The notes beneath the pieces are model-generated. The model was not told where the DNA came from. It saw nothing but the letters and a program-made list of their open reading frames with translations, and did no database searches. A stretch of 64,000 nt of DNA from Mesorhizobium loti (lineage in GTDB: Bacteria; Pseudomonadota; Alphaproteobacteria; Rhizobiales; Rhizobiaceae). The stretch's first letter is position 1. Every line of letters begins with the position of its first letter. Positions 1 through 64,000 of the stretch are shown here, piece by piece. The stretch spans positions 2,147,501 to 2,211,500 of the forward strand of contig NZ_CP033334.1 in assembly GCF_013170705.1 (NCBI RefSeq), in the 5' to 3' direction. The translations under genes and the position numbers were made by a program.

Positions 1-2
1 TC

Positions 3-200
3 GCCACGCCGGATATTGGCGCATGCCTGGCCAAGTTTCCACTGATGACTTTGAAGATCATTCTCGGCATTCACTGGGAAGCACTGAAGTTGTGGCTGAA
101 AGGCGCGCGGTTTCATCCGAGCCCTGAAACTCCTGAAGTCGCGCAGTCCGCGCAATACAGCATCCCGATAGGGCCGGAGCCGCATGTCCCTCGAAAGTGA
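3..200 (+). CDS. DUF1365 family protein, C-terminal end only
   Basis: This is the last 65 codons of a gene that begins left of the window. The frame reads through to TGA at 198-200. It contains the hallmark DUF1365 tail, with IHWEALKLWLKGARF followed by a short proline-rich end. The family's biochemical role is not established. It usually sits between an FAD-dependent amine oxidase-like gene and a cyclopropane-fatty-acid synthase, which matches the next gene here. The two genes overlap by 17 bases in different frames, so they are probably translationally coupled. The family call is fairly sure, but only the end is visible. Confidence 0.75.
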   Translation, partial: ATPDIGACLAKFPLMTLKIILGIHWEALKLWLKGARFHPSPETPEVAQSAQYSIPIGPEPHVPRK

Positions 201-1401
201 AACCGGCGCCACGCGGACCGTGGCCCGTGCGAGCGGTCCAGGAGCCTATATCCTCAAGCTTATGTTTGCTTGCCTCGAAAGAGGGCGGATCACGATCGTG
301 ACGCCCTCGGGCCAGCGGATCGACCATCGATCCGATGCGCCTGGCCCGGAAGCGGTTCTGATCGTGCACCGGTGGCGCGCGATCCGCCGCCTCCTGACGG
401 GGGGCGACCTCGCTTTCGCGGAGGCCTACATCGAGGGCGACTGGTCCAGCCCCGACCTCACATTGCTCATTGAACTTGCCGCGCTCAACCTGGAACACAT
501 CGAACAGGTGGTTGGCGGGCTTCTTCCGGTCCGCCTTGTCAATCGGCTTCGCCACGTGCTGAAGGCGAACAGCAAGGCCGGGAGCCGCCGCAACATTGCC
601 TTCCACTACGATCTCGGCAACGACTTCTATTCGCTTTGGCTTGATCCCAGCATGACCTACTCGTCCGCGCTCTATCGGCAGTCCGGGCAAACCCTTGAGA
701 CAGCCCAGCAGGCCAGACTGCAACGCGTCGTGGAATTGCTTGATCTGGGCGGTGGCAAGGAGGTTCTGGAGATCGGCTGCGGATGGGGAAACCTTGCCGT
801 TGTTCTGGGTCGGCACGGGGCGCGCGTCACCGGCATAACGCTCTCCGCGGAACAACTGGCCCACGCAAGAAATCTCGTTCAAAAAGAGAAACTCGACGGC
901 ACGGTGGCCTTGGAACTGCAGGACTACCGCGACACGCAGGGAACGTTCGACCGCATTGTCTCGATCGAAATGTTCGAGGCTGTCGGCGAAAAATACTGGC
1001 CAACTTACTTCAGCATATTGCGCGAGCGCCTGAAGCCTGGCGGGAAGGCTGTTTTGCAGGTCATCACGATCGATGAGAAGCGTTTCGAAAGCTACCGTTC
1101 AAACGCCGACTTCATCCAGCGCTACATTTTCCCAGGCGGGATGCTTCCTACCAAGACGATCATGACCGAACTGGCGAAGCAGGCCCATCTCACACTGGCT
1201 TCGGTGGACAGTTTTGGCGCCAGTTATGCCCTGACACTGGCTGAATGGCGGCGTCGATTCTTGAAGGCCTGGCCGATGATCGAGGCAATCGGCTTCAGTC
1301 ACAACTTTCAAAGAATCTGGGAATATTACCTCAGCTACTGCGAAGCAGGCTTTCGGGTCGGCACGATAGATGTCGGGTTGTATGTTCTGGAGAAGGACTA
1401 A
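184..1401 (+). CDS. cfa: Cyclopropane-fatty-acyl-phospholipid synthase family methyltransferase
   Basis: The predicted 405-residue protein would transfer a methylene group from S-adenosylmethionine to cis double bonds of membrane phospholipid acyl chains. Visible hallmarks are HYDLGNDFY at about 141-149, the SAM-binding loop EIGCGWG at about 196-202, and a C-terminal region with FPGG and YYLSYCEAGF motifs typical of the family. Length fits the usual 380-410 residues. The start at 184 lies inside the end of the DUF1365 gene, the usual partner in this operon. Rhizobia often carry more than one cfa-like paralog, so which paralog this is and its exact lipid substrate are open. Confidence 0.88.
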   Translation: MSLESETGATRTVARASGPGAYILKLMFACLERGRITIVTPSGQRIDHRSDAPGPEAVLIVHRWRAIRRLLTGGDLAFAEAYIEGDWSSPDLTLLIELAALNLEHIEQVVGGLLPVRLVNRLRHVLKANSKAGSRRNIAFHYDLGNDFYSLWLDPSMTYSSALYRQSGQTLETAQQARLQRVVELLDLGGGKEVLEIGCGWGNLAVVLGRHGARVTGITLSAEQLAHARNLVQKEKLDGTVALELQDYRDTQGTFDRIVSIEMFEAVGEKYWPTYFSILRERLKPGGKAVLQVITIDEKRFESYRSNADFIQRYIFPGGMLPTKTIMTELAKQAHLTLASVDSFGASYALTLAEWRRRFLKAWPMIEAIGFSHNFQRIWEYYLSYCEAGFRVGTIDVGLYVLEKD

Positions 1402-1408
1402 GCTGAAG

Positions 1409-1432
1409 CCCGATCCCTCTTGCTTGATCGGG
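1409..1432. terminator. Weak stem-loop between convergent cfa and fliJ-like genes
   Basis: Seven-base arms CCCGATC (1409-1415) and GATCGGG (1426-1432) flank a 10-base loop, starting 8 bases after the cfa stop. The plus-strand side is followed by AAAAG rather than a T run, so any terminator activity is uncertain. It lies in the short gap between two converging genes, where a bidirectional terminator would be expected. Confidence 0.35.
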
Positions 1433-1472
1433 AAAAGCTCGATTTCCGGCGGGGATCAAAAGCGATAGGTCG

Positions 1473-1856
1473 CTACTCCTCGGCCCGCTTCTGCGCGATC
1501 AAATCAAGCCGCTCGCGGTCGGTGCGTTCGCGTTCGTCGCGGTTGCGCACATCCTTGTAGGCGCGCTCGACCATATTGGTGCGCGCGTTTGCCGTGGCGA
1601 TAAGGCCGACCTCCTGCCGGGCGCTTTCCAGGCTTTTCTCCTGGCGTACCACCGCCTGCGCGATGCGGCGATGATAGAGATCGGGGAACAGGCCGGAGAG
1701 GGAATTCTCCTGGTCGAAATGGCCGATCAATTCCCTGGCCTCGGCCTCGGCGGCGTTTGCCGCGGCCAGGAAGGTGGCGTGTCGGGTCTCGTGCAGCGCC
1801 TTCAGCTGCTCCTGCACCTTGACCAGTTTCCGCAGGCGGTCCTTGCGCGTGCTCAT
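1473..1856 (-). CDS. fliJ: FliJ-like coiled-coil flagellar export protein
   Basis: This is a 127-residue, highly charged protein that appears almost entirely helical, with heptad-like Leu/Ala spacing and no membrane segment. Size and character match FliJ/YscO-type export chaperones, which bridge the FliI ATPase and FlhA. It starts one base after the fliR stop (1858), so it is the last gene of flhA-fliR-fliJ. Sequence similarity to enterobacterial FliJ is not obvious by eye. The call rests on length, coiled-coil character and position, and rhizobial genomes often annotate this gene as hypothetical. Confidence 0.55.
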   Translation of the reverse strand: MSTRKDRLRKLVKVQEQLKALHETRHATFLAAANAAEAEARELIGHFDQENSLSGLFPDLYHRRIAQAVVRQEKSLESARQEVGLIATANARTNMVERAYKDVRNRDERERTDRERLDLIAQKRAEE

Positions 1857-1857
1857 G

Positions 1858-2610
1858 TCACCTCGCCAGAGTCAGGTCGACGAAGCCGTCGACGAACAGC
1901 GACAGCATGGTGCCGATGGCGAAATAGAAGATGATCATGCCGCCGGCGATGACGAAGGGCTGGGAGATGAAATAGATCGGGATCTGCGGGGTCAGCTTGT
2001 TGACGAAGCCGATCGTCAGATTGACCAGAATGGCATAGGCGACGAACGGGCTGCCGAGGCGGATGACCAGGAAGAAGGTGTCCGACACGGTGTCGGTGAT
2101 GTCGACGAGCGCGGCCTGCGGGTTGAAGAAGACGTTGACTGGCGCGACCGTGTAGGACGCCACCAGGGCGCGCACGATCTCATGGTCGAAATCGAAGACG
2201 AACAGCATCAGCAGCGCCGAGAACGAGATGATCGCGGCAAGGGCGGCCTGCGGTTCCGGTTCCTCGATCGCCGGTCCGCCCGAGCCGCCATAGCCGATCA
2301 GCATGGCGATGGCCGAGCCCATGAAGCGCAGCGCCTCCATGTAGAGCCTGGTCATGGCGCCGATCAGCCCGCCGACCAGAAGTTCCGATATGATCATCGG
2401 CACCAGGATCTGCGGGCGCGGATCGACGAAGGGAATGATGCGGTCCCACAGGAAGGCGAGCAGGCCGCCAGTGGCGGCGACCGCCACGAACAGCCGGACC
2501 TGGACCGGCACGCGGGCGCTGGACAGGCCCGGCATCAGCATGAAGCAGGCGCCGATGCGGCAGAAGGCGAGGAACGCCGCGATGACGACGCTCTGCGAGA
2601 GAACGCTCAC
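1858..2610 (-). CDS. fliR: Flagellar export apparatus membrane protein FliR
   Basis: FliR is part of the FliP-FliQ-FliR export gate in the inner membrane. The 250-residue protein has the expected six or so hydrophobic segments, opens with a run resembling [18 protein letters not shown], and ends with a hydrophobic tail. This pattern is typical of FliR/SpaR/EscT proteins and the length is normal. Its start overlaps the end of flhA by four bases (ATGA type), indicating translational coupling. Its partner fliQ lies about 15 kb away across an unrelated block, whereas I recall fliQ-flhA-fliR as contiguous in Sinorhizobium. Confidence 0.93.
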
Positions 2611-4694
2611 GATATGGTTCCGAGCACCTTGATCTCGACGCCCTTGGCGATTTCGACATGGGAGAGCACCGGCAGCGTGGTGAACAGGCGCTCGATGATC
2701 ATGCGCACATAGGGACGGGCGTCCGGGGCGGTGACGAGGACGAAACGCTCGCCGGCCTCGAGGAATTTCTTGATCGCCTTGGTGGCGTCCTGGCCGAATT
2801 CCTCGAGCTGGCGCGGATCGATGTCGAACTCGCGCACCTCGCCCTTGGCGTCGCGCTTGAGGCTCTGGTGGAAGGCGAGGTCCCAGCGGTTGCCGAGGCG
2901 CAGCACCTTGAGCACGCCGCCTTCCGATAGGTCGCCGCAGATCTGCTGCGCCATGCGGATGCGGACATGTTCGACGATCTGCTCGGTGCGGCGCACATGC
3001 GGCGCGATCTCGGCGATGGCCTCGATGATCAGGTGGAGATTGCGGATCGAGACGCGCTCGGCGAGCAGCAGCTTCAGCACCGCCTGCAGGCCGGGATAGG
3101 AGATGTGCGTTGTGCAGATCTCATCGGCGAGCTTGCGATATTCCTGGTCCTGGCGTTCGAGCAGCGCCTTCATGTCCTTGTAGGACAGGAGCTGCGGCAG
3201 GTTGTTGCGGATGACTTCGGAAAGATGGGTGAGCAGCACCGACATGTTGTCGGCGAAGGTGTAGTTCTCGCGCTTCAAATCCTCGGCGAAGGTTTCCATG
3301 ACGGAATAGGCGCGCATGCCGAAGGCCGGCTCGCGGATTTCTTCGCCAGGGATTTCGGGCACGTCGCGGCTGCCGAGCAGCACCATGATCTCACCCACGC
3401 GCATCGAATATTCGGCCACCACCGTGCCATGCACCTTGATCTGGTAGCTCTTCGGCGGGATGGCGAAGTCGTCGGCAACGCGCACTTCCGGCACGACGAA
3501 GCCGTATTGCTGGGCGAATTTCTTGCGCATCTTGGCCATGCGGAAGACCAGTTCCTGATGCGAGACCAGGAGGCGGGTCGACAGCTGCTTGCCGATGAGC
3601 AGTTCGATCTCGGCGGTGGCGAGCGAAGCCTTGACCGAGTTCTTCTCTTCCTCGGCCTTGGACACCTTCTCCTGGGCCTTCAGCGCCTCGGCCTCGGCGA
3701 GGACGCGGTTGGCGCGCATCGGAATGACGTAGCCGAGCCCGGCCATGCCACCGGCCAGCGCGAAGAAGGGAAACAGCGGCAAGCCCGGCATGAGGCCTAG
3801 CAACACCAGCAGCGCGGCCGCCACGTAAAGCGCGCGCGGATGGGCGCCCAGCTGGCCGAACACGGCCTGGTTGGTCGAGCCACGGGTGCCGCCCTTGGAA
3901 ACCAGCAGGCCGGCGGCGAGCGAGACGATCAGCGCCGGGATCTGTGTGACCAGGCCGTCGCCGACCGACAGCTTGATGAACACATCGGCGGCCTCGCCCA
4001 TGCCCATGCCGTGCCTGATGTAGCCGATGGCGATGCCGCCGACGATGTTGATGGCGGTGATGATGAGGCCGGCTATCGCGTCGCCGCGCACGAATTTCGA
4101 GGCGCCGTCCATCGAGCCGAAGAAGGAGGATTCCTCCTCCAGTTCGCGGCGGCGCAACTGCGCGGTCTTATCGTCGATCATGCCGGCGGAGAGATCGGCG
4201 TCGATCGACATCTGCTTGCCCGGGATGGCGTCGAGGGTGAAACGGGCGCCGACTTCGGCGATACGGGTGGCACCCTTGGTGATGACGATGAAGTTCACCA
4301 CGATCAGGATCATGAAGACGATGAGGCCGATGACGAAGTCGCTGGCCATCACCAGCTTGGAGAAGCCGGCGATCACGTATCCGGCGGCGTGCGTGCCCTC
4401 ATTGCCATGCGACAGGATCATGCGCGTGGTGGCGATGTTGAGCGATAGCCGCAGCATCGTGGCGATCAGCAGCACGGTCGGGAACGAGGAGAAATCGAGC
4501 GGCCGCTGAATCCACAGCGCCACCATCAGGATCAGCACCGAAAGTGCGATCGAGAAGGCGAGGCCGATGTCGATGAGGAAGGCCGGAATCGGCAGGAACA
4601 GCACGGCCAGGATGATGACGATGCCGAGCGCGAAGAAGATGTCGCGGCCGTTCTTGGCCACCGCGCCGGGCTGGATGCTTTCGCTGATCGCCAT
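2607..4694 (-). CDS. flhA: Flagellar export gate protein FlhA
   Basis: FlhA is the export-gate channel that docks chaperone-substrate complexes and couples the proton motive force to export. The 695-residue length is normal. The N-terminal half has about eight transmembrane segments and carries the FHIPEP-family signature [20 protein letters not shown], followed by [17 protein letters not shown]. The C-terminal half is the cytoplasmic domain. The start has a good ribosome-binding site, GAGGACTTGA just upstream. In this genome flhA is the first gene after a 12-kb non-flagellar block, so it probably needs its own promoter in 4695-4866. No clear promoter was recognised there. Confidence 0.96.
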
Positions 4695-4866
4695 TCAAGT
4701 CCTCGAACCATAGCCTGCCGTGCATACGACAGCCCGGCGAGGGTAGCTGGCCAAGCTTGCGCGAGGGTGGGAGACTCTGGTTTATGCATGTCGTCTTCCC
4801 AGAGCCGCGGCCGCTTTTGGGCGATGTGCGGCAGGCGGATAGACTATTTCGCAAGAAGGAAGGCCC

Positions 4867-5166
4867 ATGCTCGTGATCATCGGCACGATCCGTTTGCCGC
4901 CCAGCCGGTTCGAGGAGGCAAGGTCCGCGATGGAGCGCATGATCTCAGGCAGCCGTGCCGAGGCTGGCTGCCTCGAATATTCCTATGCGCGGGATGTGCT
5001 CGACGCTGGGCTGATCCGGGTGACCGAGGTGTGGCGCGACAAGGCGGCACTCGATGCGCATTTCAGCTCGCCGCACATCGCCGAGTGGCGCTCGAACTGG
5101 CCGGCGCTTGGCATAGGCGAGCGCAACCTCATGCTCTATGAGGCGGGTGAGCCGGTGCCGAGTTGA
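4867..5166 (+). CDS. Antibiotic-biosynthesis-monooxygenase (ABM) domain protein
   Basis: This 99-residue protein has the small ferredoxin-like ABM fold pattern. It starts with a beta strand (MLVIIGTIRLPP), then a helix around ARSAMERMI, then GCLEYSYARDVLD and a strand with VTEVWRDKAALDAHFSSPH. The EVW-D-AL-AHF core is typical of quinol monooxygenase YgiN-like and heme-degrading-like members. Substrate cannot be inferred. A ribosome-binding site, AAGAAGGAAGG, lies directly upstream. It is divergent from flhA and converges on the marR gene. It is the first gene of the block that separates flhA from fliQ. Confidence 0.72.
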   Translation: MLVIIGTIRLPPSRFEEARSAMERMISGSRAEAGCLEYSYARDVLDAGLIRVTEVWRDKAALDAHFSSPHIAEWRSNWPALGIGERNLMLYEAGEPVPS

Positions 5167-5205
5167 TCGGCCGCCGCTCGATAATCGTCAGCCGCCGGCA
5201 GACAG

Positions 5206-5679
5206 TTAGGGCCTGGCTGTCTCGGCCGTGGCGACGCCGACCAGCCAGCGCCTGACGGCCCTTTCTTCCCCGGACGAGAGGCCTTCCGTCAGTTCGCGCT
5301 CGATGGCATGCACCCGCTCGCGGCATTCCCGCAGCAGCGCCTGTCCGCTGTCGCTCAGCTCGATATGCTGGATGCGGCCATGGACGGCATGCGGCCTGCG
5401 CACCAGCGAGCCGGCCCGTTCGAGATTGGCGACGATGACGCTGAGCGTTTGCGGGGTGAGCAGTGCCAGCCGGGCCAGATCGGCGTTGGAGAGGCCGGGA
5501 TAGGCGCCAAGCATGGTCAGCGTGGCGAATTGCGGCTGCGTCACGCCAAGATCGGCCAGCGCCCTGTCGACCCTCAGCCGATGCGCGCCGGCAGCCTGCC
5601 GCAGGAGATAGCCGAGATAGCCTTCCTCGCCACGTTTGCCTTCGCCCGGAGCGGGAACTGTCGGATTTGCCTTGCGCAT
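5206..5679 (-). CDS. MarR family transcriptional regulator
   Basis: The predicted 157-residue protein is a dimeric winged-helix DNA-binding protein. The winged-helix core is visible, with LGVTQPQFATLTML, then SNADLARLALLTPQTLSVIVANLERAGSLVRR and the wing region HAVHGRIQHIELSDSGQALL, all typical of MarR. It is divergent from the NAD-dependent epimerase gene at 5736, which is therefore its likely target. A near-perfect 18-base palindrome covers the ribosome-binding region of marR itself and lies in the shared promoter region, which suggests autorepression. The ligand is unknown. Confidence 0.85.
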   Translation of the reverse strand: MRKANPTVPAPGEGKRGEEGYLGYLLRQAAGAHRLRVDRALADLGVTQPQFATLTMLGAYPGLSNADLARLALLTPQTLSVIVANLERAGSLVRRPHAVHGRIQHIELSDSGQALLRECRERVHAIERELTEGLSSGEERAVRRWLVGVATAETARP

Positions 5680-5680
5680 G

Positions 5681-5698
5681 ATATCAGAGCTCTTATAT
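5681..5698. promoter_or_regulatory. Candidate MarR operator palindrome
   Basis: The sequence ATATCAGAGCTCTTATAT matches its own reverse complement at 16 of 18 positions, with AGAGCTCT at the centre. It begins one base upstream of the marR start codon and ends about 37 bases before the divergent epimerase gene. A dimeric MarR protein bound here would block both marR expression and probably the divergent promoter. The assignment is an inference from symmetry and position. Confidence 0.5.
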
Positions 5699-5735
5699 AT
5701 TGTTCGTGTGCTGATACTATGACGATGTAGAGTTC

Positions 5736-6470
5736 ATGACGATGGGGCATCGAATTTTTCTTGCCGGCGCCTCGGGCGCCATCGGACAGCGGCTCATCCC
5801 GCAGCTTCTGGCCGCCGGCCATCATGTGACGGGTACCACGCGCAGTCCTGACAAGGCCGCGACATTGCGTTCCCTCGGCATCGAACCGGTGATCGTCGAT
5901 GTCTTCGATGCCGAGGTCCTGTCGCGCCGCATGCTTGCCGCCCGGCCGGACATCGTCGTCCATCAGCTGACCGACCTGCCGCCAGGGCTGGATCCGAGCC
6001 GGATGGGCGAGGCGGTTGTTCGCAATGCCCGCATCCGCGAGGAGGGTACCCGCAATCTGGTCGCTGCGGCCGCCGCGTCCGGCGCCCGGCGCATGGTCGC
6101 TCAAAGCATCGCCTGGGCCTATGCGCCGGGACCGGAGCCGCATGGCGAAGCCGACCCGCTGGATAGCGAGGCGAGCGGCAACCGCGGCATCAGCGTCGGC
6201 GGCGTCATCGCCTTGGAAAAGGCTGTTCTAAACGCGCCATTCGCCGGAGTCGTCCTGCGATATGGCCAGCTCTATGGACCGGGAACGGGAACCGATGCGG
6301 CTGCCGGCGCGTCGCCGGTGCATGTCGATGCTGCCGCCCATGCGGCGCTGCTAGCACTCGAAAAGGGTGCGCCCGGCGTCTTCAACGTGGCGGAACCCAA
6401 CCAGGCTGTCTCGACGCAAAAGGCGGTCGAGGAACTGGGTTGGCGTGCTGATTTCCGTTTGCCTGCCTGA
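5736..6470 (+). CDS. NAD(P)-dependent epimerase/dehydratase family protein
   Basis: This is a 244-residue extended short-chain dehydrogenase/reductase. The Rossmann nucleotide-binding loop GASGAIGQ lies about 10 residues from the start, in the pattern G-x-x-G-x-x-G. A VVHQLTDL strand and a serine-containing segment (AQSIAWAYAP) follow, and VLRYGQLYGPG resembles the family's substrate-side motif. The length is slightly short for sugar epimerases and fits the atypical group often found next to MarR regulators. The substrate is unknown. The next gene begins 16 bases downstream, suggesting co-transcription. Confidence 0.75.
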   Translation: MTMGHRIFLAGASGAIGQRLIPQLLAAGHHVTGTTRSPDKAATLRSLGIEPVIVDVFDAEVLSRRMLAARPDIVVHQLTDLPPGLDPSRMGEAVVRNARIREEGTRNLVAAAAASGARRMVAQSIAWAYAPGPEPHGEADPLDSEASGNRGISVGGVIALEKAVLNAPFAGVVLRYGQLYGPGTGTDAAAGASPVHVDAAAHAALLALEKGAPGVFNVAEPNQAVSTQKAVEELGWRADFRLPA

Positions 6471-6486
6471 ATTCGGAGACGTCGAG

Positions 6487-6999
6487 ATGATCGGCAATCA
6501 AGCTCGTCCGCGCGCCGGCCAATCTGTCATCGCGGTCAGCGCTGTCGGGGTTTTGTTCGCGCTCGCGGCAAAGTGGACCGGCCCGGATTTCACGCGCGTC
6601 GCGTCGAAAGGCATGGAAATGCATATGCAGATGGCAAATGCCGATGTGAACGGTGTTGCCGGGGCGCGGCCGAAAACGGTCGTCACGCCGGTCTCCTGCG
6701 AAAAACTGCCTGACGTGCCGGGCAAGTCGATCACCACGGTGATCGTGGCATTTCCACCAGACGGTTTTACGCCTCGTCACCGGCATCCGGGCTCGGTCAG
6801 CGCCTTCGTCCTGAAGGGCACTCTGCGCTCGCGGCTCGAAGGCAGCCCGGCCGGTACCTACACCCAAGGACAAACATGGTTCGAGCCGTCCGGCGCGGTC
6901 CATCTCTTCGCCGAGAATGTCAGCACCACCGAGCCCGCCGAACTCTTGGCGACCTTTGTCGCCGACGACGATTGCGGGACGCTGACCATACCGGACTGA
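6487..6999 (+). CDS. Membrane-anchored or secreted cupin domain protein
   Basis: The predicted protein has 170 residues when started at the ATG at 6487, which follows the purine-rich stretch GGAGACG. An in-frame extension upstream overlaps the epimerase gene and is unlikely. An N-terminal hydrophobic segment (VIAVSAVGVLFALAA) suggests export or a membrane anchor. The rest is a single cupin: PRHRHPGSVSAFVLKGTLRSRL gives the first metal-binding motif with histidines, and AVHLF the second. The function is unknown. Its placement suggests an operon with the epimerase. Confidence 0.7.
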   Translation: MIGNQARPRAGQSVIAVSAVGVLFALAAKWTGPDFTRVASKGMEMHMQMANADVNGVAGARPKTVVTPVSCEKLPDVPGKSITTVIVAFPPDGFTPRHRHPGSVSAFVLKGTLRSRLEGSPAGTYTQGQTWFEPSGAVHLFAENVSTTEPAELLATFVADDDCGTLTIPD

Positions 7000-7060
7000 G
7001 CGCGGGGCAGGCTGCCTCGCGATCAGAGGCCTGCAAGACGAAATCAGCTGGTTTCACGGG

Positions 7061-7090
7061 CACAATGGCGCCTTTGATGTCGCCATTGTG
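7061..7090. other. Perfect 10-base inverted repeat upstream of the ClC gene
   Basis: The arms CACAATGGCG (7061-7070) and CGCCATTGTG (7081-7090) are perfectly complementary with a 10-base loop. They lie 61 bases after the cupin stop and about 65 bases before the ClC start. No T run follows, so it is either a factor-dependent terminator for the epimerase-cupin operon or a regulatory site for the channel gene. The loop contains TTTGATGTCG, which recurs near 7132. Confidence 0.45.
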
Positions 7091-7155
7091 GTTGTCATGT
7101 CGTGCCGCCCGGCGTATCAGGCGGGTCTGCCTTTTGATGTCGGCGAGCCGCCCCG

Positions 7156-8937
7156 GTGCTTTCCAGAAACCACAGCGAAGTCTACGCCCGCCGGCTGCGC
7201 GCGGTGCTTCTGAGATCCATTCCTCTGCTCGAGGCGCGCGGCATCGCCGTGGTCATCCTCGCCGGCGTCGTCGGCATCATGGCCGGCATACTGGTGACCG
7301 CGATGAGCCAGATCGTGCAGGATTTGCACGGGCTTCTGTTCGGCGTTCAGCCCGGCGGCCGGCTGTCCGGAATGTTCTCGCTCGCCAATCCCGTGCAGGC
7401 GCTGATACCGGCGATCGGCGGCGCCCTGCTCGGGCTGACGGTGATCTGGCTGCGGTTGCGTAAATTCCGCACTCCGGTCGATCCGATCGAGGCCAACGCG
7501 CTCTATGGCGGGCGCATGTCGCTGACCGACACGTTCATCATCGCCGGCCAGACCATGATCTCCAGCGGCTTCGGCGCGTCGGTCGGACTGGAAGCCGGCT
7601 ACACGCAGGTCGGGTCCGGCCTGGCATCGCGGCTGGCGCGCATCTTCAGGCTGCGGCGCAACGATGTCCGCGTCCTCGTCGGTTGCGGCGCGGCCGGCGC
7701 CATCGCCGCCGCCTTCGATGCGCCGCTGACCGGTGCCTTCTATGGTTTCGAGCTGGTCATCGGCATCTACTCGGTCGCCAATGTCGCGCCTGTCATGACG
7801 GCGGCCATCTGCGCTTCGCTGACGGCGGAAATGTTCGGCGGCGTGCCGTTTCCGCTCGAGCTTTCGGGACTGCCGCAACTCACCGCCAGCCAGTACGTGC
7901 CGTTCCTGCTGCTCGGACTGCTCGGCGGCGCCGCTTCGATCGCCATCATGCAGCTGGTGACGCTGATCGAACGTGGTTTCAACAGGCTGTCGGTCGATGC
8001 CTCGCTGCGCCCCGTCATCGGTGGCGTCATCGTCGGCCTCCTGGGGCTGATCACGCCGCAGGTCCTGTCCAGCGGCCACGGCGCGCTGCATCGCGAGTTC
8101 GCCATGAACTATGGTCTGACCGTGGTGGCCAGCGTCTTCGTGCTGAAATTGGCGGCGTCGGCGGTCTCGCTTGGTTCGGGCTTTCGCGGCGGCCTGTTCT
8201 TTGCGTCGCTGTTCCTCGGTGCGCTGCTCGGCAAGGCATTCGCCGGCGTGATGGCGCTGGTTTCGCCGGCAACCGGTATCGACCCCTCGGTCGCCGCCGT
8301 CGTTGGCATGACCTCGCTTGCCGTCGGTGTCGTCGGCGGTCCGCTGACGATGACTTTCCTGGCGCTGGAATCGACCCGCGACCTGACACTGACCGGCGTC
8401 GTGCTGGCGGCCTCGATCATGGCGGCGATCCTGGTGCGCGAGACATTCGGTTATTCGTTCTCGACGTGGCGCTTCCACCTGCGCGGCGAGACGATCCGCA
8501 GCGCGCACGATGTCGGCTGGATGCGCAGCCTCACCGTCGGCTCGATGATGCGCAAGGACATCAAGACCATCGATGCCTCGACGACACTGGGCGCCTTCCG
8601 CAAGCAGATTCCGCTGGGCTCCGCCCAACGCGTCATCGCCGTCGACCCGGGCGATCAGTATGTCGGCGTGCTGATTGTGGCCGAACTGCACAGCGACCCC
8701 TCCGGCGGCGACGTGCCGGTACGCGATCTTGCCCAGTACAAGGACGCGGTTCTGGTTCCCAGCATGAACGTGCAGGCCGCCGCCGAGACGTTCCAGCGCG
8801 CCGGAGCCGAGGAACTGGCCGTCGTCGAGGATTTCACCGACCATATCGTGCTCGGGCTGCTGACCGAGGGACACCTTATGCGGCGCTATGCCGAGGAGCT
8901 CGAAAAAGCGCGTCGGGACCTGTCCGGCGAGGGGTAG
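7156..8937 (+). CDS. ClC-family chloride channel/antiporter with C-terminal CBS domains
   Basis: This is a 593-residue protein starting at GTG. About ten hydrophobic helices fill residues 30-430. The segment GLEAG at about 144-148 occupies the position of the family's GREGP motif, and its glutamate is the probable gating residue. GFRGGLFFASLFLGA aligns with the third selectivity motif, though the usual GxFxP proline is replaced. Residues from about 455 form a cytoplasmic CBS pair (VGSMMRKDIKTIDAS and VPVRDL). Likely roles are anion/proton exchange or anion efflux. The altered motifs mean ion selectivity should not be assumed to be chloride. Confidence 0.85.
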   Translation: MLSRNHSEVYARRLRAVLLRSIPLLEARGIAVVILAGVVGIMAGILVTAMSQIVQDLHGLLFGVQPGGRLSGMFSLANPVQALIPAIGGALLGLTVIWLRLRKFRTPVDPIEANALYGGRMSLTDTFIIAGQTMISSGFGASVGLEAGYTQVGSGLASRLARIFRLRRNDVRVLVGCGAAGAIAAAFDAPLTGAFYGFELVIGIYSVANVAPVMTAAICASLTAEMFGGVPFPLELSGLPQLTASQYVPFLLLGLLGGAASIAIMQLVTLIERGFNRLSVDASLRPVIGGVIVGLLGLITPQVLSSGHGALHREFAMNYGLTVVASVFVLKLAASAVSLGSGFRGGLFFASLFLGALLGKAFAGVMALVSPATGIDPSVAAVVGMTSLAVGVVGGPLTMTFLALESTRDLTLTGVVLAASIMAAILVRETFGYSFSTWRFHLRGETIRSAHDVGWMRSLTVGSMMRKDIKTIDASTTLGAFRKQIPLGSAQRVIAVDPGDQYVGVLIVAELHSDPSGGDVPVRDLAQYKDAVLVPSMNVQAAAETFQRAGAEELAVVEDFTDHIVLGLLTEGHLMRRYAEELEKARRDLSGEG

Positions 8938-9098
8938 AGGTTCTCCCTGCGCTTTCCCGAAGGTTGCTGCATATTTCACCGACAGATCTTCCCAGCTTGC
9001 GAGCCTGGCCCAGCCATTGGCGAGGTCCTGGCGCCACGCGTGGCTTGCCAGTTGTGCAGTGGTACTGTACAGATTGTTAAGTGAAGCGAGGAGACAGC

Positions 9099-9758
9099 AT
9101 GCGCAAGGCCTCTGGCGCGGCTTCGGCAAAGACGGGCGACGCGCCCGCCGCGACCCATGCACATGAAGTGCTGGGCATGCGCCTCAAGAGCCTTCGCCTC
9201 GCCCGCAGGCTGTCATTGCGGGAGCTTGCGGAGGCGACTGGAACCAGCGCCAGTTTCATCAGCCAGCTCGAACGCGGCCTGACCGGGGCCAGCACCGCAT
9301 CGCTCAACCAGATGGCTTCGGCGCTTGGCGTCAGCGTCGCCATGTTGTTCGAGGAAAGCGCGGCGCAAAATCATGGCGTCCTGAGACGAAGCGAGCGGCC
9401 GAGCCTGCCGCCCAGCGACGGCTGCCGCAAGATGCTGTTGTCGCGCCCGCCGCTGAGCGACATGGAAGTCTATGTCGGGGAATTCGACATTGGCGGCTCG
9501 ACCGGGCCCGATCGCTACACTCACGGCGACGCGCACGAGATGCTCGTCGTGCTGCGCGGGATCGTCGAGGTCTCGCTGGGCGAGGCGCGCCACGTCCTCG
9601 AGGAGGGCGACAGCATCGAATACACGACGTCGACACCGCATCGCTCAGAGAACATCGGCAGCGGCCGAGCCGAAGTGATGTGGATCATCGCGCCGCCGAC
9701 CTCGGCGCGCGCCGAACTCGAACAATATACGGCCTGGAAACCGCTCGCGGCCAGGTAG
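9099..9758 (+). CDS. XRE-family regulator with C-terminal cupin (PuuR-like)
   Basis: The predicted protein has 219 residues. The ATG at 9099 is preferred over an upstream in-frame GTG because GAGGAG lies 6-8 bases before it. The N-terminal helix-turn-helix covers about residues 25-80 (LRLARRLSLRELAEATGTSA, then FISQLERG). A cupin sensor domain follows (THGDAHEMLVVLRGIVEVSLG). This architecture is shared with PuuR, the repressor of putrescine utilisation in E. coli. The genes directly downstream are a polyamine-type transporter and a PuuB-like oxidoreductase, which supports a related job as ligand-responsive regulator of this operon. Confidence 0.85.
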   Translation: MRKASGAASAKTGDAPAATHAHEVLGMRLKSLRLARRLSLRELAEATGTSASFISQLERGLTGASTASLNQMASALGVSVAMLFEESAAQNHGVLRRSERPSLPPSDGCRKMLLSRPPLSDMEVYVGEFDIGGSTGPDRYTHGDAHEMLVVLRGIVEVSLGEARHVLEEGDSIEYTTSTPHRSENIGSGRAEVMWIIAPPTSARAELEQYTAWKPLAAR

Positions 9759-9797
9759 TCCGATCAAAACGCGGGCATGAATGGGAGAGTTAGTGTG

Positions 9798-10874
9798 ATG
9801 TTTAAATCGAGATTTGCAGGCCTCGGCGCCATTCTGGCGCTTGGCGTTGTGGCCGGCGCGGCCTTTGCGCAGGACAAGCCGGTGGCGGGCGAGGTGAAGG
9901 AAGGTTCGCTCAAGGGCAAGACCCTGACGCTCGTTTCCTATGGCGGCATCTACCAGGACGGCCAGGCCGCGGCGCTGAAGGAATTCGTCGACAAGTCCGG
10001 CGTCAAGCTGCTCAATGACGGCCCGACCGAGATCGCCAAGTTGCAGGCGCAGGTCGAGTCCGGCAACGTCACCTGGGACGTTGTCGATACCGACGACCTG
10101 CCGCCTTACGTCTATTGCGGCAAGCTGTTCCAGAAGCTGGATCTGACGAAGCTCGACGTCTCGAAAATCCCGGAAGGCCAGGTCGGCGAATGCTCGGTGC
10201 CGGCGATGAACTACGGCGTCGTGCTGATGTACAACACCGAGAAGTACAAGGATAATCCGCCCAAGAGCTGGGCCGACTTCTTCGACACGGCAAAGTTCCC
10301 GGGCGTGCGCGGAATCGACGGCTCCGGCAGCCCGACCGGCGGCTTGCTCGAACAGGCGTTCAAGGTCGCCGGCGGCGATCCGAACGCGATGACGGTGGCC
10401 GATATCGACAAGGCCATCGACGTGGTCCGCAAGCTCGGCCCCGACACGATTTTCTGGAAGACGGGTGCCGAATCGCAGCAGCTCGCCGAATCCGGCGAAG
10501 CCGATATGCTGATGATGTGGACCGGCCGCGCCATGACCGCGGTCAAGAACGGCGCCAAATATGCGCCCGCCTGGCAGGATTGGCTGGTGGTGATGGACCA
10601 GATGACGATCCCAGTCGGCGTCAAGGACACGGACGCGTCCTACGCGCTGCTCAATGCCTATCTCGGCAAGCATGCCCAGGAAGTCCTGGCGGAACAGACG
10701 TCCTACACGCCGATCAACAGCGACGCGCAGCCCAAGGTCGACGCTTCCGTCGCCGCCTTCCTGACCAATACTCCGGACCGCCAGAAGCAGGGCTACAAGC
10801 AGAACTTCAAGTTCTGGGTCCCGAACTTCGCGGTGGCGCAGGAGAAGTGGTCGGCGCTGATGGCCGGCAACTGA
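9798..10874 (+). CDS. Polyamine-type ABC transporter substrate-binding protein
   Basis: This 358-residue periplasmic binding protein has a signal peptide (hydrophobic run GLGAILALGVVAGAAFAQ with cleavage after AFA). The start at 9798 is chosen for GGGAGAG about 9 bases upstream; an in-frame GTG at 9795 and an ATG at 9777 also exist. TLTLVSYGGIYQDGQ is typical of the PotD/PotF-like family 1 solute-binding group (spermidine/putrescine type). It is first in an SBP-permease-permease-ATPase operon. The actual ligand could be a polyamine or another small amine or amino compound. Confidence 0.85.
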   Translation: MFKSRFAGLGAILALGVVAGAAFAQDKPVAGEVKEGSLKGKTLTLVSYGGIYQDGQAAALKEFVDKSGVKLLNDGPTEIAKLQAQVESGNVTWDVVDTDDLPPYVYCGKLFQKLDLTKLDVSKIPEGQVGECSVPAMNYGVVLMYNTEKYKDNPPKSWADFFDTAKFPGVRGIDGSGSPTGGLLEQAFKVAGGDPNAMTVADIDKAIDVVRKLGPDTIFWKTGAESQQLAESGEADMLMMWTGRAMTAVKNGAKYAPAWQDWLVVMDQMTIPVGVKDTDASYALLNAYLGKHAQEVLAEQTSYTPINSDAQPKVDASVAAFLTNTPDRQKQGYKQNFKFWVPNFAVAQEKWSALMAGN

Positions 10875-10898
10875 CCGGCTGAAGCAAAGGCAAGGCCC

Positions 10899-11768
10899 GT
10901 GAGCGCGCACGAACCGACGACGCCATCCGCCCCGACACGGGCCGGATGGGCATGGCGGCCGTTCGCGCTCACGCTGCCGGCGCTGGTCTTGCTTGCCGCG
11001 GTGATAGGCTATCCGCTGCTCACCATCGTGCTGCGCAGCCTGTCGGAGCCGCAATGGGGCGCGCAGAACTACGTCTGGTTCTTCGGCGCGCCCATCAATC
11101 TCACGGTGCTACAGCGCACTTTCACCATCTCGGCCTGGGTGACGATCGTCTGCGTGATCTGCGCTTACCCTTACGCCTATCTGATGACCGCCGTCGGGCC
11201 GCGCGTGCGGCTCGTCCTGGTGCTCTGCGTGCTCATCCCGTTCTGGGTAAGCGGTGTCGTGCGCACGCTCTCCTGGGTGATCCTCTTGCAGGATTCGGGC
11301 GTCATCAATTCGCTGCTGCGGGCGGCCGGTTTTGACGGCATCCGGCTGATCCGTACGCAGACCGGCGTGGTTATCGGCATGGCGCAAGTGCTTCTGCCCT
11401 TCATGATCCTGCCGCTCTATTCGGTGATGAAGGGCATCGACCTCAGGCTGATGCGGGCCGCGCAAAGCCTGGGCGCGCGACCTTCGCGTGCGTTCTTTAC
11501 CGTCTACCTGCCGCTGTCGCTGCCCGGCGTCTATGCCGGCGCGATCATCGTGTTCATCCTGGCGCTGGGCTTCTACATCACGCCGGCGCTGCTCGGCGGA
11601 CCGCGCTCGACCATGCTGTCGACGCTGGTGCAGACCCAGGTGCTCAGCCTGCTGCAATGGGGCCGCGGCGGCGCCATGGGCGTGGTGCTGCTCGTCACCA
11701 CGTTCGTGCTTCTGGCGCTCGCGGCACCCGTGATGCGCTCGCGATACCGGGAAGCGGGACGGAACTGA
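10899..11768 (+). CDS. ABC transporter permease, PotB/PotH-like
   Basis: The 289-residue integral membrane protein has about six transmembrane helices. The EAA-like cytoplasmic loop is visible as AAQSLGARPSRAFFTVYLPLSLPG, the site that contacts the ATPase. It starts with GTG 24 bases after the binding-protein gene and overlaps the next permease by one base (TGATG). Together with the second permease it forms the membrane channel of the uptake system. Confidence 0.87.
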   Translation: MSAHEPTTPSAPTRAGWAWRPFALTLPALVLLAAVIGYPLLTIVLRSLSEPQWGAQNYVWFFGAPINLTVLQRTFTISAWVTIVCVICAYPYAYLMTAVGPRVRLVLVLCVLIPFWVSGVVRTLSWVILLQDSGVINSLLRAAGFDGIRLIRTQTGVVIGMAQVLLPFMILPLYSVMKGIDLRLMRAAQSLGARPSRAFFTVYLPLSLPGVYAGAIIVFILALGFYITPALLGGPRSTMLSTLVQTQVLSLLQWGRGGAMGVVLLVTTFVLLALAAPVMRSRYREAGRN

Positions 11769-12565
11769 TGGAGATGAAGCCGCTCACCCGCGTGATCCTC
11801 GGCCTCGTCTGCCTGCTGGTGGCGATATGGCTTGTCGCGCCGACCCTGGTCGTGGTGCCGATGTCGTTCAACGAGAACAAGTCGCTCGCCTTCCCGCCGC
11901 AAGGCTTCTCCTGGCAGTGGTACCAGAATTTCTTCACCAATCCTGACTGGTCGTCGAGCTTCCTCAACTCGCTGAAGGTCGCCTCGGTGGTCGCGGTACT
12001 GGCGACGGTGCTTGGCACGCTGGCGGCCTTCGGCCTTGATCGCATGAAGGCAGGGCCCGCCAACCTGTTGCGGATGCTGATGCTGACGCCGATGGTGGTG
12101 CCGGGCGTGGTGCTGGCCATCGGCATCTACGCCGTCTATCTCGACACCCATCTCGTCGGCACGCTGCTGGGCTTCGTGCTTGCCCACACCATCCTTGCTC
12201 TTCCCTTCGTGCTGATCGCGGTTTCCGCCAGTCTCGAAGTGTTCGACAGGCGCCTCGAGACGGCGGCGGCAAGCCTCGGCGCGGGAGCGCTGACCGCGTT
12301 TCGCACGGTGACGCTGCCGCTGATCCTGCCCGGCATGCTGTCCGGCCTGCTCTTTGCCTTCGCCACCTCCTTCGACGAGATCGTCGTGTCGCTGTTCATC
12401 ACCAACCCCTACCTCAAGACCTTGCCCGTGCAGATATTCGCCTCGATCACGCGTGACGCCGACCCGACGGTTGCCGCCGTCGGCACGATCCTGCTTTTGG
12501 CCACCACGATCCTGATCGGCGGGGGCATGCTTCTTCTTGGCCACGAGCGGAAAGGACGCCCATGA
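11768..12565 (+). CDS. ABC transporter permease, PotC/PotI-like
   Basis: This is a 265-residue permease whose ATG overlaps the stop of the previous gene. It has a hydrophobic N-terminal helix, a conserved MSFNENKSLAFPPQGFSWQW segment typical of PotC-like permeases, and the EAA loop ETAAASLGAGALTAFRTVTL. A longer reading frame exists upstream but overlaps the first permease and is not credible. It overlaps the ATPase gene downstream by four bases, so the operon appears tightly coupled. Confidence 0.87.
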   Translation: MEMKPLTRVILGLVCLLVAIWLVAPTLVVVPMSFNENKSLAFPPQGFSWQWYQNFFTNPDWSSSFLNSLKVASVVAVLATVLGTLAAFGLDRMKAGPANLLRMLMLTPMVVPGVVLAIGIYAVYLDTHLVGTLLGFVLAHTILALPFVLIAVSASLEVFDRRLETAAASLGAGALTAFRTVTLPLILPGMLSGLLFAFATSFDEIVVSLFITNPYLKTLPVQIFASITRDADPTVAAVGTILLLATTILIGGGMLLLGHERKGRP

Positions 12566-13677
12566 AGCCGGAACAGGAGAGCAAGGGCGCGGCGATCGAT
12601 CTCGAATCGATCAGCAAGGCCTATGGCGGCTTCAAGGCGCTGGATGGCGTTTCGCTGCGGATCGAGCCCGGCGAGTTCATGACGCTGCTTGGCCCGAGCG
12701 GCTCCGGCAAGACCACGACGCTGAACGTCGTGGCCGGCTTTACCGACGTGACCAGCGGCAAGCTGCTGGTCGGCGGCAAGAACGTGGTCGGCGTCCCGGC
12801 GCACAAGCGAAATATCGGCGTTGTCTTCCAGCACTACGCGCTTTTCCCGCATATGAGCGTCGGCCGCAACGTCGCCTATCCGCTGACGCTGCGTGGCGTC
12901 GAACCCGCAGCGCGAAAAGCACGCGTGGCAAGAGCGCTGGACATGGTCAAGATGGGCGACTTCGCGCATCGCTATCCCAGCGAGCTGTCGGGTGGCCAGC
13001 AGCAGCGCGTCGCGCTGGCCCGTGCCATCGTCTTCGATCCGCCGCTGCTTTTGATGGACGAGCCGCTCGGCGCGCTCGACAAGAAGCTGCGCGAATGGCT
13101 GCAGCTCGAGATCAAGCGCATCCATCGTGAGCTCGGCACCACATTCGTCTACGTGACGCACGACCAGGAAGAGGCGCTGGTCCTGTCGGACCGCATCGCC
13201 GTCTTCAACCGCGGGCGGATCGAGCAAGTCGGCACCGGCCGCGAACTCTACGATGAACCGACGACGCTGTTCGTCGGCCGCTTCATCGGCGATTCCACGG
13301 TGCTGCGCGGAGAGGCGCGAAGCGATGGCGCCAGCACTGCGTTGCGCATCGCCGGCGAGACGGTGACTGTGCCGCGGCGGATGGCGGGTGAAGCCCGTCC
13401 GGTCATGCTGCTGCGCCCCGAAAAGCTTGCCATCCGCCGGCCCGGCCAGATCGCGGCGGGCACCAACAACCGGCTGCCGGGGACGATCGCGGAAGCCATC
13501 TATCTCGGCTCGGGATCGAAATATGAAGTCAGGCTCGCCGACGGCACCACGGCGATCGTGCGCTCGCCGCTGACCGGCGAGAGTTTTGGCCTGGGCGAGA
13601 AGGTGGAGCTTTGCTTCGACGGTGCCGATGCCAAGATTCTGGCCGATGACAGCACGGCCGACGCGACGCTGACCTGA
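12562..13677 (+). CDS. ABC transporter ATP-binding protein, PotA/PotG-like
   Basis: The 371-residue cytoplasmic ATPase powers the uptake system. Walker A is GPSGSGKTT (about 44-52), the Q-loop segment is VFQHYALFPHM, the ABC signature is LSGGQQQR, Walker B is LLLMDEPLGALD, and the switch histidine lies in [14 protein letters not shown] regulatory domain forms the C-terminal third (PVMLLRPEKLAIRRP). This is the standard PotA layout and length. It is last of the four transporter genes and is followed by a palindromic repeat before the oxidoreductase gene. Confidence 0.9.
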   Translation: MKPEQESKGAAIDLESISKAYGGFKALDGVSLRIEPGEFMTLLGPSGSGKTTTLNVVAGFTDVTSGKLLVGGKNVVGVPAHKRNIGVVFQHYALFPHMSVGRNVAYPLTLRGVEPAARKARVARALDMVKMGDFAHRYPSELSGGQQQRVALARAIVFDPPLLLMDEPLGALDKKLREWLQLEIKRIHRELGTTFVYVTHDQEEALVLSDRIAVFNRGRIEQVGTGRELYDEPTTLFVGRFIGDSTVLRGEARSDGASTALRIAGETVTVPRRMAGEARPVMLLRPEKLAIRRPGQIAAGTNNRLPGTIAEAIYLGSGSKYEVRLADGTTAIVRSPLTGESFGLGEKVELCFDGADAKILADDSTADATLT

Positions 13678-13683
13678 TCCAAC

Positions 13684-13743
13684 TCTTTGTTTTAACGCAA
13701 TCCCGAACGGAAAACCGTTTCACACTTTTCCTGGAATTGCTCT
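13684..13743. repeat. Rhizobial palindromic intergenic repeat
   Basis: The stretch contains GCAATCCCGAACGGAAAACC and, after TTTCACAC, TTTTCCTGGAATTGC. The ends GCAATCCCG and GGAATTGC form imperfect inverted arms, and the centre carries the GGAAAAC/GTTTCACACTTTTCC core. I recall near-identical elements scattered between genes in Mesorhizobium and related genomes. A shorter, diverged relative lies at 39693-39741. It sits between the transporter and the oxidoreductase genes and may also act as a transcript-processing or weak termination site. Confidence 0.65.
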
Positions 13744-13760
13744 TCCTGAAAGTCCATCCC

Positions 13761-15146
13761 ATGCAAGCCAAACGCAACGGCGACATATCATTCTGGTATG
13801 CGGATCTGGGCGGGGTTCCCACGCCCCGGCCGCCCTTGCCCGGCGATATCGAGGCCGATGTCGCGATCGTCGGCGCCGGCTATACCGGGCTGTGGACCGC
13901 CTATTATTTGAAGAAGGCCAGGCCGTCGCTGCGCGTCGTGCTGATCGAGCGCGAGTTTGCCGGTTTCGGCGCTTCGGGCCGCAATGGCGGCTGGCTGTCG
14001 GGTGGCTTCTCCTGGTCGCGCGAAAAGTATCTCAAGACCTCGACCCGGCAAGGGGTAAGCGCCATGCAGGCGGCCATGGCGGGTTGCGTCGACGAGGTGA
14101 TCCGGGTGGCGAGCGCGGAAGGTATCGATGCCGATATCCGCCGCGTCGACAATCTGACGGTGGCCACCAACCCGGCGCAGCTCGAACGCGCGCGCGAGGA
14201 ATGCGAAACGATCCGCGCCTGGGACGTCGATCCGGGCCGCGTCGAGATGCTGGATCAAGCGGCGACGCGGGCGCGCATCAATGTGCGCAATGTCATGGGC
14301 GGTTTCGTGGTCCATGGCCAGGCGCGGGTGCAGCCGGCCAAGCTGGTGCGCGGGCTTGCCGCCGCCGTCGAGCGGCTGGGCGTGCCGATCTACGAACAGA
14401 CGACGGTGACGTCCATCGCCAAGGGCATCGTGACGACCGACCGCGGCACGGTGCGGGCGGAGACCGTCATCCGCGCGACGGAGGGTTTTACCGCAGGCAT
14501 TCCCGGCGAGGAGCGGACCTGGCTGGCGCTCAACAGCGCGCAGATCGTGACCGAGCCGCTGTCCGAGGCGCTTTGGCGCCAGATCGGCTGGGAAGGCCAC
14601 GAGCTTCTCGGCAACGCCGCCCACGCCTATTGCTATGCCCAGCGTACGCGCGAGGGGCGCATCACCATGGGCGGGCGCGGCGTGCCCTATCGCTACGGCT
14701 CGCGCACCGACATCAATGGGCGGACGCAGCAGGCCACGATCGACCAGTTGCATCAGATCCTGACGACGCTGCTGCCGCAGACGGCGAACTGCCGCATCGA
14801 GCACGCCTGGTGCGGCGTGCTCGGCGTGCCGCGCGACTGGTGCACGACCGTTGGCCTCGATCCCGCCACCCGTATCGGCTGGGCCGGCGGCTATGTCGGG
14901 CTTGGCGTGTCGAGCTCCAATCTTTCGGGGCGCACGCTGGCCGACCTGATCCTTGGCCAGCAGACGGAGCTGACGAAGCTGCCCTGGGTCAACCGCAAGG
15001 TCAGGCCATGGGAGCCGGAGCCGTTTCGCTGGCTCGGCGTGCATTCGATGTACCAGCTTTATCGCATCGCTGACGGGCGCGAAGCCGCCGGGCTTGCGCA
15101 TACGTCGAGACTGGCCGCGCTCGCCGACAGCATTACCGGTCACTGA
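13761..15146 (+). CDS. FAD-dependent oxidoreductase, gamma-glutamylputrescine oxidase-like
   Basis: This is a 461-residue protein of the D-amino-acid oxidase (DAO) superfamily. The dinucleotide-binding loop is VAIVGAGYTGLWTAYYL near residue 36, and GFGASGRNGGWLSGGF follows in the pattern typical of PuuB/OrdL-like amine oxidases. These enzymes oxidise secondary or modified amines with oxygen as acceptor. The ATG at 13761 is preferred over an upstream TTG. Located after a polyamine-type transporter and a PuuR-like regulator, it probably oxidises the imported amine. Glycine/sarcosine-type substrates remain possible. Confidence 0.82.
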   Translation: MQAKRNGDISFWYADLGGVPTPRPPLPGDIEADVAIVGAGYTGLWTAYYLKKARPSLRVVLIEREFAGFGASGRNGGWLSGGFSWSREKYLKTSTRQGVSAMQAAMAGCVDEVIRVASAEGIDADIRRVDNLTVATNPAQLERAREECETIRAWDVDPGRVEMLDQAATRARINVRNVMGGFVVHGQARVQPAKLVRGLAAAVERLGVPIYEQTTVTSIAKGIVTTDRGTVRAETVIRATEGFTAGIPGEERTWLALNSAQIVTEPLSEALWRQIGWEGHELLGNAAHAYCYAQRTREGRITMGGRGVPYRYGSRTDINGRTQQATIDQLHQILTTLLPQTANCRIEHAWCGVLGVPRDWCTTVGLDPATRIGWAGGYVGLGVSSSNLSGRTLADLILGQQTELTKLPWVNRKVRPWEPEPFRWLGVHSMYQLYRIADGREAAGLAHTSRLAALADSITGH

Positions 15147-15149
15147 TCC

Positions 15150-15518
15150 ATGGAGCCCAATTTGATCGATCTTTCGACCTTCCACGATCTCGCCAAGGCC
15201 GACATCGGCGCGTTCTCACCCAAGCCCACATCCATCGAGGGAGATCAGGTCGAAGCCGCGCGCTCACTTTTCCAGTCACCGGACGGCACCGTCGATATCG
15301 GTATCTGGGAGTGCACGCCCGGCCGCTTCACCGCCGACCGGTCGGATTCGTCCGAAATTTGCCACATCATTTCCGGACGGGTGGAGGTGAGCCGCGCCGA
15401 CGGCGAGGTGCGTGAGTTGGGGCCGGGCGACCTTCTCGTGCTGCCGCGGGGATGGAAGGGCGAATGGCGGATCCGGGAGACCACGCGCAAGCTCTATATG
15501 ATCCAGTCGGCGGGGTGA
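15150..15518 (+). CDS. Small cupin domain protein (DUF861-like)
   Basis: The 122-residue single-domain cupin contains WECTPGRFTADRSDSSEICH, then IISGRVEVSR and GPGDLLVLPRGWKGEWRI, the characteristic layout of DUF861/ureidoglycine-aminohydrolase-like cupins. Members are often linked to amine catabolism operons without a defined reaction. It begins 3 bases after the oxidoreductase stop, so the two genes are almost certainly co-transcribed and probably act in the same pathway. Confidence 0.78.
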   Translation: MEPNLIDLSTFHDLAKADIGAFSPKPTSIEGDQVEAARSLFQSPDGTVDIGIWECTPGRFTADRSDSSEICHIISGRVEVSRADGEVRELGPGDLLVLPRGWKGEWRIRETTRKLYMIQSAG

Positions 15519-15545
15519 TCGACGGACGTCGGCGCCGCACCGAAA

Positions 15546-17189
15546 TCAGTGCTCGATCGGCCCCTTGGCCATCACCAGCGCCGTGCCGGCGGTGGTCGGA
15601 CGCTCGATGACGCGGCGTACGCGCGGTGGCTCGTCGCCACTGTGCAGAGCCCGCAAGCGTTCGCCGACCATGGCGTCCGCATGGGTGATGCGGCCGTTGT
15701 GCCTGACATATTCGAGCCAGGTCGGGGTGTGGTAGTGCTCGATCCATATCGTCGGATTTTCGAGATCGCGCGCCAGCGTCCAGTTGCGGGCACCGTCGCG
15801 GCGGCGGATGCGGCCGCGTTCGGCCATGGTGGCTAGGAACTCCGCCTCGTCCTCATGGCGGATGATGTACTCGATCATGATGGCAATGGGACCGCTGCGC
15901 GGCTTCAGGTCCAGCGCCAGATGCGGCTCCTTGAAGCGGTTGAGCGGGTCGAGGTTCAGCACCTGCTGCTGCGGCAGCGGTAGCACAAATCCGATGGCGC
16001 CGCCGGCGAGCATGGCGATGGCGGCCGCGATCAGCGCCGTCTCGGCGCCATGCGCATCGGCCACGACACCCCAGATCCAGCTGCCCAGCGCGATGCCGCC
16101 AAAGGTCGCGGTCTGATAGACCGACAGCACACGGCCGACCACCCAGCGTGGCGTTGCCATCTGCACGGTGACGTTGAAGTGCGACAGCGCGATCACCCAG
16201 CAGGCGCCGCCGACCAGCAGGCCAAGCGACGTCTGCCAGGCGTGATGGCTGATCGCGGCATTGAAGGCGCAGACGGCGAAGCCGGCGAAGGCACAGCGCA
16301 CCATCGTCTCGCTGGAGAGCATTTGCCGCAGCCGCACGCTGATCAGCGCGCCGCCGACGGCACCGATGCCGAAGGAACCCAGCATGATGCCGTAGGTCAA
16401 GGCGTCGCCCTTGACGACGTCGCGCGCGACGAGCGGCAAGAGCGCCAGGACGGCACCGGCGCTGAAGCCGAAGGCGGCACCCCTGACCAGCACCTTGCCG
16501 ATGTTGGGCGACATGGCGACATAACGCAGGCCGGCGCCCATGGCAGCACCCAGCGACTCGCGCGGCAAGGTCGATACCGGCACGTCAGGCTTCCAGCGCG
16601 CCATCACGACGATAAGGCCGATATAGCTGACCGCGTTCGCCGCGAAGGCGGCCGCGGCGCCGGCGGCCGCGACAATGATGCCGCCGATCGCCGGCCCGAC
16701 GCTGCGTGTCAGGTTGAAGCCCATGGAGTTCAACGCAACGGCCGCGGGCACCTTGTTGCGGGGCACCATATCGCCGACGGACGCTTGCCAGGATGGGCTG
16801 TTGAGCGCTGTGCCGCTGTCGATCAGGAAGGTGAAGGCGAGCAGCGTCCAGGGCGTCATCAGGCCATACCAGGTGAACACCGTCAGAAGCACCGAAACGA
16901 CGAGCATGAAGGTCTGCGCCACCAACATCACCTTGCGCCGGTCGAAGCTGTCGGCGATGGCGCCGGCGACAAGCGCGAACAGCATGATCGGCAAGGTGGT
17001 CGAGGCCTGGACCAGGGCGACCTGATAGGGCGAGGTGGCGATCGTGGTCATCATCCAGGCGGCACCGACGCCCTGGATCAGACCACCGAAATTGGAAACG
17101 AGACTTGCGGACCAGACGGCGCGGAAAATGCCATGCCGGAAGGGCGCCAGCGCCGAAGCGCCTTCGCTTTCCGGTTTCTCGTCAATCAT
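15546..17189 (-). CDS. MFS transporter (EntS-like) with C-terminal soluble domain
   Basis: The predicted protein has 547 residues when started at the ATG at 17189; a longer frame to 17243 lacks support. Residues up to about 430 form a twelve-helix major facilitator with NFGGLIQGVGAAWMMTTI and DSFDRRKVMLVAQ, the loop motif typical of the MFS_3/EntS-type group. A soluble tail of about 110 residues follows (MIEYIIRHEDEAEFL and WIEHYHTPTWLEYVRHN), a common extension in this family that resembles an ABM fold. It is probably an exporter of small molecules. It converges on the amine operon, and the flanking gene on its other side is fliQ. Confidence 0.82.
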   Translation of the reverse strand: MIDEKPESEGASALAPFRHGIFRAVWSASLVSNFGGLIQGVGAAWMMTTIATSPYQVALVQASTTLPIMLFALVAGAIADSFDRRKVMLVAQTFMLVVSVLLTVFTWYGLMTPWTLLAFTFLIDSGTALNSPSWQASVGDMVPRNKVPAAVALNSMGFNLTRSVGPAIGGIIVAAAGAAAAFAANAVSYIGLIVVMARWKPDVPVSTLPRESLGAAMGAGLRYVAMSPNIGKVLVRGAAFGFSAGAVLALLPLVARDVVKGDALTYGIMLGSFGIGAVGGALISVRLRQMLSSETMVRCAFAGFAVCAFNAAISHHAWQTSLGLLVGGACWVIALSHFNVTVQMATPRWVVGRVLSVYQTATFGGIALGSWIWGVVADAHGAETALIAAAIAMLAGGAIGFVLPLPQQQVLNLDPLNRFKEPHLALDLKPRSGPIAIMIEYIIRHEDEAEFLATMAERGRIRRRDGARNWTLARDLENPTIWIEHYHTPTWLEYVRHNGRITHADAMVGERLRALHSGDEPPRVRRVIERPTTAGTALVMAKGPIEH

Positions 17190-17528
17190 GGATAGGTCCC
17201 TGCCACGGCGTGCTGATCCTTGCGGTGATCCGTTTCTCCGCATCGTTTGCCGAAACTATGGCATCGCGCCGCAAAGGGCGAATGTCATGCGAGGAAGATC
17301 ATGGTCCAACAAGGGGATAGAGGAGGGCCACACCTCCGCATCGCGAAAAGCCAGGCCATCACTCGCGGCCGGACGCCGGCCATGGCGCACATGGTCCGCC
17401 GATCGGCCAGGGCTAACCTGGGGGTTTTGCGAGAGGCCATTGCGACGACTACCGCGCTATCGAGCTCCGGCGACTTGCCGGATGATGGACGTCGCGGGCA
17501 AAAGCCCCGTGCATCCCCGCAGGTTGCT
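17190..17528. other. 339-base intergenic region between MFS gene and fliQ
   Basis: No gene is supported here. It contains the MFS upstream region and the sequence downstream of fliQ. Small hairpins occur, for example TCCGGC/GCCGGA at 17466-17482 and GGCCGG/CCGGCC at 17367-17381, but none is followed by a T run. No integrase, transposase, tRNA fragment or direct repeat marking an insertion boundary was recognised. This is the left-hand junction of the flagellar run with the metabolic block. Confidence 0.5.
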
Positions 17529-17795
17529 TCAGAACCCGTTCTGGATGCGCTCGAAGATGACGTTGGTGAAGGCCGATATCTGGCCACCGATGAACGGACC
17601 CGTGAGCGCCACCACCAGCATGATGGCGACGATCTTCGGCACGAAGGTCAAGGTGATTTCCTGGACCTGCGTCAGCGCCTGGATGAGGGCAATGCCGATG
17701 CCGACCGCCATGGCGACCAGCACAACCGGCGCGGAGGCGGTCAGCACCGTCCACACCGCGTACTGGACGATGTCGAGTGCGTCGGCCTCGTTCAT
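17529..17795 (-). CDS. fliQ: Flagellar export apparatus protein FliQ
   Basis: The 88-residue membrane protein has two hydrophobic hairpin helices (AVWTVLTASAPVVLVAMAVG and FVPKIVAIMLVVALTGPFIG) flanking the conserved QALTQVQEITLTF loop, a strong FliQ signature. The start at 17795 gives the normal family length; a longer frame upstream overlaps flgD. It is the last gene of the rem-to-fliQ run. In Sinorhizobium, as I recall, flhA follows directly, but here flhA lies on the far side of a 12-kb non-flagellar block. Confidence 0.95.
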   Translation of the reverse strand: MNEADALDIVQYAVWTVLTASAPVVLVAMAVGIGIALIQALTQVQEITLTFVPKIVAIMLVVALTGPFIGGQISAFTNVIFERIQNGF

Positions 17796-17808
17796 GCGGG
17801 ACGTTGGC

Positions 17809-18216
17809 CTAGCTTGCCGGCTTGATCGACACGCCGGAGCCGACGGGAACCGTGGTGCCATCCTGGAGCACTGCGATCAGTCCGTTGCTGCCAAGCGTCA
17901 CCGAAGCCACCGTGCCGGTAGTCTTGCCATCGGCCGAGGTGATGTTGCGGCCTATGAGAGCGTCGGCCTGCGACAACGCCGAGGACTGCATGATCTGGTT
18001 GAGCTTGGTGTTGGTCTGCACCGATTGCTCGACCTGCGAGAAGGTGGCGAGCTGCGCGACGTACTGCGTCGAATCCATCGGCTTGGTCGGGTCCTGGTTC
18101 TTCATCTCGGCGATCAGAAGCTTCAGGAACGACTGGTAGTCGACCGCTGTCTTCGAAGTCGGCGTGGTCGTCGAATTGGCGCCAACCGGAATCGTCGTCG
18201 TCATGTCCACGGTCAT
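17809..18216 (-). CDS. flgD: Hook-capping / hook assembly scaffold protein FlgD
   Basis: This is a 135-residue FlgD with the conserved N-terminal core VDYQSFLKLLIAEMKNQDPT followed by PMDSTQYVAQLATFSQVEQS. FlgD caps the growing hook and is exported by the flagellar system. The protein is much shorter than the roughly 230-residue enterobacterial form and keeps only a small C-terminal beta region (GTVASVTLGSNGL). Short forms are usual in rhizobia. The ATG shares one base with the flbT stop, giving translational coupling. Confidence 0.92.
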   Translation of the reverse strand: MTVDMTTTIPVGANSTTTPTSKTAVDYQSFLKLLIAEMKNQDPTKPMDSTQYVAQLATFSQVEQSVQTNTKLNQIMQSSALSQADALIGRNITSADGKTTGTVASVTLGSNGLIAVLQDGTTVPVGSGVSIKPAS

Positions 18217-18659
18217 CAGTAGCGTGCTCCCACGGCCAGCGGGCGCGGTGCGCCCGGAACATCGTCATTGCCGCCAAGCGCGCGGCGTTCGAGAGGATAA
18301 AGCGAACGGATCGCCTTCAAAGCCTCGTAGATATGATCCTCGCCGACCATGCGGTCGATCTGCTTCAGGGCGCTGCAGATGTCGGCGTCCTCGAAACTCG
18401 CGATGAGCAGCGGCAATGAGCGGCGGAACATCTCGCGCGCCTCGCCAGCACCAGCCGGGTTGATCAGCATGACCTGAACGATGAAATACAGCTGCCTGAG
18501 CGGCGTCGATGCCTGGTCGGCCTGGATCACATGGCTTTCGAGCAGGAATTGCACGTCGTTCATCAGTTCAATGGTGACCTTGCGGTCGACACGGATGACG
18601 GCACCATTGATGTAGATCTTCTCGTTGGGCTTCAGCGATATCTTCAGCGTGTTGGTCAT
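18216..18659 (-). CDS. flbT: Flagellin post-transcriptional regulator FlbT
   Basis: The 147-residue protein is recognised by MTNTLKISLKPNEKIYINGA and the FFEL-like core VTIELMNDVQFLLESHVI. In Caulobacter FlbT binds the 5' leader of flagellin mRNA and lowers its stability, while in Brucella and other Rhizobiales it acts with FlaF to control flagellin output. The start at 18659 overlaps the flaF stop by four bases. Both flagellin genes in this window have stem-loops in their leaders that are candidate targets. Confidence 0.93.
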   Translation of the reverse strand: MTNTLKISLKPNEKIYINGAVIRVDRKVTIELMNDVQFLLESHVIQADQASTPLRQLYFIVQVMLINPAGAGEAREMFRRSLPLLIASFEDADICSALKQIDRMVGEDHIYEALKAIRSLYPLERRALGGNDDVPGAPRPLAVGARY

Positions 18660-19003
18660 TGAATGCCGTCGCGGATGATCTGGGACACTTCGATCAGCCC
18701 TTCGAAATTGTTGGTGCGGCCCTGGCGAATGTCCTCGGCCTCGCGCAGCAGCCACAGGCCGATGGAAATCAGGTTGGCGCGCAATTCCTTGGGTAGCGCG
18801 TTGTCGCTGGAGCCGAGATCCTCGACGAAGGTGGTCCAGACGCGGTTGGTGAAATGCAGCGCCTCCACCGCCTCCATCGAAGCCTGGCCGGCCACCGCCG
18901 CCGCCGCCAGCATGTCGATCGAGCGGGTCAGGAGTTCGCGCTCACGATCCTTGGCGTCCGAGACGGAGGTGCTTTGGACGTCGGCATAGGAAAATTGGTA
19001 CAT
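18656..19003 (-). CDS. flaF: Flagellin synthesis regulator FlaF
   Basis: The 115-residue helical protein begins MYQFSYADVQ and contains NRVWTTFVEDLGSSDNALPK, then ELRANLISIGLWLLREAEDI, both hallmarks of FlaF. FlaF works together with FlbT in alphaproteobacteria to balance flagellin synthesis and secretion. The gene order flgL-flaF-flbT-flgD is the standard rhizobial arrangement. It overlaps flbT by four bases and begins shortly after the flgL stop. Confidence 0.93.
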   Translation of the reverse strand: MYQFSYADVQSTSVSDAKDRERELLTRSIDMLAAAAVAGQASMEAVEALHFTNRVWTTFVEDLGSSDNALPKELRANLISIGLWLLREAEDIRQGRTNNFEGLIEVSQIIRDGIQ

Positions 19004-19032
19004 CGTTGGCTCTACCGTTCCGCTGGGAGTTG

Positions 19033-20076
19033 TCAGGTCAGGTAATTCAACAGGCTGAGCTGCTGCAGGCGCGCCGTCAGAGCGAAGGACGTCTCGATAT
19101 GCTGCGTCAGATCGGCGACGCGGGTCGCGGCTTCGGCCGGGTCGACGGCCTCGAGATCGAGGATGTGCCGTTCGAACAGGTCGACCTGCGTCTTCATGCG
19201 GTCGCTGGCATCGGAGACACGTTTCTGCACGATGCCGGTTTCGGACTGGACCTGGGCGATGCCGCTCAGCGCCTCGCCGACCAGTGTCTGCGAGTGGCTG
19301 ACGATGCTGTCCTTCGCCGCCTGGCTGATGTTGGTGGACATCAGGCTGGAGACGATGGCGGCGGCCATCGCGAGCTTCTTGATGCCGTCGCTGTTGGCAC
19401 TGGTCGAGGTGGCGGTGGTTTCGTTGAGGGCGATGCGGCTGACGATCTGCTGGTCGGTGGCGTTCGACATGTTGGCCTGCCAGCCCGCGCCGAGGAATTG
19501 CGGCGTAACATCATTGGTGATGAAGTCGTCCATCTGGGCGGTGGTGATATTGGCGGCGGCCGGATCATTGGGCGTGAAGCCGAATTTGGCGACGAAGGAG
19601 GCATCGAAGGCGGCCTTGGCCGTTGAGCCCGCGGCGGTGAAATCGTTGATCGGCTTGACGTCGGTGTTTGTGCCGGCGAACAGATACTCGCCGTTGACAC
19701 TGGTGTTGAGGATCGAGGCAAGCTGCTGGATCGTCGTCTGCCCGGTCGATTGGGTCAGGCTGTCGGAGTTGTCGCCCGAAGACGCGGTGGTCAGGCTGGA
19801 CAGGAAGGTCTGCGCCACGCCGGAGAGTTGGCCGAGCGCGGTCTGGGTCGACGCAAGCCGGGCGGTGACCAGACCGTTGGAATCGACGATCACGTTCAGC
19901 CGGTCGAGGTCGCGCGAGAAGGTGACGGATTGGGCGGTGCGTCCGCCCAATGCCAGGCCGACATCGGCGACCTTGCCAGTCGATGATTCCTTCGTTGCTT
20001 TGACGAGGTCGGCCTGCATGCGCATCTGTTGATAGCGCATGGCATTGGAGAGGGCGGCCGAGGAAACTGAGGTCAT
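19033..20076 (-). CDS. flgL: Hook-filament junction protein FlgL (HAP3)
   Basis: The 347-residue protein has a flagellin-like N-terminal coiled coil (MRYQQMRMQADLVKATKESS followed by TGKVADVGLALG) and a matching C-terminal helix (LDLEAVDPAEAATRVADLTQ). FlgL is the second junction protein between hook and filament. Length is typical of rhizobial FlgL. It starts four bases after the flgK stop, in the usual flgE-flgK-flgL series. Confidence 0.9.
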   Translation of the reverse strand: MTSVSSAALSNAMRYQQMRMQADLVKATKESSTGKVADVGLALGGRTAQSVTFSRDLDRLNVIVDSNGLVTARLASTQTALGQLSGVAQTFLSSLTTASSGDNSDSLTQSTGQTTIQQLASILNTSVNGEYLFAGTNTDVKPINDFTAAGSTAKAAFDASFVAKFGFTPNDPAAANITTAQMDDFITNDVTPQFLGAGWQANMSNATDQQIVSRIALNETTATSTSANSDGIKKLAMAAAIVSSLMSTNISQAAKDSIVSHSQTLVGEALSGIAQVQSETGIVQKRVSDASDRMKTQVDLFERHILDLEAVDPAEAATRVADLTQHIETSFALTARLQQLSLLNYLT

Positions 20077-20079
20077 GTA

Positions 20080-21534
20080 TTATCCCACCGCGTTCAACAG
20101 GGCCGTCATCATGTCGTCGACGGTCTTCATCATCCGGGCCGATGCCTGATAGGTGTGTTCGAGGTCGAGCAGCAGCGACATCTCCTGGTCGACATTGACG
20201 CCGGTCGCATTGGACAGCGCCTCGGAGCTGCGCTGTGCCAGCGCTTCCTTCGCGTTGGCGGCTGTCGAAGCCTGCTGGCGCATGCCCTGGAGCCAGCCGA
20301 TCGAATTGGCGGCGTAGTCGGAAACGCTGGAGGTAGCCGAAATGCCGGCGGCGGGATCGAACGTCATCGGCTGGTCGAGCCGATCGCCATAGGCAACCAG
20401 AAGGCTGGAATAGGAAGCACCGCCGCTGGTGTTGGAGACGTAAGCAGCGCCGTTGGCGCCGCCGTCGCGCAGCAAGGTCGGATTGCCGCCGGTGCTCGGA
20501 TCCATCGCCGTATTGATGCTGATCGTGGAAGCCAGGCCATTGACCAGAGTGCCCGCGGCCGGCACCGCCGGCGCGCCGGACCAGGTGAACAGGCCAGCGG
20601 CATTGGGCATCGAGGTCGCGGTCTCGGCAAAGGCCGTGATCAGGCCGCGCGCGGTCTCGTCGAGCTGGCTCTGCATGGTCGAGGCGACGCCGTCGCGCAA
20701 TTGCAGCAGGCCGGCGAGCTTGCCGCTGGCGCTGGTGTTGCCGCCGGCTCCCGCGGAGACCGGCACGTTGTCGATATAGACGGTGTTGCCGGTGGCTCCG
20801 GCGGCATAGCCGGCCGATGGCGTGAAGCTCACCGTGCGCGGTATGGTCTCGAACAGCGTGGTGCCATCGCCCGTCGTGATGACCATGTCGTTGTCGCCGC
20901 GCGTGAAGGTCGATACGGGAACATACTCCGAGATCTTTTTCAGCAGCGCGTCGCGCTGGTCGAGCGCGTCGGAAACGTCGGTGCCTGAACGGGTCCCGGA
21001 CATGACCGCCTGGTTGGCGTCCTGGAACTGGCTGAGCAGCGAGTTGAGGTCCTTGACCGCCGTGTCGATCTGGCTGTCGGTCTGGGTGCGGAAATCCTGA
21101 ACGGCCTGGGAGCCTTCATTCAGGGAGCGCACGACCTGCCTGGCCGCGTCGATGACGCTGGAGCCGAGATTCTGGTTGGACGGCGAGGTGGCGTAGAGTT
21201 GCAGCGCCTGCTGCAGATTGGCGATGGCGGTCGAGGGCGAGGAGGCGTTGTCGACGCCGTTGACCGAAACGTCCAGCTGATCCATGCCGCTGTAGAGCGC
21301 GTTCTGGCCGCTATACGCCGACAAGGCGCTGAGATTTTGCCGGAAGAGCAGGTCGTTGGTTACGCGCTGGATATCAACCGAACGCGCGCCTGGCGCCGTG
21401 CTGGTGACGACGGCGATGCGGCGCGTATAGTCTGGATTGGAGGCGTCTGCGACGTTGCGCGAGACAACGCTGGTCTGCCGCGCGGTGTTCATAAGCGCCG
21501 ATTGGGCGATGCTCAATGCGGAAGATAACGACAT
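20080..21534 (-). CDS. flgK: Hook-filament junction protein FlgK (HAP1)
   Basis: The 484-residue protein has the conserved rod/hook N-terminus (LSSALSIAQSALMNTARQTS, then VVSRNVADASNPDYTRR) and the C-terminal sequence GVNVDQEMSLLLDLEHTYQA followed by SARMMKTVDDMMTALLNAVG, both diagnostic of FlgK. It forms the first junction zone above the hook. The variable domain in the middle is of normal size. It is co-transcribed with flgE upstream (27-base gap) and flgL downstream. Confidence 0.94.
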   Translation of the reverse strand: MSLSSALSIAQSALMNTARQTSVVSRNVADASNPDYTRRIAVVTSTAPGARSVDIQRVTNDLLFRQNLSALSAYSGQNALYSGMDQLDVSVNGVDNASSPSTAIANLQQALQLYATSPSNQNLGSSVIDAARQVVRSLNEGSQAVQDFRTQTDSQIDTAVKDLNSLLSQFQDANQAVMSGTRSGTDVSDALDQRDALLKKISEYVPVSTFTRGDNDMVITTGDGTTLFETIPRTVSFTPSAGYAAGATGNTVYIDNVPVSAGAGGNTSASGKLAGLLQLRDGVASTMQSQLDETARGLITAFAETATSMPNAAGLFTWSGAPAVPAAGTLVNGLASTISINTAMDPSTGGNPTLLRDGGANGAAYVSNTSGGASYSSLLVAYGDRLDQPMTFDPAAGISATSSVSDYAANSIGWLQGMRQQASTAANAKEALAQRSSEALSNATGVNVDQEMSLLLDLEHTYQASARMMKTVDDMMTALLNAVG

Positions 21535-21561
21535 GCTGGTCTTTCACGGGCCACGCCCGGT

Positions 21562-22818
21562 TTATCTCTTCAGGTTGACAAGGACGTCCATCAGGTCGGA
21601 ACCGGTCTGGAAGACTTTCGAATTGGCGGTGTAGCTGCGCTGCGCGGCGATCATGTCGGTCAGCTCTTCGGCGATATCGACATTGGAATTCTCGAGCGCG
21701 CCGGAGATGATCGAGCCCAGCTTGCCTTCATTGGCAAAGCCGACGCGGATCGCGCCGGATTCGGTGCCCTGCGCGTAGACATTGCCGGGGAGGGCCTTGA
21801 GCTGGTCAGGGCTCTGCACATCGGCCAGCGGAATCTTGTAGAGCGCCTTGGTGGAGCCATCCTTGTACTGGGCGTAGATGGTGCCGTCCTTGCCGATCTG
21901 GACCTTGTCGATGGTGCTCGGCGCGTTACCGTTCACCTGGGCGTCGGAAACCGTGTAGCCGGTGCCGAGCTGGGTCAGTTTCGACAGGTCGAGATCGAGG
22001 CTCGCGCCGCCCGGCACGGTGAACGTGACGTCGGTGGGCGTGCCGGTGAGCTTGCCGGTGGTGGCGTCGAAGGTCAGGTTGGCGGTGCCGAGTGCGCCGC
22101 CGGTGTAGGGGAACGATGTGCCAGGCGTCGCCTTGGACTGATCGAAGACCGCCACCTCCCAGGTGCCGGCGCCGGTGTTGGTGAAATAGACGTCGAGCAG
22201 CTTCTTGTTGCCGAGATTGTCGTAGGTGACCATCGACGATTTCTGGGTGTATTGTGCGGTGGCGGCGTTGGCACTGGGCAGGTTGGCGGCGACGACCGGT
22301 GTCGCGCCCGCCGGCAGATTGCCACTGAAAATGCCTGCGGTGCTGGGCGTTGCGGTCAATCCCTGGTCGGAGATGACAACCGGCACCAGACCTTCGAAGC
22401 CGTTCACCGTCGCCGCCGGCACGCCGTTTTCGTAGCTGTAGGCCATGAGCTGGAAGCCGGCCGCGTTGACGAGCCTGCCCTGTGCGTCGGGAACGAAAGC
22501 GCCGGCGCGGGTCAGGAAGGGCGTGCCGCTCGGGTCCTGGACGACAAAGAAACCATCGCCGCTGACGGCTAGGTCGGAGACCGAGGTCGTGTATTGCAGG
22601 ACGCCCGGATCGCTGACCGCTTGCCGGATCGTCGTGGTGACGCCGCCGGAATTGTAGGCGCCGCCCGTGGACGGCATGATCAGCGTCGAAAATTCGGTGG
22701 AGGATCGCTTGTAGCCGTTGGTGTCGGAGTTGGCGATGTTGTCGGCTGTCGTCGACAGGCGGTTTGCCTGGGCGTTCATGCCGGAAACGCCGGTCCGCAT
22801 CATTCCGTAGAGGCTCAT
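21562..22818 (-). CDS. flgE: Flagellar hook protein FlgE
   Basis: This is a 418-residue hook subunit. The N-terminus MSLYGMMRTGVSGMNAQANR and SDTNGYKRSSTEFSTLI is the rod/hook signature. The C-terminus contains NSNVDIAEELTDMIAAQRSY and ANSKVFQTGSDLMDVLVNL, typical of FlgE. A FlgE D2-type domain fills the middle. It lies 79 bases downstream of rem, so it may be transcribed with rem or from a Rem-activated promoter in that gap. Confidence 0.95.
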   Translation of the reverse strand: MSLYGMMRTGVSGMNAQANRLSTTADNIANSDTNGYKRSSTEFSTLIMPSTGGAYNSGGVTTTIRQAVSDPGVLQYTTSVSDLAVSGDGFFVVQDPSGTPFLTRAGAFVPDAQGRLVNAAGFQLMAYSYENGVPAATVNGFEGLVPVVISDQGLTATPSTAGIFSGNLPAGATPVVAANLPSANAATAQYTQKSSMVTYDNLGNKKLLDVYFTNTGAGTWEVAVFDQSKATPGTSFPYTGGALGTANLTFDATTGKLTGTPTDVTFTVPGGASLDLDLSKLTQLGTGYTVSDAQVNGNAPSTIDKVQIGKDGTIYAQYKDGSTKALYKIPLADVQSPDQLKALPGNVYAQGTESGAIRVGFANEGKLGSIISGALENSNVDIAEELTDMIAAQRSYTANSKVFQTGSDLMDVLVNLKR

Positions 22819-22897
22819 CGAGATGTCTCCGCAATATCCATGCCACTGGCAGCGAGGCTACGCGCCCTGTCTTGCGCGAGGCTGGCGCGGCACGGCA

Positions 22898-23566
22898 TCA
22901 GAACACGAGCCGGTAGCCGAGGAAGCGTTTGGAATCGATCGGGTCGGTGCCCAGCTTCTCGCGCAGCTTCTTGCGCAATTTGCTGATGTGGCTTTCGACA
23001 ACGTTCTCCTCGACCTCTTCGTCGAAGATGCCGTAGATGGCGTTGAAGACCTGGGTCTTGGTAACCCGGCGGCCGCGGTTGCTCGCCAGATATTCGAGGA
23101 TGCGGCGTTCGCGGCGCGGCAAGGGCAGCGGCTGGCCGTCGATCTCGGGATCGCGGCCGTCCATGAAGATGCGCATGGCGCCGATCTCGGTGTAGGCGAC
23201 ATCCTCATGGGCGCGACGGCGGATGGCGGTGATACGGGCCAGGATCTCTCTGATATGGACGGGCTTGCGGATGACGTCGTCGACGCCGCTCTCGAACAAC
23301 CGCAGCGTGTTCTCAAGCGAATGCTGCTCGCTGAGCGCAATGACAGGAGCGCCGGTGCGGTCGCGGATCTGGCGCGGCGAGATGGCGCCTTCGCGGCAGT
23401 CGCCGATAAGGAAGGCCCGCACCGAACGCAGGTCGGTGTCGGCGGCCGAGTTCACCCACTCGCCGAATTCGCCGGGCGCGAAGCCCGCGCAGGCGACGCC
23501 CTCGCGATCAAAAAGTGAATTGTATCCCTCAGTCACGAGCTCTCGCTCGTCAACGATAACGATCAT
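22898..23566 (-). CDS. rem: Orphan OmpR-type response regulator Rem (FtcR), activator of flagellar genes
   Basis: The predicted protein has 222 residues, starting at [20 protein letters not shown], the usual Rem/FtcR N-terminus; a longer frame to 23638 is unlikely. The C-terminal winged-helix domain is clear ([20 protein letters not shown] and [17 protein letters not shown]). The receiver domain looks degenerate: the acidic pocket is DE, and the strand that should carry the phospho-acceptor reads FLIGD with unusual surroundings. In Sinorhizobium Rem is activated at the transcript level by VisN/VisR and switches on later flagellar genes. No partner histidine kinase is nearby. Confidence 0.92.
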
Positions 23567-23790
23567 CGGCCCCGCCTTCCGAATCAGCACATCTGCCCCG
23601 TGGGGAAAGGCGTAACCGCTGGTGGGAATCGTGAACAACCGTCATTTCTTGTAACTAGTTTCTTGGGAGTCTGGAATCGTGTCGGTTGCATTAGCGTGCA
23701 GCCAGATATGCTTGCGGCGGGAAGTTCTGGGCAAGTCAAAACGGCAAGCCCAAAGCAGCGGAATCGGCACATTAGAAGCAGAAAATGCGC

Positions 23791-24381
23791 TCACTGGTTG
23801 CAAAAGGCGCGGGCGTTGGTTGTCCATCTGCCAAAGCCGGTGGCAACCATGTTGGCGATCACCCGGCAGACATAGACCTTCTGCGCCGGGTCGTTGTCCG
23901 GGCCGGCATGATAACGGGCGACGGCCATCGACCATGTTTCGTGGCGGGCATGGAGACTGGCCAGGAAACGCGCCGCGTAGTCGACGTTCTGGCGCGGGTC
24001 CAGCATGTCCTCGACGCTGCGGAAATGCGACGCGTGGTAGTGGTGGTTGATCTGCATGCAGCCGAGATCGATCAGCGTCTTGCCCTCGCGTTGCGCGTTG
24101 GCGAAGGTGGCAAGCGCCTCGGTCCGGCTCCTCGGGAAAACCGCTTTTCCTTCTATATTCAATGCGTTAGGCTGCAGGCTGCCTTTCTTGCCCGTCTCGG
24201 TCAGGCCGACGGCATAGAGGATGCCGGCGGGCACGCCGTAGCGGTCGGCGGCGCGCAGGATCTCGGGCTCGCAGGGATTGGTTGCGGCGAGGGCGGCGTT
24301 CGCGAGGCTAGATAAATATATCGCCGCCAGCGCGCTCGCGAGATGGCGAAGCGGCGCGGCCGTAATCCTGCGCGTCATCAT
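23791..24381 (-). CDS. Lytic transglycosylase linked to flagellar assembly
   Basis: The 196-residue secreted protein has a signal peptide (LASALAAIYLSSLANAALA) followed by a lysozyme-like domain. Catalytic glutamate lies in VGLTETGKKGSLQPNALNI and the partner motif is DLGCMQINHHYH. It would cut peptidoglycan to let the rod through the cell wall. The start at 24381 has AAGGGG six bases upstream and lies 74 bases inside the end of fliK, in another frame; no later start would keep the signal peptide. No flgJ muramidase is present in the window, so this enzyme may fill that role, like SltF of Rhodobacter. Confidence 0.85.
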   Translation of the reverse strand: MMTRRITAAPLRHLASALAAIYLSSLANAALAATNPCEPEILRAADRYGVPAGILYAVGLTETGKKGSLQPNALNIEGKAVFPRSRTEALATFANAQREGKTLIDLGCMQINHHYHASHFRSVEDMLDPRQNVDYAARFLASLHARHETWSMAVARYHAGPDNDPAQKVYVCRVIANMVATGFGRWTTNARAFCNQ

Positions 24382-25678
24382 GGTTACCCCTTGCGGACTG
24401 CTGGCCCGGTTGCTGGCCGCCGGCGCCGTTGTTGCCACCGCCAGAGTTTCCAGGTTGGAAGGAGGACTGGTCGCGGCCAGGCGCGGCGGCGGGCGAGGCG
24501 GTTGTATCCGCCCGGGTTGTAGCCGGAACGGCCACTGACGGTTGCATGATGGTGACCTTGTCAACCTCGAAGCCGAGCCCACGCAGCGACTTGACGATCG
24601 CCTCGCTGTCGCTGGAAAGCCTGCGGTAGGCATCGTGTGTTTCGGGCTTCAGTTCAATCGAGAGTTGTTCTCCGGAGAGGCGAAGATGGGCGGTGACCAT
24701 GCCCAGTTCGGCCGGGTGAAGTTCGATCTTCAACACATGTGTCGGAACGGCAACAGAGCCGGCCGTCTGGGCGGCCGCGGAGGTCGTCGAAAACGCCTGC
24801 CGCGGGCCACCATCTGCCGCTACGGCGTTGATTATGCTGAGCGCTGCCTGGCTCATGGGAGCCTGAGGCGGGGCAGGGAAGCTGCGTTCGGAGACCACGT
24901 CGATGCGCGCCGACGCCGGAAGCTGTTTTCCTGGCTCCAGCCGCAACGAGGACTGGACGTCGGCGATGGATTTCATTTGCGGTGCCGCCTGCTTCGACCC
25001 GGTACCAGGCACCTCGGCGGCCGTGGGCTCGGGTAGCGGGCCGGCAGCGATTGCATTGTCATGTCGCGATACGCCAGTGGCGGCGTCGCGGACGGACTGG
25101 CTGTCGAGCTTTGTCAGCGGTCCGTCGACGAGCGATACCCGCTCGGGCTTCGATATCGGCTCGAGGTCGTCATGCCCGGCGGAAGTCGCCCGATAGGCCT
25201 TGGGCAAGATCTGTCCGTCGGGCGCCGATCCCTGTCCGGCCTGGCCCGCTACGTCCGTCTTGGCCGATGTCGAGAAATGGCGCAGGTCATGAAACGCCAT
25301 CAGCAAAGGCAGATGGTCGTCGAGCGGTGTTGCGCCGGCGTCGGTCGTCTGTGTTTCGGTGTCGGCGTCCTTGTCCGCCTCGACGTCCTTGCCGTCTTTC
25401 ATGGATTTCGCAGTCGTCAATCCGGTCTCTGCGATCCTCGCCTTGCCTGCCGGCACCGGTTCGTCCTCGCCGGTTTGCGCCGCAAGGCCGGCAGCAAGCT
25501 TGCTCCAGCGCGGATCGTGTGCCCCGGTCTCGGTCGTCGGCTGCTTTTCCGCCTGGACTGCGCCGCGATGCACCATCCTGCCGAAACCAGCATCATCCTT
25601 CTTTCCAGGCACGGCCGGCTGCTCCGCCGTGCGCGTGGCGGTAAATCCTGGGAGGGCCGGGCCGAGGCTGGGGGTCAT
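24308..25678 (-). CDS. fliK: Hook-length control protein FliK (MotD)
   Basis: The 456-residue protein has a long, low-complexity N-terminal half and a compact C-terminal hook-length domain: VLKIELHPAELGMVTAHLRL is the family signature, followed by SLRGLGFEVDKVTI. In Sinorhizobium this gene was first named motD and later shown to control hook length. The tail is Gln/Gly/Asn-rich. Its ATG overlaps the motC stop (ATGA), and its own end overlaps the transglycosylase gene by 74 bases. Confidence 0.88.
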   Translation of the reverse strand: MTPSLGPALPGFTATRTAEQPAVPGKKDDAGFGRMVHRGAVQAEKQPTTETGAHDPRWSKLAAGLAAQTGEDEPVPAGKARIAETGLTTAKSMKDGKDVEADKDADTETQTTDAGATPLDDHLPLLMAFHDLRHFSTSAKTDVAGQAGQGSAPDGQILPKAYRATSAGHDDLEPISKPERVSLVDGPLTKLDSQSVRDAATGVSRHDNAIAAGPLPEPTAAEVPGTGSKQAAPQMKSIADVQSSLRLEPGKQLPASARIDVVSERSFPAPPQAPMSQAALSIINAVAADGGPRQAFSTTSAAAQTAGSVAVPTHVLKIELHPAELGMVTAHLRLSGEQLSIELKPETHDAYRRLSSDSEAIVKSLRGLGFEVDKVTIMQPSVAVPATTRADTTASPAAAPGRDQSSFQPGNSGGGNNGAGGQQPGQQSARGNHDDAQDYGRAASPSRERAGGDIFI

Positions 25679-27042
25679 TTCGGGGCGGCTCCAAGCATCT
25701 GGTCGATCAGGTCGAGCTGTCGACGGGTTTTCATCATGGCGGCGTCGGTCGGGTCATTCGTGTCGGGACTGGCAGGGGTTGCCGGTGCCGATGCCGGCAG
25801 GACCGTCGCCGATGGGGCCGAAGGCGCCGGCGCGCTTGGTGCAGCCGGCGCGGCGGCGGATGGCGCGACAGCGGGCTGTTCGGAGACCGCACCCTCGACG
25901 GGCGGCAATCCGGCCTCGTCGGCGGCCTGCGTGGCGGTGACCTCGGTCTCGGACCGCGGTGCAACGGTTGCCGGCGCCGTATTCGCGGCGGGAAGGGAAG
26001 CAGGCGGCGCCACAACCTCACCGGCGATGGCCTGGGCGGCGTCGAGCAGGGCACGGTCACCGTCCGACAGCCTGCTGCGGTCGATCTTGCCAAGCTTGGT
26101 GCGCACGTCCTCGATCGTGTCCGACGTCACGGTGGACAGGCTGGAGTAAAGCTGGGCGCGCGGATCGCCCTGATTGGTGTTGCCGTCGCGGCCCTGGGCC
26201 CGCGCCGAGGCGAAGGCCGACAATTCACTGAGGCCGTCGATCGCGGCACGGCGGGCAATGCGCAGGTAAATCACCTTCTCGCGCTCGGGATCCATCATCG
26301 AGGTGATATCGGCCAGCTTGTCCTGGCTGATCGACATGTGCAGCGCGATGACGCCGGAAACGAAGGAATCAGCGAACTGGCTGGCATAGGGCGAATAGAG
26401 ATAGCGCTCGACATACTGGGTGGAAGTGAGCGCGAACCGCGCGGCATCGCCTTGCGCCGCGGCGATGCCGACCGAGCGCCGCAAGGCGGCTTCCTCGACA
26501 AGGGTGCCGGGGCTGAGCAGCTTGGCCTCGTCGAGCAGCGTGAGCGCCGCCGCCGGGTCGTCCGTCGCCATCAGCGATCCTTTGACCAGCGCCACAAAGG
26601 CCCCGAGGTCGCTTGGCAATGTCATGGGGTCGATCGGCTTCAGGACTTCAATAGCGCCGGCGGGCCGGCCAACCAGATAGTTGATGACGCCCTTGGCAAT
26701 CGAGAGATCCTGGGCATCCACCGGGTTGGCGCGGGAGACCGCCGCCTCGACGGTGGATGGATTGCCACCGCTCATGCCGTAGACCAGCAGCGCGCGAAAA
26801 TTCCTGGGATCCTTGAAGTCCTCGGCGTCCGCTGCGCGCAGGCGCGCGTCGGTCATCTCGAGCAGCTTGGCCTGCATCGGCATCGCGGCGTGGTCGCCGG
26901 CGGCGATCCGATCCTGGATAAGCTGCAGCGAGCGCACCAGCTGGTAAGGCTGCAGCGTGTCCTGGGCAAAGCCGGCCGACGGATACACTGCGGCCAGCAG
27001 CAACAGGCCCATCAGCCGGCTGGTGACGGCCGCGCGCTTCAT
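25675..27042 (-). CDS. motC: Periplasmic motor protein MotC
   Basis: The predicted protein has 455 residues and starts at the ATG overlapping the motB stop (27042). It has an N-terminal signal peptide (LMGLLLLAAVYPSAGFAQ), a helical periplasmic body with repeats resembling tetratricopeptide helices, and a Pro/Ala-rich linker near residues 375-430. MotC is known from Sinorhizobium as a periplasmic protein needed for motor rotation and stabilised by the chaperone MotE, whose gene is also in this window. A longer upstream frame is a shadow within motB. Confidence 0.88.
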   Translation of the reverse strand: MKRAAVTSRLMGLLLLAAVYPSAGFAQDTLQPYQLVRSLQLIQDRIAAGDHAAMPMQAKLLEMTDARLRAADAEDFKDPRNFRALLVYGMSGGNPSTVEAAVSRANPVDAQDLSIAKGVINYLVGRPAGAIEVLKPIDPMTLPSDLGAFVALVKGSLMATDDPAAALTLLDEAKLLSPGTLVEEAALRRSVGIAAAQGDAARFALTSTQYVERYLYSPYASQFADSFVSGVIALHMSISQDKLADITSMMDPEREKVIYLRIARRAAIDGLSELSAFASARAQGRDGNTNQGDPRAQLYSSLSTVTSDTIEDVRTKLGKIDRSRLSDGDRALLDAAQAIAGEVVAPPASLPAANTAPATVAPRSETEVTATQAADEAGLPPVEGAVSEQPAVAPSAAAPAAPSAPAPSAPSATVLPASAPATPASPDTNDPTDAAMMKTRRQLDLIDQMLGAAPK

Positions 27043-28388
27043 CCGCCGGTCGCCATCAGGATCTCGATGCGGCGGTTGACCGCCGACATGGGGTCGGCGG
27101 GATCCTTCGGCTGGCGGTCGGCGAAGCCGGCAACCTCGGTGATACGGCGTTCGTCGACGCCGCCGCGCACGAGCATGTAGTAGGCCGAATGCGCGCGCGC
27201 CGTCGACAGCCGCCAATTGTCATAGCTGGCGCTGCGGAAGGGGCGCGCATCGGTGTGGCCGTTGATGCTGATGGTGCCCTTCTGGCCGTTGACGATGCGA
27301 CCGATCTTTTCCATCGCCAGCACCAGTTCGCGGCTCGGCACGGCCGATCCGACTTCGAACATGCCGAAGTCGAGCTGATCGGTGATCGAGATGACGACGC
27401 CCTTGTCGGTGGCCTCGACCGAGACGCCATCATGAAGCTTGTCGCCGGGCTTGAAGACGTCAGCCAGCTGCTGCTTGACGTCGGCCGCCGCCTTCAGCGC
27501 GGCGGCGGTGGGCGCCTTTTCCGCAGTCTCGGGCCTTGCAGCCTCTTGCTTCTCGACGGTTGTATCCGGCTGGGGCGCATCGGCCGCCTTGGCATCGCTG
27601 GCTTTGGTCTCGCCGGCCCTGGCCACAGCCGCGGCAACCTCCTTGCCATCCTTGGCCAGGGGCTCGAGCGGCGCGTCCTCGGCTGGCGGGGCGGGCGGCA
27701 CGGCCTTGACCTTGGCAACTTGCGTCTCGGCGGCCTTGTCGCCTGGCTTGAGAGGGTCGCCCTCGATCTTGGCGCGCTGCGCACTCGCCTCTGCGGCCGG
27801 CGTGGCCACCTGCTGCGACCAGAAATCGGGTTCGAAGGGATCGCGATAGGATGCACCACCCGAGGCGCCCGTCGCGGGACCGGCGCTCTGCGCGCCGCCG
27901 TCACCCTTCTGGCTGACATTCTGCATCACGCCGGTGTCGGTGGCGATTTCCGAGAGCACCGCGTAAGGGTCGGCGAAGAGATGATCGTCGGATTGTTGCG
28001 GCTGCTGTGGGGCCTGCTTGTCCTGCTTGCGGTCGGATGAGCCCGCCTCGCCATTGCCGCCCTGACCTGGCTTGGCAGTCGCCGGTTGCGGGTTTTGGGC
28101 GGTCGTGCCAATCGCGCTCGGCCCGTCGCCGAGGTCTTCCAGGCCCTTGCGGCTTGAATTGCGGTCGACCAGCTTGACGGGGTTGAAGTAGCTGGCGACG
28201 GCCGCCTTTGTCTGTTCATTGGCGGCGTTGATCAGCCACATGACCAGGAAGAAGCACATCATGGCGGTCATGAAGTCGGCGAAAGCGATCTTCCAGACGC
28301 CACCATGGTGGCCTTCGTCGTCATCACCATGACCCCGCCGCACGATGATGATCTCGTGCCTGCCGTGATCGGCCTCGGCGACGCTCAT
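27039..28388 (-). CDS. motB: Flagellar stator protein MotB
   Basis: The predicted protein has 449 residues from the ATG at 28388, which overlaps the preceding stop. The single membrane helix KIAFADFMTAMMCFFLVMWL carries the essential proton-binding aspartate at about residue 38. The C-terminal OmpA-like peptidoglycan-binding domain contains ISINGHTDARPF and LSTARAHSAYYML. Between them lies an unusually long Ala/Pro/Lys/Asp-rich linker of more than 200 residues, making this protein clearly longer than the roughly 370-residue Sinorhizobium form I recall. Its partner motA lies separately at 44025. Confidence 0.93.
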   Translation of the reverse strand: MSVAEADHGRHEIIIVRRGHGDDDEGHHGGVWKIAFADFMTAMMCFFLVMWLINAANEQTKAAVASYFNPVKLVDRNSSRKGLEDLGDGPSAIGTTAQNPQPATAKPGQGGNGEAGSSDRKQDKQAPQQPQQSDDHLFADPYAVLSEIATDTGVMQNVSQKGDGGAQSAGPATGASGGASYRDPFEPDFWSQQVATPAAEASAQRAKIEGDPLKPGDKAAETQVAKVKAVPPAPPAEDAPLEPLAKDGKEVAAAVARAGETKASDAKAADAPQPDTTVEKQEAARPETAEKAPTAAALKAAADVKQQLADVFKPGDKLHDGVSVEATDKGVVISITDQLDFGMFEVGSAVPSRELVLAMEKIGRIVNGQKGTISINGHTDARPFRSASYDNWRLSTARAHSAYYMLVRGGVDERRITEVAGFADRQPKDPADPMSAVNRRIEILMATGG

Positions 28389-29008
28389 GACAAGACCTCG
28401 GAAAGGGTTGCCGACCATTCGGCCATGCGTGTCTCGAACACGGCCTCGTCGATGGTCACCGTCAGGTCGAAGCCGGGCGCCTCGATGAAATCGAGATTCG
28501 CGGCGCGTGGTCCAAGCGATGCCTTCAGCGTTTCAAACAGCGACAGCGGCCCGCGCACCGCGATGCGCACCGCTTCGCCATCGCCGACCGCCTCACGAAC
28601 CGCGCCGGCAAGCGCTTCGAGCGAGCGCTTCTGCAGATCGTCGCTGACGACACCGCCGATGATGCGGGCGACCGTGGCGGCGACAAGCCCCGTCACGCGC
28701 GCCTCCATGGCGTCGATGCGTGTCGAAACGGCGTTGCCGATGTCACCGCCCAAGCTTTCGAGAAAGATACGTGCTTCCTCGGCATTGGCCTGACGCTCCG
28801 CTTCCAGTGCCGCGTCGTGGGCAGCGACAAGCCGTTCCGCCAGCGTTGCCTCCGCCTGGGCGACCGCCTCGGCGATCAGCGTGCCGATATCGGCCTGCGG
28901 CGGTGCGGATGCCTCGAGCTTGTGCTCGGACGTGGCCTGGGGCTGGCTCACACGCGGCGCGCGCGTGCCGAAATCAGGGAGAAGATCGAAAAGGGCTGCG
29001 GAGGCCAT
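28385..29008 (-). CDS. FliH-like export ATPase regulator
   Basis: The 207-residue soluble protein has a long Ala/Glu-rich helix in the middle (AEATLAERLVAAHDAALEAE) and a C-terminal alpha/beta region (VRIAVRGPLSLFETLKASLG), a layout resembling FliH/SctL stators that hold the FliI ATPase. No other fliH candidate is present in the window, and the gene sits directly after fliF and before motB. Rhizobial FliH proteins are highly diverged, so the assignment is tentative. The name is supported by architecture and neighbours rather than by an obvious motif. Confidence 0.6.
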   Translation of the reverse strand: MASAALFDLLPDFGTRAPRVSQPQATSEHKLEASAPPQADIGTLIAEAVAQAEATLAERLVAAHDAALEAERQANAEEARIFLESLGGDIGNAVSTRIDAMEARVTGLVAATVARIIGGVVSDDLQKRSLEALAGAVREAVGDGEAVRIAVRGPLSLFETLKASLGPRAANLDFIEAPGFDLTVTIDEAVFETRMAEWSATLSEVLS

Positions 29009-29011
29009 GGG

Positions 29012-30664
29012 TTACGCCGCGACTTCCTGGGCCGCCCATTTGCGCAAGATCTGCGCGGTGCGTTCCTCATTGAGGTCAACCATGCGGGCAAGCCGCTCCT
29101 GTGGCGCCGGCCTGATCTTCTGGCGAAGATCATCGAGCGGGGTGGCGCCGCCGGGCCGCGCGCCGGGCAAGGCGCCGATGGCGGCACCCGCATCGGCGGA
29201 AGCGGCTGCCTCCGGTGTCGGCAGCGAACGCTGGACTTCATCGAAATTGGGGCCCGACAAAGCGGGCGTCGCCTTTGCCGTGAGCGCCGCCGCCATCGGC
29301 CGCAGGCCGAAGAAGGCCACAAGGAACACCACCACTATGAAAGCGCCGGCGTTGATCAGCGTGCCGGCGTGCTGGCCGATGGAATCCAGCATTCCAGCCT
29401 GCGGGATCGCCTCGCCATCAAGTCCGTCGATGAACTCGACCGCGGAGACGTCGATCACGTCGCCGCGCTTGTCGTCGAAGCCGGTGGCGGAACTTACCAT
29501 CTTCTGGATATCGGCGACGCGCTTGGCGATCTGCTCGGGGGTCGCGTCCTTGCCCAGGATCGTCTTCAGCCGGTCCTGATTGACGACCACGGCGATCGAC
29601 ATCTTGGTCACCGTGTAGCCGTTGGAGACGGTGGCGATCCTCTTGGAGTTGATCTCGTAGTTGGTGATCTCTTCCTTGCGGTCGTTGGCCGAGGACGTCT
29701 GTGGACCCTCGGTGCTGGTCGCCTGGGTCTCCGGCAGGTTCTGTTCGACGCTGGCCGGGGTGGAGGCCTGCTTCTGGTTGCTGTTCTCATTGGCGCGCAC
29801 CGACTGCACCGAGCGTTCGACGCGCGATTCCGGATCAAAGATCGTCTCTTCGGTCTGGCGGGTGTCGGTGTTGACATCGGCCTTGACGCTGGCGCGGAAA
29901 TTGTCGGGCCCGAGATAGGGGGTCAGCGCGCGGCGGATGTTGTCGCCGATCTGCGCCTCCACGGTCTGCTCGACGCCGAGCGTGCGGGCCGCGCTGGTGT
30001 TGGAGGGATCATCGCCGGCGGCCAGCAGGTTGCCGTTGGAATCGAGCACCGTCACCTTGTCGGCCGAAAGGCCGGGGACGGCGGCGGCAACGAGATGGCG
30101 GATCGACTGGGCGCTTTTCTCGGCGTCGATGCCGGCGTAGCGGATGACGACCGATGCCGAGGGCTGCTGTTCGTCGCGTCGGAAATTGGCGCGCTCGGAC
30201 ATGACGATGTGGACGCGTGCCGCCTTGATGCCCGATATGGACTGAATGGTGCGGGCGATCTCGCCTTCGAGCGCGCGCACGCGGGTGATCTGCTGCATGA
30301 ACGAGGTGAGGCCGAGCGAGCCGACATTGTCGAACAGCTCGTAGCCGGCATTGGAACTGGTCGGCAGGCCCTTTTCGGCAAGCAGCATGCGTGCCTGCGC
30401 CGTGGTGCCGGCAGGCACCAGAACGGAGGTTCCGTCCGAACCGACGTCGAAGCCGATGCCGGCCTCACCCAGCACCAGGCCGATCTGGTTCACGTCGGAG
30501 CGATCGAGCCCGACATAGAGCGTGTCGTAGGCGGGACGGTTGAGGTAGACCGAGGCGATGCCGATGACACCCATCACCAGAACGGCGATGCCCGCGAGCA
30601 TGGCGAGGCGCTTCACACCAAAATCGCGGAGATTCGAGATGATGCTCTGGATCTGTTCCGGCAC
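29012..30664 (-). CDS. fliF: Flagellar MS-ring protein FliF
   Basis: This 550-residue protein starts at GTG. Two membrane helices, LAMLAGIAVLVMGVIGIASV near the N-terminus and AGAFIVVVFLVAFFGLRPMA near residue 450, flank a large periplasmic ring-forming domain with QQITRVRALEGEIARTIQSI. The C-terminal tail, which binds FliG, includes RMVDLNEERTAQILRKWAAQ. In Sinorhizobium I recall fliF standing upstream of visN. Here it lies between the flagellins and the FliH-like gene. A transcription terminator of the upstream flagellin separates the two units. Confidence 0.95.
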   Translation of the reverse strand: MPEQIQSIISNLRDFGVKRLAMLAGIAVLVMGVIGIASVYLNRPAYDTLYVGLDRSDVNQIGLVLGEAGIGFDVGSDGTSVLVPAGTTAQARMLLAEKGLPTSSNAGYELFDNVGSLGLTSFMQQITRVRALEGEIARTIQSISGIKAARVHIVMSERANFRRDEQQPSASVVIRYAGIDAEKSAQSIRHLVAAAVPGLSADKVTVLDSNGNLLAAGDDPSNTSAARTLGVEQTVEAQIGDNIRRALTPYLGPDNFRASVKADVNTDTRQTEETIFDPESRVERSVQSVRANENSNQKQASTPASVEQNLPETQATSTEGPQTSSANDRKEEITNYEINSKRIATVSNGYTVTKMSIAVVVNQDRLKTILGKDATPEQIAKRVADIQKMVSSATGFDDKRGDVIDVSAVEFIDGLDGEAIPQAGMLDSIGQHAGTLINAGAFIVVVFLVAFFGLRPMAAALTAKATPALSGPNFDEVQRSLPTPEAAASADAGAAIGALPGARPGGATPLDDLRQKIRPAPQERLARMVDLNEERTAQILRKWAAQEVAA

Positions 30665-30720
30665 GGTAGAGCGACTCCCAGCATGATTGTCCGCCGGAAC
30701 ACTAGCCCTCGAAGCTTGTG

Positions 30721-30756
30721 CGAAAATGAAATCGGGCCGCGCTTGCGGCGCGGCCC
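30721..30756 (-). terminator. Rho-independent terminator after the first flagellin gene
   Basis: In the minus direction the stem GGGCCGCGC (30756-30748) pairs with GCGCGGCCC (30742-30734) across a 5-base loop, followed by GATTTCATTTT. It lies about 40 bases after the flagellin stop and upstream of fliF. The same stem sequence is used by the terminator of the other flagellin gene at 32084-32116. Confidence 0.85.
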
Positions 30757-30794
30757 ATGAATTGGAAGTAGGGGTGGCGTCGGTTACGGCTGAA

Positions 30795-31865
30795 TTAGCC
30801 GTTCTTGAACAGCGACAGGATCGACTGCGAGGAGCTGTTGGCGATCGACAGGGACTGGATGCCCAGCTGCTGCTGGACCTGCAGCGCCTGCAGCCGGGTC
30901 GATTCCTTGTTCATGTCGGCATCGACGAGCTGGCCGACGCCGCGGTCGATGGAGTCCATCAGGCTCTGCGTGAAGGTCTTCTGCAGGGAGATGCTGCTCT
31001 TGGCCGAGCCGAGGATGGTGGCCTGGTCGGTCAGCTGGCTCATGACGTTGTCGATCTTGCCGATCATCTGGGTGATGATGTCGTCGGTTACGCCTGCAGC
31101 CGTGATGTCGAGATTGAAGGCGGAAACGTTGTCGATCCTGGCAACCGTCGATCCCGCCGCCGTCTGGCCGGCGGTGTTGGCGGCGATGTCGGTGGCGCCA
31201 CCGGCAAGCGCGGTCTTATAGGCGTTGTCGTAAAGGGTCTGGGCGGCGGCTGTCGCGTATATGGAAGTCTTGCGGTCGAGCGTGCCCTGGTTCTTGACGG
31301 CGGTGGAGAGACCGGAATCGAACAGTTTCGTGCTCTCGACATTGATGTCGATCGTTCCGAGCGAGATGGCGCCTGACGAGGAGCGATTGAAGGACGAGAC
31401 GATCTTGGCGTCGGGCTGGACGCCGTCATTGTTGGTGGCCACCTGCGTTGACGTCACCGACAGGAAATTGGAACCCGAAAAAGTGGCGGCATCGGCAAAG
31501 GACTTCATCTGCGCCTGGAGCGCGGTGATTTCCGTCTGCGTCTTCGCCTTGGCGGCGTCCGTCTGGCCGACGGTGGAGAGCAGCTTGGTCTTGATCTGGC
31601 CGATCGTCGTCAGAACATTGTTCATGCCGGTATAGGCGGTGTCGACCTTCGAGGCGCCGAGGCCGAGCGCATCCTGCACCGTCGACAGCGCCTGGTTGTC
31701 GGAGCGCATCGTCGTGGCGATCGACCAGTAGGCGGCGTTGTCGGCGGCCTCCGAGACCCTGTAGCCCGTCGAGATTCGGGATTGTGTCTGCTCAAGCGAT
31801 TTGTTGGTGGCGTTGAGGCTTTGAAGTGCAGTCAACGCCGCAGCGTTTGTCATGATGCTCGCCAA
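30795..31865 (-). CDS. Flagellin, first copy (TTG start likely)
   Basis: This 356-residue filament subunit has the conserved N-terminal D0/D1 helices (TNAAALTALQSLNATNKSLE and SRISTGYRVSEAADNAAYWS) and the C-terminal partner (MNKESTRLQALQVQQQLGIQ). The start is set at TTG 31865: it reads (M)ASIMTNAAALT, matching the second flagellin's MASIMTNASALT, and AAGGAG lies 8-11 bases upstream. The in-frame ATG at 31853 would drop four conserved residues and lacks spacing. Upstream are a leader stem-loop and a cluster of CtrA-type sites absent from the other flagellin. Its outer domain is longer than that of the second copy. Confidence 0.93.
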   Translation of the reverse strand: MASIMTNAAALTALQSLNATNKSLEQTQSRISTGYRVSEAADNAAYWSIATTMRSDNQALSTVQDALGLGASKVDTAYTGMNNVLTTIGQIKTKLLSTVGQTDAAKAKTQTEITALQAQMKSFADAATFSGSNFLSVTSTQVATNNDGVQPDAKIVSSFNRSSSGAISLGTIDINVESTKLFDSGLSTAVKNQGTLDRKTSIYATAAAQTLYDNAYKTALAGGATDIAANTAGQTAAGSTVARIDNVSAFNLDITAAGVTDDIITQMIGKIDNVMSQLTDQATILGSAKSSISLQKTFTQSLMDSIDRGVGQLVDADMNKESTRLQALQVQQQLGIQSLSIANSSSQSILSLFKNG

Positions 31866-31887
31866 GAAACTCGCTCCTTTTTCCCAG

Positions 31888-31908
31888 GCCGGCTTTCTTA
31901 AAACCGGC
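31888..31908 (-). promoter_or_regulatory. Stem-loop in the leader of the first flagellin gene
   Basis: Arms GCCGG (31888-31892) and CCGGC (31904-31908) extend by three T-A pairs around a four-base loop, with a single bulged base. The base of the stem is 22 bases upstream of the TTG start and just before the AAGGAG ribosome site. FlbT, encoded at 18216, binds flagellin mRNA leaders in Caulobacter, so this is a plausible target; that is inference. Confidence 0.45.
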
Positions 31909-31986
31909 GTTGCCCTCGCGAGCCGCTGGCCCGCCCCATCGATTGCCGTCGACCGACCGGGCCGATTCGCCAATCCGTTGTAAGCT

Positions 31987-32029
31987 ATGGTTAACCATGA
32001 CTAGCGCGTTATGGTTAACGCCCTGTTAA
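31987..32029. promoter_or_regulatory. Cluster of CtrA-type binding sites upstream of the first flagellin
   Basis: A perfect 12-base palindrome ATGGTTAACCAT (31987-31998) contains the 8-mer TTAACCAT on both strands. A third copy of that 8-mer lies on the minus strand at 32011-32018. TTAA-N7-TTAA, the classic CtrA box, occupies 32015-32029 (TTAACGCCCTGTTAA). CtrA is the cell-cycle regulator that controls flagellar genes in alphaproteobacteria. The sites are 120-165 bases upstream of the flagellin start and just past the terminator of the neighbouring flagellin. No comparable sites were seen before the other flagellar operons. Confidence 0.65.
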
Positions 32030-32083
32030 AGGCGTGCTTTCGAGGGTTAAGAAACGAGGGTTGCGTGGGGCTGGAGCAAACGC

Positions 32084-32116
32084 AAAACGGGCCGCGCTTT
32101 TGGCGCGGCCCGTTTG
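32084..32116 (-). terminator. Rho-independent terminator after the second flagellin gene
   Basis: A 13-base-pair stem, AAACGGGCCGCGC pairing with GCGCGGCCCGTTT around a 5-base loop, lies 25 bases after the stop codon and ends in GTTTTG on the minus strand. The core GGGCCGCGC/GCGCGGCCC is the same as in the terminator at 30734-30756, suggesting that the gene and terminator were duplicated together. Confidence 0.85.
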
Positions 32117-32139
32117 ACTTTGAAGCCGTTTGAGAGCGA

Positions 32140-33135
32140 TCAGCCGCGGAAGAGCGACAGGATCGACTGCGACGAACCGTTGGCGATCGACAGTGCCTGG
32201 ACGCCCAGCTGCTGCTGAACCTGCAGAGCCTGGAGGCGGGTCGATTCCTTGTTCATGTCGGCATCGACGAGCTGGCCGACGCCGCGATCGATGGAGTCCA
32301 TCAGGCTCGAGGTGAAGGTCTTCTGCAGGCTGATGGAGCTCTTGGCGGCGCCGAGCTTGGTGGCGGCGTTCGTCATGTCCTTGAGCGCGGCATCGACGAC
32401 GGTCATCATCTGCTGGATCTGGGTGTCGCTGGCAGCAGTGGTGCCCGAGAAGATGGCCATGCTGGCGACCGTATAGGTGTCGGTTGCCGCCGCGGCATTA
32501 CCCAGGGTCGGAGCCGAAGCAGCGGCGACTGTGGCGCCGGTGGTGCCCAGGCGATTGGAGTCGAGAATACCCTTCGACACGGTCGCGGCTGTGCCGGCTT
32601 CATACAGCTTGATGCTTTCCACGTTGACATCGATCGTCGAGATCGAAACCGAACCGGTGGACGTACGGTTGAAGGCCGAAACGATCTTGACGTCCGCAGC
32701 GCTGGTGGCAGTCGCGCCGCTGTCTACCGAAAGCATGTTGGTGCCGGAGAAGGTGGCGCCATCGGCGTAGGCCTTCAACTGCTTCTGAAGGGCGGCGATT
32801 TCGACCTGGGTCTTTTCCTTGGAAGCATCCGTCTGGCCGTAAGATGCGGTCAGCTTCTGCTGGATCTGGTTGATGGTGCTGATCGCGCTGTCCATGCCGG
32901 TGTAGGCGGTGTCGACCTTCGAGGCGCCGAGCCCGAGCGCGTCCGAAACGGTGGACATGGCCTGGTTGTCGGAGCGCATTGTGGTGGCGATCGACCAGTA
33001 AGCGGCGTTGTCCGAAGCCTGGGAGACGCGATAGCCCGTCGAGATGCGGGCCTGGGTGGTGTCAAGGTTCTTCTGCGTGGCGTTCAAGCTCTGCAGCGCG
33101 GTCAGCGCCGAGGCATTGGTCATGATACTGGCCAT
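32140..33135 (-). CDS. Flagellin, second copy
   Basis: The 331-residue flagellin starts MASIMTNASALTALQSLNAT. It shares long, nearly identical N- and C-terminal segments with the neighbouring flagellin (for example MDSIDRGVGQLVDADMNKES near the end of both), while the surface-exposed middle differs and is shorter. It has an ATG start with AGGG upstream, its own terminator and a leader stem-loop. Rhizobial filaments are usually built from several related flagellins; only two genes are present here, compared with four I recall in Sinorhizobium meliloti. Confidence 0.95.
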   Translation of the reverse strand: MASIMTNASALTALQSLNATQKNLDTTQARISTGYRVSQASDNAAYWSIATTMRSDNQAMSTVSDALGLGASKVDTAYTGMDSAISTINQIQQKLTASYGQTDASKEKTQVEIAALQKQLKAYADGATFSGTNMLSVDSGATATSAADVKIVSAFNRTSTGSVSISTIDVNVESIKLYEAGTAATVSKGILDSNRLGTTGATVAAASAPTLGNAAAATDTYTVASMAIFSGTTAASDTQIQQMMTVVDAALKDMTNAATKLGAAKSSISLQKTFTSSLMDSIDRGVGQLVDADMNKESTRLQALQVQQQLGVQALSIANGSSQSILSLFRG

Positions 33136-33170
33136 GGCTACTCGTACCCTAATTTTACAGGTTTTTTTGA

Positions 33171-33191
33171 CATACCGGTTTGTCCGGTATG
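33171..33191 (-). promoter_or_regulatory. Stem-loop in the leader of the second flagellin gene
   Basis: Perfect 8-base arms CATACCGG (33171-33178) and CCGGTATG (33184-33191) enclose a 5-base loop. The stem base is 35 bases upstream of the ATG and is followed by an A-rich stretch before the ribosome site. Like the leader of the first flagellin it contains a CCGG-bearing stem. It is a possible FlbT target or an operator for a dimeric regulator. Confidence 0.45.
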
Positions 33192-33386
33192 ACGGAGCGG
33201 CATCATGCCAATGACCGTTGCGTTTGGGTCACCCGCCATCTGCGAGCGACTATGGCGGCAAGTCCCTACCAAAGAACTAAATCGGACGGTTAATCGAAAA
33301 TAATTCGGTAGAATTCGATGACGGCTCCGCACCGCCCAACCCCTGTCGGGGATGGCCTCCTTCGCCGGTGCGCGGCGGAAAAAGAA

Positions 33387-34118
33387 TCAGGTGAAGGAGC
33401 GCACCAGGCTGCCGACGAGCAGGTTCCAGCCGTCGATCAGGACGAAGAACAGGATCTTGAAAGGCAGCGACACCACGGTGGGCGGCAGCATCATCATGCC
33501 CATCGCCATGGTGATGGTGGCGACGATCAGGTCGATGACCAGGAATGGCAGCACGATCAGGAAGCCGATCTCGAAGCCGCGACGGATCTCGGAGATCATG
33601 AAGGCGGGCACCAGGATACGCAGGTCGACCGTCTCCTTGGCAACGACCTGGCCGCGCTCGCGGGCGAGATCGGCGAAAAGGTCGAAATCCTTGTCGCGAA
33701 CATTGTGCAGCATGAAGGTGCGGAACGGATCCGAGATCTTTTCGAAGGCCTCGGTCTGGCTGATCTGGTTGTCCATCAGCGGCTTGACGCCGGTGTTCCA
33801 GGCCTGATCGAAGGTAGGCGCCATGACATAGAAGGTCATGAACAGCGACAGCGAAATCAGGATGAGGTTCGCCGGCGTCGACTGCAGACCGATACCGGCG
33901 CGCAGGATCGAGAAAGCGATGACGAAACGGGTGAAGCTCGTCACCATGATCAGCAACCCCGGCGCCACCGACAGCACGGTCAGCAGGCCGAACATCTGGA
34001 TGATGTAGCCGACGGTGGTGCCGTCGGCCTTGCCGATGCCGCCGAGGTCCAGCTGCTGCGCCGCCGCGACGGAGGTGGCGGCACCGATCAATGCGATTGC
34101 GAGAAGGAATTTTCTCAT
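33387..34118 (-). CDS. fliP: Flagellar export apparatus protein FliP
   Basis: The 243-residue inner-membrane protein has a cleavable-looking N-terminal signal (LLAIALIGAATSVAAAQ) and the FliP signatures VTSFTRFVIAFSILRAGIGL and IDLIVATITMAMGMMMLPPT, followed by LPFKILFFVLIDGWNLLVGS. FliP forms the core of the export gate with FliQ and FliR. It overlaps the fliL stop by four bases and closes the flgB-to-fliP run. Only a weak CCCC/GGGG hairpin lies between its end and the flagellin gene. Confidence 0.96.
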   Translation of the reverse strand: MRKFLLAIALIGAATSVAAAQQLDLGGIGKADGTTVGYIIQMFGLLTVLSVAPGLLIMVTSFTRFVIAFSILRAGIGLQSTPANLILISLSLFMTFYVMAPTFDQAWNTGVKPLMDNQISQTEAFEKISDPFRTFMLHNVRDKDFDLFADLARERGQVVAKETVDLRILVPAFMISEIRRGFEIGFLIVLPFLVIDLIVATITMAMGMMMLPPTVVSLPFKILFFVLIDGWNLLVGSLVRSFT

Positions 34119-34609
34119 TCGAGCAGCAATGTCCTGATGAGAATTTGCTTGGCGTGCCCCTGGCTGCGGATCGAAGCGCGTTCCTCGAGGTCCGCCTTCA
34201 AGTGCTGGTAACCGCTGGCGCCCTCGATCTGATGCATCTTCAGCGTACGCACGAAGGCCAGAAGGTCCTGATGGATGTCGTCCGTCATCGTTGGCGGCTG
34301 CGGTGCATCGTAGACCACGGATACTTCCATCCTGATCCAGGTGCCGGCGGGCGAGGCCATGTTGGTGGTGATCGGCGCCAGCGCGACCAGCGTCGGTCCC
34401 GTGCCAGGTTCTTGCGCGGCGGCAGGCTCTGCGACCTTGCCTTCATTCTCGGGCGCAACCGGCACCGATGACGGTGCGCCGACGCCCTTGAGATAGCCGC
34501 CGGACATCCAGCCCATGCCGATCGCGGCGGCCGTCACCACCAGCAGCATGGCGCCCTGGACCGCAAGGGAAGGACCCTTGCGAGGCGGAACCTGTTCGAT
34601 ATTGGCCAT
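34115..34609 (-). CDS. fliL: Flagellar basal-body-associated protein FliL
   Basis: The 164-residue single-pass membrane protein has a helix at about residues 17-36 (VQGAMLLVVTAAAIGMGWMS) and a C-terminal periplasmic domain (MEVSVVYDAPQPPTMTDDIH, then LAFVRTLKMHQIEGASGYQ, then IRTLLLE), which is the FliL pattern. FliL surrounds the stator and supports torque. It lies between flgH and fliP with a four-base overlap to fliP, as in other rhizobia. Confidence 0.9.
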   Translation of the reverse strand: MANIEQVPPRKGPSLAVQGAMLLVVTAAAIGMGWMSGGYLKGVGAPSSVPVAPENEGKVAEPAAAQEPGTGPTLVALAPITTNMASPAGTWIRMEVSVVYDAPQPPTMTDDIHQDLLAFVRTLKMHQIEGASGYQHLKADLEERASIRSQGHAKQILIRTLLLE

Positions 34610-34629
34610 GGCGTCTTGTTCTCCAATTC

Positions 34630-35340
34630 CTAGAACGGAAGAACCTGGTCGAGAACCTGCTGGCCGTAGGCCGGCTGCTGAACCTCGCTTATGCGGCCGC
34701 GTCCGCCGTAGGAGATGCGCGCCTCGGCGATACGCTCATAGGGGATCGTGTTCTCGGCGCCGATATCGGCCGGCCGCACTATGCCTGCGATGGTCAGCAC
34801 CCTGAGTTCATAGTTGACGCGCACTTCCTGCGAGCCGCTGATCATCAGATTGCCGTTGGGCAGGACGTCCGTGACGACAGCCGCGACGTTGAGCTCAAGT
34901 GTTTCCGATCGCTTTATCTCGCCATCGGCGGTCGTGTCCGTCTGGGAGTTGAGCGCTCCGGAGCCCTTGCCGGCGGTGCTGCCCACCTTGTCCCATTGCG
35001 CGCTGAGGTCGAAACCGAGCTTGCGATTGGCGGTGCGGCTCCTGTCGTTCTGGTTCTTGAAGTTGGCGCGGTCGTTGATCTTGATCTTGACGGTCAGGAT
35101 GTCGCCTTGGGACAGCGCCCGGGGATCGGTGAAAAGACGGCTCTGCCGATCGTCCCACAGCGAGAACTTCTTCACCGGCTGCCGCGGCGTCTCGGGATAT
35201 TTGTACATGGATCCGGTGCTGCCGCCGTCGATACCGGAGCCCACCGGCGAAAGCGACGGTTCCTTGCCGACCTCCTTGAGGTTGGTTCCGCAGCCGGACA
35301 GTGCTGTGACCGCGCACAGGATGAGCATTCTGCGGATCAT
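34630..35340 (-). CDS. flgH: Flagellar L-ring lipoprotein FlgH
   Basis: This 236-residue outer-membrane lipoprotein has the lipobox LSGC with the acylated cysteine at residue 17. The conserved region LWDDRQSRLFTDPRALSQGD, then ILTVKIKINDRANFKNQND, and the C-terminal VRPADIGAENTIPYERIAEA are typical of FlgH. It forms the bushing of the flagellum in the outer membrane. It overlaps the motE stop by four bases. Confidence 0.95.
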   Translation of the reverse strand: MIRRMLILCAVTALSGCGTNLKEVGKEPSLSPVGSGIDGGSTGSMYKYPETPRQPVKKFSLWDDRQSRLFTDPRALSQGDILTVKIKINDRANFKNQNDRSRTANRKLGFDLSAQWDKVGSTAGKGSGALNSQTDTTADGEIKRSETLELNVAAVVTDVLPNGNLMISGSQEVRVNYELRVLTIAGIVRPADIGAENTIPYERIAEARISYGGRGRISEVQQPAYGQQVLDQVLPF

Positions 35341-35921
35341 GACGGATCTACCCTTCGGGCTGCGCTGGCCATGATGCCGGTGAGCGTCGCCGCCGCCTTC
35401 TGGTCCATTTCGTTGAGAATGACGCCGGCCTTGCGTGAATCGAGCTTCATCAGGATGGCCGCCGCCAGGTCGGCATTGACCATTGCCAGCCGTTCGGCCG
35501 CCGCATCGGGTTTCATGCCGGCATAGATCTTGACGACGCCGTCCTCGGCCCGGGCGAGAAATACCTCGCGCCGCTTCAGCCAGGTCTCGTATTCGGTTTT
35601 CTTTGCGTCCAGCGCCTTCATGCGCTCGTCGATACCGGCCTGGAGCTGCTTCAACTCCTCGGCCTGCAAGGCATAGCGCCGGTCGCGTGCGGCGTCGGCG
35701 ATGTTGGAGCAGAAGCGCTCGATCTCGCTCTGGTCGGGCGCTTTCTCCCGCGCCAATTGCTGCGGTGCCACCGCGGGCTGCGCTCCCGGCAGAACCTGGC
35801 GAACAGTATCCTCACCATGTGCGCCACCGGATACGGACACGGCCGCGAGAGCCGCGGCCGCGAACAGGATTGCGCCGGGGCGGCGCCTTTCATGGGATGA
35901 GGGAGACGAGATCATCGGCAT
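35337..35921 (-). CDS. motE: MotC chaperone MotE
   Basis: The 194-residue exported protein has a signal-like segment (ILFAAAALAAVSVSGGAHG), a central coiled coil (LQAEELKQLQAGIDERMKAL), and a C-terminal region resembling the MgtE N-terminal fold (IYAGMKPDAAAERLAMVNAD and VILNEMDQKAAATL). In Sinorhizobium MotE is a periplasmic chaperone that stabilises MotC. Its position between flgI and flgH is the same there. It starts just after the flgI stop. Confidence 0.85.
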   Translation of the reverse strand: MPMISSPSSHERRRPGAILFAAAALAAVSVSGGAHGEDTVRQVLPGAQPAVAPQQLAREKAPDQSEIERFCSNIADAARDRRYALQAEELKQLQAGIDERMKALDAKKTEYETWLKRREVFLARAEDGVVKIYAGMKPDAAAERLAMVNADLAAAILMKLDSRKAGVILNEMDQKAAATLTGIMASAARRVDPS

Positions 35922-35924
35922 GGC

Positions 35925-37166
35925 CTATTGGAGAACCAGATCGGCTTGCAGGGCGCCGGCCGACTTGATGCCTTGAAGGATGGCAATGATGCCATCCGGC
36001 TTGACGCCGAGACGGTTGAGGCCGGAAACGAGGGTTTGCAGGTCGGGGCCGTCAAGCACGGCGACGCGGGCGTTGGGTCGGCTGACATCGATGGCGGTGA
36101 ACGGTTCGACCGCGGTTTCGCCCTTGGAGAAGGGTTCGGGCTGCACGACGCGCGGCGCCTCGGTGATGCGCACCGTCAGCGTGCCATGGCTGATGGCGAC
36201 GCGCGAGATCTTGACGTCGTTGCCGATGACGATGGTGCCGGTGCGCTCGTCGATGACGACGCGGGCCGGCGTGTCGGATTCGACCACCAGATTCTCGATC
36301 TCGGCATAGAAGCGGGCCGCCGAAACGCTCTTCGGCCGTCTGATCTGGACGGTGCGGGAATCGCGCTCGGCCGCCACGCGCATGCCGAAGCGCTGGCTGG
36401 TGTAGTCGTTGATCGCGTCGGCGATGCGGATGGCGGTCGAAAAATCGGGATTGCGCAATTGCAGCGTCAACGTCGACTGGTCGTCGAACTCGGCTTTCAC
36501 CTGCCGCTCGACGATGGCGCCGTTCGGCACCCGGCCGGCGGTCGGCACGCCTTGCGTCACCTGCTCGGCCTGGCCCTGCGCGGTGAAACCCGAAACGATC
36601 ACCGCGCCCTGGCCGACGGCGTAGATCTCGCCATCCGCCGCCTTCAGCGGTGTCATGATCAGCGTGCCGCCGGTAAGCGAGGTGGCGTCGCCCATCGAAG
36701 AGACGTCGATGTCGATGCGGGCACCCGATTGCACATAGGGCGGCATGTTGGCGGTGACGATGACGGCGGCGACGTTCTTGGCGCGCGCGCTGCCGCCTTC
36801 GGTGGCGATGCCGAGATTTTCGAGCATGGCGCGGATAGACTGTTCGGTGAACGGCGAATTGCGCAGGCTGTCGCCGGACCCGGCGAGCCCGATGACGAGG
36901 CCGTAGCCGACCAGCTGGTTATCGCGCGAACTCTGCAGCTGGGCGATGTCCTTGATGCGCGAGGCGACCTGGCCGGGCGGCAACGAGCTTGGCCCGGGCG
37001 AGACGCGGAACATGCGGGTGGTGGTCGCCGGATCATATTCCGGATCGTCGTAGACGCCGCCATTCTTGGCGGCGAGATCGCGCTTGGCCTTGGGGGTCAG
37101 GCCGTCGGCCAGCGCCGGCTGCAGGCCGAGCGCGGCCGCGAGCAGAAGGGCAAGCGGGCGCATCAT
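35925..37166 (-). CDS. flgI: Flagellar P-ring protein FlgI
   Basis: The 413-residue periplasmic protein has a signal peptide (LALLLAAALGLQPALA). The conserved core reads RIKDIAQLQSSRDNQLVGYG, then LVIGLAGSGDSLRNSPFTEQ, and the C-terminal end reads VSGLNRLGVKPDGIIAILQG, then IKSAGALQADLVLQ, both diagnostic of FlgI. It forms the ring around the rod at the peptidoglycan layer. It is coupled to flgA upstream by a four-base overlap. Confidence 0.96.
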   Translation of the reverse strand: MMRPLALLLAAALGLQPALADGLTPKAKRDLAAKNGGVYDDPEYDPATTTRMFRVSPGPSSLPPGQVASRIKDIAQLQSSRDNQLVGYGLVIGLAGSGDSLRNSPFTEQSIRAMLENLGIATEGGSARAKNVAAVIVTANMPPYVQSGARIDIDVSSMGDATSLTGGTLIMTPLKAADGEIYAVGQGAVIVSGFTAQGQAEQVTQGVPTAGRVPNGAIVERQVKAEFDDQSTLTLQLRNPDFSTAIRIADAINDYTSQRFGMRVAAERDSRTVQIRRPKSVSAARFYAEIENLVVESDTPARVVIDERTGTIVIGNDVKISRVAISHGTLTVRITEAPRVVQPEPFSKGETAVEPFTAIDVSRPNARVAVLDGPDLQTLVSGLNRLGVKPDGIIAILQGIKSAGALQADLVLQ

Positions 37167-37702
37167 GAAGCGCTGACCTGGATGGTTCCGTCGGCCATCA
37201 CCGTGCCGGAGAGGATCTTGCCGCTGTCGCTGTTGCGAACCTTGATGAGGTCGCCGGCCGAACCTGGCTGCAACGTTACGGCGGTTGCGGTGATCGTCAG
37301 CCCGCCAGCGACAAAGAAGACCTGCACCGCGGCACCCTGTTCGACCAGCCAGGCCTCGCGGATGGCGGCGGACGGAATGTAGCGGCCGGGCAGCAGCGTA
37401 CGCTTGGCGATCTTGCCTTGAAGCTCCTCGGCGCGGGTCGCCATCGCTTCAGGCTTGTGCTTGCCCGGGATCAGGGTCACCTGCTTCAGGGCTGCAAGCT
37501 CGATCGTCTCGCCGGGATAGATGACCCGGTTGGGGATCAGCACGACCTCGCCGGCAGTCTGATTGCCGGCGATCTGCGTCGCCAATTGATTTGCCGATTG
37601 GTTTGCCGATTCCTGGGCGAAAGCCGGCATGCCGCCGGCCACCAGCGCAAGGATCAGCGCGGTGCGGCGGAATGCGGAGCAGGTGATCGGCATGATCATC
37701 AT
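37163..37702 (-). CDS. flgA: P-ring assembly chaperone FlgA
   Basis: This is a 179-residue periplasmic protein. The signal segment is followed by a polar stretch containing a QSANQSANQLATQ repeat, then an SAF-like chaperone domain (ATRAEELQGKIAKRTLLPGR and WLVEQGAAVQVFFVAGGLTI). FlgA assists assembly of FlgI. Several in-frame ATG codons lie near the start, so the first few residues are uncertain. It stands between flgG and flgI as expected. Confidence 0.9.
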   Translation of the reverse strand: MMIMPITCSAFRRTALILALVAGGMPAFAQESANQSANQLATQIAGNQTAGEVVLIPNRVIYPGETIELAALKQVTLIPGKHKPEAMATRAEELQGKIAKRTLLPGRYIPSAAIREAWLVEQGAAVQVFFVAGGLTITATAVTLQPGSAGDLIKVRNSDSGKILSGTVMADGTIQVSAS

Positions 37703-37705
37703 CCG

Positions 37706-38494
37706 TTACCTGATGTTCTTGGAGACGACCGAGGCCATGTCGTCGGCGGCCTGGATGACCTTGGAATTCATCTCATAGGCGCGCTGCGCCGAGATCAGTT
37801 CGGTGATTTCCTTGACAGGGTCGACGTTGGAAGCCTCGAGATAACCCTGCTGGATGGTGGCGAAGCCGGGGTCGCCGGGCACGCCGACATTGGCCGGTCC
37901 GGAGGCCGTCGTTTCCTGGAACAGATTGTCGCCGAGCGGTGCGAGGCCGGCCTCGTTGGCGAAGTTGACGATCTGGAGCTGACCGAGATTCTGCAGGTCG
38001 GTCTGGCCTCCGATGCGGGCAAAGACCTGACCGGTCTTGTTGACGATGACCTCGACGGCGTCGACAGGCACGGTGATGGCCGGAATGACATTCGCGCCAT
38101 CCACCGTCACCAGCTGGCCGGTGGCGTTTGTGTTGAAGGCCCCGGCGCGGGTGTAGAGCGTACCGCCATCGGCGCCCTCGATCTGGAACCAGCCCCTGCC
38201 GGTCAGCGCCATGTCGAAACTGTTGCCGGTGCTGGTCAGTTCGCCCTGGGTGTGCACGTTGCGCACGGCCGTCGTCTTGACGCCGAGGCCGATCGAGACG
38301 CCCTCCGGCACCAGCGAGGCGTTGGAGCGGTTGGGCACGCCCTGCGTGCGGTCGACCTGGTAGAGCAGGTCGGAGAATTCGGCGCGGGCACGCTTGTAGC
38401 CGGTGGTGTTGATGTTGGCGATGTTGTTGGCGATGACTTCCAGGTTCGTCTGCTGGGCATTCATGCCGGTGGCGGCGATGGCGAGTGCTTTCAT
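37706..38494 (-). CDS. flgG: Distal rod protein FlgG
   Basis: The 262-residue rod protein starts [20 protein letters not shown] and contains [20 protein letters not shown]. The C-terminus is [20 protein letters not shown], then [19 protein letters not shown], typical of FlgG and distinct from FlgF and FlgE. It is part of the distal rod. It lies in the flgB-flgC-fliE-flgG-flgA series with gaps of 10 and 3 bases to its neighbours. Confidence 0.96.
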
Positions 38495-38504
38495 GACCTA
38501 CTCC

Positions 38505-38828
38505 TCAGATGCCCATGCGACTGACTTCGAGATAGGCCGAGACGACCTTGTCGCGAATGGCGACGGCGGTCTGAAGCGCCTGCTGGGCGCCCATCACGGC
38601 ATCGACGACCTGGCGGGTATCGGCATCGCCCTTGAGCGCCTGCAGCGACACTTGCTCGGCATTCTGCAGCGTGTTGACGGTCTTGGACGCCGCCTGGCTC
38701 ACCGCCTCCGCGAAGGAGGTGCCAAGGTTGCCGGCCGTGGCCGGCGCGACGCCGCCCTGGAGCAGGTCCGTCGCCGTATCGCCCAGCCCGGGCTTCAGGT
38801 TCAGCGCGCCGATGCCGTTCACGATCAT
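38505..38828 (-). CDS. fliE: Flagellar hook-basal body complex protein FliE
   Basis: The 107-residue helical protein carries the FliE C-terminal core [20 protein letters not shown] and [17 protein letters not shown]. FliE joins the MS ring to the rod. Its ATG overlaps the flgC stop by four bases. Length is normal for the family. Confidence 0.93.
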
Positions 38829-39241
38829 TGGTTCCTCATCAGGTCGATGGTCATTGAAATGAGGTCGCGCGCCTGCTTCACGACTTGCAGGTTGGCCTCG
38901 TAGGAGCGGTTGGCCTCGGTCATGTCGGCCATTTCGATCAGCACGTTGACATTGGGCATCTTGACGTAGCCCTTCTCGTTGGCGGCCTCGTTGCCGGGCT
39001 GGAATTCAACGGGAAAATCACTCGGATCGCGGTCGATCGAGTTCACTTCAACCGTCGAGCTGCCGGTCGCCCGGTCGAGTTCGGAGACGAAGCTGATGGT
39101 CTTGCGGCGATAGGGGTCGGCGCCGGGCGTGGTGCCGGTCGACTGGGCATTGGCGAGGTTTTCCGAAACCACGCGCAGGCGCTCGGACTGCGCGCCGAGG
39201 CCGGATGCTGCGACTTTCAGGGCTGCGGTCAGCGCGTCCAT
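38825..39241 (-). CDS. flgC: Proximal rod protein FlgC
   Basis: The 138-residue rod subunit has the N-terminal [20 protein letters not shown] and [20 protein letters not shown], and the C-terminal [20 protein letters not shown], which are FlgC signatures. It begins two bases after the flgB stop and overlaps fliE. Size is normal. Confidence 0.95.
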
Positions 39242-39243
39242 GA

Positions 39244-39624
39244 TCAGCTCTTCACCGCCATCATCATCATCGAGTGGAAAGCCTTGACGATCGCCGTGTT
39301 GAGCTCGAAGGAGCGGCGCACTTCGCCGGCCTTGAGAAGCTGGTCTTCAAGCACGACGGTGTTCTTGGACGGCATGATCACGCCGTCATTTTCCTGCGGC
39401 TTGATGGTGAAGCCGGCATTGGTCGCCGCGCTGCCGAGATGGCCGGCCTCGGTGGTCTGCAGCGACACCGCGGTACGGTCGAGCACCTTCTCGAAGGGTT
39501 CGACATCGTTTGCCGTGTAGCCCGGCGTGTTGGCGTTGGCGATGTTGCCGGCGATCGCCGACTGGCGCACGGAAAGCCACTGCGCTTGCTTGGCGGCGAG
39601 ATCGAAAAGGGAAACAGGCTCCAT
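39244..39624 (-). CDS. flgB: Proximal rod protein FlgB
   Basis: The protein has 126 residues when started at the ATG at 39624, which has CGGAG a few bases upstream; an in-frame ATG eight codons earlier is less well placed. The motif [20 protein letters not shown] and the C-terminal [19 protein letters not shown] identify FlgB. It is the first gene of the flgB-to-fliP series. A 155-base gap with a palindromic repeat separates it from the fliI unit. Confidence 0.94.
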
Positions 39625-39692
39625 GGGAATCTCCGGGCATGTGCCCAAAGACTAGGCCGCCAGTCTTGCGCGGACCTTGCGGAGAGCCGCTA

Positions 39693-39741
39693 GGGCATGA
39701 CGCCGAAAAGCATGAGCCGGTTTTCGGAAGACATCATGCCC
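39693..39741. repeat. Rhizobial palindromic intergenic repeat, second copy
   Basis: GGGCATGA near the left end and CATCATGCCC at the right end form inverted arms, with CCGAAAAGCATGAG and CCGGTTTTCGG in the centre. The core with GAAAAG...CGGTTTTC is a diverged relative of the element at 13684-13743. This repeat type is, as I recall, abundant in Mesorhizobium and Sinorhizobium intergenic DNA. It lies in the only sizeable gap between the fliI and flgB units and may affect mRNA ends. Confidence 0.65.
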
Positions 39742-39779
39742 TCTCTCCTGATCCAGGGCAGGGCACAACCGCGACGGTC

Positions 39780-40634
39780 TTACCTGGAAAGCGGGATTAC
39801 CTGGTTGGTGCTGGTCAGCATGACCCATTTGCCGTTGCGCTGCTCGATCGACGACACCGTGCTCGAGTCCGGCAGTGTCGAGCCGCGCTGGACCATCCAC
39901 AGGCCGGTATCGTCCTCGATCATGGCGCGGCCGTTGGCGACATGGACCATGCGGAATTTCGCGACATCGGCGGGGAAGGGCTGGTCGCCGGGCGGCTGTG
40001 CCGGGGTGGCGCCATCCGGAACCGTGCCGGTGGCGAAAAGATCGATGCTGGTGTTGGGAACATCCCTGGTCGTCAGCGGCGCGCTGCGCTCGGCGACCAC
40101 GCCGCCACCCTCGCGTCCCGAATTGGTGCCGGTGCCGCCAAACTTGATCGCCTGAACGCCGAATTGGTCCTGGTTGAAGAAGATATACCAGGGAAACAAA
40201 GCGCAGATCAGGCCGAGCGTGACGCCGAGCGCGGCGATGACGAAGTCGCTCCGCCGGTCCGCTTTCCTGGCCAGTTTTGGAAATTGCGGCTTTGGCGGCT
40301 GCGGCCATTCAGTGACGGGAAACAGGCCGTCGATCAACGATTCGCGGCTTGCCTGGGTCGTCTCGGCGGCCTCGACGTGGGGAACAGGCATGGAGGGCAC
40401 GGCAGTCTGAGCAAGAACAGGCTGGGATCTGGGTGCAGCCGGCTTGGCTCTGGCCAGAGCGGGTTTGGCGGCCCTGGCCAGGACAGCGGCGGTCTTGGCG
40501 GCTATGGCGCTGGCGGCCTTTGCCTTGGCGATCCTGGTCTCCTCGGCTCGAGCTTCCTCGGCGGCTTTCGCCTCGGCAAGCATCTCGCTCAGGATGCGCT
40601 CGGTATACTGGCGTTCAGTCTCCTGGTTCGGCAT
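39780..40634 (-). CDS. Conserved rhizobial membrane protein between fliI and flgB, unknown function
   Basis: The 284-residue protein has a charged Ala/Lys-rich N-terminal helix (AEAKAAEEARAEETRIAKAK), a proline-rich stretch, one transmembrane helix at about residues 131-150, and a C-terminal periplasmic domain with IEDDTGLWMVQRGSTLPDSS and RNGKWVMLTSTNQVIPL. The domain ending appears in other rhizobial proteins of unknown role. It overlaps the end of fliI by 20 bases. I recall a hypothetical gene in the same place in Sinorhizobium, so a motility function is likely but undefined. Confidence 0.75.
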   Translation of the reverse strand: MPNQETERQYTERILSEMLAEAKAAEEARAEETRIAKAKAASAIAAKTAAVLARAAKPALARAKPAAPRSQPVLAQTAVPSMPVPHVEAAETTQASRESLIDGLFPVTEWPQPPKPQFPKLARKADRRSDFVIAALGVTLGLICALFPWYIFFNQDQFGVQAIKFGGTGTNSGREGGGVVAERSAPLTTRDVPNTSIDLFATGTVPDGATPAQPPGDQPFPADVAKFRMVHVANGRAMIEDDTGLWMVQRGSTLPDSSTVSSIEQRNGKWVMLTSTNQVIPLSR

Positions 40635-42012
40635 TCAGCTTTCCCTTGAGATGGCGGGCAAGATCGGAGAACGGATCGGCCGAAGGGCGGTCCCTGGGCG
40701 ATTGCGTCAGCGCCTCGTAGATCAGCGGCACCTGGCGCACGGCGATGTCGAGTTCGGCGTCGGCGCCGCCCTGATACGCGCCGAGCAGGCGAATGTCGCG
40801 CGTGTCCTCGAAGCGGGCGATCATCGATTTCAGCCGCGTCACCAAGGCGCGCTGTTCGACGCTCCAGGCCTTGCCGGCCAGGCGCGATATGGACGACAGC
40901 GGATTGACCGGCGGATAGCGGCCCTGTTCGGCGATCGCGCGGTCGAGCACGACATGGCCGTCGAGAATGCCGCGCACGGAATCGGCGACCGGATCATTAT
41001 GGTCATCGCCGTCGACCAGCACGGAGATGATGGCGGTGATCGAGCCCTTGCCTTCCGCGCCAGGCCCGGCGCGCTCGAGCAGCTTGGGCAGCTCGGTGAA
41101 AACCGATGCGGGATAGCCGCGCGCGACCGGCGGCTCGCCGGTGCCTGTCGCGACCTCGCGCAAGGCATGGGCGAAGCGGGTGATCGAATCCAGCACCAGG
41201 AGCACGCGATGGCCCTGGTCGCGAAAGTGCTCGGCGACCAGCATGGCTGTGTCGGGTGCGCGCCGGCGCATCATGGCGCTCTCGTCACTGGTGGCGACGA
41301 CGGCCACGGTCTTGGCCATGCTGTCGCCGATCGTGTCCTCGAGGAATTCGCGGACTTCGCGGCCGCGTTCGCCGATCAGCGCGACCACGACGGTATCGAA
41401 CGCATCGGCGCCGGCGAGCATGGCGAGCAGCGTCGACTTGCCGACGCCCGAGCCCGCGAAGACACCCATGCGCTGGCCGAAGCAGAGCGGCGTGAAGATG
41501 TCGATGACCTTGACGCCGGTCATGAAGGCGGTGCCGACGCGTTGACGTGCCATGGCACCGGGCGTGGTGCCGCCCGACATGTCGTCGCCCCTGATCAGCG
41601 GCGGGCCGCCATCGATCGCCCTGGTGAGTGCGTCGATGGCACGGCCGCGCCATGAGCCGTGCGGCGCCACCGCGAGCGGACCCCTGCGGAACACGGCATC
41701 GCCGATACCGGCATCGGCGCTGCGTTCGAAGGGAGCGATGACGACCTCGTCGCGGCTGATCTTGACAATCTCGCCGCGGCGCGTGCCGGCCTGGCCGCGC
41801 TGCTCGACGATGTCGCCCAGCCTGGCGAAATCGGAAAGGCCGCGAACCTTGTAGTGCGTGGGCGTGACTTCGGTGACCAGACCGCCACGCTTGACCAGCC
41901 CATCGGCGCTGCTGAAGCGCCGCCATACCCGCTCCAACGCGGCAAGCCGATCTTCCGGCGTCGGCTGGAGCGGAATTTCGGGTGCGCGGATGGATGGCTG
42001 GCCGAGCGGCAT
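40615..42012 (-). CDS. fliI: Flagellum-specific export ATPase FliI
   Basis: This 465-residue ATPase is related to the F1 beta subunit. Walker A GSGVGKST is at about residues 187-194, Walker B lies in HRVLLVLDSITRFAHALREV, and the conserved PARGYPASVF-type segment is present (VARGYPASVFTELPKLLERA). It energises delivery of substrates to the export gate with FliH and FliJ. It starts one base after the flgF stop and overlaps the next gene. Confidence 0.96.
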   Translation of the reverse strand: MPLGQPSIRAPEIPLQPTPEDRLAALERVWRRFSSADGLVKRGGLVTEVTPTHYKVRGLSDFARLGDIVEQRGQAGTRRGEIVKISRDEVVIAPFERSADAGIGDAVFRRGPLAVAPHGSWRGRAIDALTRAIDGGPPLIRGDDMSGGTTPGAMARQRVGTAFMTGVKVIDIFTPLCFGQRMGVFAGSGVGKSTLLAMLAGADAFDTVVVALIGERGREVREFLEDTIGDSMAKTVAVVATSDESAMMRRRAPDTAMLVAEHFRDQGHRVLLVLDSITRFAHALREVATGTGEPPVARGYPASVFTELPKLLERAGPGAEGKGSITAIISVLVDGDDHNDPVADSVRGILDGHVVLDRAIAEQGRYPPVNPLSSISRLAGKAWSVEQRALVTRLKSMIARFEDTRDIRLLGAYQGGADAELDIAVRQVPLIYEALTQSPRDRPSADPFSDLARHLKGKLNAEPGD

Positions 42013-42013
42013 G

Positions 42014-42739
42014 CTACGACTTCGAGCCGAGCGTCTTGATCGCCTCGTCGGTGGAGGAATCCGTCTGCCGCATCAGGGCGGCGGTGTTCTCGAAGGCGCG
42101 CTGGACCATGATCAGGCGGGTCATTTCCATCACCGGATTGACGTTGGATTCTTCGACGAACCCCTGGGCGATGCCGACATCGGAGCGATCGGTGACCGGA
42201 TCGGGAGTGCGCGAAGGCACGATGCCTGAATTGCCGTAGCGCACGAAATTCTCGCCCGGGTCGAAATTGTAGAGGCCGATCGAACCGACAAGCTGGTCGT
42301 TCTGACGCAGCGAGCCGTCGGCGCCGGCCTTGGGCGGGCCGTTGCGAGGGTCGAGCTGGATCGGCGCGCCGCCGGCGTCGAGCACCGGATGGCCTTCGAT
42401 CGACATCAATTCGCCATTCTCGTTCATCGAGAATCGGCCGTCGCGGGTCATGACGGTGCCGGCCGGCGTGTCGATGGCGAACCAGGCGTCGCCCTGGATG
42501 GCGAAATCGAATGGATTGCCGGTCTCGGTCAGGGATCCGTGGGCACCGGAAAGATAGGTCTTGCCGGACGAAGCGAAGGATACCGATTTCTGCCCGGTGC
42601 CCGACACGACGTCCTCGAATTTCACGCCAGTAGCGCGAAAGCCGACGGTGTTGGCGTTGGCGACATTGTCGGCGATCGTGTCGAGCCGGCGCTCGAGCGC
42701 CATCTGAGCGGAAAGGGCGACGTAGAGACTGTCTTGCAT
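42014..42739 (-). CDS. flgF: Proximal rod protein FlgF
   Basis: This is a 241-residue rod protein. The N-terminal region (LYVALSAQMALERRLDTIAD, then NVANANTVGFRATGVKFED) and the C-terminal VEESNVNPVMEMTRLIMVQR are typical of FlgF. In rhizobia flgF lies apart from flgG, next to fliI, as here. It begins two bases after the DUF1217 gene's stop. Confidence 0.93.
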   Translation of the reverse strand: MQDSLYVALSAQMALERRLDTIADNVANANTVGFRATGVKFEDVVSGTGQKSVSFASSGKTYLSGAHGSLTETGNPFDFAIQGDAWFAIDTPAGTVMTRDGRFSMNENGELMSIEGHPVLDAGGAPIQLDPRNGPPKAGADGSLRQNDQLVGSIGLYNFDPGENFVRYGNSGIVPSRTPDPVTDRSDVGIAQGFVEESNVNPVMEMTRLIMVQRAFENTAALMRQTDSSTDEAIKTLGSKS

Positions 42740-42741
42740 GG

Positions 42742-43863
42742 TCAGAACTTCAACTTCTGCATGGCCATCATCAGGTCGGTGGAGATGCCCGACGTGACTG
42801 GCTTGGCAAAGAGCACGCTGATGGACGTCACCGCGGTCGAGGTCGGGTTGTTGATCTCGTACATGCTGGTGAAGCGCGTCAGGAACTTGCTGAGCTTCGC
42901 GGGATCGGTGAAATCAGTGAGGTCGAGCTTTTGCTCGAACAGCTGTGCCTGCTTGTCGATGTCGGCGGTGGCAAAGGAATCGGGGAGCCCCAGCGCGGTT
43001 CGAACGACGCTGGCAAGCGCCGTGTCGGCCAGCACGTCGTACCAGCTGGTGATGTCGGGCGCCTTGCGCTGGAAATAGAGCGCCAGCCGCACGCCCTCAT
43101 TGGTCTTGCCGGCATCCTCCTCCAGCGTCTGGCGCATGTATTTGTCGACGGTCGGCTGTTGGGCCGCATTGATGGTGGTGGCGTTCTCGCCGTACTGCTC
43201 GAAGTTGAAGGCCGAGGCCAGTGCCGCGTAGGCCGGATCCGTCTGCTTGTTGGCGACGCTGTCGGGGTCGCGCACGCCACCCTGCAGGACCTGTTTGATG
43301 AGGTCCTTGTTCTCGGTCGCCGAATCGAGACCGAACGCTGCCAGTGCATAGGTATAGAGCCGGCCGTTCGACATCAGGTCGTCGATGGACTTCACCTTGG
43401 TGATGTTGGCGAGATAATAGGTGGTCTCGCCCTTCACATAGTCTGAATTCGGGTCGACGCCCGCGATTTGAGCCTGCGTGGCGTAGTTCTTTGTCACCAG
43501 CTGCTGCGCCTTGTTGTAGATGGTGGCGTCGGCGCCGTTGGCGGCGAAATTGAAAGCGCTGACGAACTGGGCATAGCGCTTGTCGGTCAGCTTGTTGGCG
43601 AAGCTGTTGGGGTCGGTGACACCTTCCTTGAGCGCCTTGACCATGAAGGCCTTGGCGTAGTCCATGTTCTCCAGCCCGTAGGCCTTCATGGCATATTTGA
43701 ACAGCCGGTCATTGTTGACGAAATCGTCGATCGATTTCACCTTGGTGATGTTGGCGAGATAATATTTGGTGTCGCGATCAACCGTCGGCTGTTGCTCGAT
43801 GCGGTCGATAGACTTGTTGATGTCCTTGGTGATCAACTGGTAGCTGGTAAATGTATCGAGCAA
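42742..43863 (-). CDS. DUF1217 flagellar-cluster protein with internal duplication (TTG start likely)
   Basis: This 373-residue protein is of unknown function and is found next to flgF in rhizobia. The start is set at TTG 43863, with GGAGG seven bases upstream, giving (M)LDTFTSYQLITKDINKSID; the longer frame to 43947 runs into the divergent motA promoter region. Two copies of a module of about 115 residues are visible: each has YYLANITKVKSIDD followed by a YA-x-A-(Y/F)GL segment, a (K/Q)-x-G-V-x-DP-(N/D)-S-(F/V)-ANK segment and SAFNF. A third, diverged piece follows. No signal peptide or membrane helix is evident, so it may be a cytoplasmic or exported flagellar component. Confidence 0.82.
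   Translation of the reverse strand: MLDTFTSYQLITKDINKSIDRIEQQPTVDRDTKYYLANITKVKSIDDFVNNDRLFKYAMKAYGLENMDYAKAFMVKALKEGVTDPNSFANKLTDKRYAQFVSAFNFAANGADATIYNKAQQLVTKNYATQAQIAGVDPNSDYVKGETTYYLANITKVKSIDDLMSNGRLYTYALAAFGLDSATENKDLIKQVLQGGVRDPDSVANKQTDPAYAALASAFNFEQYGENATTINAAQQPTVDKYMRQTLEEDAGKTNEGVRLALYFQRKAPDITSWYDVLADTALASVVRTALGLPDSFATADIDKQAQLFEQKLDLTDFTDPAKLSKFLTRFTSMYEINNPTSTAVTSISVLFAKPVTSGISTDLMMAMQKLKF
43391..43419. repeat. 29-base direct repeat inside the DUF1217 gene, copy 1
   Basis: The bases TTCACCTTGGTGATGTTGGC and the following GAGATAATA are identical to 43736-43764, exactly 345 bases (115 codons) away and in the same frame. It encodes YYLANITKVK in both protein modules and marks the best conserved part of the internal duplication. 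Confidence 0.85.
43736..43764. repeat. 29-base direct repeat inside the DUF1217 gene, copy 2
   Basis: This is identical to 43391-43419. Because synonymous positions are also the same, the similarity exceeds what protein conservation alone requires, suggesting a recent duplication or gene conversion between the two modules. Confidence 0.85.
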
Positions 43864-44024
43864 GAACGTGCCTCCGGCCGAAGCTATGCCGGTACAGTAG
43901 CCGCACTTCCTTGCGCGAAACTGAATCGCCCTGACATTCGGTTCCACGGCAGCTCGGATTCAAGCCTCACACAAGGCACGGGGACTATCCCTTGCACCTG
44001 GTGTGAAATGCGGAAGGACCTGCC

Positions 44025-44900
44025 GTGGGCATTCTGATCGGACTTGTGGTGACGCTCGGCTGCGTCCTCGGCGGCTTCATGGCCATGGGCGGGCACCTGC
44101 ACGTGCTGGTCCAGCCCTGGGAAGCCGTGGTCATCTGCGGCGCTGCGTTGGGCACCTTCCTTGTCGCCAATCCGATGAAGACGGTCAAGGACACCGGCAA
44201 GGGCATTCTGGAAGCCTTCAAGCAGGCGGTGCCGAAGGAACAGGATTATCTGGAAACGCTCGGCGTGCTGCACAGCCTGATGCGCGAACTGCGCTCTAAG
44301 TCGCGAAGCGAGGTCGAGGCGCATATCGACAATCCGGAAGAATCAGCCATCTTTCAGGCCTTTCCGACGGTGCTCAAGAATCACGATCTGATGGCCTTCA
44401 TCTGCGACTACTGCCGCATCATCATCATCGGCAATGCCCGCTCGCACGAGATCGAGGCGCTGATGGACGAGGAGATCCAGACCATCAAGACCGACAAGAT
44501 GAAGGCCTATCACGCGCTGGTCGCGGTCGGCGACGGTCTGCCGGCGCTGGGCATCGTCGCCGCGGTGCTGGGCGTGGTCAAGGCGATGGGCGCGCTCGAC
44601 CAGTCGCCGGAAATCCTCGGCGGCCTGATCGGCGCCGCACTGGTCGGCACCTTCCTCGGCATCTTCCTGTCCTATGCCGTGGTCGGACCCGTGGCCACCA
44701 AGATCAAGACGGTGCGCGAGAAGAAGAACCGCCTCTACATCATCGTCAAGCAGACGCTGCTCGCCTACATGAACGGCGCGCTGCCGCAGGTGGCGATCGA
44801 ATTCGGCCGCAAGACCATCTCGTCCTATGAGCGGCCGACCATCGACGCCGTCGAGCAAAGCACCATGAACACCGCCGCCGCTGAAAAGAAGGCCGCCTGA
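44025..44900 (+). CDS. motA: Flagellar stator proton-channel protein MotA
   Basis: This 291-residue protein starts at GTG with GGAAGGA upstream. Four membrane helices are visible, at the N-terminus ([20 protein letters not shown] and [14 protein letters not shown]) and near residues 170-225. [20 protein letters not shown] carries the conserved proline-containing region. The cytoplasmic loop contains [20 protein letters not shown]. With MotB it forms the proton-driven stator. It is the first gene of the plus-strand motA-fliM-fliN-fliG-flhB unit and is divergent from the DUF1217 gene, with 161 bases between them. Confidence 0.96.
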
Positions 44901-44932
44901 GCGATGTTCGACAGAACGGCGGCAAAACTGTC

Positions 44933-45880
44933 ATGACCAGTCCGGGCAGCCCCGCGCAGGCGCGCTCGCTGATCATCGAGCGTCTGGTCGGCGACAGCGG
45001 CGAGGCCGACCAGGTCATCGAAGCCGGCCGCGCCATGGCCGAACGCGCCGTGCCGCTGCTGCAGAACGGGCTCTCGGGCGAGCTTCGCGTTCCCGTGATC
45101 GTCGACCTCAAGGCCGTCGAGGTCAGCCGCGTACCCGACGCACGCTCACACGCCGGCGACAATTTCGCCATGACCGTCGTCGGCTCGCCTGCATCCTCGG
45201 ATGCGATGACGCTCGTCATCGACGCCGCCGCGATCGCGATCATGGTCTCGACGCTGTTTGGTGGCGACCCGGATATGCCGGTGTCGCCGATCGAGCGCGA
45301 CCTGTCGCCGATCGAGACCGATGTCTCGACCATGGTGTTCCAGCAGGTCGCGCAGGCGCTGAACGGATCGGGCCCACGGTCGCTCGACCTGCGGCTGCCG
45401 GTGCCGCGGGCGATGTCGGGTACCGAAGCGAAACGGCATGTGCTGCGCGATGGTGCTGCCATCCGCGTCGTCCTCGGCATCTCGACGCCGGTCGACAGCG
45501 GCTCCATCACCGTGACGATGCCGCAGCGTGTCGTGCTCGCCGGCCGCGACGGCACCGCCAGTGTCAGCGAGGCCGATCACGGCACCAGTTGGCGCGCGCG
45601 TTTTTCGGAAGAGGTGATGCGCTCGGCAGTGGCGCTCGAAGCCACCATGCCGCTGACACGGCTGACGCTTGGCGACCTCGCCAATCTCGAAGTGGGCCAG
45701 GTCATCGACTTCGACGAAACGGCGCAATCGCGGGCGCGCCTCAGCGCGCGCGGCCAGACGCTGTTCGTATGCGAGTTCGGCAAACTGGGGCAGAATTACA
45801 CCGTCCGAATCAAGCATCCTTTCGATGCCGGGCAGGATTTCATCGATGGGCTCATGCCGGCCGGTGCCGGGCGCGCCTGA
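44933..45880 (+). CDS. fliM: Flagellar switch protein FliM
   Basis: The 315-residue C-ring protein has a central region (MVSTLFGGDPDMPVSPIERD and TDVSTMVFQQVAQALNG) and a C-terminal SpoA-like domain (MPLTRLTLGDLANLEVGQVI) that match FliM. It lacks an obvious N-terminal LSQxEIDALL CheY-binding motif; the start reads SPGSPAQARSLIIERLVGDS instead, as can be the case in rhizobial FliM. The gene follows motA by 32 bases and precedes fliN by 17. Confidence 0.88.
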   Translation: MTSPGSPAQARSLIIERLVGDSGEADQVIEAGRAMAERAVPLLQNGLSGELRVPVIVDLKAVEVSRVPDARSHAGDNFAMTVVGSPASSDAMTLVIDAAAIAIMVSTLFGGDPDMPVSPIERDLSPIETDVSTMVFQQVAQALNGSGPRSLDLRLPVPRAMSGTEAKRHVLRDGAAIRVVLGISTPVDSGSITVTMPQRVVLAGRDGTASVSEADHGTSWRARFSEEVMRSAVALEATMPLTRLTLGDLANLEVGQVIDFDETAQSRARLSARGQTLFVCEFGKLGQNYTVRIKHPFDAGQDFIDGLMPAGAGRA

Positions 45881-45897
45881 GCTTTTGGAGACGATTC

Positions 45898-46284
45898 ATG
45901 GCCAAGACCAAAGTGGAAGCAGAGCTCGACCAGCCAGACGAGCAACTCGACCGTGCCATCGAGGAATTGCGCGGGGTCCTGCATGAGGAAGAGCAGCGCC
46001 CCGACGCGGCGTTCAGGTCCGCCGCGGGCGCCAATTCGAACGTCATCATGAACATTCCTGTCGATGTCCAGATCATCCTCGGCAGCACCGAGATGGCGGT
46101 TGCCGACCTGATGGCATTGCAGAAGGGCTCGACGGTGGCGCTCAACCGCCGCATCGGCGAACCGGTTGACGTCGTGGTCAACGGCCGCAAGATCGCCCGC
46201 GGCGAGATCACGGTGCTTGAAAGCGACCCCTCGCGCTTCGGCATCAGGTTGACCGAAATCATCACCGGCACGAAGGGCGCCTAG
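45898..46284 (+). CDS. fliN: Flagellar switch protein FliN
   Basis: The protein has 128 residues when started at the ATG at 45898, with GGAG at 45887-45890 upstream. The C-terminal SpoA domain is clear: NIPVDVQIILGSTEMAVADL, then NRRIGEPVDVVVNGRKIARG, then FGIRLTEII. FliN forms the base of the C ring with FliM. The charged N-terminal 40 residues are of unknown role. Longer upstream frames overlap fliM and are rejected. Confidence 0.94.
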   Translation: MAKTKVEAELDQPDEQLDRAIEELRGVLHEEEQRPDAAFRSAAGANSNVIMNIPVDVQIILGSTEMAVADLMALQKGSTVALNRRIGEPVDVVVNGRKIARGEITVLESDPSRFGIRLTEIITGTKGA

Positions 46285-46330
46285 ACATGGCTGGTGGGGC
46301 TTGCCGGTTGCAGCGGAGGCGAGAAGCAGC

Positions 46331-47341
46331 ATGACGCCGCTGATGAGCCTGACGCGCGCGCAGAAGGCGGCCGCCATATTGGTGGCGATGGGCAAGCCGT
46401 CCGCCAGCCGCCTGTTGAAATTCTTCAAGCAGGAAGAGTTGAAGGCGCTGATCGAGGGCGCCCGGCTGCTCAGGACCATTCCGCAGAACGATCTCGAACG
46501 CATCGTCGCCGAATTCGAGGCAGAGTTCACCGAGGGTGCCGGCCTCCTCGATTCCGCCGACAGGATGGACACGATCCTCAACGAGTCGCTGTCGCCCGAA
46601 GAGATGAGCGCGATCATGGGCGACAAGAAATTCGAGGTCGCGCCGGAAGGACCGCCGCCGATCTGGCCGGAGCTCGAGAAGCTCGAACCGGCGCGGCTTG
46701 GCACCTTCCTGGCGGGCGAACATCCGCAAACGGCGGCCATGGTGCTTTCGAAGCTGGCGCCGCAGACGGCGGCGGGCGTTCTTTTGACGCTGACCAAGCC
46801 AATGCGCGGCGAAATCATCAAGCGCATGGTGACGATGGCCAATGTTCCGGATGCCGCTGCCAGGATCGTCGAGAACCGGTTGCGGACCAACGTGCTGGCG
46901 GAGACGTCGACCAAGGACACCTCGGCGGGACAGGCGCGCGTCGCGAGCGTGCTCAACGAACTGGACAAGCCGCTGCTCGAGGAGGTCATGCAGGATCTGG
47001 AAGCAGCCGGCACGCCCGACCTCGACGGTGTGCGGGCACGGCTGTTTTCTTTCGACGATCTGCCGCTGCTCACCCAGAAGGCGCGCGTGCTTTTGTTCGA
47101 CGGACTGTCGACCGAGCTTGTCACTCTGGCGCTGCGCGGCACCTCGGCGGCGCTCGCCGAATCCGTGCTGTCGGCGATCGGCGCGCGGTCGCGGCGCATG
47201 ATCGAGGCCGAACTCGGGCAGGGGTCGGATGGAGTGCCTGCCGCCGACATCGCGACGGCGCGCAAGACCATCGTGACGACCACCATCCGGCTGTCGCGTG
47301 AAGGCGCATTCGAACTTCCCTCGACCCAAGACGCCGCCTAA
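46331..47341 (+). CDS. fliG: Flagellar switch protein FliG
   Basis: The protein has 336 residues from the ATG at 46331, preceded by GGAGG about 11 bases upstream; a TTG extension to 46301 is less likely. The N-terminal domain that binds FliF contains LTRAQKAAAILVAMGKPSAS. The middle shows the EHPQTAAMVLSKL motif (from EHPQT), and the C-terminal torque domain carries charged helices (LFSFDDLPLLTQKARVLLFD and LALRGTSAALAESVLSAIGA). It sits between fliN and flhB, three bases before flhB. Confidence 0.93.
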   Translation: MTPLMSLTRAQKAAAILVAMGKPSASRLLKFFKQEELKALIEGARLLRTIPQNDLERIVAEFEAEFTEGAGLLDSADRMDTILNESLSPEEMSAIMGDKKFEVAPEGPPPIWPELEKLEPARLGTFLAGEHPQTAAMVLSKLAPQTAAGVLLTLTKPMRGEIIKRMVTMANVPDAAARIVENRLRTNVLAETSTKDTSAGQARVASVLNELDKPLLEEVMQDLEAAGTPDLDGVRARLFSFDDLPLLTQKARVLLFDGLSTELVTLALRGTSAALAESVLSAIGARSRRMIEAELGQGSDGVPAADIATARKTIVTTTIRLSREGAFELPSTQDAA

Positions 47342-47344
47342 GGC

Positions 47345-48427
47345 ATGTCCGACGCCACCGACAAGGACTCGAAAACCGAGGAGGCGACGGAGAAGAAGAT
47401 CCGCGACACCATCGAACAGGGCAAGCTGCCCCATTCGAGGGAAACCGCGATCCTGGCCTCCTTCGTCGCCATACTGGTTTTCACCGTCTTCTATGCCAAG
47501 GACGCGATCATCGATCTAGGCATGTTCCTGTCGATGTTCCTCGAGAAGCCCGAAGCCTGGCCAATGGACACCGAGACCGACGTCATCGAGCTCTACAAGA
47601 TTGTCATGCTGGAAGTGGGCCGAGCCATCCTCAGCCTGCTGGTGCTTTTGACCGTCGCCGGTATCGGTGCCTCGGTGCTCCAGAACATGCCGCAATTCGT
47701 CGGCGAGCGAATCAGGCCGCAGCTTTCGCGCATTTCGATCACCAAGGGCTGGAACCGTATGTTCGGTGCCCAGGGCTGGGTCGAGTTCCTGAAATCCCTG
47801 GCAAAGGTCGGCTTCGCCATCGCCGTGCTCACCTTCACACTGTCGGAGGATCACCGCAAGCTGCTCGCCGGGATGATCACCAATCCAGTCGCCTTCGGTC
47901 TCGTCATCCGCGGCATCGCGGTCGACATACTGGTGGCGATCGTCTTCGTCATGGGACTGATCGCGGCAATCGACATCGTCTGGTCGCGCTTCCACTGGAG
48001 GCAGGACCTGCGCATGAGCAAGCAGGAGGTCAAGGACGAATTCAAGCAGTCCGAGGGCGACCCGATCGTCAAGTCCCGGCTGCGCTCGCTGGCGCGCGAT
48101 CGCGCGCGCAAGCGGATGATGACAGCGGTGCCGCGCGCGACGCTGATCATCGCCAACCCGACCCACTTCTCGATCGCGCTGAAATATGTGCGCGACGAGG
48201 ATGCGGCACCGCTCGTGGTGGCCAAGGGGCAGGATCTGGTGGCGCTGAAAATCCGCGAGATCGCGAAGGAGCACAACATTCCGATCTTCGAGGACGTGAC
48301 GCTCGCCCGCTCCATGTACAAGCAAGTTTCGGTCGATAATGTGATCCCGTCGCAATTCTACCAGGCCGTCGCCGAACTGGTGCGGATCGTCTACTCGAAA
48401 AAGGCTGAGCGCAGACAGATTTCATGA
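47345..48427 (+). CDS. flhB: Flagellar export specificity switch protein FlhB
   Basis: This 360-residue protein has four membrane helices in its N-terminal two thirds. The autocleavage motif NPTH is at about residues 271-274, within LIIANPTHFSIALKYVRDED. Cleavage there switches export from rod/hook to filament subunits, in concert with FliK. The N-terminus reads DSKTEEATEKKIRDTIEQGK as in other FlhB proteins. Its stop overlaps the following gene by four bases. Confidence 0.96.
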   Translation: MSDATDKDSKTEEATEKKIRDTIEQGKLPHSRETAILASFVAILVFTVFYAKDAIIDLGMFLSMFLEKPEAWPMDTETDVIELYKIVMLEVGRAILSLLVLLTVAGIGASVLQNMPQFVGERIRPQLSRISITKGWNRMFGAQGWVEFLKSLAKVGFAIAVLTFTLSEDHRKLLAGMITNPVAFGLVIRGIAVDILVAIVFVMGLIAAIDIVWSRFHWRQDLRMSKQEVKDEFKQSEGDPIVKSRLRSLARDRARKRMMTAVPRATLIIANPTHFSIALKYVRDEDAAPLVVAKGQDLVALKIREIAKEHNIPIFEDVTLARSMYKQVSVDNVIPSQFYQAVAELVRIVYSKKAERRQIS

Positions 48428-48858
48428 ACCGCCAACCGCACGCAAAATCCCGCGAGATCATCGTCGCCAACGCCATCGAGCAGGTGGTTGGCGAATTGCG
48501 GCTGATCGATGTCGCCGACTATATCGCCTTCATCCGGCTGGAGCATTTCGCGTGCCTGTCGGACCTGGTCGATTCAGCGGTGGAACTGTTCTTCATGCCC
48601 GGCACGCTCAGGCTCGGCCACGGTGGCGAGGCGCATGTCGACTGGAGCGGCGGCCCGCGCATCGTGCTCGATCTGGAGTTGCGGCCGCCTGGGGTGACCG
48701 TCTATTTCCAGCTGACGCTGAGCGAGGCCGGTAACTCTGTGGTGGTCAATTACGTGTCGTTCGAAAAGCCTGGCGAGGATCCCGAGCACAATACGGCGCT
48801 GCTGGAAGCGGTGATCGAACAGGCCCGCATCCGCAAGGTGGAGCCCATGGCTTTCTGA
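48424..48858 (+). CDS. Conserved rhizobial protein downstream of flhB, unknown function
   Basis: This is a 144-residue soluble protein with no signal peptide or membrane helix. It starts with a helical segment (SREIIVANAIEQVVGELRLI), followed by beta-rich sequence (AHVDWSGGPRIVLDLELRPP from residue 80 or so) and a final helix. Its ATG overlaps the flhB stop, implying coupled translation. I recall a hypothetical gene beside flhB and visR in Sinorhizobium as well. A role in export or motility is likely from position only. Confidence 0.78.
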   Translation: MNRQPHAKSREIIVANAIEQVVGELRLIDVADYIAFIRLEHFACLSDLVDSAVELFFMPGTLRLGHGGEAHVDWSGGPRIVLDLELRPPGVTVYFQLTLSEAGNSVVVNYVSFEKPGEDPEHNTALLEAVIEQARIRKVEPMAF

Positions 48859-48973
48859 GGGCTGTCGCGGGTCAGGTGGGGCGGGCCTGCAAAATGGCGG
48901 TCCCCCGCGTTTCGGGTGCTCACATACCCAAGCCTACGCTCCGCTCCGGCTCTCGCGCCTCATCGTTTCATTA

Positions 48974-49744
48974 CTACTCAATCAGACCGAGCCGCAGCGC
49001 CTTGGCGACCGCCTGGTTGCGGTTGACGGCGTTGAGCTTCTGGGTCGACTGGGTCAGATACTGATTGGCTGTGTGCACGGACAGCTTCAGGAGCCGCGCG
49101 ATCTCCTCGCTGGTGTTGCCGTTGGCGGTCAGCTTCAGGCACTCCAACTCGCGCTTTGAGATGGCACGCATCCTGCCGGTGTCACCTGGACGGATGCGGG
49201 CGACCGCGGCGAACAGGGAAAAGCAGCGGGCGTGGATCTCGTAGAGTGCATCCTGCGGCAGCGCGATCTCCGACCCCAGGAAGACGACAAGGCCGCACTG
49301 ACCGCGATCGGCATGGACGGGAAAGGCGATGCCGCTGGTGCCGGGCGCCAGCGGCGCCATCTGCTCGGTCCAGGCGAGATTGCCGAACGTCTCGGTCATC
49401 GCGGCGACGCCATCATCCGTCCACCAGCGTGGCTCCGTCGAGTTGTGGGTGTGGCGCACGATCTCCTCGCCATTGGCGCCCGAGATAAACTTCGTCGCCA
49501 CGGCAATGCCGGGATAGTCGGAATCGAAACACGGGACCAGCCGTGCGCGTTCCGGCGACGGGCTGACGAAGAACAGGCCGAAGGCCGAGGCATTGATGTC
49601 GACCGCGATCCACCGGCAGCGGCGCACGGCATCGGGAATGGTGACGGCATGATGTGTTTCGGAGCCGAGCGAGAAGGCGCCGAAGGGGCTGCGTTGATCG
49701 TTGAAGATCGCCTCGGCGGCGTCCTTGATGTCGGCCTGTTTCAA
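48974..49744 (-). CDS. visR: LuxR-type motility master regulator VisR
   Basis: The 256-residue protein has a C-terminal LuxR helix-turn-helix (ISKRELECLKLTANGNTSEE and IARLLKLSVHTANQYLTQST) and an N-terminal sensor-like region with no recognisable acyl-homoserine-lactone motif. In Sinorhizobium VisN and VisR form a heterodimer that activates rem and so all later flagellar genes. It overlaps visN by four bases, and its end converges on the flhB operon. The pair arrangement and location identify it. Confidence 0.88.
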   Translation of the reverse strand: MKQADIKDAAEAIFNDQRSPFGAFSLGSETHHAVTIPDAVRRCRWIAVDINASAFGLFFVSPSPERARLVPCFDSDYPGIAVATKFISGANGEEIVRHTHNSTEPRWWTDDGVAAMTETFGNLAWTEQMAPLAPGTSGIAFPVHADRGQCGLVVFLGSEIALPQDALYEIHARCFSLFAAVARIRPGDTGRMRAISKRELECLKLTANGNTSEEIARLLKLSVHTANQYLTQSTQKLNAVNRNQAVAKALRLGLIE

Positions 49745-50451
49745 ATGATGCCACTCCTGATCGCCGTGGCGATGGCCATCGCGCGGTTGCTGGCCGCGAA
49801 TTTCTGGATGGCGTGGGTGATGTAGCTGTTGACGGTGTTGGAGGAGACGCCAAGGATGACCGCCACTTCATCGGTGGTCTTGCCTTCCGAAACCCAGAAC
49901 AGGCATTCGCGCTCACGATCCGACAGCGGATCCTGCATGGCCGCGGCGGCAATCAGCTGCGGAATATGCGAGAGCGCGTAGCAGCATTTCAATTGCGCCT
50001 TCATCAGCGCCGGCTGGTCGATCTGGCCGGTCGTCGCCGCCGAGAACAGGGCAAACAGGCGCTGGCGGCCGACATTCAGCCTGAGCGAATAGATCTCGGC
50101 ATGGCCGAGCACGTCGAGGAGACGGGCCTCTTCGCCGGAGACCAGCCCGCCGACGTCTGGCGCCTCCGCCGCCACCAGCGGTCTGGGCCGGATGCCGGGC
50201 GCGACGGTAAGCGCGCCTTGGGCAAGGCCGGCGATCAGCCGCTTGCCGATCAGTTCGATGGCGTCGAAGATCCAATTGGAGGAGACGATGCGCGCGTCGT
50301 TGCGGTCCTGGTCGTGGACGATGGCAACCAGCATGTAGCTGTCGGCGCCGATCTCGGCGGTCAACTCCATGAAGAAGCTGGTCAGATCACCGCGCGACGC
50401 CAGGCGCGAGCCCAAAGTGTCGGATTGAAGAGGCGCGGCGGGACTGCTCAT
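49741..50451 (-). CDS. visN: LuxR-type motility master regulator VisN
   Basis: The protein has 236 residues from the ATG at 50451; an in-frame GTG at 50541 would add 30 residues and neither start has a strong ribosome site. The C-terminal helix-turn-helix reads LSDRERECLFWVSEGKTTDE, then VAVILGVSSNTVNSYITHAI. The N-terminal region contains MELTAEIGADSYMLVAIVHD, resembling the autoinducer-type sensor fold. It is the upstream partner of visR. In Sinorhizobium fliF precedes visN, but here polyamine genes do. Confidence 0.88.
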   Translation of the reverse strand: MSSPAAPLQSDTLGSRLASRGDLTSFFMELTAEIGADSYMLVAIVHDQDRNDARIVSSNWIFDAIELIGKRLIAGLAQGALTVAPGIRPRPLVAAEAPDVGGLVSGEEARLLDVLGHAEIYSLRLNVGRQRLFALFSAATTGQIDQPALMKAQLKCCYALSHIPQLIAAAAMQDPLSDRERECLFWVSEGKTTDEVAVILGVSSNTVNSYITHAIQKFAASNRAMAIATAIRSGII

Positions 50452-50787
50452 CTGTTGCTTTTGGCCGGAATCGTTTCTGATGTCCGGATGCTGGAGAGCC
50501 AGCCGCCGAACCCGAAAACGCGTTACTTTTACGAGACACACACGAGGCGCGGGGTCGCGCCCAACCAGACGGAATCCATTCAGGGAACGCGAAGCCGTCC
50601 GCGTCTGGCGCCGGAAGATTCCGGAACGTGAGACTTTGGGTGGTCGCCGCGCCCCCCGAGGACCGGCTGATTCGGGTCTAATCTACCCGCAGATGAATCT
50701 GACATCAAACGCGATTTGACAAAATCGAATCCGATGGACTCAGGCGCGACTCAGGAAGCCATTTTTGCTAATTTCGAGGGTGTGAAA

Positions 50788-50841
50788 ATGCCGGGACTGC
50801 GCAAGCCGGCCATATCGGCCAGATACATAGAGGGCGGCTGA
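50788..50841 (+). CDS. Possible small protein upstream of a terminator
   Basis: A 17-codon frame (MPGLRKPAISARYIEGG) has GAGGG seven bases before its ATG, and its stop lies inside the loop-proximal part of a stable hairpin. The frame can be extended in-frame to an ATG at 50734 (35 codons) that lacks a ribosome site. Basic and aromatic residues are notable. Nothing downstream is on the same strand, so it would be a stand-alone short transcript. This could be chance; confidence is low. Confidence 0.25.
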   Translation: MPGLRKPAISARYIEGG

Positions 50842-50865
50842 CGCCGCCCTTCGCTTTGTCCTTTT
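50831..50865 (+). terminator. Rho-independent terminator-like hairpin, plus strand
   Basis: Arms AGGGCGGC (50831-50838) and GCCGCCCT (50843-50850) enclose a four-base loop and are followed on the plus strand by TCGCTTTGTCCTTTTCT. The minus-strand side has no T run, so it does not look like the terminator of the amidohydrolase gene that ends at 50899. It implies an otherwise unannotated plus-strand transcript. Confidence 0.6.
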
Positions 50866-50898
50866 CTCCTAAAGGGCTGCCGCTTTCAGGCGGTAGGC

Positions 50899-51930
50899 TT
50901 ACCGATCCTCGAAACCGGTCAGTACGCCGACGGCATTGATGCCGATCTCCTCGACGGCATAGCCGCCTTCCTGGACGAACAGCGTCGGCAGGCCGAGCTT
51001 TGCGATGCGGCGGCCGATCTTGGGATAGTCGGCGCTCTTCAGCTTGAACTGGCTGATCGGGTCCTTCTCGAAGGTGTCGACGCCAAGTGAGACGACGACG
51101 ATGTCGGGCGCGTAGGCGGCGAGCCTGGCGCAGGCATCCTCCAGCGAGGCGTTCCATGCGTCCCAGTTGGTGCCGAACGGCATGGGATAGTTGATGTTGA
51201 AGCCTTCGCCGGCGCCCGCGCCGCGTTCGTCGGCATGGCCGAGGAAGAATGGATATTCGACCATCGGGTCGCCATGCAGGTTGAGGACCTGCACGTCGGC
51301 GCGGTCGTAGAAGATCTCCTGCGTGCCGTTGCCATGGTGGTAGTCAACGTCGAGGATGGAGACGCGGGCTGCGCCCTGGTCGAGGAACCATTGAGCGGCG
51401 ACGGCGGCGTTGTTGATGTAGCAATAGCCGCCCATGAAGCCGGCGCCGGCATGGTGGCCGGGCGGGCGGCAGAGCGCGAAGGCCGACCTTTCGCCGCCCT
51501 TGACCAGGCCGGCCGCGGTCAGCGCCACGTCGTAGGAGGACTTGATCGCCGCCCATGTGCCTTCGACGAAGGTGGCGCCGCCGTCGAACGAATAGTATCC
51601 GAGCAGGGCGTCGATGCGCTTTGGCGGCACGTCGCCGCGCAGGCCGCGCGTCGGCCAGGTGAACGGCATCGCCGAACCCTGGAAGCCGGATTCCACCCAT
51701 TGCGGCCAGACCGTCGGCAGGAAGTCGATGTAGTCAGCCCTGTGGACGCGCTTGGCGGCGGCAAGGTCGTGCTCGAGCGGCAGGACGATCGGACCGAGCT
51801 TCTCGCTTTCAACCCGCGCCTTGATGAATTCGGCCCGCGAGGGCTTTTCGAAACCCGGCACGATGGCCGATGTGACCAGTTCCATCTGGCCGGCATGGCC
51901 GGCATGAAGCGGCGAATAGACAGTCTTCAT
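50899..51930 (-). CDS. Acetylpolyamine amidohydrolase (class II histone-deacetylase family)
   Basis: The protein has 343 residues from the ATG at 51930, which has GAGAGG upstream. It would remove acetyl groups from acetylated polyamines such as N-acetylputrescine, using zinc. The active site is complete: PPGHH at about 156-160, zinc ligands Asp196 and His198 in LDVDYHHGNG, Asp285 in LGVDTFEKD, and the catalytic Tyr324 in EGGYAV. These positions are one off from the numbering I recall for Mycoplana ramosa APAH, and the length is the same. It is co-directional with the TetR gene 23 bases upstream. Confidence 0.88.
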   Translation of the reverse strand: MKTVYSPLHAGHAGQMELVTSAIVPGFEKPSRAEFIKARVESEKLGPIVLPLEHDLAAAKRVHRADYIDFLPTVWPQWVESGFQGSAMPFTWPTRGLRGDVPPKRIDALLGYYSFDGGATFVEGTWAAIKSSYDVALTAAGLVKGGERSAFALCRPPGHHAGAGFMGGYCYINNAAVAAQWFLDQGAARVSILDVDYHHGNGTQEIFYDRADVQVLNLHGDPMVEYPFFLGHADERGAGAGEGFNINYPMPFGTNWDAWNASLEDACARLAAYAPDIVVVSLGVDTFEKDPISQFKLKSADYPKIGRRIAKLGLPTLFVQEGGYAVEEIGINAVGVLTGFEDR

Positions 51931-51953
51931 GAAATTCCTCTCGAAATGCGAAA

Positions 51954-52607
51954 TCAGTCCAGGTTGAGATAGGGGTTCACCAGAGCCAGCCACATGGCTT
52001 CGACGTCGTCCTCGATGAGGTCGAATGTCCTGCGGTCTCTCTTCAGTCCGACCAGCCGGCAGGCATGCCCGACCTCCATCATCACCAGGCCGAGCCGTTT
52101 GGCGATCTTGTCCTCGAGAGCCGGATTCACATGCCGCAGCCAGGCGGCGTAAAGCGCGACGATCTGCTCGTCATATTCGTCCTGGATAGGCCTGAGATCG
52201 GCGTTGCCTGAAATGGCCTCGATCACCGGCATCAGCGTCGCGTTCTCGAGATAGATACTGGACGTGTCGATGAAGAGCTTGCGCACTTCGCGCCGGAATT
52301 CCTCGCGATTGGTGGGCCGCGGGACCTTGATGCGCTTCTCGATCACCTGGGGAAAGGAGGACAGCCAGCGCCGGGCGAGGTCCAGAAGAATGGCTTCCTT
52401 GTTGGGAAAGTATTGATAGACCGAACCGACCGACAGGCCCGCTCGCTGCGCTATGGCGAGCGTTGTCGGCGTCCTGGTTCCTTGCTCTCGCGTCAAGATC
52501 AGCGCCGCGTCGAGAATCCGGTCGACAACCTTGCTCGACCGTTGCTGCCGCGGCTGCTTGCGCGGCTCGAGCGCTATCCTGGTCTTGCGGTCGAGACTGC
52601 GCTTCAC
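51954..52607 (-). CDS. TetR family transcriptional regulator
   Basis: The protein has 217 residues when started at GTG 52607; an in-frame ATG at 52670 is an alternative and the exact start is uncertain. The N-terminal helix-turn-helix is clear: ILDAALILTREQGTRTPTTL, then AIAQRAGLSVGSVYQYFPNK, then EAILLDLARRW. The rest is an all-helical ligand domain. It is upstream of the acetylpolyamine amidohydrolase gene and divergent from the YtcJ-like amidohydrolase, so it probably controls both. Confidence 0.85.
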   Translation of the reverse strand: MKRSLDRKTRIALEPRKQPRQQRSSKVVDRILDAALILTREQGTRTPTTLAIAQRAGLSVGSVYQYFPNKEAILLDLARRWLSSFPQVIEKRIKVPRPTNREEFRREVRKLFIDTSSIYLENATLMPVIEAISGNADLRPIQDEYDEQIVALYAAWLRHVNPALEDKIAKRLGLVMMEVGHACRLVGLKRDRRTFDLIEDDVEAMWLALVNPYLNLD

Positions 52608-52865
52608 TGCTCGATGCCCTCGTTCCCCGCCTGGTCCCAACACAGGCGCGGGGTGCTGTCCACAATACATTCTAAATTCCGCATGTTGACAAACGCGAAT
52701 AATCAGTCGCATTCTTTATCCACGCTGTCCCAAGGGATAACAAGGGGAATTTCGAAGGCAGCGGACTGGCATCGTTTTTTGTTCCGTGGCGCCGCTCAGG
52801 TGGGTGGCCGGTCGTTGAGCGCAGGGTTGTCGGTCTCAGTCGGTCATCAAGAGCGCGGAGTCGCG
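52608..52865. promoter_or_regulatory. Divergent promoter region between tetR and the amidohydrolase gene
   Basis: The 258-base region separates two divergent genes. A TTGACA hexamer at 52686-52691 is a reasonable -35 element for the plus-strand gene, with CATTCT about 18 bases on as a weak -10. The segment is more AT-rich than its surroundings. No clear TetR palindrome was identified by eye. Confidence 0.35.
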
Positions 52866-54545
52866 ATGTCTGTCACGGGTGCGGGTCGCAATGCGGATCT
52901 GATCGTCATCAACGGTCGTGTGCTGACCATGGACGACGACAATCCCGCAGCCGAGGCCGTGGCCGTCAAGGACGGCGCCATCATCGCCATCGGCAGCCGT
53001 GCTGTGATCGAAGAATTCAAGGGATCGACCACCAAGGTGATCGACGCCAAGGGCGGTTCGGTCCTGCCCGGTTTCATCGAAGCCCACATGCATCTGTTCT
53101 CGGGAGGCGCCGAACTCGCGCATCTTCAGCTTGGCGGTGTCCACGGCTTCGAGGCGCTGCAGAAGGCGATCCGCGACTATGCATCGACAAAGCCCAATGC
53201 CCCGATGCTGGTCGGGCAGGGTGTCGACTATACGGTGCTCGGCAGCGAGCGGGTGACGCGCCACCATCTCGACGCCATTCTGCCCGATCGCCCGTTCTGC
53301 ATGGCTGCGCCCGATCATCATACGATGTGGGCCAACACCAAGGCGCTGGAGATGGCCGGCATCCTACATGGACGCGCGCTTGGTCCGGGCAATGAGATCG
53401 TCATGGGCGATGATGGCCTGGCGGCGGGCGAATTGCGCGAGGGCGAGGCCTTCGGGCCGGTGCTCGATCTTGCCGGCGAGGGCCGGGTGCGGCTGGGGCT
53501 GGCCACTGGCGGTGAGCCGGATCCGATGCCGTCGGCCGCCGAACGCGCCGCCGACCGCGACATCATGCGGCGCGGCCTCGCCTGGTGCGCGCGCCACGGC
53601 ATCACCTCCATCCAGAACATGGACGGCAATCTCTACCAGCTCGAACTGCTGGCCGAGATCGACGCCGAGGAGGGCTTGCCTTGCCGCGTGCAGATCCCCT
53701 TCCACTACAAGAATTTCATGACGCTCGACATGCTCGACAAGGCGTCCGCCATGGCCGAGCGCTACAGCAGCGAGTGGCTGTCGTCGGGCATGGTCAAGGT
53801 GTTCTATGACGGCGTGCTCGATTCCTGGACGGCCGTCATGGTCGAGCCCTACGCCGACCGTCCGGACTGGGTTGGCGAGCCGCTGTTCACGCCGCGGCAA
53901 TTCATCGATCTGGCCGTCGCCGTCGACAGGCGCGGGCTGCAGATCGCCGTCCACTCGATCGGCGATGGCGCGGTGCGTGCGGTGCTCGACGGCTACGAGG
54001 CGGCGCGGAAGGCCAATGGCAAGCGCGACAGCCGTCACCGCGTCGAACACATCGAGGTTACCACCACGGCTGACGTGCCGCGGTTTGCCGAACTCGGCGT
54101 CATCGCCTCGATGCAACCGCCGCATCCGCCCGGCGCGATGGATTTCCCGCTGGAGCCGACCGTGTCTCGCATCGGGCCGGCCCGCTGGCCGCTGAGCTAT
54201 GCCTGGCGAACCCTGAAGAACGCCGGCGCGCACGTCGTCTTCGCCTCGGATTGGCCGGTGTCGCCGATCGACCCGATCCTGGGCATTCAGGCGGCAGTGA
54301 TGCGCAAACCGTGGGCAGACAGCGATCCGGACCAGAGTTTTTCGCTGCGGGAATCGATCGCCGCCTACACGGTCGAGGGCGCCTATGCCGAATTCGCAGA
54401 GCATCGCAAAGGTGCGCTGAAATCAGGCTATATGGCCGATCTGGTGGTTCTGTCTGATGACATCGAGAAAACGGCGCCGGCCGACCTGCACAAGGTGCGC
54501 CCGGTGACGACGATCTGCGGTGGCAAGATCACCTATCAGGCCTGA
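52866..54545 (+). CDS. YtcJ-like amidohydrolase (amidohydrolase_3 family)
   Basis: The protein has 559 residues from the ATG at 52866, preceded by GCGGAG; the longer frame from 52413 runs through the tetR gene and is rejected. The metal-binding motif HMH lies in GFIEAHMHLFSGG, further ligands are likely in IAVHSIGDGAV and RVEHIEV, and the late aspartate lies in VFASDWPVSP. These enzymes hydrolyse amide or formyl bonds in small molecules; many are N-acyl or N-substituted formamide deformylase-like. The substrate is unknown. Its neighbourhood suggests an acylated amine. Confidence 0.82.
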   Translation: MSVTGAGRNADLIVINGRVLTMDDDNPAAEAVAVKDGAIIAIGSRAVIEEFKGSTTKVIDAKGGSVLPGFIEAHMHLFSGGAELAHLQLGGVHGFEALQKAIRDYASTKPNAPMLVGQGVDYTVLGSERVTRHHLDAILPDRPFCMAAPDHHTMWANTKALEMAGILHGRALGPGNEIVMGDDGLAAGELREGEAFGPVLDLAGEGRVRLGLATGGEPDPMPSAAERAADRDIMRRGLAWCARHGITSIQNMDGNLYQLELLAEIDAEEGLPCRVQIPFHYKNFMTLDMLDKASAMAERYSSEWLSSGMVKVFYDGVLDSWTAVMVEPYADRPDWVGEPLFTPRQFIDLAVAVDRRGLQIAVHSIGDGAVRAVLDGYEAARKANGKRDSRHRVEHIEVTTTADVPRFAELGVIASMQPPHPPGAMDFPLEPTVSRIGPARWPLSYAWRTLKNAGAHVVFASDWPVSPIDPILGIQAAVMRKPWADSDPDQSFSLRESIAAYTVEGAYAEFAEHRKGALKSGYMADLVVLSDDIEKTAPADLHKVRPVTTICGGKITYQA

Positions 54546-54683
54546 CATGGCATGAGGCTTGCTGGCTAAAGACGGACTGAACTGTGATTCAATGCCGGGC
54601 TTGCCAACCTACCGGCCGTGTGGTCACATCGAACAGGGGAACAGCTCCGCCGGCAAGAGCGGGGTCAACAGTGAGGCGTAATC

Positions 54684-55778
54684 GTGCCGGACAAACCGGA
54701 TCGGAATGCGATTGAAGTTGTAGACGTCAGCAAAATTTTCGGATCGGGTGAGGGGCAGGTGGCTGCCCTCGACAAGGTCTCGGTTTCCATTCGCGAGAAC
54801 GAGTTCTTCACGCTGCTGGGACCGTCCGGCTGCGGCAAGACCACCCTTTTGCGGCTGATTGCCGGCTTCGACTTTCCAACCGCCGGCGAGATCCTGCTCT
54901 ACGGTCAGGACATCGCGCCGCTGCCGCCGTTCAAGCGGCCGGTCAACACCGTCTTCCAGTCCTATGCGCTGTTCCCGCACATGACCGTGGCCGACAATAT
55001 CGGCTTCGGCCTGGAGATGCTCGGCAAGCCCAAGGCCGAGATCAAGGCGCGCGTCGCCGAGATGCTCAAGCTGGTCAAGATGGAAGCGCTGGCGGGCCGT
55101 CGCACGGCCCAGATTTCCGGTGGCCAGCAGCAGCGCGTGGCACTGGCACGGGCGCTCGCGCCGCAGCCGAAAGTGCTGTTGCTCGACGAACCGCTCTCCG
55201 CGCTCGACTACAAGCTGCGCAAGGAGATGCAGATCGAGTTGAAGCGGCTGCAGCACGAGACCGGCATCACCTTCATCTTCGTCACCCATGACCAGGAAGA
55301 AGCGCTGACCATGTCGGACCGCATCGCGGTGATGTCGTCGGGCAAGATCCTGCAGGTCGGCTCGCCCTGGGACATATACGACAAGCCTGCGGAACGCTTC
55401 GTGGCCGACTTCATCGGCGAAACCAATTTCCTCACCGCCGCCATATCGGGCGCCGGCAATGGCAAGGCACGCGCGACGCTCAAGTCCGGCACGACCATCG
55501 AGGCCACCGTTGCCGAAGGGTTCCAGCCGAAGGACAACGCCACCGTGGTGGTGCGGCCCGAGCACGCCAAGCTCACCAAGGACAAGGGCGACCTGTCGGG
55601 CACGGTCGAAAACATCGTCTATTTCGGCACCGACACGCATATCCACGTCCAGCTCGACAGCGGCGATCCCTTCACCGTGCGCCAGCAGAACACGCGCAGC
55701 GCCGGCTGCGGTTTCGAGCGCGGCGACAAGGTCGGCATCCTGATCGGCAACGACGCCGCGCAAGTGCTGAGGGACTGA
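54684..55778 (+). CDS. potA: Spermidine/putrescine-type ABC transporter ATPase PotA
   Basis: This 364-residue ATPase starts at GTG with GAGG upstream. Walker [10 protein letters not shown] lies at about 46-54, the Q-loop is [20 protein letters not shown], the signature is ISGGQQQR, Walker B is [13 protein letters not shown], and the switch histidine is in VTHDQEEAL. The [14 protein letters not shown] pattern is typical of true PotA. A TOBE domain ends the protein. It is first of a potA-potB-potC-potD operon. Polyamine specificity is likely but not proven. Confidence 0.9.
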
Positions 55779-56698
55779 TGGCCACCGCGGAAGAAGTCGC
55801 CAAGGCCGCCGAACGGCGTGATGTCCGTGACCGCTGGCTTTTGTCGGCGCCGGCGCTGCTGGTCATCCTGCTCGCCGCCACCGGCCCGTTGCTGATCGTT
55901 CTCGTCTATTCGTTCCTGACGCCCGGCGCCTATGGCGACGTGAAATGGCAGTTCTCGTCCGACGCCTGGACATCGGTGTTCCTGGAACGCGATATTTTCG
56001 ACGACACGCTTTCACTGGCCGCGGCGCATGTCACCATCTTCTGGCGCTCGATCAAGCTTGCCATAGTGACGACACTGGCGACCTTGGCGCTCGGGTTCCC
56101 GACCGCCTATTTCATGGCGACGCGCAGCGAAAAGACTAGGGATCTCTGGCTGTTCCTGATCACCATCCCGTTCTGGACCAACTTGCTGATCCGTACCTTC
56201 GCCGTGCTGCAGATCATCCGCAACGAAGGCATCATCAACACCATTCTTTTGAAGCTCGGCATCATCTCGGCGCCGATCCAGATCCTCTATACCGACACAG
56301 CGATCCTGATCGGCATGGCGTATGTCTACCTGCCGCTGATGGTGCTGCCGATCTACGCCAGCATGGAGAAGCTCGACTTTCGCCTCGTCGAGGCGGGCTA
56401 TGATCTCTACGCGACACGCTTCAAGGTGCTGCGGAAGATCATTTTTCCGCTGGTCAAACCCGGCGTCATCGCCGGCTCCATCCTTGTCTTCATTCCAGCC
56501 CTCGGCGCTTATGTGACGCCGAGCGTGCTTGGCGGCGGCAAGAACATGATGCTGTCCAACCTGATCGAATTGCAGTTCGGGCAGGGTCGCAACTGGCCGC
56601 TTGGCTCGGCGCTTTCGATCACGGTGATGATCATCGTCATGGTGGCGCTGCTGGCCTATGTGCGCAATGCCGGCAAGTCGGGGGTGCGTCATGGCTAG
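55778..56698 (+). CDS. potB: Spermidine/putrescine-type ABC transporter permease PotB
   Basis: The 306-residue membrane protein has about six helices. The EAA-type loop is EAGYDLYATRFKVLRKIIFP, and the segment FPTAYFMATRSEKTRDLWLF, then LITIPFWTNLLIRTFA, is strongly characteristic of PotB. Its ATG overlaps the potA stop by one base, and its end overlaps potC by eight. Confidence 0.9.
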   Translation: MATAEEVAKAAERRDVRDRWLLSAPALLVILLAATGPLLIVLVYSFLTPGAYGDVKWQFSSDAWTSVFLERDIFDDTLSLAAAHVTIFWRSIKLAIVTTLATLALGFPTAYFMATRSEKTRDLWLFLITIPFWTNLLIRTFAVLQIIRNEGIINTILLKLGIISAPIQILYTDTAILIGMAYVYLPLMVLPIYASMEKLDFRLVEAGYDLYATRFKVLRKIIFPLVKPGVIAGSILVFIPALGAYVTPSVLGGGKNMMLSNLIELQFGQGRNWPLGSALSITVMIIVMVALLAYVRNAGKSGVRHG

Positions 56699-57491
56699 CA
56701 ACTTCTCCATCAAGCACCAGCCGGGCTTCACCGCGATCGCGGCGACATGTTTCGTCGTGCTCTACCTGCCGATCGTGGTGCTGGTGATCTATGCCTTCAA
56801 CGCTGCCACCTCGACCTCAGAATGGGGCGGCTTCTCGCTGAAGTGGTTCCAGTCGGCGTGCCAGAACACGCAGGTCATCGATGCAACGCTGCGCTCGTTC
56901 CAGATCGGCGCCATCGCGGCGGTGCTGTCGACGATCTTCGCCACCATGGCGGCGCTCGCCACCACGCGCACCGCCTCCTATCCCGGCCTTACCTTCAAAT
57001 ACGCGGCGATCAACCAGCCGCTGATGGTGCCCGAGATCGTCACTGGCGTGGCGCTGCTGATCTTCTTCTCGCGCATCAAGATATTCACCGGCTATTCCGG
57101 CATCGGCTACCTGGTCGCCGCGCATACGGCGTTCTGCATTCCGTTCGCCTATCTGCCGATCCGGGCGCGGCTGGAGAACATGGACCTGACGCTGGAGCGT
57201 GCCGCGGCCGATCTCTACGCAACGCCGTGGAAGACCTTCCGCCGCATCACGCTGCCGCTTTTGTGGCCGGGCATACTGGCCGGCCTGATGCTGGCCTTCG
57301 TCATCTCGCTCGACGACGTCGTCATCACCGAGTTCGTCAAATCGGGCGGCCAGGACACGCTGCCCACTTACATGCTCGGCCAGATCCGCCGCGGCATCAC
57401 ACCCGAGATCAACGCGATATCGACCGCTTTCCTGCTGCTTTCGGTCGCGATCGTCACGTTGTTTTTCTTTGTCAGCAGGAAACGAGACTGA
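56691..57491 (+). CDS. potC: Spermidine/putrescine-type ABC transporter permease PotC
   Basis: The protein has 266 residues from the ATG at 56691, eight bases inside the end of potB. VLYLPIVVLVIYAFNAATST followed by EWGGFSLKWFQS is the classic PotC N-terminus, and the EAA loop is ERAAADLYATPWKTFRRITL. It completes the channel with PotB. A short in-frame extension to 56658 is not needed. Confidence 0.9.
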   Translation: MASNFSIKHQPGFTAIAATCFVVLYLPIVVLVIYAFNAATSTSEWGGFSLKWFQSACQNTQVIDATLRSFQIGAIAAVLSTIFATMAALATTRTASYPGLTFKYAAINQPLMVPEIVTGVALLIFFSRIKIFTGYSGIGYLVAAHTAFCIPFAYLPIRARLENMDLTLERAAADLYATPWKTFRRITLPLLWPGILAGLMLAFVISLDDVVITEFVKSGGQDTLPTYMLGQIRRGITPEINAISTAFLLLSVAIVTLFFFVSRKRD

Positions 57492-57513
57492 ACCTGAAAT
57501 GGGAGTTAGAACG

Positions 57514-58548
57514 ATGAACTGGAAGACCACAGCGACCGCCATGGGGTTGGCGCTGCTCGCTTCGACGGGCCTCGCCCACGCCGATGGCGTGCTCAACATC
57601 TACAATTGGGGCAACTACACCAGCCCCGACGTGATCAAGAAGTTCGAGGACAAATACAACATCAAGGTGACCATCACCGACTACGATTCCAATGACACCG
57701 CGCTCGCCAAGGTCCGGCAGGGCGGCACCGGCTTCGACATCGCCGTGCCCTCGCAGACCTACGTGCCGATCTGGATCAAGGAAGGTCTCGTGCTCGAGAC
57801 CGATCCGGGCAAGATGGAGAATTTCAAGAACGTCGCTCCGGAATGGGCCAATCCTGAGTTCGATCCGGGCCGCAAATATTCCGTGCCATGGGCCTGGGGC
57901 ACGATCGGCGTCGTCGTCAACACCGATGCCTACAAGGGGCCGGCCAACACGTGGGGTATCGTCTTCAACACGCCCGACGAGCTGAAGGGCAAGGTCAACG
58001 TCGTTCCCGAGATGGGTGACGTGATCTTCGCGGCGATCAAATATGTCGGCGGCGAGCAGTGCACGGACGACAAGGCGGTGCTGAAGAAGGTGCGCGACCT
58101 CCTGGTGGCGGCCAAGCCGAACTGGATCGCGATGGAATACAACACCATCGAGAAGATGGGCGCCGGCGACTTCAAGGCCACCAGCGACTGGAACGGCTCG
58201 GCATTGCGCCAGCGTCTGGCCAACCCGGCCATCCACTACAACTATCCAAAGGAAGGCTTTGGCCTGTGGAGCGACAACGTCGTCGTTCTCAAGGAAGCCA
58301 AGAACGTCGAGAACGCCAAGCTGTTCCAGAACTTCATCATGGACCCGGAAAACGCGGCGGGCCTCTCGGCCTTCCACCGCTATGCCAACGCCATCACCGG
58401 CTCGGACAAGTACATGCCGGCAGACATGAAGGATGCGCCGGAAGTCGTCATTCCGGCCGACGCCAAGCCGCATGGCGAGTTCCAGAAGATGTGCGCTCCC
58501 GAAACGCAGGAACTCTATACCAAGATCTGGACCGAACTGCAGAAGTAA
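57514..58548 (+). CDS. potD: Spermidine/putrescine-type periplasmic binding protein PotD
   Basis: The protein has 344 residues from the ATG at 57514, with GGGAG upstream. A signal peptide (MGLALLASTGLAHA) precedes VLNIYNWGNYTSPDVIKKFE, a sequence typical of PotD/PotF. It captures the ligand in the periplasm. The gene is last of the transporter operon and ends in a strong terminator that begins 12 bases after the stop. Confidence 0.9.
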   Translation: MNWKTTATAMGLALLASTGLAHADGVLNIYNWGNYTSPDVIKKFEDKYNIKVTITDYDSNDTALAKVRQGGTGFDIAVPSQTYVPIWIKEGLVLETDPGKMENFKNVAPEWANPEFDPGRKYSVPWAWGTIGVVVNTDAYKGPANTWGIVFNTPDELKGKVNVVPEMGDVIFAAIKYVGGEQCTDDKAVLKKVRDLLVAAKPNWIAMEYNTIEKMGAGDFKATSDWNGSALRQRLANPAIHYNYPKEGFGLWSDNVVVLKEAKNVENAKLFQNFIMDPENAAGLSAFHRYANAITGSDKYMPADMKDAPEVVIPADAKPHGEFQKMCAPETQELYTKIWTELQK

Positions 58549-58560
58549 TCGCTGCATGAG

Positions 58561-58595
58561 AGACCCGGCGGTACCCGCCGGGTCTTTTTCTTTTC
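58561..58595 (+). terminator. Strong Rho-independent terminator after potD
   Basis: An 11-base-pair stem (AGACCCGGCGG, 58561-58571, with CCGCCGGGTCT, 58575-58585) closes on a 3-base loop and is followed by TTTTCTTTT. It ends only about 15 bases before the ATG of the next gene, so downstream expression needs read-through or a promoter overlapping the hairpin. Confidence 0.9.
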
Positions 58596-58610
58596 CGGGA
58601 ATAGCCTTTC

Positions 58611-59807
58611 ATGGACTCCTATCGCAACAGCGATCCGCGGCCGCCGATCATGCAGGGCTCGCCGCCCGCCATGGTGCCGCCGAAGCTCGACTGGGACCGG
58701 CCGCCATGGAACCGCTGGGCGTTCCAGCACATCCGCGAAATCCTGCCGACCGCCGAAGTCTGGCGCGGCAATGGCCATCGCCATCGTCTCGAACGCGCCG
58801 AGGTCGATCTCGACGGGCTGGCGGTCGAGGACAGCGAGGGCAAGCCGACAACGCTCGCCGGGCTGCTCGACGAGACCTATACGGACGGCTTCCTGGTGCT
58901 CAAGCACGGCAAGGTCGCCTATGAGCGCTATTTCAACGGCATGGACGAGCGCACGCTGCATCTGTCGCAGTCGATGGCCAAGTCCGTCACCGGCGCGGTG
59001 TTCGGCATACTGGCCGGACGCGGCCTGATCGACCCGGCGAGGCCCGTGACCGACTATTTGCCGGAACTCGCCGCCACCGGCTGGGCCGGGGCCAGCGTCC
59101 AGCATGTGCTCGACATGACGACGGGCGTGCGTTTTTCCGAGGAATACACCGACCGCTATTCCGATATCGGCCAGGTCGATGTCGCCACCGGCTGGAAGCC
59201 GGTGCCGCCAGGCAGCGATCCGGATTTCCGATGGCCCTCGCACATGTTCGAGCTTATCCTGGGCCTGAGGGACACGGTCCGCCCGCATGGCGCCGCATTT
59301 GAATACCGCTCCATCGAGACCGACGTGCTCGCCTTCATCATGGAGCGCGTGACCGGCAAGCGGCTGGCGCAGCTGGTTTCGGAAGAACTCTGGCAAAAGC
59401 TCGGTGCCGATGAAAGCGCCTGCTTCACCGTCGACAGCGCCGGCTATGCGCTCGCCGATGGCGGCTTCAACGCGACGCTGCGCGACTATGCCCGCTTCGG
59501 CCAGATGATCCTCGAAAATGGCGGCGGCATCGTGCCGGCCGGCTGGATCGAGACGACACGCAATGGCAAGCACGGGCCGGATTTCTCCGCCAGCCTGCCG
59601 GAAGGCAGCTATCGCAACCAGTTCTGGATCGAGGATCCCGGCTCGCGCGCACTGATGTGCCGGGGCGTGTTCGGGCAAATGATCCATATGGACTGGAACA
59701 CAGGAATGGTCGTGGTGAAGCTTTCGACCTGGCCGGATTTCAGCAATCTCGCCTATTCCACGGCGACGCTGAAGGCCGTGCACGCCATCGCCGCCGCGCT
59801 GCTCTGA
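58611..59807 (+). CDS. Serine hydrolase of the beta-lactamase fold, first tandem copy
   Basis: The 398-residue protein resembles class C beta-lactamases and 6-aminohexanoate-dimer hydrolases. The catalytic SxxK is SMAK at about 121-124, and the tyrosine element is YRS in FEYRSIETDVLAF. No signal peptide is seen, so it is probably cytoplasmic, which argues against a cell-wall or antibiotic role and for hydrolysis of a small amide or ester. It lies just after the potD terminator and shares clear similarity with the next gene (NRWAFQH here, NRWSFQN there). Confidence 0.82.
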   Translation: MDSYRNSDPRPPIMQGSPPAMVPPKLDWDRPPWNRWAFQHIREILPTAEVWRGNGHRHRLERAEVDLDGLAVEDSEGKPTTLAGLLDETYTDGFLVLKHGKVAYERYFNGMDERTLHLSQSMAKSVTGAVFGILAGRGLIDPARPVTDYLPELAATGWAGASVQHVLDMTTGVRFSEEYTDRYSDIGQVDVATGWKPVPPGSDPDFRWPSHMFELILGLRDTVRPHGAAFEYRSIETDVLAFIMERVTGKRLAQLVSEELWQKLGADESACFTVDSAGYALADGGFNATLRDYARFGQMILENGGGIVPAGWIETTRNGKHGPDFSASLPEGSYRNQFWIEDPGSRALMCRGVFGQMIHMDWNTGMVVVKLSTWPDFSNLAYSTATLKAVHAIAAALL

Positions 59808-59840
59808 ACCCCCACAAGAAACGACCTGGAAGGAAACGCC

Positions 59841-61022
59841 ATGACCGGCAAGACCGCGTTCGAGACCCGCTACGGCTTTCCCCGCAACGAGGTGCTGCTT
59901 TCCAACTGGCGCGTAAACCCGTTCAATCGATGGTCGTTCCAGAATCTGGGCGAACTGGTGCCGACAGCGCGCGTGGCCGCGGCGTCCGGCGGTGCCGAGG
60001 CACCCGCGCGCGATTTCGGTGTGTTGCTCGGTGAAAAGGTTTCGGTTGCCAGCGCTCCGGAGACGGTGGCGGACTTTCTCGTGCGCTCCAGCACCGATGC
60101 GCTGACGGTGATGAAGGGCGGAAAGGTGATCGGCGACTGGTTCGCGCCGCATATGGATTTCGGCGCCCGCCATATCATCTTCTCGATCAGCAAGTCGGTG
60201 ACCGCCATTATCGCCGGCATATTGGAAGGCGAGGGCGTGTTCGATCCGGAAGCGCCGGTGACGACCTACATCCCCGAAGCCACCGGCTCGGCCTATGGCG
60301 ATGCGAGTTGCCGGCATGTGCTCGACATGAGCGTCAGCCTCGATTTCGAGGAAGCCTATCTCGATCCGGAAAGCGCTTTCGCCCGCTACCGGCGCGCCAC
60401 GTTGTGGAATCCGGGCGGCGGCACGGAAAGCCTGCGCGAATTCATCCTGACCCTGCAGCGGCTGGCCGAGCCGCATGGCCAGACCTTCCGTTATCGCTCG
60501 CCCAATTCAGACCTGCTCGGCCTGTTGCTGGAACGGGCTTCCGGCCAGCGCTTCCCCGACTTGATGCGCGAGAAGCTGTGGCTGCCGCTTGGCGCCGTCA
60601 GCGAAGCCTCGATCGGCGTCGACATGGAAGGCACGGCGCGCACCGCCGGCGGTATTTCGGTGACGCCGCGCGACCTGGCGCGCGTCGGCGAAATGATGCG
60701 GCAAGGGGGCACCGCCAATGGTCGCCGCATCGTGTCCGAGACCTGGGTGCGCGACACGACAAGCACCGGCGGCAGTACGGAAGCCTGGCAGCGCGGCGCG
60801 ATGCTGCCGCTGTTCCCCAAGGGCCGTTACCGCAACAAATGGTACCAGACCGGACATGAGAATGGTGCCTATTGCGGCATCGGCATCCATGGCCAGTGGC
60901 TTTATATCGATCCCAGGACCGAAGTGGTGATCTCCAAGATGTCGTCGCAACCGGAGCCGGTCGATGACTCGCTTGATCTCGAGATCGTCGCCTTCTTCGA
61001 AGCGCTGAGCCGGATGATTTGA
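59841..61022 (+). CDS. Serine hydrolase of the beta-lactamase fold, second tandem copy
   Basis: This is a 393-residue paralog of the preceding gene. The SxxK motif is SISK at about 115-118, and the second motif is YRSPNSD, close to the family's YxN. Both proteins share the N-terminal block with PTA(E/R)V, the MDFGARHII/MDERTLHLS region and the CRHVLDM/VQHVLDM segment. An AAGGAAACG ribosome site precedes the start, 33 bases after the first copy. Two linked copies suggest two related amide substrates or a hetero-oligomer. Confidence 0.82.
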   Translation: MTGKTAFETRYGFPRNEVLLSNWRVNPFNRWSFQNLGELVPTARVAAASGGAEAPARDFGVLLGEKVSVASAPETVADFLVRSSTDALTVMKGGKVIGDWFAPHMDFGARHIIFSISKSVTAIIAGILEGEGVFDPEAPVTTYIPEATGSAYGDASCRHVLDMSVSLDFEEAYLDPESAFARYRRATLWNPGGGTESLREFILTLQRLAEPHGQTFRYRSPNSDLLGLLLERASGQRFPDLMREKLWLPLGAVSEASIGVDMEGTARTAGGISVTPRDLARVGEMMRQGGTANGRRIVSETWVRDTTSTGGSTEAWQRGAMLPLFPKGRYRNKWYQTGHENGAYCGIGIHGQWLYIDPRTEVVISKMSSQPEPVDDSLDLEIVAFFEALSRMI

Positions 61023-61054
61023 GTTGGGATGGTGAGCCGGTTTATCAAACGGCA

Positions 61055-61233
61055 GCGCCGCCCCTCACCGCCCTGCCGGGCACTTCTCCCCGTATAGTGA
61101 CGGGGAGAAGGGGCTGGCGGCAATGTCGGCTCGCTTCCTTGCGGCGTTGGTGATTGGCGTAGCCAATGACAGAGCGCCCTCTCCCCGTCACCATACGGGG
61201 AGAGGGCGCCGGCAGGCAGGTGAGGAGCAGCGC
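61055..61233. repeat. Long imperfect inverted repeat with two internal hairpins
   Basis: Outer arms at 61055-61079 and 61209-61233 are complementary with a few mismatches. Inside lie two hairpins: CTTCTCCCCG/CGGGGAGAAG (61083-61110) and a 14-base arm pair GCGCCCTCTCCCCG/CGGGGAGAGGGCGC (61174-61209). The two loops, TATAGTGA and TCACCATA, are reverse complements except for one base, so the second hairpin is an inverted copy of the first. This looks like a mosaic palindromic element of the kind scattered in Mesorhizobium. It fills most of the 332-base gap before tex, and nothing else is recognised there. Confidence 0.75.
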
Positions 61234-61354
61234 CGGCTTTCGACAGCAGACATGCTTTCCTGTGGACCGGCCGCGACGGTTGAAAGCGTCGCGGTTGGCG
61301 AGGTCGGCATCTGCGCCTATGGTCGCCGCTCTTTTCGACGAGAGTGGGAATGAC

Positions 61355-63673
61355 ATGGCATCCGACATCAAGCGCATCGCAGCCATCATCGCGGCCGAGA
61401 TCGCTGCCCGGCCCGAACAGGCGGCCGCGGCGATCGAACTGCTGGACGAGGGCGCGACGGTGCCGTTCGTGGCACGGTACCGCAAGGAAGTGACCGGCGG
61501 GCTTGACGATACGCAATTGCGCGACCTTGCCGAGCGGCTCGCCTATCTGCGTGAGCTCGACGCCCGCCGCGACACCATCCTGGGCTCGATCCGCGAACAG
61601 GGCAAGCTGACGCAGGAGCTTGAGACCAAGATCGCCGCCGCCGCTACCAAGGCGGAGCTGGAGGACATCTATCTGCCCTACAAGCCCAAGCGCCGCACCA
61701 AGGCCGAGATCGCCAGGGAGCGCGGGCTGGGGCCGCTGGCGGAGGCCATTCTTGCCGACCGTTCCCTGGTGCCCGCCGAACTGGCGGTGGCCTATGTCAC
61801 CGAGGAGGTGGCCGATACCAAGGCAGCCCTTGAGGGCGCCCGCGACATCCTTTCTGAACAATTCGCCGAGAATGCCGATCTGGTCGGCAAGCTGCGCAGC
61901 TACATGAAGGAACGCGCTTTCATGCGGGCGCGGGTTGTCGACGGCAAGCAGGAGGCCGGCGCGAAATTCTCGGACTATTTCGATCATGTCGAGCGCTGGG
62001 CAAATGTGCCGAGCCACCGGGCGCTGGCCATGTTGCGCGGCCGCAACGAAGAGGTGCTGTCGCTCGACATCGAGGTCGACGCCGACGACACCTCGCCGGT
62101 GAAGCCGGTCGAGCGGATGATCGCCAACGCCTATGCCATCGGCGCCAGCCTGCCGGGCGACCGCTGGCTGATGGATGTGGCCGGCTGGACCTGGCGGATA
62201 AAACTGTCGCTGCACCTGACGCTGGACCTGATGCGCGATCTGCGCGAACGGGCCGAGGAAGAGGCGATCCATGTCTTCGCCCGCAATCTGAAGGATCTGC
62301 TGCTGGCCGCGCCAGCGGGTTCGCGGCCGACGATGGGGCTCGATCCCGGCATCCGCACCGGCGTCAAGGTGGCCGTGGTCGACGGTACCGGCAAGCTGGT
62401 GGCGACCACGACGGTCTATCCGTTCCCGCCGAAGAACGACGTTCGCGGCACGCAGGCGGAACTCGCCAAACTCATCCGCCTGCACAAGGTCGAGCTGATT
62501 TCGATCGGCAACGGCACCGGGAGCCGCGAGACGGAAAAGCTGGTCGCCGACATGCTGTCCGACATGCCTTCCGACGGCGGACCCAAGCCGCTCAAGGTCA
62601 TCGTCAGCGAGGCGGGCGCCTCGGTCTACTCGGCGTCGGCAGCGGCGGCGGCGGAATTCCCCGGTCTGGACGTGTCGCTGCGCGGCGCGGTGTCGATCGC
62701 GCGGCGCTTGCAGGATCCGCTCGCCGAACTGGTCAAGATCGAACCCAAGTCGATCGGCGTCGGCCAGTATCAGCATGACGTCGACCAGTATCGGCTCGGC
62801 CGCTCGCTGGAGGCGGTGGTCGAGGACGCGGTCAACGCCGTCGGCGTCGATCTCAACACCGCTTCGGCGCCGTTGCTGGCGCGCGTTTCGGGCCTTGGCG
62901 CGTCGCTTGCCGACGCTATCGTCGCGCATCGCGACGCGACCGGTCCCTTCGCCAGCCGCAAGGACCTGCTCAAGGTGCCACGGCTTGGGCCGCGCGCGTT
63001 CGAGCAATCCGCCGGCTTTCTGCGCATTGCCAATGGCAGCGAGCCGCTCGATGCCTCGTCGGTCCACCCGGAAGCCTATGGGGTGGCGAAGAAGATCGTC
63101 GCCGCCTGCGGCCGTGATGTGCGTTCGCTGATGGGCGACAGCGCCGCGCTCAAGGCGCTCGACCCGCGCGTCTTCGTCGACGAGCGTTTCGGCCTGCCGA
63201 CGGTCCGCGACATTCTTGCCGAGCTGGAAAAGCCTGGACGCGACCCGCGCCCCGGCTTCAAGACGGCGACCTTTGCCGACGGCATTGATGACATCAAGGA
63301 TCTGAAGCCAGGCATGCTGCTGGAAGGCACCGTCACCAATGTCGCGGCCTTCGGCGCCTTTGTCGATATCGGGGTGCACCAGGACGGCCTGGTGCACGTC
63401 TCGCAACTGGCCGACCGTTTCATCAAGGATGCGCATGAGGTGGTCAAGGCGGGCGACGTGGTGAAGGTGCGCGTCGTCGATGTCGATATCAAGCGCAAGC
63501 GCATCGCGCTTTCCATGCGCAAGGACGGCGGTGAGGCGTCAAAAGGTGGGCCCCGCGACAATGGCGGCGGCAGGCCGGCGCCACGTGGCCCGACACCGCA
63601 ACGCCAGCCGGAGCGGCCGGCCCAGCAGGGCGCGTTTGGTGCCGCGTTGGCGGATGCGCTGAAGCGGAAGTAG
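61355..63673 (+). CDS. tex: Tex-like RNA-binding transcription accessory protein
   Basis: The protein has 772 residues from the ATG at 61355, the family's usual length; a frame from 61166 would run through the inverted repeat and is rejected. Domains in order: helical N-terminal region ([20 protein letters not shown]), YqgF-like nuclease-fold domain ([20 protein letters not shown]), helix-hairpin-helix motifs ([20 protein letters not shown]), and a C-terminal S1 RNA-binding domain ([20 protein letters not shown], then [14 protein letters not shown]). The tail is Gly/Pro/Arg-rich. Tex binds nucleic acid and affects transcription and stress tolerance. Confidence 0.95.
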
Positions 63674-64000
63674 CTACCACGCCAGGACGGACGGCTCCTT
63701 CTCAACCTGGCTCAGCAGCCAGTCGCGAAAACTGGCGACCGGGGGATGGCCGCGTTTGTCGTGCGGGACGACGAGATAATAGGCGCTGCGGCTTTGCATG
63801 GGCTGGCCGGGCGCCGGCACAAGCTGGCCGCGCTGCAATTCGCCTGCGATGAGCAGCAGCGGCAGGAGCGCGACGCCAAGCCCTTCCATGCAGGCCTGGG
63901 CGGCGGTGCCGAACTGCTCGAACTGCATGCCGGGCCCGGTCGGCGCGCTCAGGCCCTGATGCTCGAACCATTCGGTCCAGGCACCGGGGCGCGTTGCCAT
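63674..64000 (-). CDS. LysR-type regulator, C-terminal part (GcvA-like), truncated by the window edge
   Basis: About 108 residues of the substrate-binding domain are visible, and the gene continues right of the window; the first ATG here is probably internal. FEQFGTAAQACMEGLGVALL, then PLLLIAGELQRGQLVPAPGQ, and YYLVVPHDKRGHPPVASFRD, then WLLSQVE, are typical of the GcvA-like LysR group. Its stop codon directly abuts the tex stop with no bases between, so the two convergent genes share no spacer for a terminator. Confidence 0.78.
   Translation of the reverse strand: MATRPGAWTEWFEHQGLSAPTGPGMQFEQFGTAAQACMEGLGVALLPLLLIAGELQRGQLVPAPGQPMQSRSAYYLVVPHDKRGHPPVASFRDWLLSQVEKEPSVLAW

What the first reader, a model, noticed from the sequence alone, without database searches (positions are those of the whole stretch)
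50899..61022. Putative system for import and deacylation of N-acylated amines
An acetylpolyamine amidohydrolase with all catalytic residues, a TetR regulator, a YtcJ-like amidohydrolase, a full PotABCD transporter and two cytoplasmic serine hydrolases of the 6-aminohexanoate-dimer hydrolase type stand together. Three different amide-hydrolase folds beside one polyamine-type importer suggest uptake of acylated or conjugated polyamines (for example plant hydroxycinnamoyl amides or acetylpolyamines) followed by hydrolysis. I know of no described pathway with this set.
Basis: inference. Interest (0 to 1): 0.7.

Follow-up and report, generated by a model that had tools for sequence, protein, structure and literature searches.

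The report
Amine importer with several deacylating enzymes
A soil bacterium related to root-nodule symbionts carries, side by side, an importer of the polyamine type and four enzymes predicted to cut amide or ester bonds; relatives of these genes keep turning up together in other bacterial families, which suggests a real but undescribed route for taking up and breaking down acylated amines.

Summary
The window (a Mesorhizobium-like chromosome) holds acetylpolyamine amidohydrolase (APAH), TetR, a YtcJ-type amidohydrolase, potABCD and two NylB-like serine hydrolases (SH1, SH2). Of the 80 best SH1 loci kept by the search, 77 have all eight enzyme and importer genes in this order. That could be plain inheritance, so the telling evidence lies outside the genus: in the order sample, potD relatives lie within 10 kb of SH, APAH, AguB (N-carbamoylputrescine amidase) or YtcJ in 17, 15, 11 and 9 genomes, about 0.2 expected each. 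In other orders the set can form one run, potABCD-SH-SH-amidase-APAH. Best reading: import of N-acylated amines, then hydrolysis by enzymes matched to different acyl groups. Plant hydroxycinnamoyl amides remain speculation.
Unexpected: at this Mesorhizobium site potBCD exist as four discrete types (potD at least 86% identical within, 49-69% between), replaced repeatedly (16 changes on flank trees), usually together with YtcJ, independently of APAH and largely of SH1/SH2. The importer behaves as a swappable module between fixed hydrolases. No substrate is shown. Against a polyamine-only view: SH1 relatives on rhizobial plasmids sit beside a peptide-type importer, and a Pseudomonas relative of NylB is a methyl esterase.

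The parts
50899..51930 (-). APAH: acetylpolyamine amidohydrolase, 343 aa, arginase/deacetylase fold
   Evidence: PF00850 E 1.9e-62; five best solved relatives all named acetylpolyamine amidohydrolase or aminohydrolase, 9gkz E 2e-131 first; H159, H160, D196, H198, D285, Y324, E17 and the PIS motif kept, D107 at the E106 site
51954..52685 (-). TetR-family regulator, start uncertain (ORF opens at 52712)
   Evidence: PF00440 E 6e-13; an ORF best matching it was found in 53 of 80 loci
52866..54545 (+). YtcJ-type amidohydrolase (Amidohydro_3), 559 aa; usually exchanged with potBCD
   Evidence: PF07969 E 8e-123; distances follow potD, partial Spearman 0.71 given tex; group matches potD type in 69 of 74 loci
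54684..55778 (+). potA, ATPase
   Evidence: TIGR01187 polyamine ABC ATP-binding subfamily 381 bits, cut-off 355.6
55778..56698 (+). potB, permease
   Evidence: best model PotB, 237 bits, below its equivalog cut-off of 348
56658..57491 (+). potC, permease
   Evidence: best model PotC, 198 bits, below its cut-off of 326
57511..58548 (+). potD, periplasmic binding protein, type A
   Evidence: best solved relatives are mostly polyamine-binding proteins; pocket string WGNYSTEDYWGWDQ against WTEYSYDESWGWDQ in E. coli PotD
58558..58588 (+). terminator-like hairpin, 14 pairs, between potD and SH1
   Evidence: the region as a whole has no excess of such sites: 6 found, 7.4 expected; a stem with at least 7 G-C pairs within 80 bases after potD in 68 of 70 type A, B and C loci but 0 of 4 type D, against 12 of 1480 shuffles; sequence differs by type
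58611..59807 (+). SH1: NylB-like serine hydrolase, 398 aa
   Evidence: PF00144; 6-aminohexanoate-dimer hydrolase 1wyc E 4e-65; S121, K124, Y232, Y179, D190
59841..61022 (+). SH2: NylB-like serine hydrolase, 393 aa
   Evidence: PF00144; 6-aminohexanoate-dimer hydrolase 3vwl E 5e-75; S115, K118, Y218, Y173, and R184 at the NylB D181 site

Best explanation
A scavenging locus for N-substituted amines. PotD binds a cationic amine derivative in the periplasm and PotABC imports it (inferred from family and pocket). In the cytoplasm, hydrolases of unrelated folds remove the substituent according to its chemistry: APAH takes acetyl groups off di- and polyamines (inferred from close relatives with proven activity); SH1 and SH2 cut an amide or ester bond, SH1 holding an amine end (Asp at the NylB D181 site) and SH2 an acid end (Arg there); YtcJ takes another acyl type. 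The free amine enters ordinary polyamine or nitrogen metabolism. The TetR, where present, is the likely local regulator. In Mesorhizobium the cargo-determining part, potBCD with usually YtcJ and partly potA, and an amidase in some type B loci, is exchanged between fixed APAH and SH1-SH2 anchors, so different strains may import different members of the substrate class. Shown: gene set, its recurrence, residues, importer types and their repeated exchange. Inferred: substrates, order of steps, regulation.
For: Outside the genus, within 10 kb: potD-SH in 17 of 25 genomes with both, APAH-potD 15 of 37, AguB-potD 11 of 32, YtcJ-potD 9 of 24, APAH-AguB 12 of 30; random expectation 0.14-0.24 each (hits). 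36 of 61 potD hits have at least one partner. Runs on one strand: L120 APAH-AguB-potABCD-SH1 with divergent YtcJ; L153 AguB-potABCD-amidase-APAH-SH; in other orders L161 potABCD-SH-SH-amidase-APAH, and L165 potC-potD-SH then APAH. AguB above cut-off in 3 of 3 ORFs tested. APAH residues: one pattern in 77 of 78 copies of the genus; the other has Glu at the E106 site. SH1 carries Y170 and D181 equivalents in 80 of 80, SH2 Arg at 181 in 79 of 79. PotD keeps W34, Y37, W229, W255, D257 and an acidic pair. The window's own genome has a second potD, 79% identical to type B, followed by an amidase and a TetR; in another genome of the genus such a pair lies near AguA and AguB.
Against: APAH distances do not follow potD within the genus (partial 0.01), so APAH and importer are not co-inherited there. 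APAH-SH (3 of 23), YtcJ-SH (3 of 20), YtcJ-AguB (2 of 18) and APAH-YtcJ (1 of 21) are rarely neighbours outside the genus. 25 of 61 potD hits have none of the four partners within 10 kb. SH1 relatives on plasmids sit with a peptide-type importer. PotD lacks the E36 acid (Asn in type A) and scores far below the PotD/PotF equivalog cut-offs (134 against 582, 137 against 636 bits). The window genome has no AguB match. Pocket differences between PotD types (5 of 14 sites A against C, 2 of 14 A against B) are no more frequent than in the rest of the protein (51% and 67% identity).
Confidence: 0.58

Rival explanations
1. The importer and the two serine hydrolases serve plant phenolic esters or amides (phenylpropanoid methyl ester type); APAH and TetR are a separate neighbouring unit.
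For: In P. fluorescens a serine hydrolase whose nearest validated relatives are 6-aminohexanoate-dimer hydrolases is a phenylpropanoid methyl esterase; its cluster holds a 'polyamine ABC transporter substrate-binding protein' and a TetR (PMC12642758, passages). The amidase partner is nearest to an aryl acylamidase among solved structures.
Against: In that paper's table the binding-protein mutant shows no fitness defect on the two esters (0.34 and 0.64). APAH and AguB neighbours of the importer are not explained. I did not identify most other ORFs of the fetched loci, so aromatic-pathway genes there are neither shown nor excluded. I did not have that enzyme's sequence to place it against SH1/SH2.
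Confidence: 0.15
2. The pathway handles omega-amino-acid amides, lactam or peptide-like compounds (as nylon oligomers are handled), and polyamine deacetylation is incidental.
For: SH1 and SH2 are nearest to NylB. An amidase is a recurrent partner, and a more distant one (30-32% identical) also stands beside SH1 relatives and a peptide-type importer on plasmids. One locus has hydantoinase-type genes whose best models are caprolactamase subunits, though far below cut-off (L123). Caprolactam-grown P. jessenii induces spermidine/putrescine-type binding proteins (PMC6061476, passages).
Against: AguB and APAH are diamine-linked families and lie near the same importer in 11 and 15 genomes. The amidase is closer to aryl acylamidase and several GatA chains than to NylA. 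The passages read do not show that the P. jessenii binding proteins are needed.
Confidence: 0.16
3. Three independent units (APAH-TetR; YtcJ-potABCD; SH1-SH2) happen to adjoin; synteny in Mesorhizobium is only shared descent.
For: The flanking gene tex is conserved as well in nearly all loci. Distances of APAH do not follow potD. A hairpin separates potD and SH1 in most loci.
Against: Repeated association in other families and orders, with new orders and orientations.
Confidence: 0.11

Closest known systems
Acetylpolyamine utilisation by P. aeruginosa PA1409 and PA0321 (PMC4784309 passages; PMC11532494 abstract and two sections)
   Same: APAH of the same kind; growth on acetylputrescine and acetylcadaverine depends on them; both enzymes have the PIS motif like the window APAH
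   Different: No serine hydrolases or YtcJ in the passages read. I recall, without a call, Pot-type genes beside these two APAH genes; the passages read do not mention them
E. coli PotABCD spermidine/putrescine importer
   Same: Four-gene importer of the same gene order; 8 of 14 listed pocket residues
   Different: PotD pocket loses E36, swaps D168/E171 to E/D, Y85 to T, S211 to Y; far below the equivalog cut-offs
NylB 6-aminohexanoate-dimer hydrolase
   Same: Nearest solved relatives of SH1 and SH2; catalytic Ser-Lys-Tyr and Y170
   Different: SH2 has Arg at the D181 site; genomic setting with an importer; substrate untested
Pme phenylpropanoid methyl esterase of P. fluorescens (PMC12642758)
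   Same: Serine hydrolase whose nearest validated relatives are NylB-type; near a polyamine-type binding protein and a TetR
   Different: Esterase on aromatic methyl esters; no APAH in the table rows read; sequence not compared
AguA-AguB agmatine route
   Same: AguB lies within 10 kb of relatives of this potD in 11 genomes outside the genus; a potD-amidase pair lies near AguA and AguB in one genome of the genus
   Different: No AguB match in the window genome

Membership tests
Bacterial polyamine deacetylase (cluster 4 of PMC11532494) | Zinc ligands, His-His pair, EGGY Tyr, RPPGHH and PIS motifs | tested here: met
   H159, H160, D196, H198, D285, Y324, PIS; RPPGHH and EGGY in the translation
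Bacterial polyamine deacetylase (cluster 4 of PMC11532494) | Acid at the E106 position of the specificity loop | tested here: met
   Asp107, as in most relatives aligned; Glu in M. ramosa; the paper reports His in PsApaH
Bacterial polyamine deacetylase (cluster 4 of PMC11532494) | Activity on acetylpolyamines, head-to-head dimer | not testable with these tools
   needs protein
Polyamine ABC importer (Pot) | PotA subfamily model above curated cut-off | tested here: met
   TIGR01187 381 bits, cut-off 355.6
PotD or PotF equivalog | Curated equivalog cut-off of PotD or PotF | tested here: not met
   134 against 582 and 137 against 636 bits
Polyamine ABC importer (Pot) | Amine-binding pocket of E. 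coli PotD (residue list recalled) | tested here: inconclusive
   8 of 14 sites identical, 2 more acid-to-acid swaps, E36 lost
NylB 6-aminohexanoate-dimer hydrolase | Ser112, Lys115, Tyr215, Tyr170 and Asp181 (roles recalled), in SH1 | tested here: met
   all five in 80 of 80 copies at this locus; activity not testable here
NylB 6-aminohexanoate-dimer hydrolase | Asp181, in SH2 | tested here: not met
   Arg in 79 of 79
Phenylpropanoid methyl esterase Pme | Sequence kinship to PFLU3311 and esterase activity | not tested
   sequence not at hand
YtcJ / Amidohydro_3 | Pfam family over the whole length | tested here: met
   PF07969, 1-472 of 472 positions; metal ligands not aligned

The most novel reading that the evidence does not exclude
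Mesorhizobium keeps a 'plug-in' scavenging site: fixed general hydrolases (APAH, SH1, SH2) flank an exchangeable cargo module (potBCD, usually with its YtcJ, partly with potA, and with an amidase in some type B loci) of which four discrete types, each with relatives in other families, replace one another repeatedly at the same chromosomal place. It would be a catabolic counterpart of antigen or capsule loci, tuned to the acylated amines of different roots or soils, and a natural setting of NylB-like 'nylonase' relatives.
Probability: 0.4. Interest if true: 0.72.

Novelty: new variant of a known kind. Interest (0 to 1): 0.52.

Why it matters
Amines in soil and around roots can occur acylated, and how bacteria take such compounds up is little described in what I found. 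The recurring association names a concrete importer and up to five unrelated hydrolase folds that can be assayed on one substrate panel. It offers a natural context for NylB-like hydrolases, whose native substrates are an open question (my recall). If the exchange of importer types is confirmed, it shows a bacterial genus swapping nutrient specificity at a fixed locus, and comparison of strains that differ mainly in this module would read out what each type imports.

Tried and rejected
Considered and dropped: (1) chance adjacency, rejected. (2) Pure shared descent within the genus, not enough because. (3) SH1/SH2 as drug-inactivating beta-lactamases: class C models score 19-27 bits against cut-offs of 415-850. 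(4) Amidase partner as a NylA orthologue: NylA chains rank below aryl acylamidase and several GatA chains. (5) Enrichment of PotD pocket sites among type differences: not found. (6) Promoter scan: 1 site against 2.2 expected, uninformative. Paper searches without a hit; single hits: PMC6061476; unrelated by title; PMC12642758; PMC9397018, passages read, nothing on this gene set. Plant-amide search: 18 papers, 12 listed, none opened. Searches gave the deacylase papers.

Limits of the counts. One search kept the best 80 of 207 relatives found; 76 of the 80 records name Mesorhizobium, four are unnamed relatives or MAGs; I speak of them together as the genus. In one search I pasted hits by hand from the printed tables, left out the seven genomes of the window's genus among the 249, and used for APAH 67 non-genus rows of 47% identity or more plus one 65% fragment at a contig end; weaker APAH rows were left out, and that table was itself cut. 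potD hits were those at E 1e-60 or better, SH 1e-40, YtcJ 1e-80, AguB 1e-80. The expectation assumes 5 Mb genomes and random places. In some searches and the hairpin count of 81 seven of the 80 loci were dropped: L012, L023, L024, L053, L080, L084 (short contigs) and L085 (two potD). Type cut-offs were chosen by me; the gap in potD (86% within, at most 69% between) does not depend on them. Results against a clean cassette: the YtcJ group fails to match the potD type in 5 of 74 loci (L039, L050, L061, L070, L079), among them all four of type D; potA groups (42, 23, 7, 2) match more loosely. Trees are quick ones with weak inner support; starred branches of the SH1 tree alone force at least 6 changes for type A. 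ORF calls in fetched loci are mechanical, starts are unsure, and many neighbouring ORFs were not identified. A second-locus potD is called 'followed by amidase'; a more distant Pot-type set (26-46% identical) lies next to it on the other strand, so it may not be an orphan.
Full report
WHAT IS THERE. The window lies in a 6.87 Mb single-contig genome; 76 of the 80 closest SH1 loci in named records are from Mesorhizobium. Between a pair of LuxR-type regulator genes next to flagellar-type genes (my reading of the translations) and a Tex-like gene stand APAH and TetR on the minus strand, and YtcJ, potA, potB, potC, potD, SH1 and SH2 on the plus strand. APAH is nearest to solved acetylpolyamine amidohydrolases and keeps their metal ligands, catalytic residues and the PIS motif that PMC11532494 (abstract and two sections read) reports for bacterial polyamine deacetylases; it has Asp at the E106 site. 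SH1 and SH2 are nearest to NylB, with Ser-Lys-Tyr intact. SH1 has the NylB Tyr170 and Asp181 equivalents in 80 of 80 copies at this locus; SH2 has Tyr170 but Arg at 181 in 79 of 79. The roles of these NylB residues are recalled. A hairpin followed by T-rich sequence (58558-58588) separates potD from SH1. Within 80 bases after potD a stem with at least 7 G-C pairs is present in 33 of 34 type A, 11 of 11 type B and 24 of 25 type C loci, in 0 of 4 type D loci, and in 12 of 1480 shuffled stretches. Its sequence differs between types, which fits a terminator or mRNA stabiliser that travels with the importer genes; T runs are weak in part of the loci.

IS THE SET MORE THAN CHANCE. In the 80 loci YtcJ, potA, potB, potC, potD and SH1 are found in 80, SH2 in 79 (missing in L071), APAH in 78 as a whole ORF (L023 and L084 end at a contig edge), TetR in 53; 77 have all eight enzyme and importer genes in the window's order and strands, the other three lack one gene each. 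Tex is found beside them, whole or cut by a contig end, in 79 (not in L085), so this could be shared descent. Outside the genus I searched 249 genomes of the order, seven of them of the genus, with SH1, APAH, YtcJ, PotD and the AguB model. Within 10 kb: potD-SH in 17 of 25 genomes with both, APAH-potD 15 of 37, AguB-potD 11 of 32, YtcJ-potD 9 of 24, APAH-AguB 12 of 30, SH-AguB 5 of 21, APAH-SH 3 of 23, YtcJ-SH 3 of 20, YtcJ-AguB 2 of 18, APAH-YtcJ 1 of 21; the random expectation is 0.09-0.24. Of 61 potD hits 36 have at least one partner, in 33 of 47 genomes and 14 families. So the importer is the hub; the hydrolases associate mostly through it.

WHAT ELSE TRAVELS WITH IT. Neighbour reading found an amidase-signature enzyme near the importer or SH1 in L116-L119, L121-L125 and L129 (a fragment at the contig end in L124, in pieces in L125), between potD and SH1 in six loci of the genus (L041, L049, L056, L066, L069, L071, all type B) and as an interrupted copy in L038. 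AguB lies near it in L116, L120, L123 and L124; the three tested are above the N-carbamoylputrescine amidase cut-off. An SDR enzyme accompanies L116-L119 and L121. L120 reads APAH-AguB-potABCD-SH1 on one strand with YtcJ divergent. L153 reads AguB-potABCD-amidase-APAH-SH. In other orders of the class (7 of 289 genomes with SH1 at 1e-90, the window's own included; five read) L161 reads potABCD-SH-SH-amidase-APAH, L162 the same without a recognised APAH, L165 potC-potD-SH and then APAH; L163 has SH1, potA, APAH and AguB; L164 shows SH1 beside other ABC genes and none of the rest. The window's own genome has a second potD, 79% identical to type B, followed by an amidase and a TetR at G000:C1 about 4.795 Mb, next to a more distant Pot-type set on the other strand. 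In another genome of the genus (L170) such a pair lies 2.7 kb from agmatine deiminase and 6 kb from AguB, with a PotF-like gene between these two.

THE EXCHANGED MODULE. Pairwise comparison of 73 loci plus the window: potB, potC and potD fall into the same four groups of 34, 25, 11 and 4 loci, with identical membership; potD identity is 86-100% within groups and 49-69% between. YtcJ falls into 34, 28 and 12 and matches the potD type in 69 of 74 loci; the five exceptions include all four type D loci. potA groups are 42, 23, 7 and 2 and match more loosely. Partial rank correlations of distances given tex: potB-potD 0.92, YtcJ-potD 0.71, potA-potD 0.63, SH2-potD 0.35, SH1-potD 0.22, TetR-potD 0.17, APAH-potD 0.01. 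Trees of tex and of SH1 each need 16 changes of potD type where 3 is the least possible; two records named M. qingshengii differ in type. In the potD tree (quick method) type C groups with f23 and f11 proteins (starred), D with f13 and f23 (starred), A with f11, f50 and f41 (starred), B with a second copy of the genus and f14, f10, f24, f13 and f45 (support 94, unstarred), so the types are older than the genus or came from outside. YtcJ adjoins potA and mostly travels with the importer, while SH1 adjoins potD and mostly does not, so adjacency alone does not explain the pattern. Exchange of potBCD, usually with YtcJ, between fixed anchors is the simplest account; in some type B loci an amidase has come with it.

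WHAT IT BINDS. Against E. coli PotD (pocket residue list recalled) type A keeps W34, Y37, S83, W229, G231, W255, D257 and Q327, has E and D for D168 and E171, and differs at 35, 36 (Asn for Glu), 85 (Thr for Tyr) and 211. The types differ among themselves at 36, 85, 168, 171, 255 and 327. An amine-binding site is plausible and the types may prefer different cargo, but pocket sites do not differ more than the rest of the protein.

HOW IT PROBABLY WORKS. Import of acylated amines by PotABCD, deacetylation by APAH, hydrolysis of other amides or esters by SH1, SH2 and YtcJ, release of the free amine. The link between APAH and acetylputrescine or acetylcadaverine utilisation is experimental in P. 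aeruginosa (PMC4784309, passages). The serine hydrolases are the weak point: their family includes amide hydrolases (NylB), and a Pseudomonas enzyme nearest to NylB among validated ones is an esterase near a polyamine-type binding protein (PMC12642758, abstract, one section, passages), whose binding-protein mutant shows no defect in the table. On plasmids (45 records, all under 60% identity, mostly of rhizobia) the four loci that I read have SH1 relatives beside an amidase (30-32% identical to the L122 one) and another importer; in L158 its binding protein and ATPase match peptide-transport families PF00496 and PF08352. So an amidase plus SH can serve another importer.

NOVELTY. Each family is known; the combination with a Pot importer, its recurrence across families and orders, and the exchange of importer types were not found in print by my searches, which cover open-access papers only and none of which was aimed at the exchange itself. 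I rate it a new variant of a known kind.

Noticed in passing
window 48974-50541 (-): Two adjacent LuxR-type regulator genes (VisN/VisR-like by recall, no family search run) beside flagellar-type genes; present as left flank in many of the fetched loci of the genus.
   Followed up: no
L001, L002, L003, L005: Four further deacetylase-fold (PF00850) genes in the same genome; L003 holds a protein 43% identical to the window APAH.
   Followed up: no
L166 6668-9359 (G000:C1 about 4794667-4797358): A second potD (79% to type B) followed by an amidase and a TetR in the window's own genome; similar surroundings in three other genomes of the genus (L167, L168, L169); a more distant Pot-type set lies beside it.
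   Followed up: partly
L170 170-9941: AguB, a PotF-like binding protein and agmatine deiminase near a potD-amidase pair in another genome of the genus.
   Followed up: partly
L116-L119: Genes that I read, from memory of the families, as histidine-utilisation genes (HutI, HutU, HutF, HutC types) flank the cluster in genus g63.
   Followed up: no
L038 8925-9931: The amidase between potD and SH1 is interrupted (two partial frames).
   Followed up: no
L116 7694-9940, L121 9275-11411, L085, L135: Two potD copies in tandem within one cluster, 61-86% like the window's, suggesting one importer core with several binding proteins.
   Followed up: partly
L134 1069-8281: Second SH1-like gene (50%) beside a potD (73% to type B), with a class III aminotransferase about 3 kb away, in a genome of the genus.
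   Followed up: no
L123 14039-17872: Hydantoinase-type gene pair beside AguB and potABCD-SH1; best models are caprolactamase subunits but far below cut-off.
   Followed up: partly
L085: The only one of the 80 loci in which tex is not found downstream although the contig goes on.
   Followed up: no
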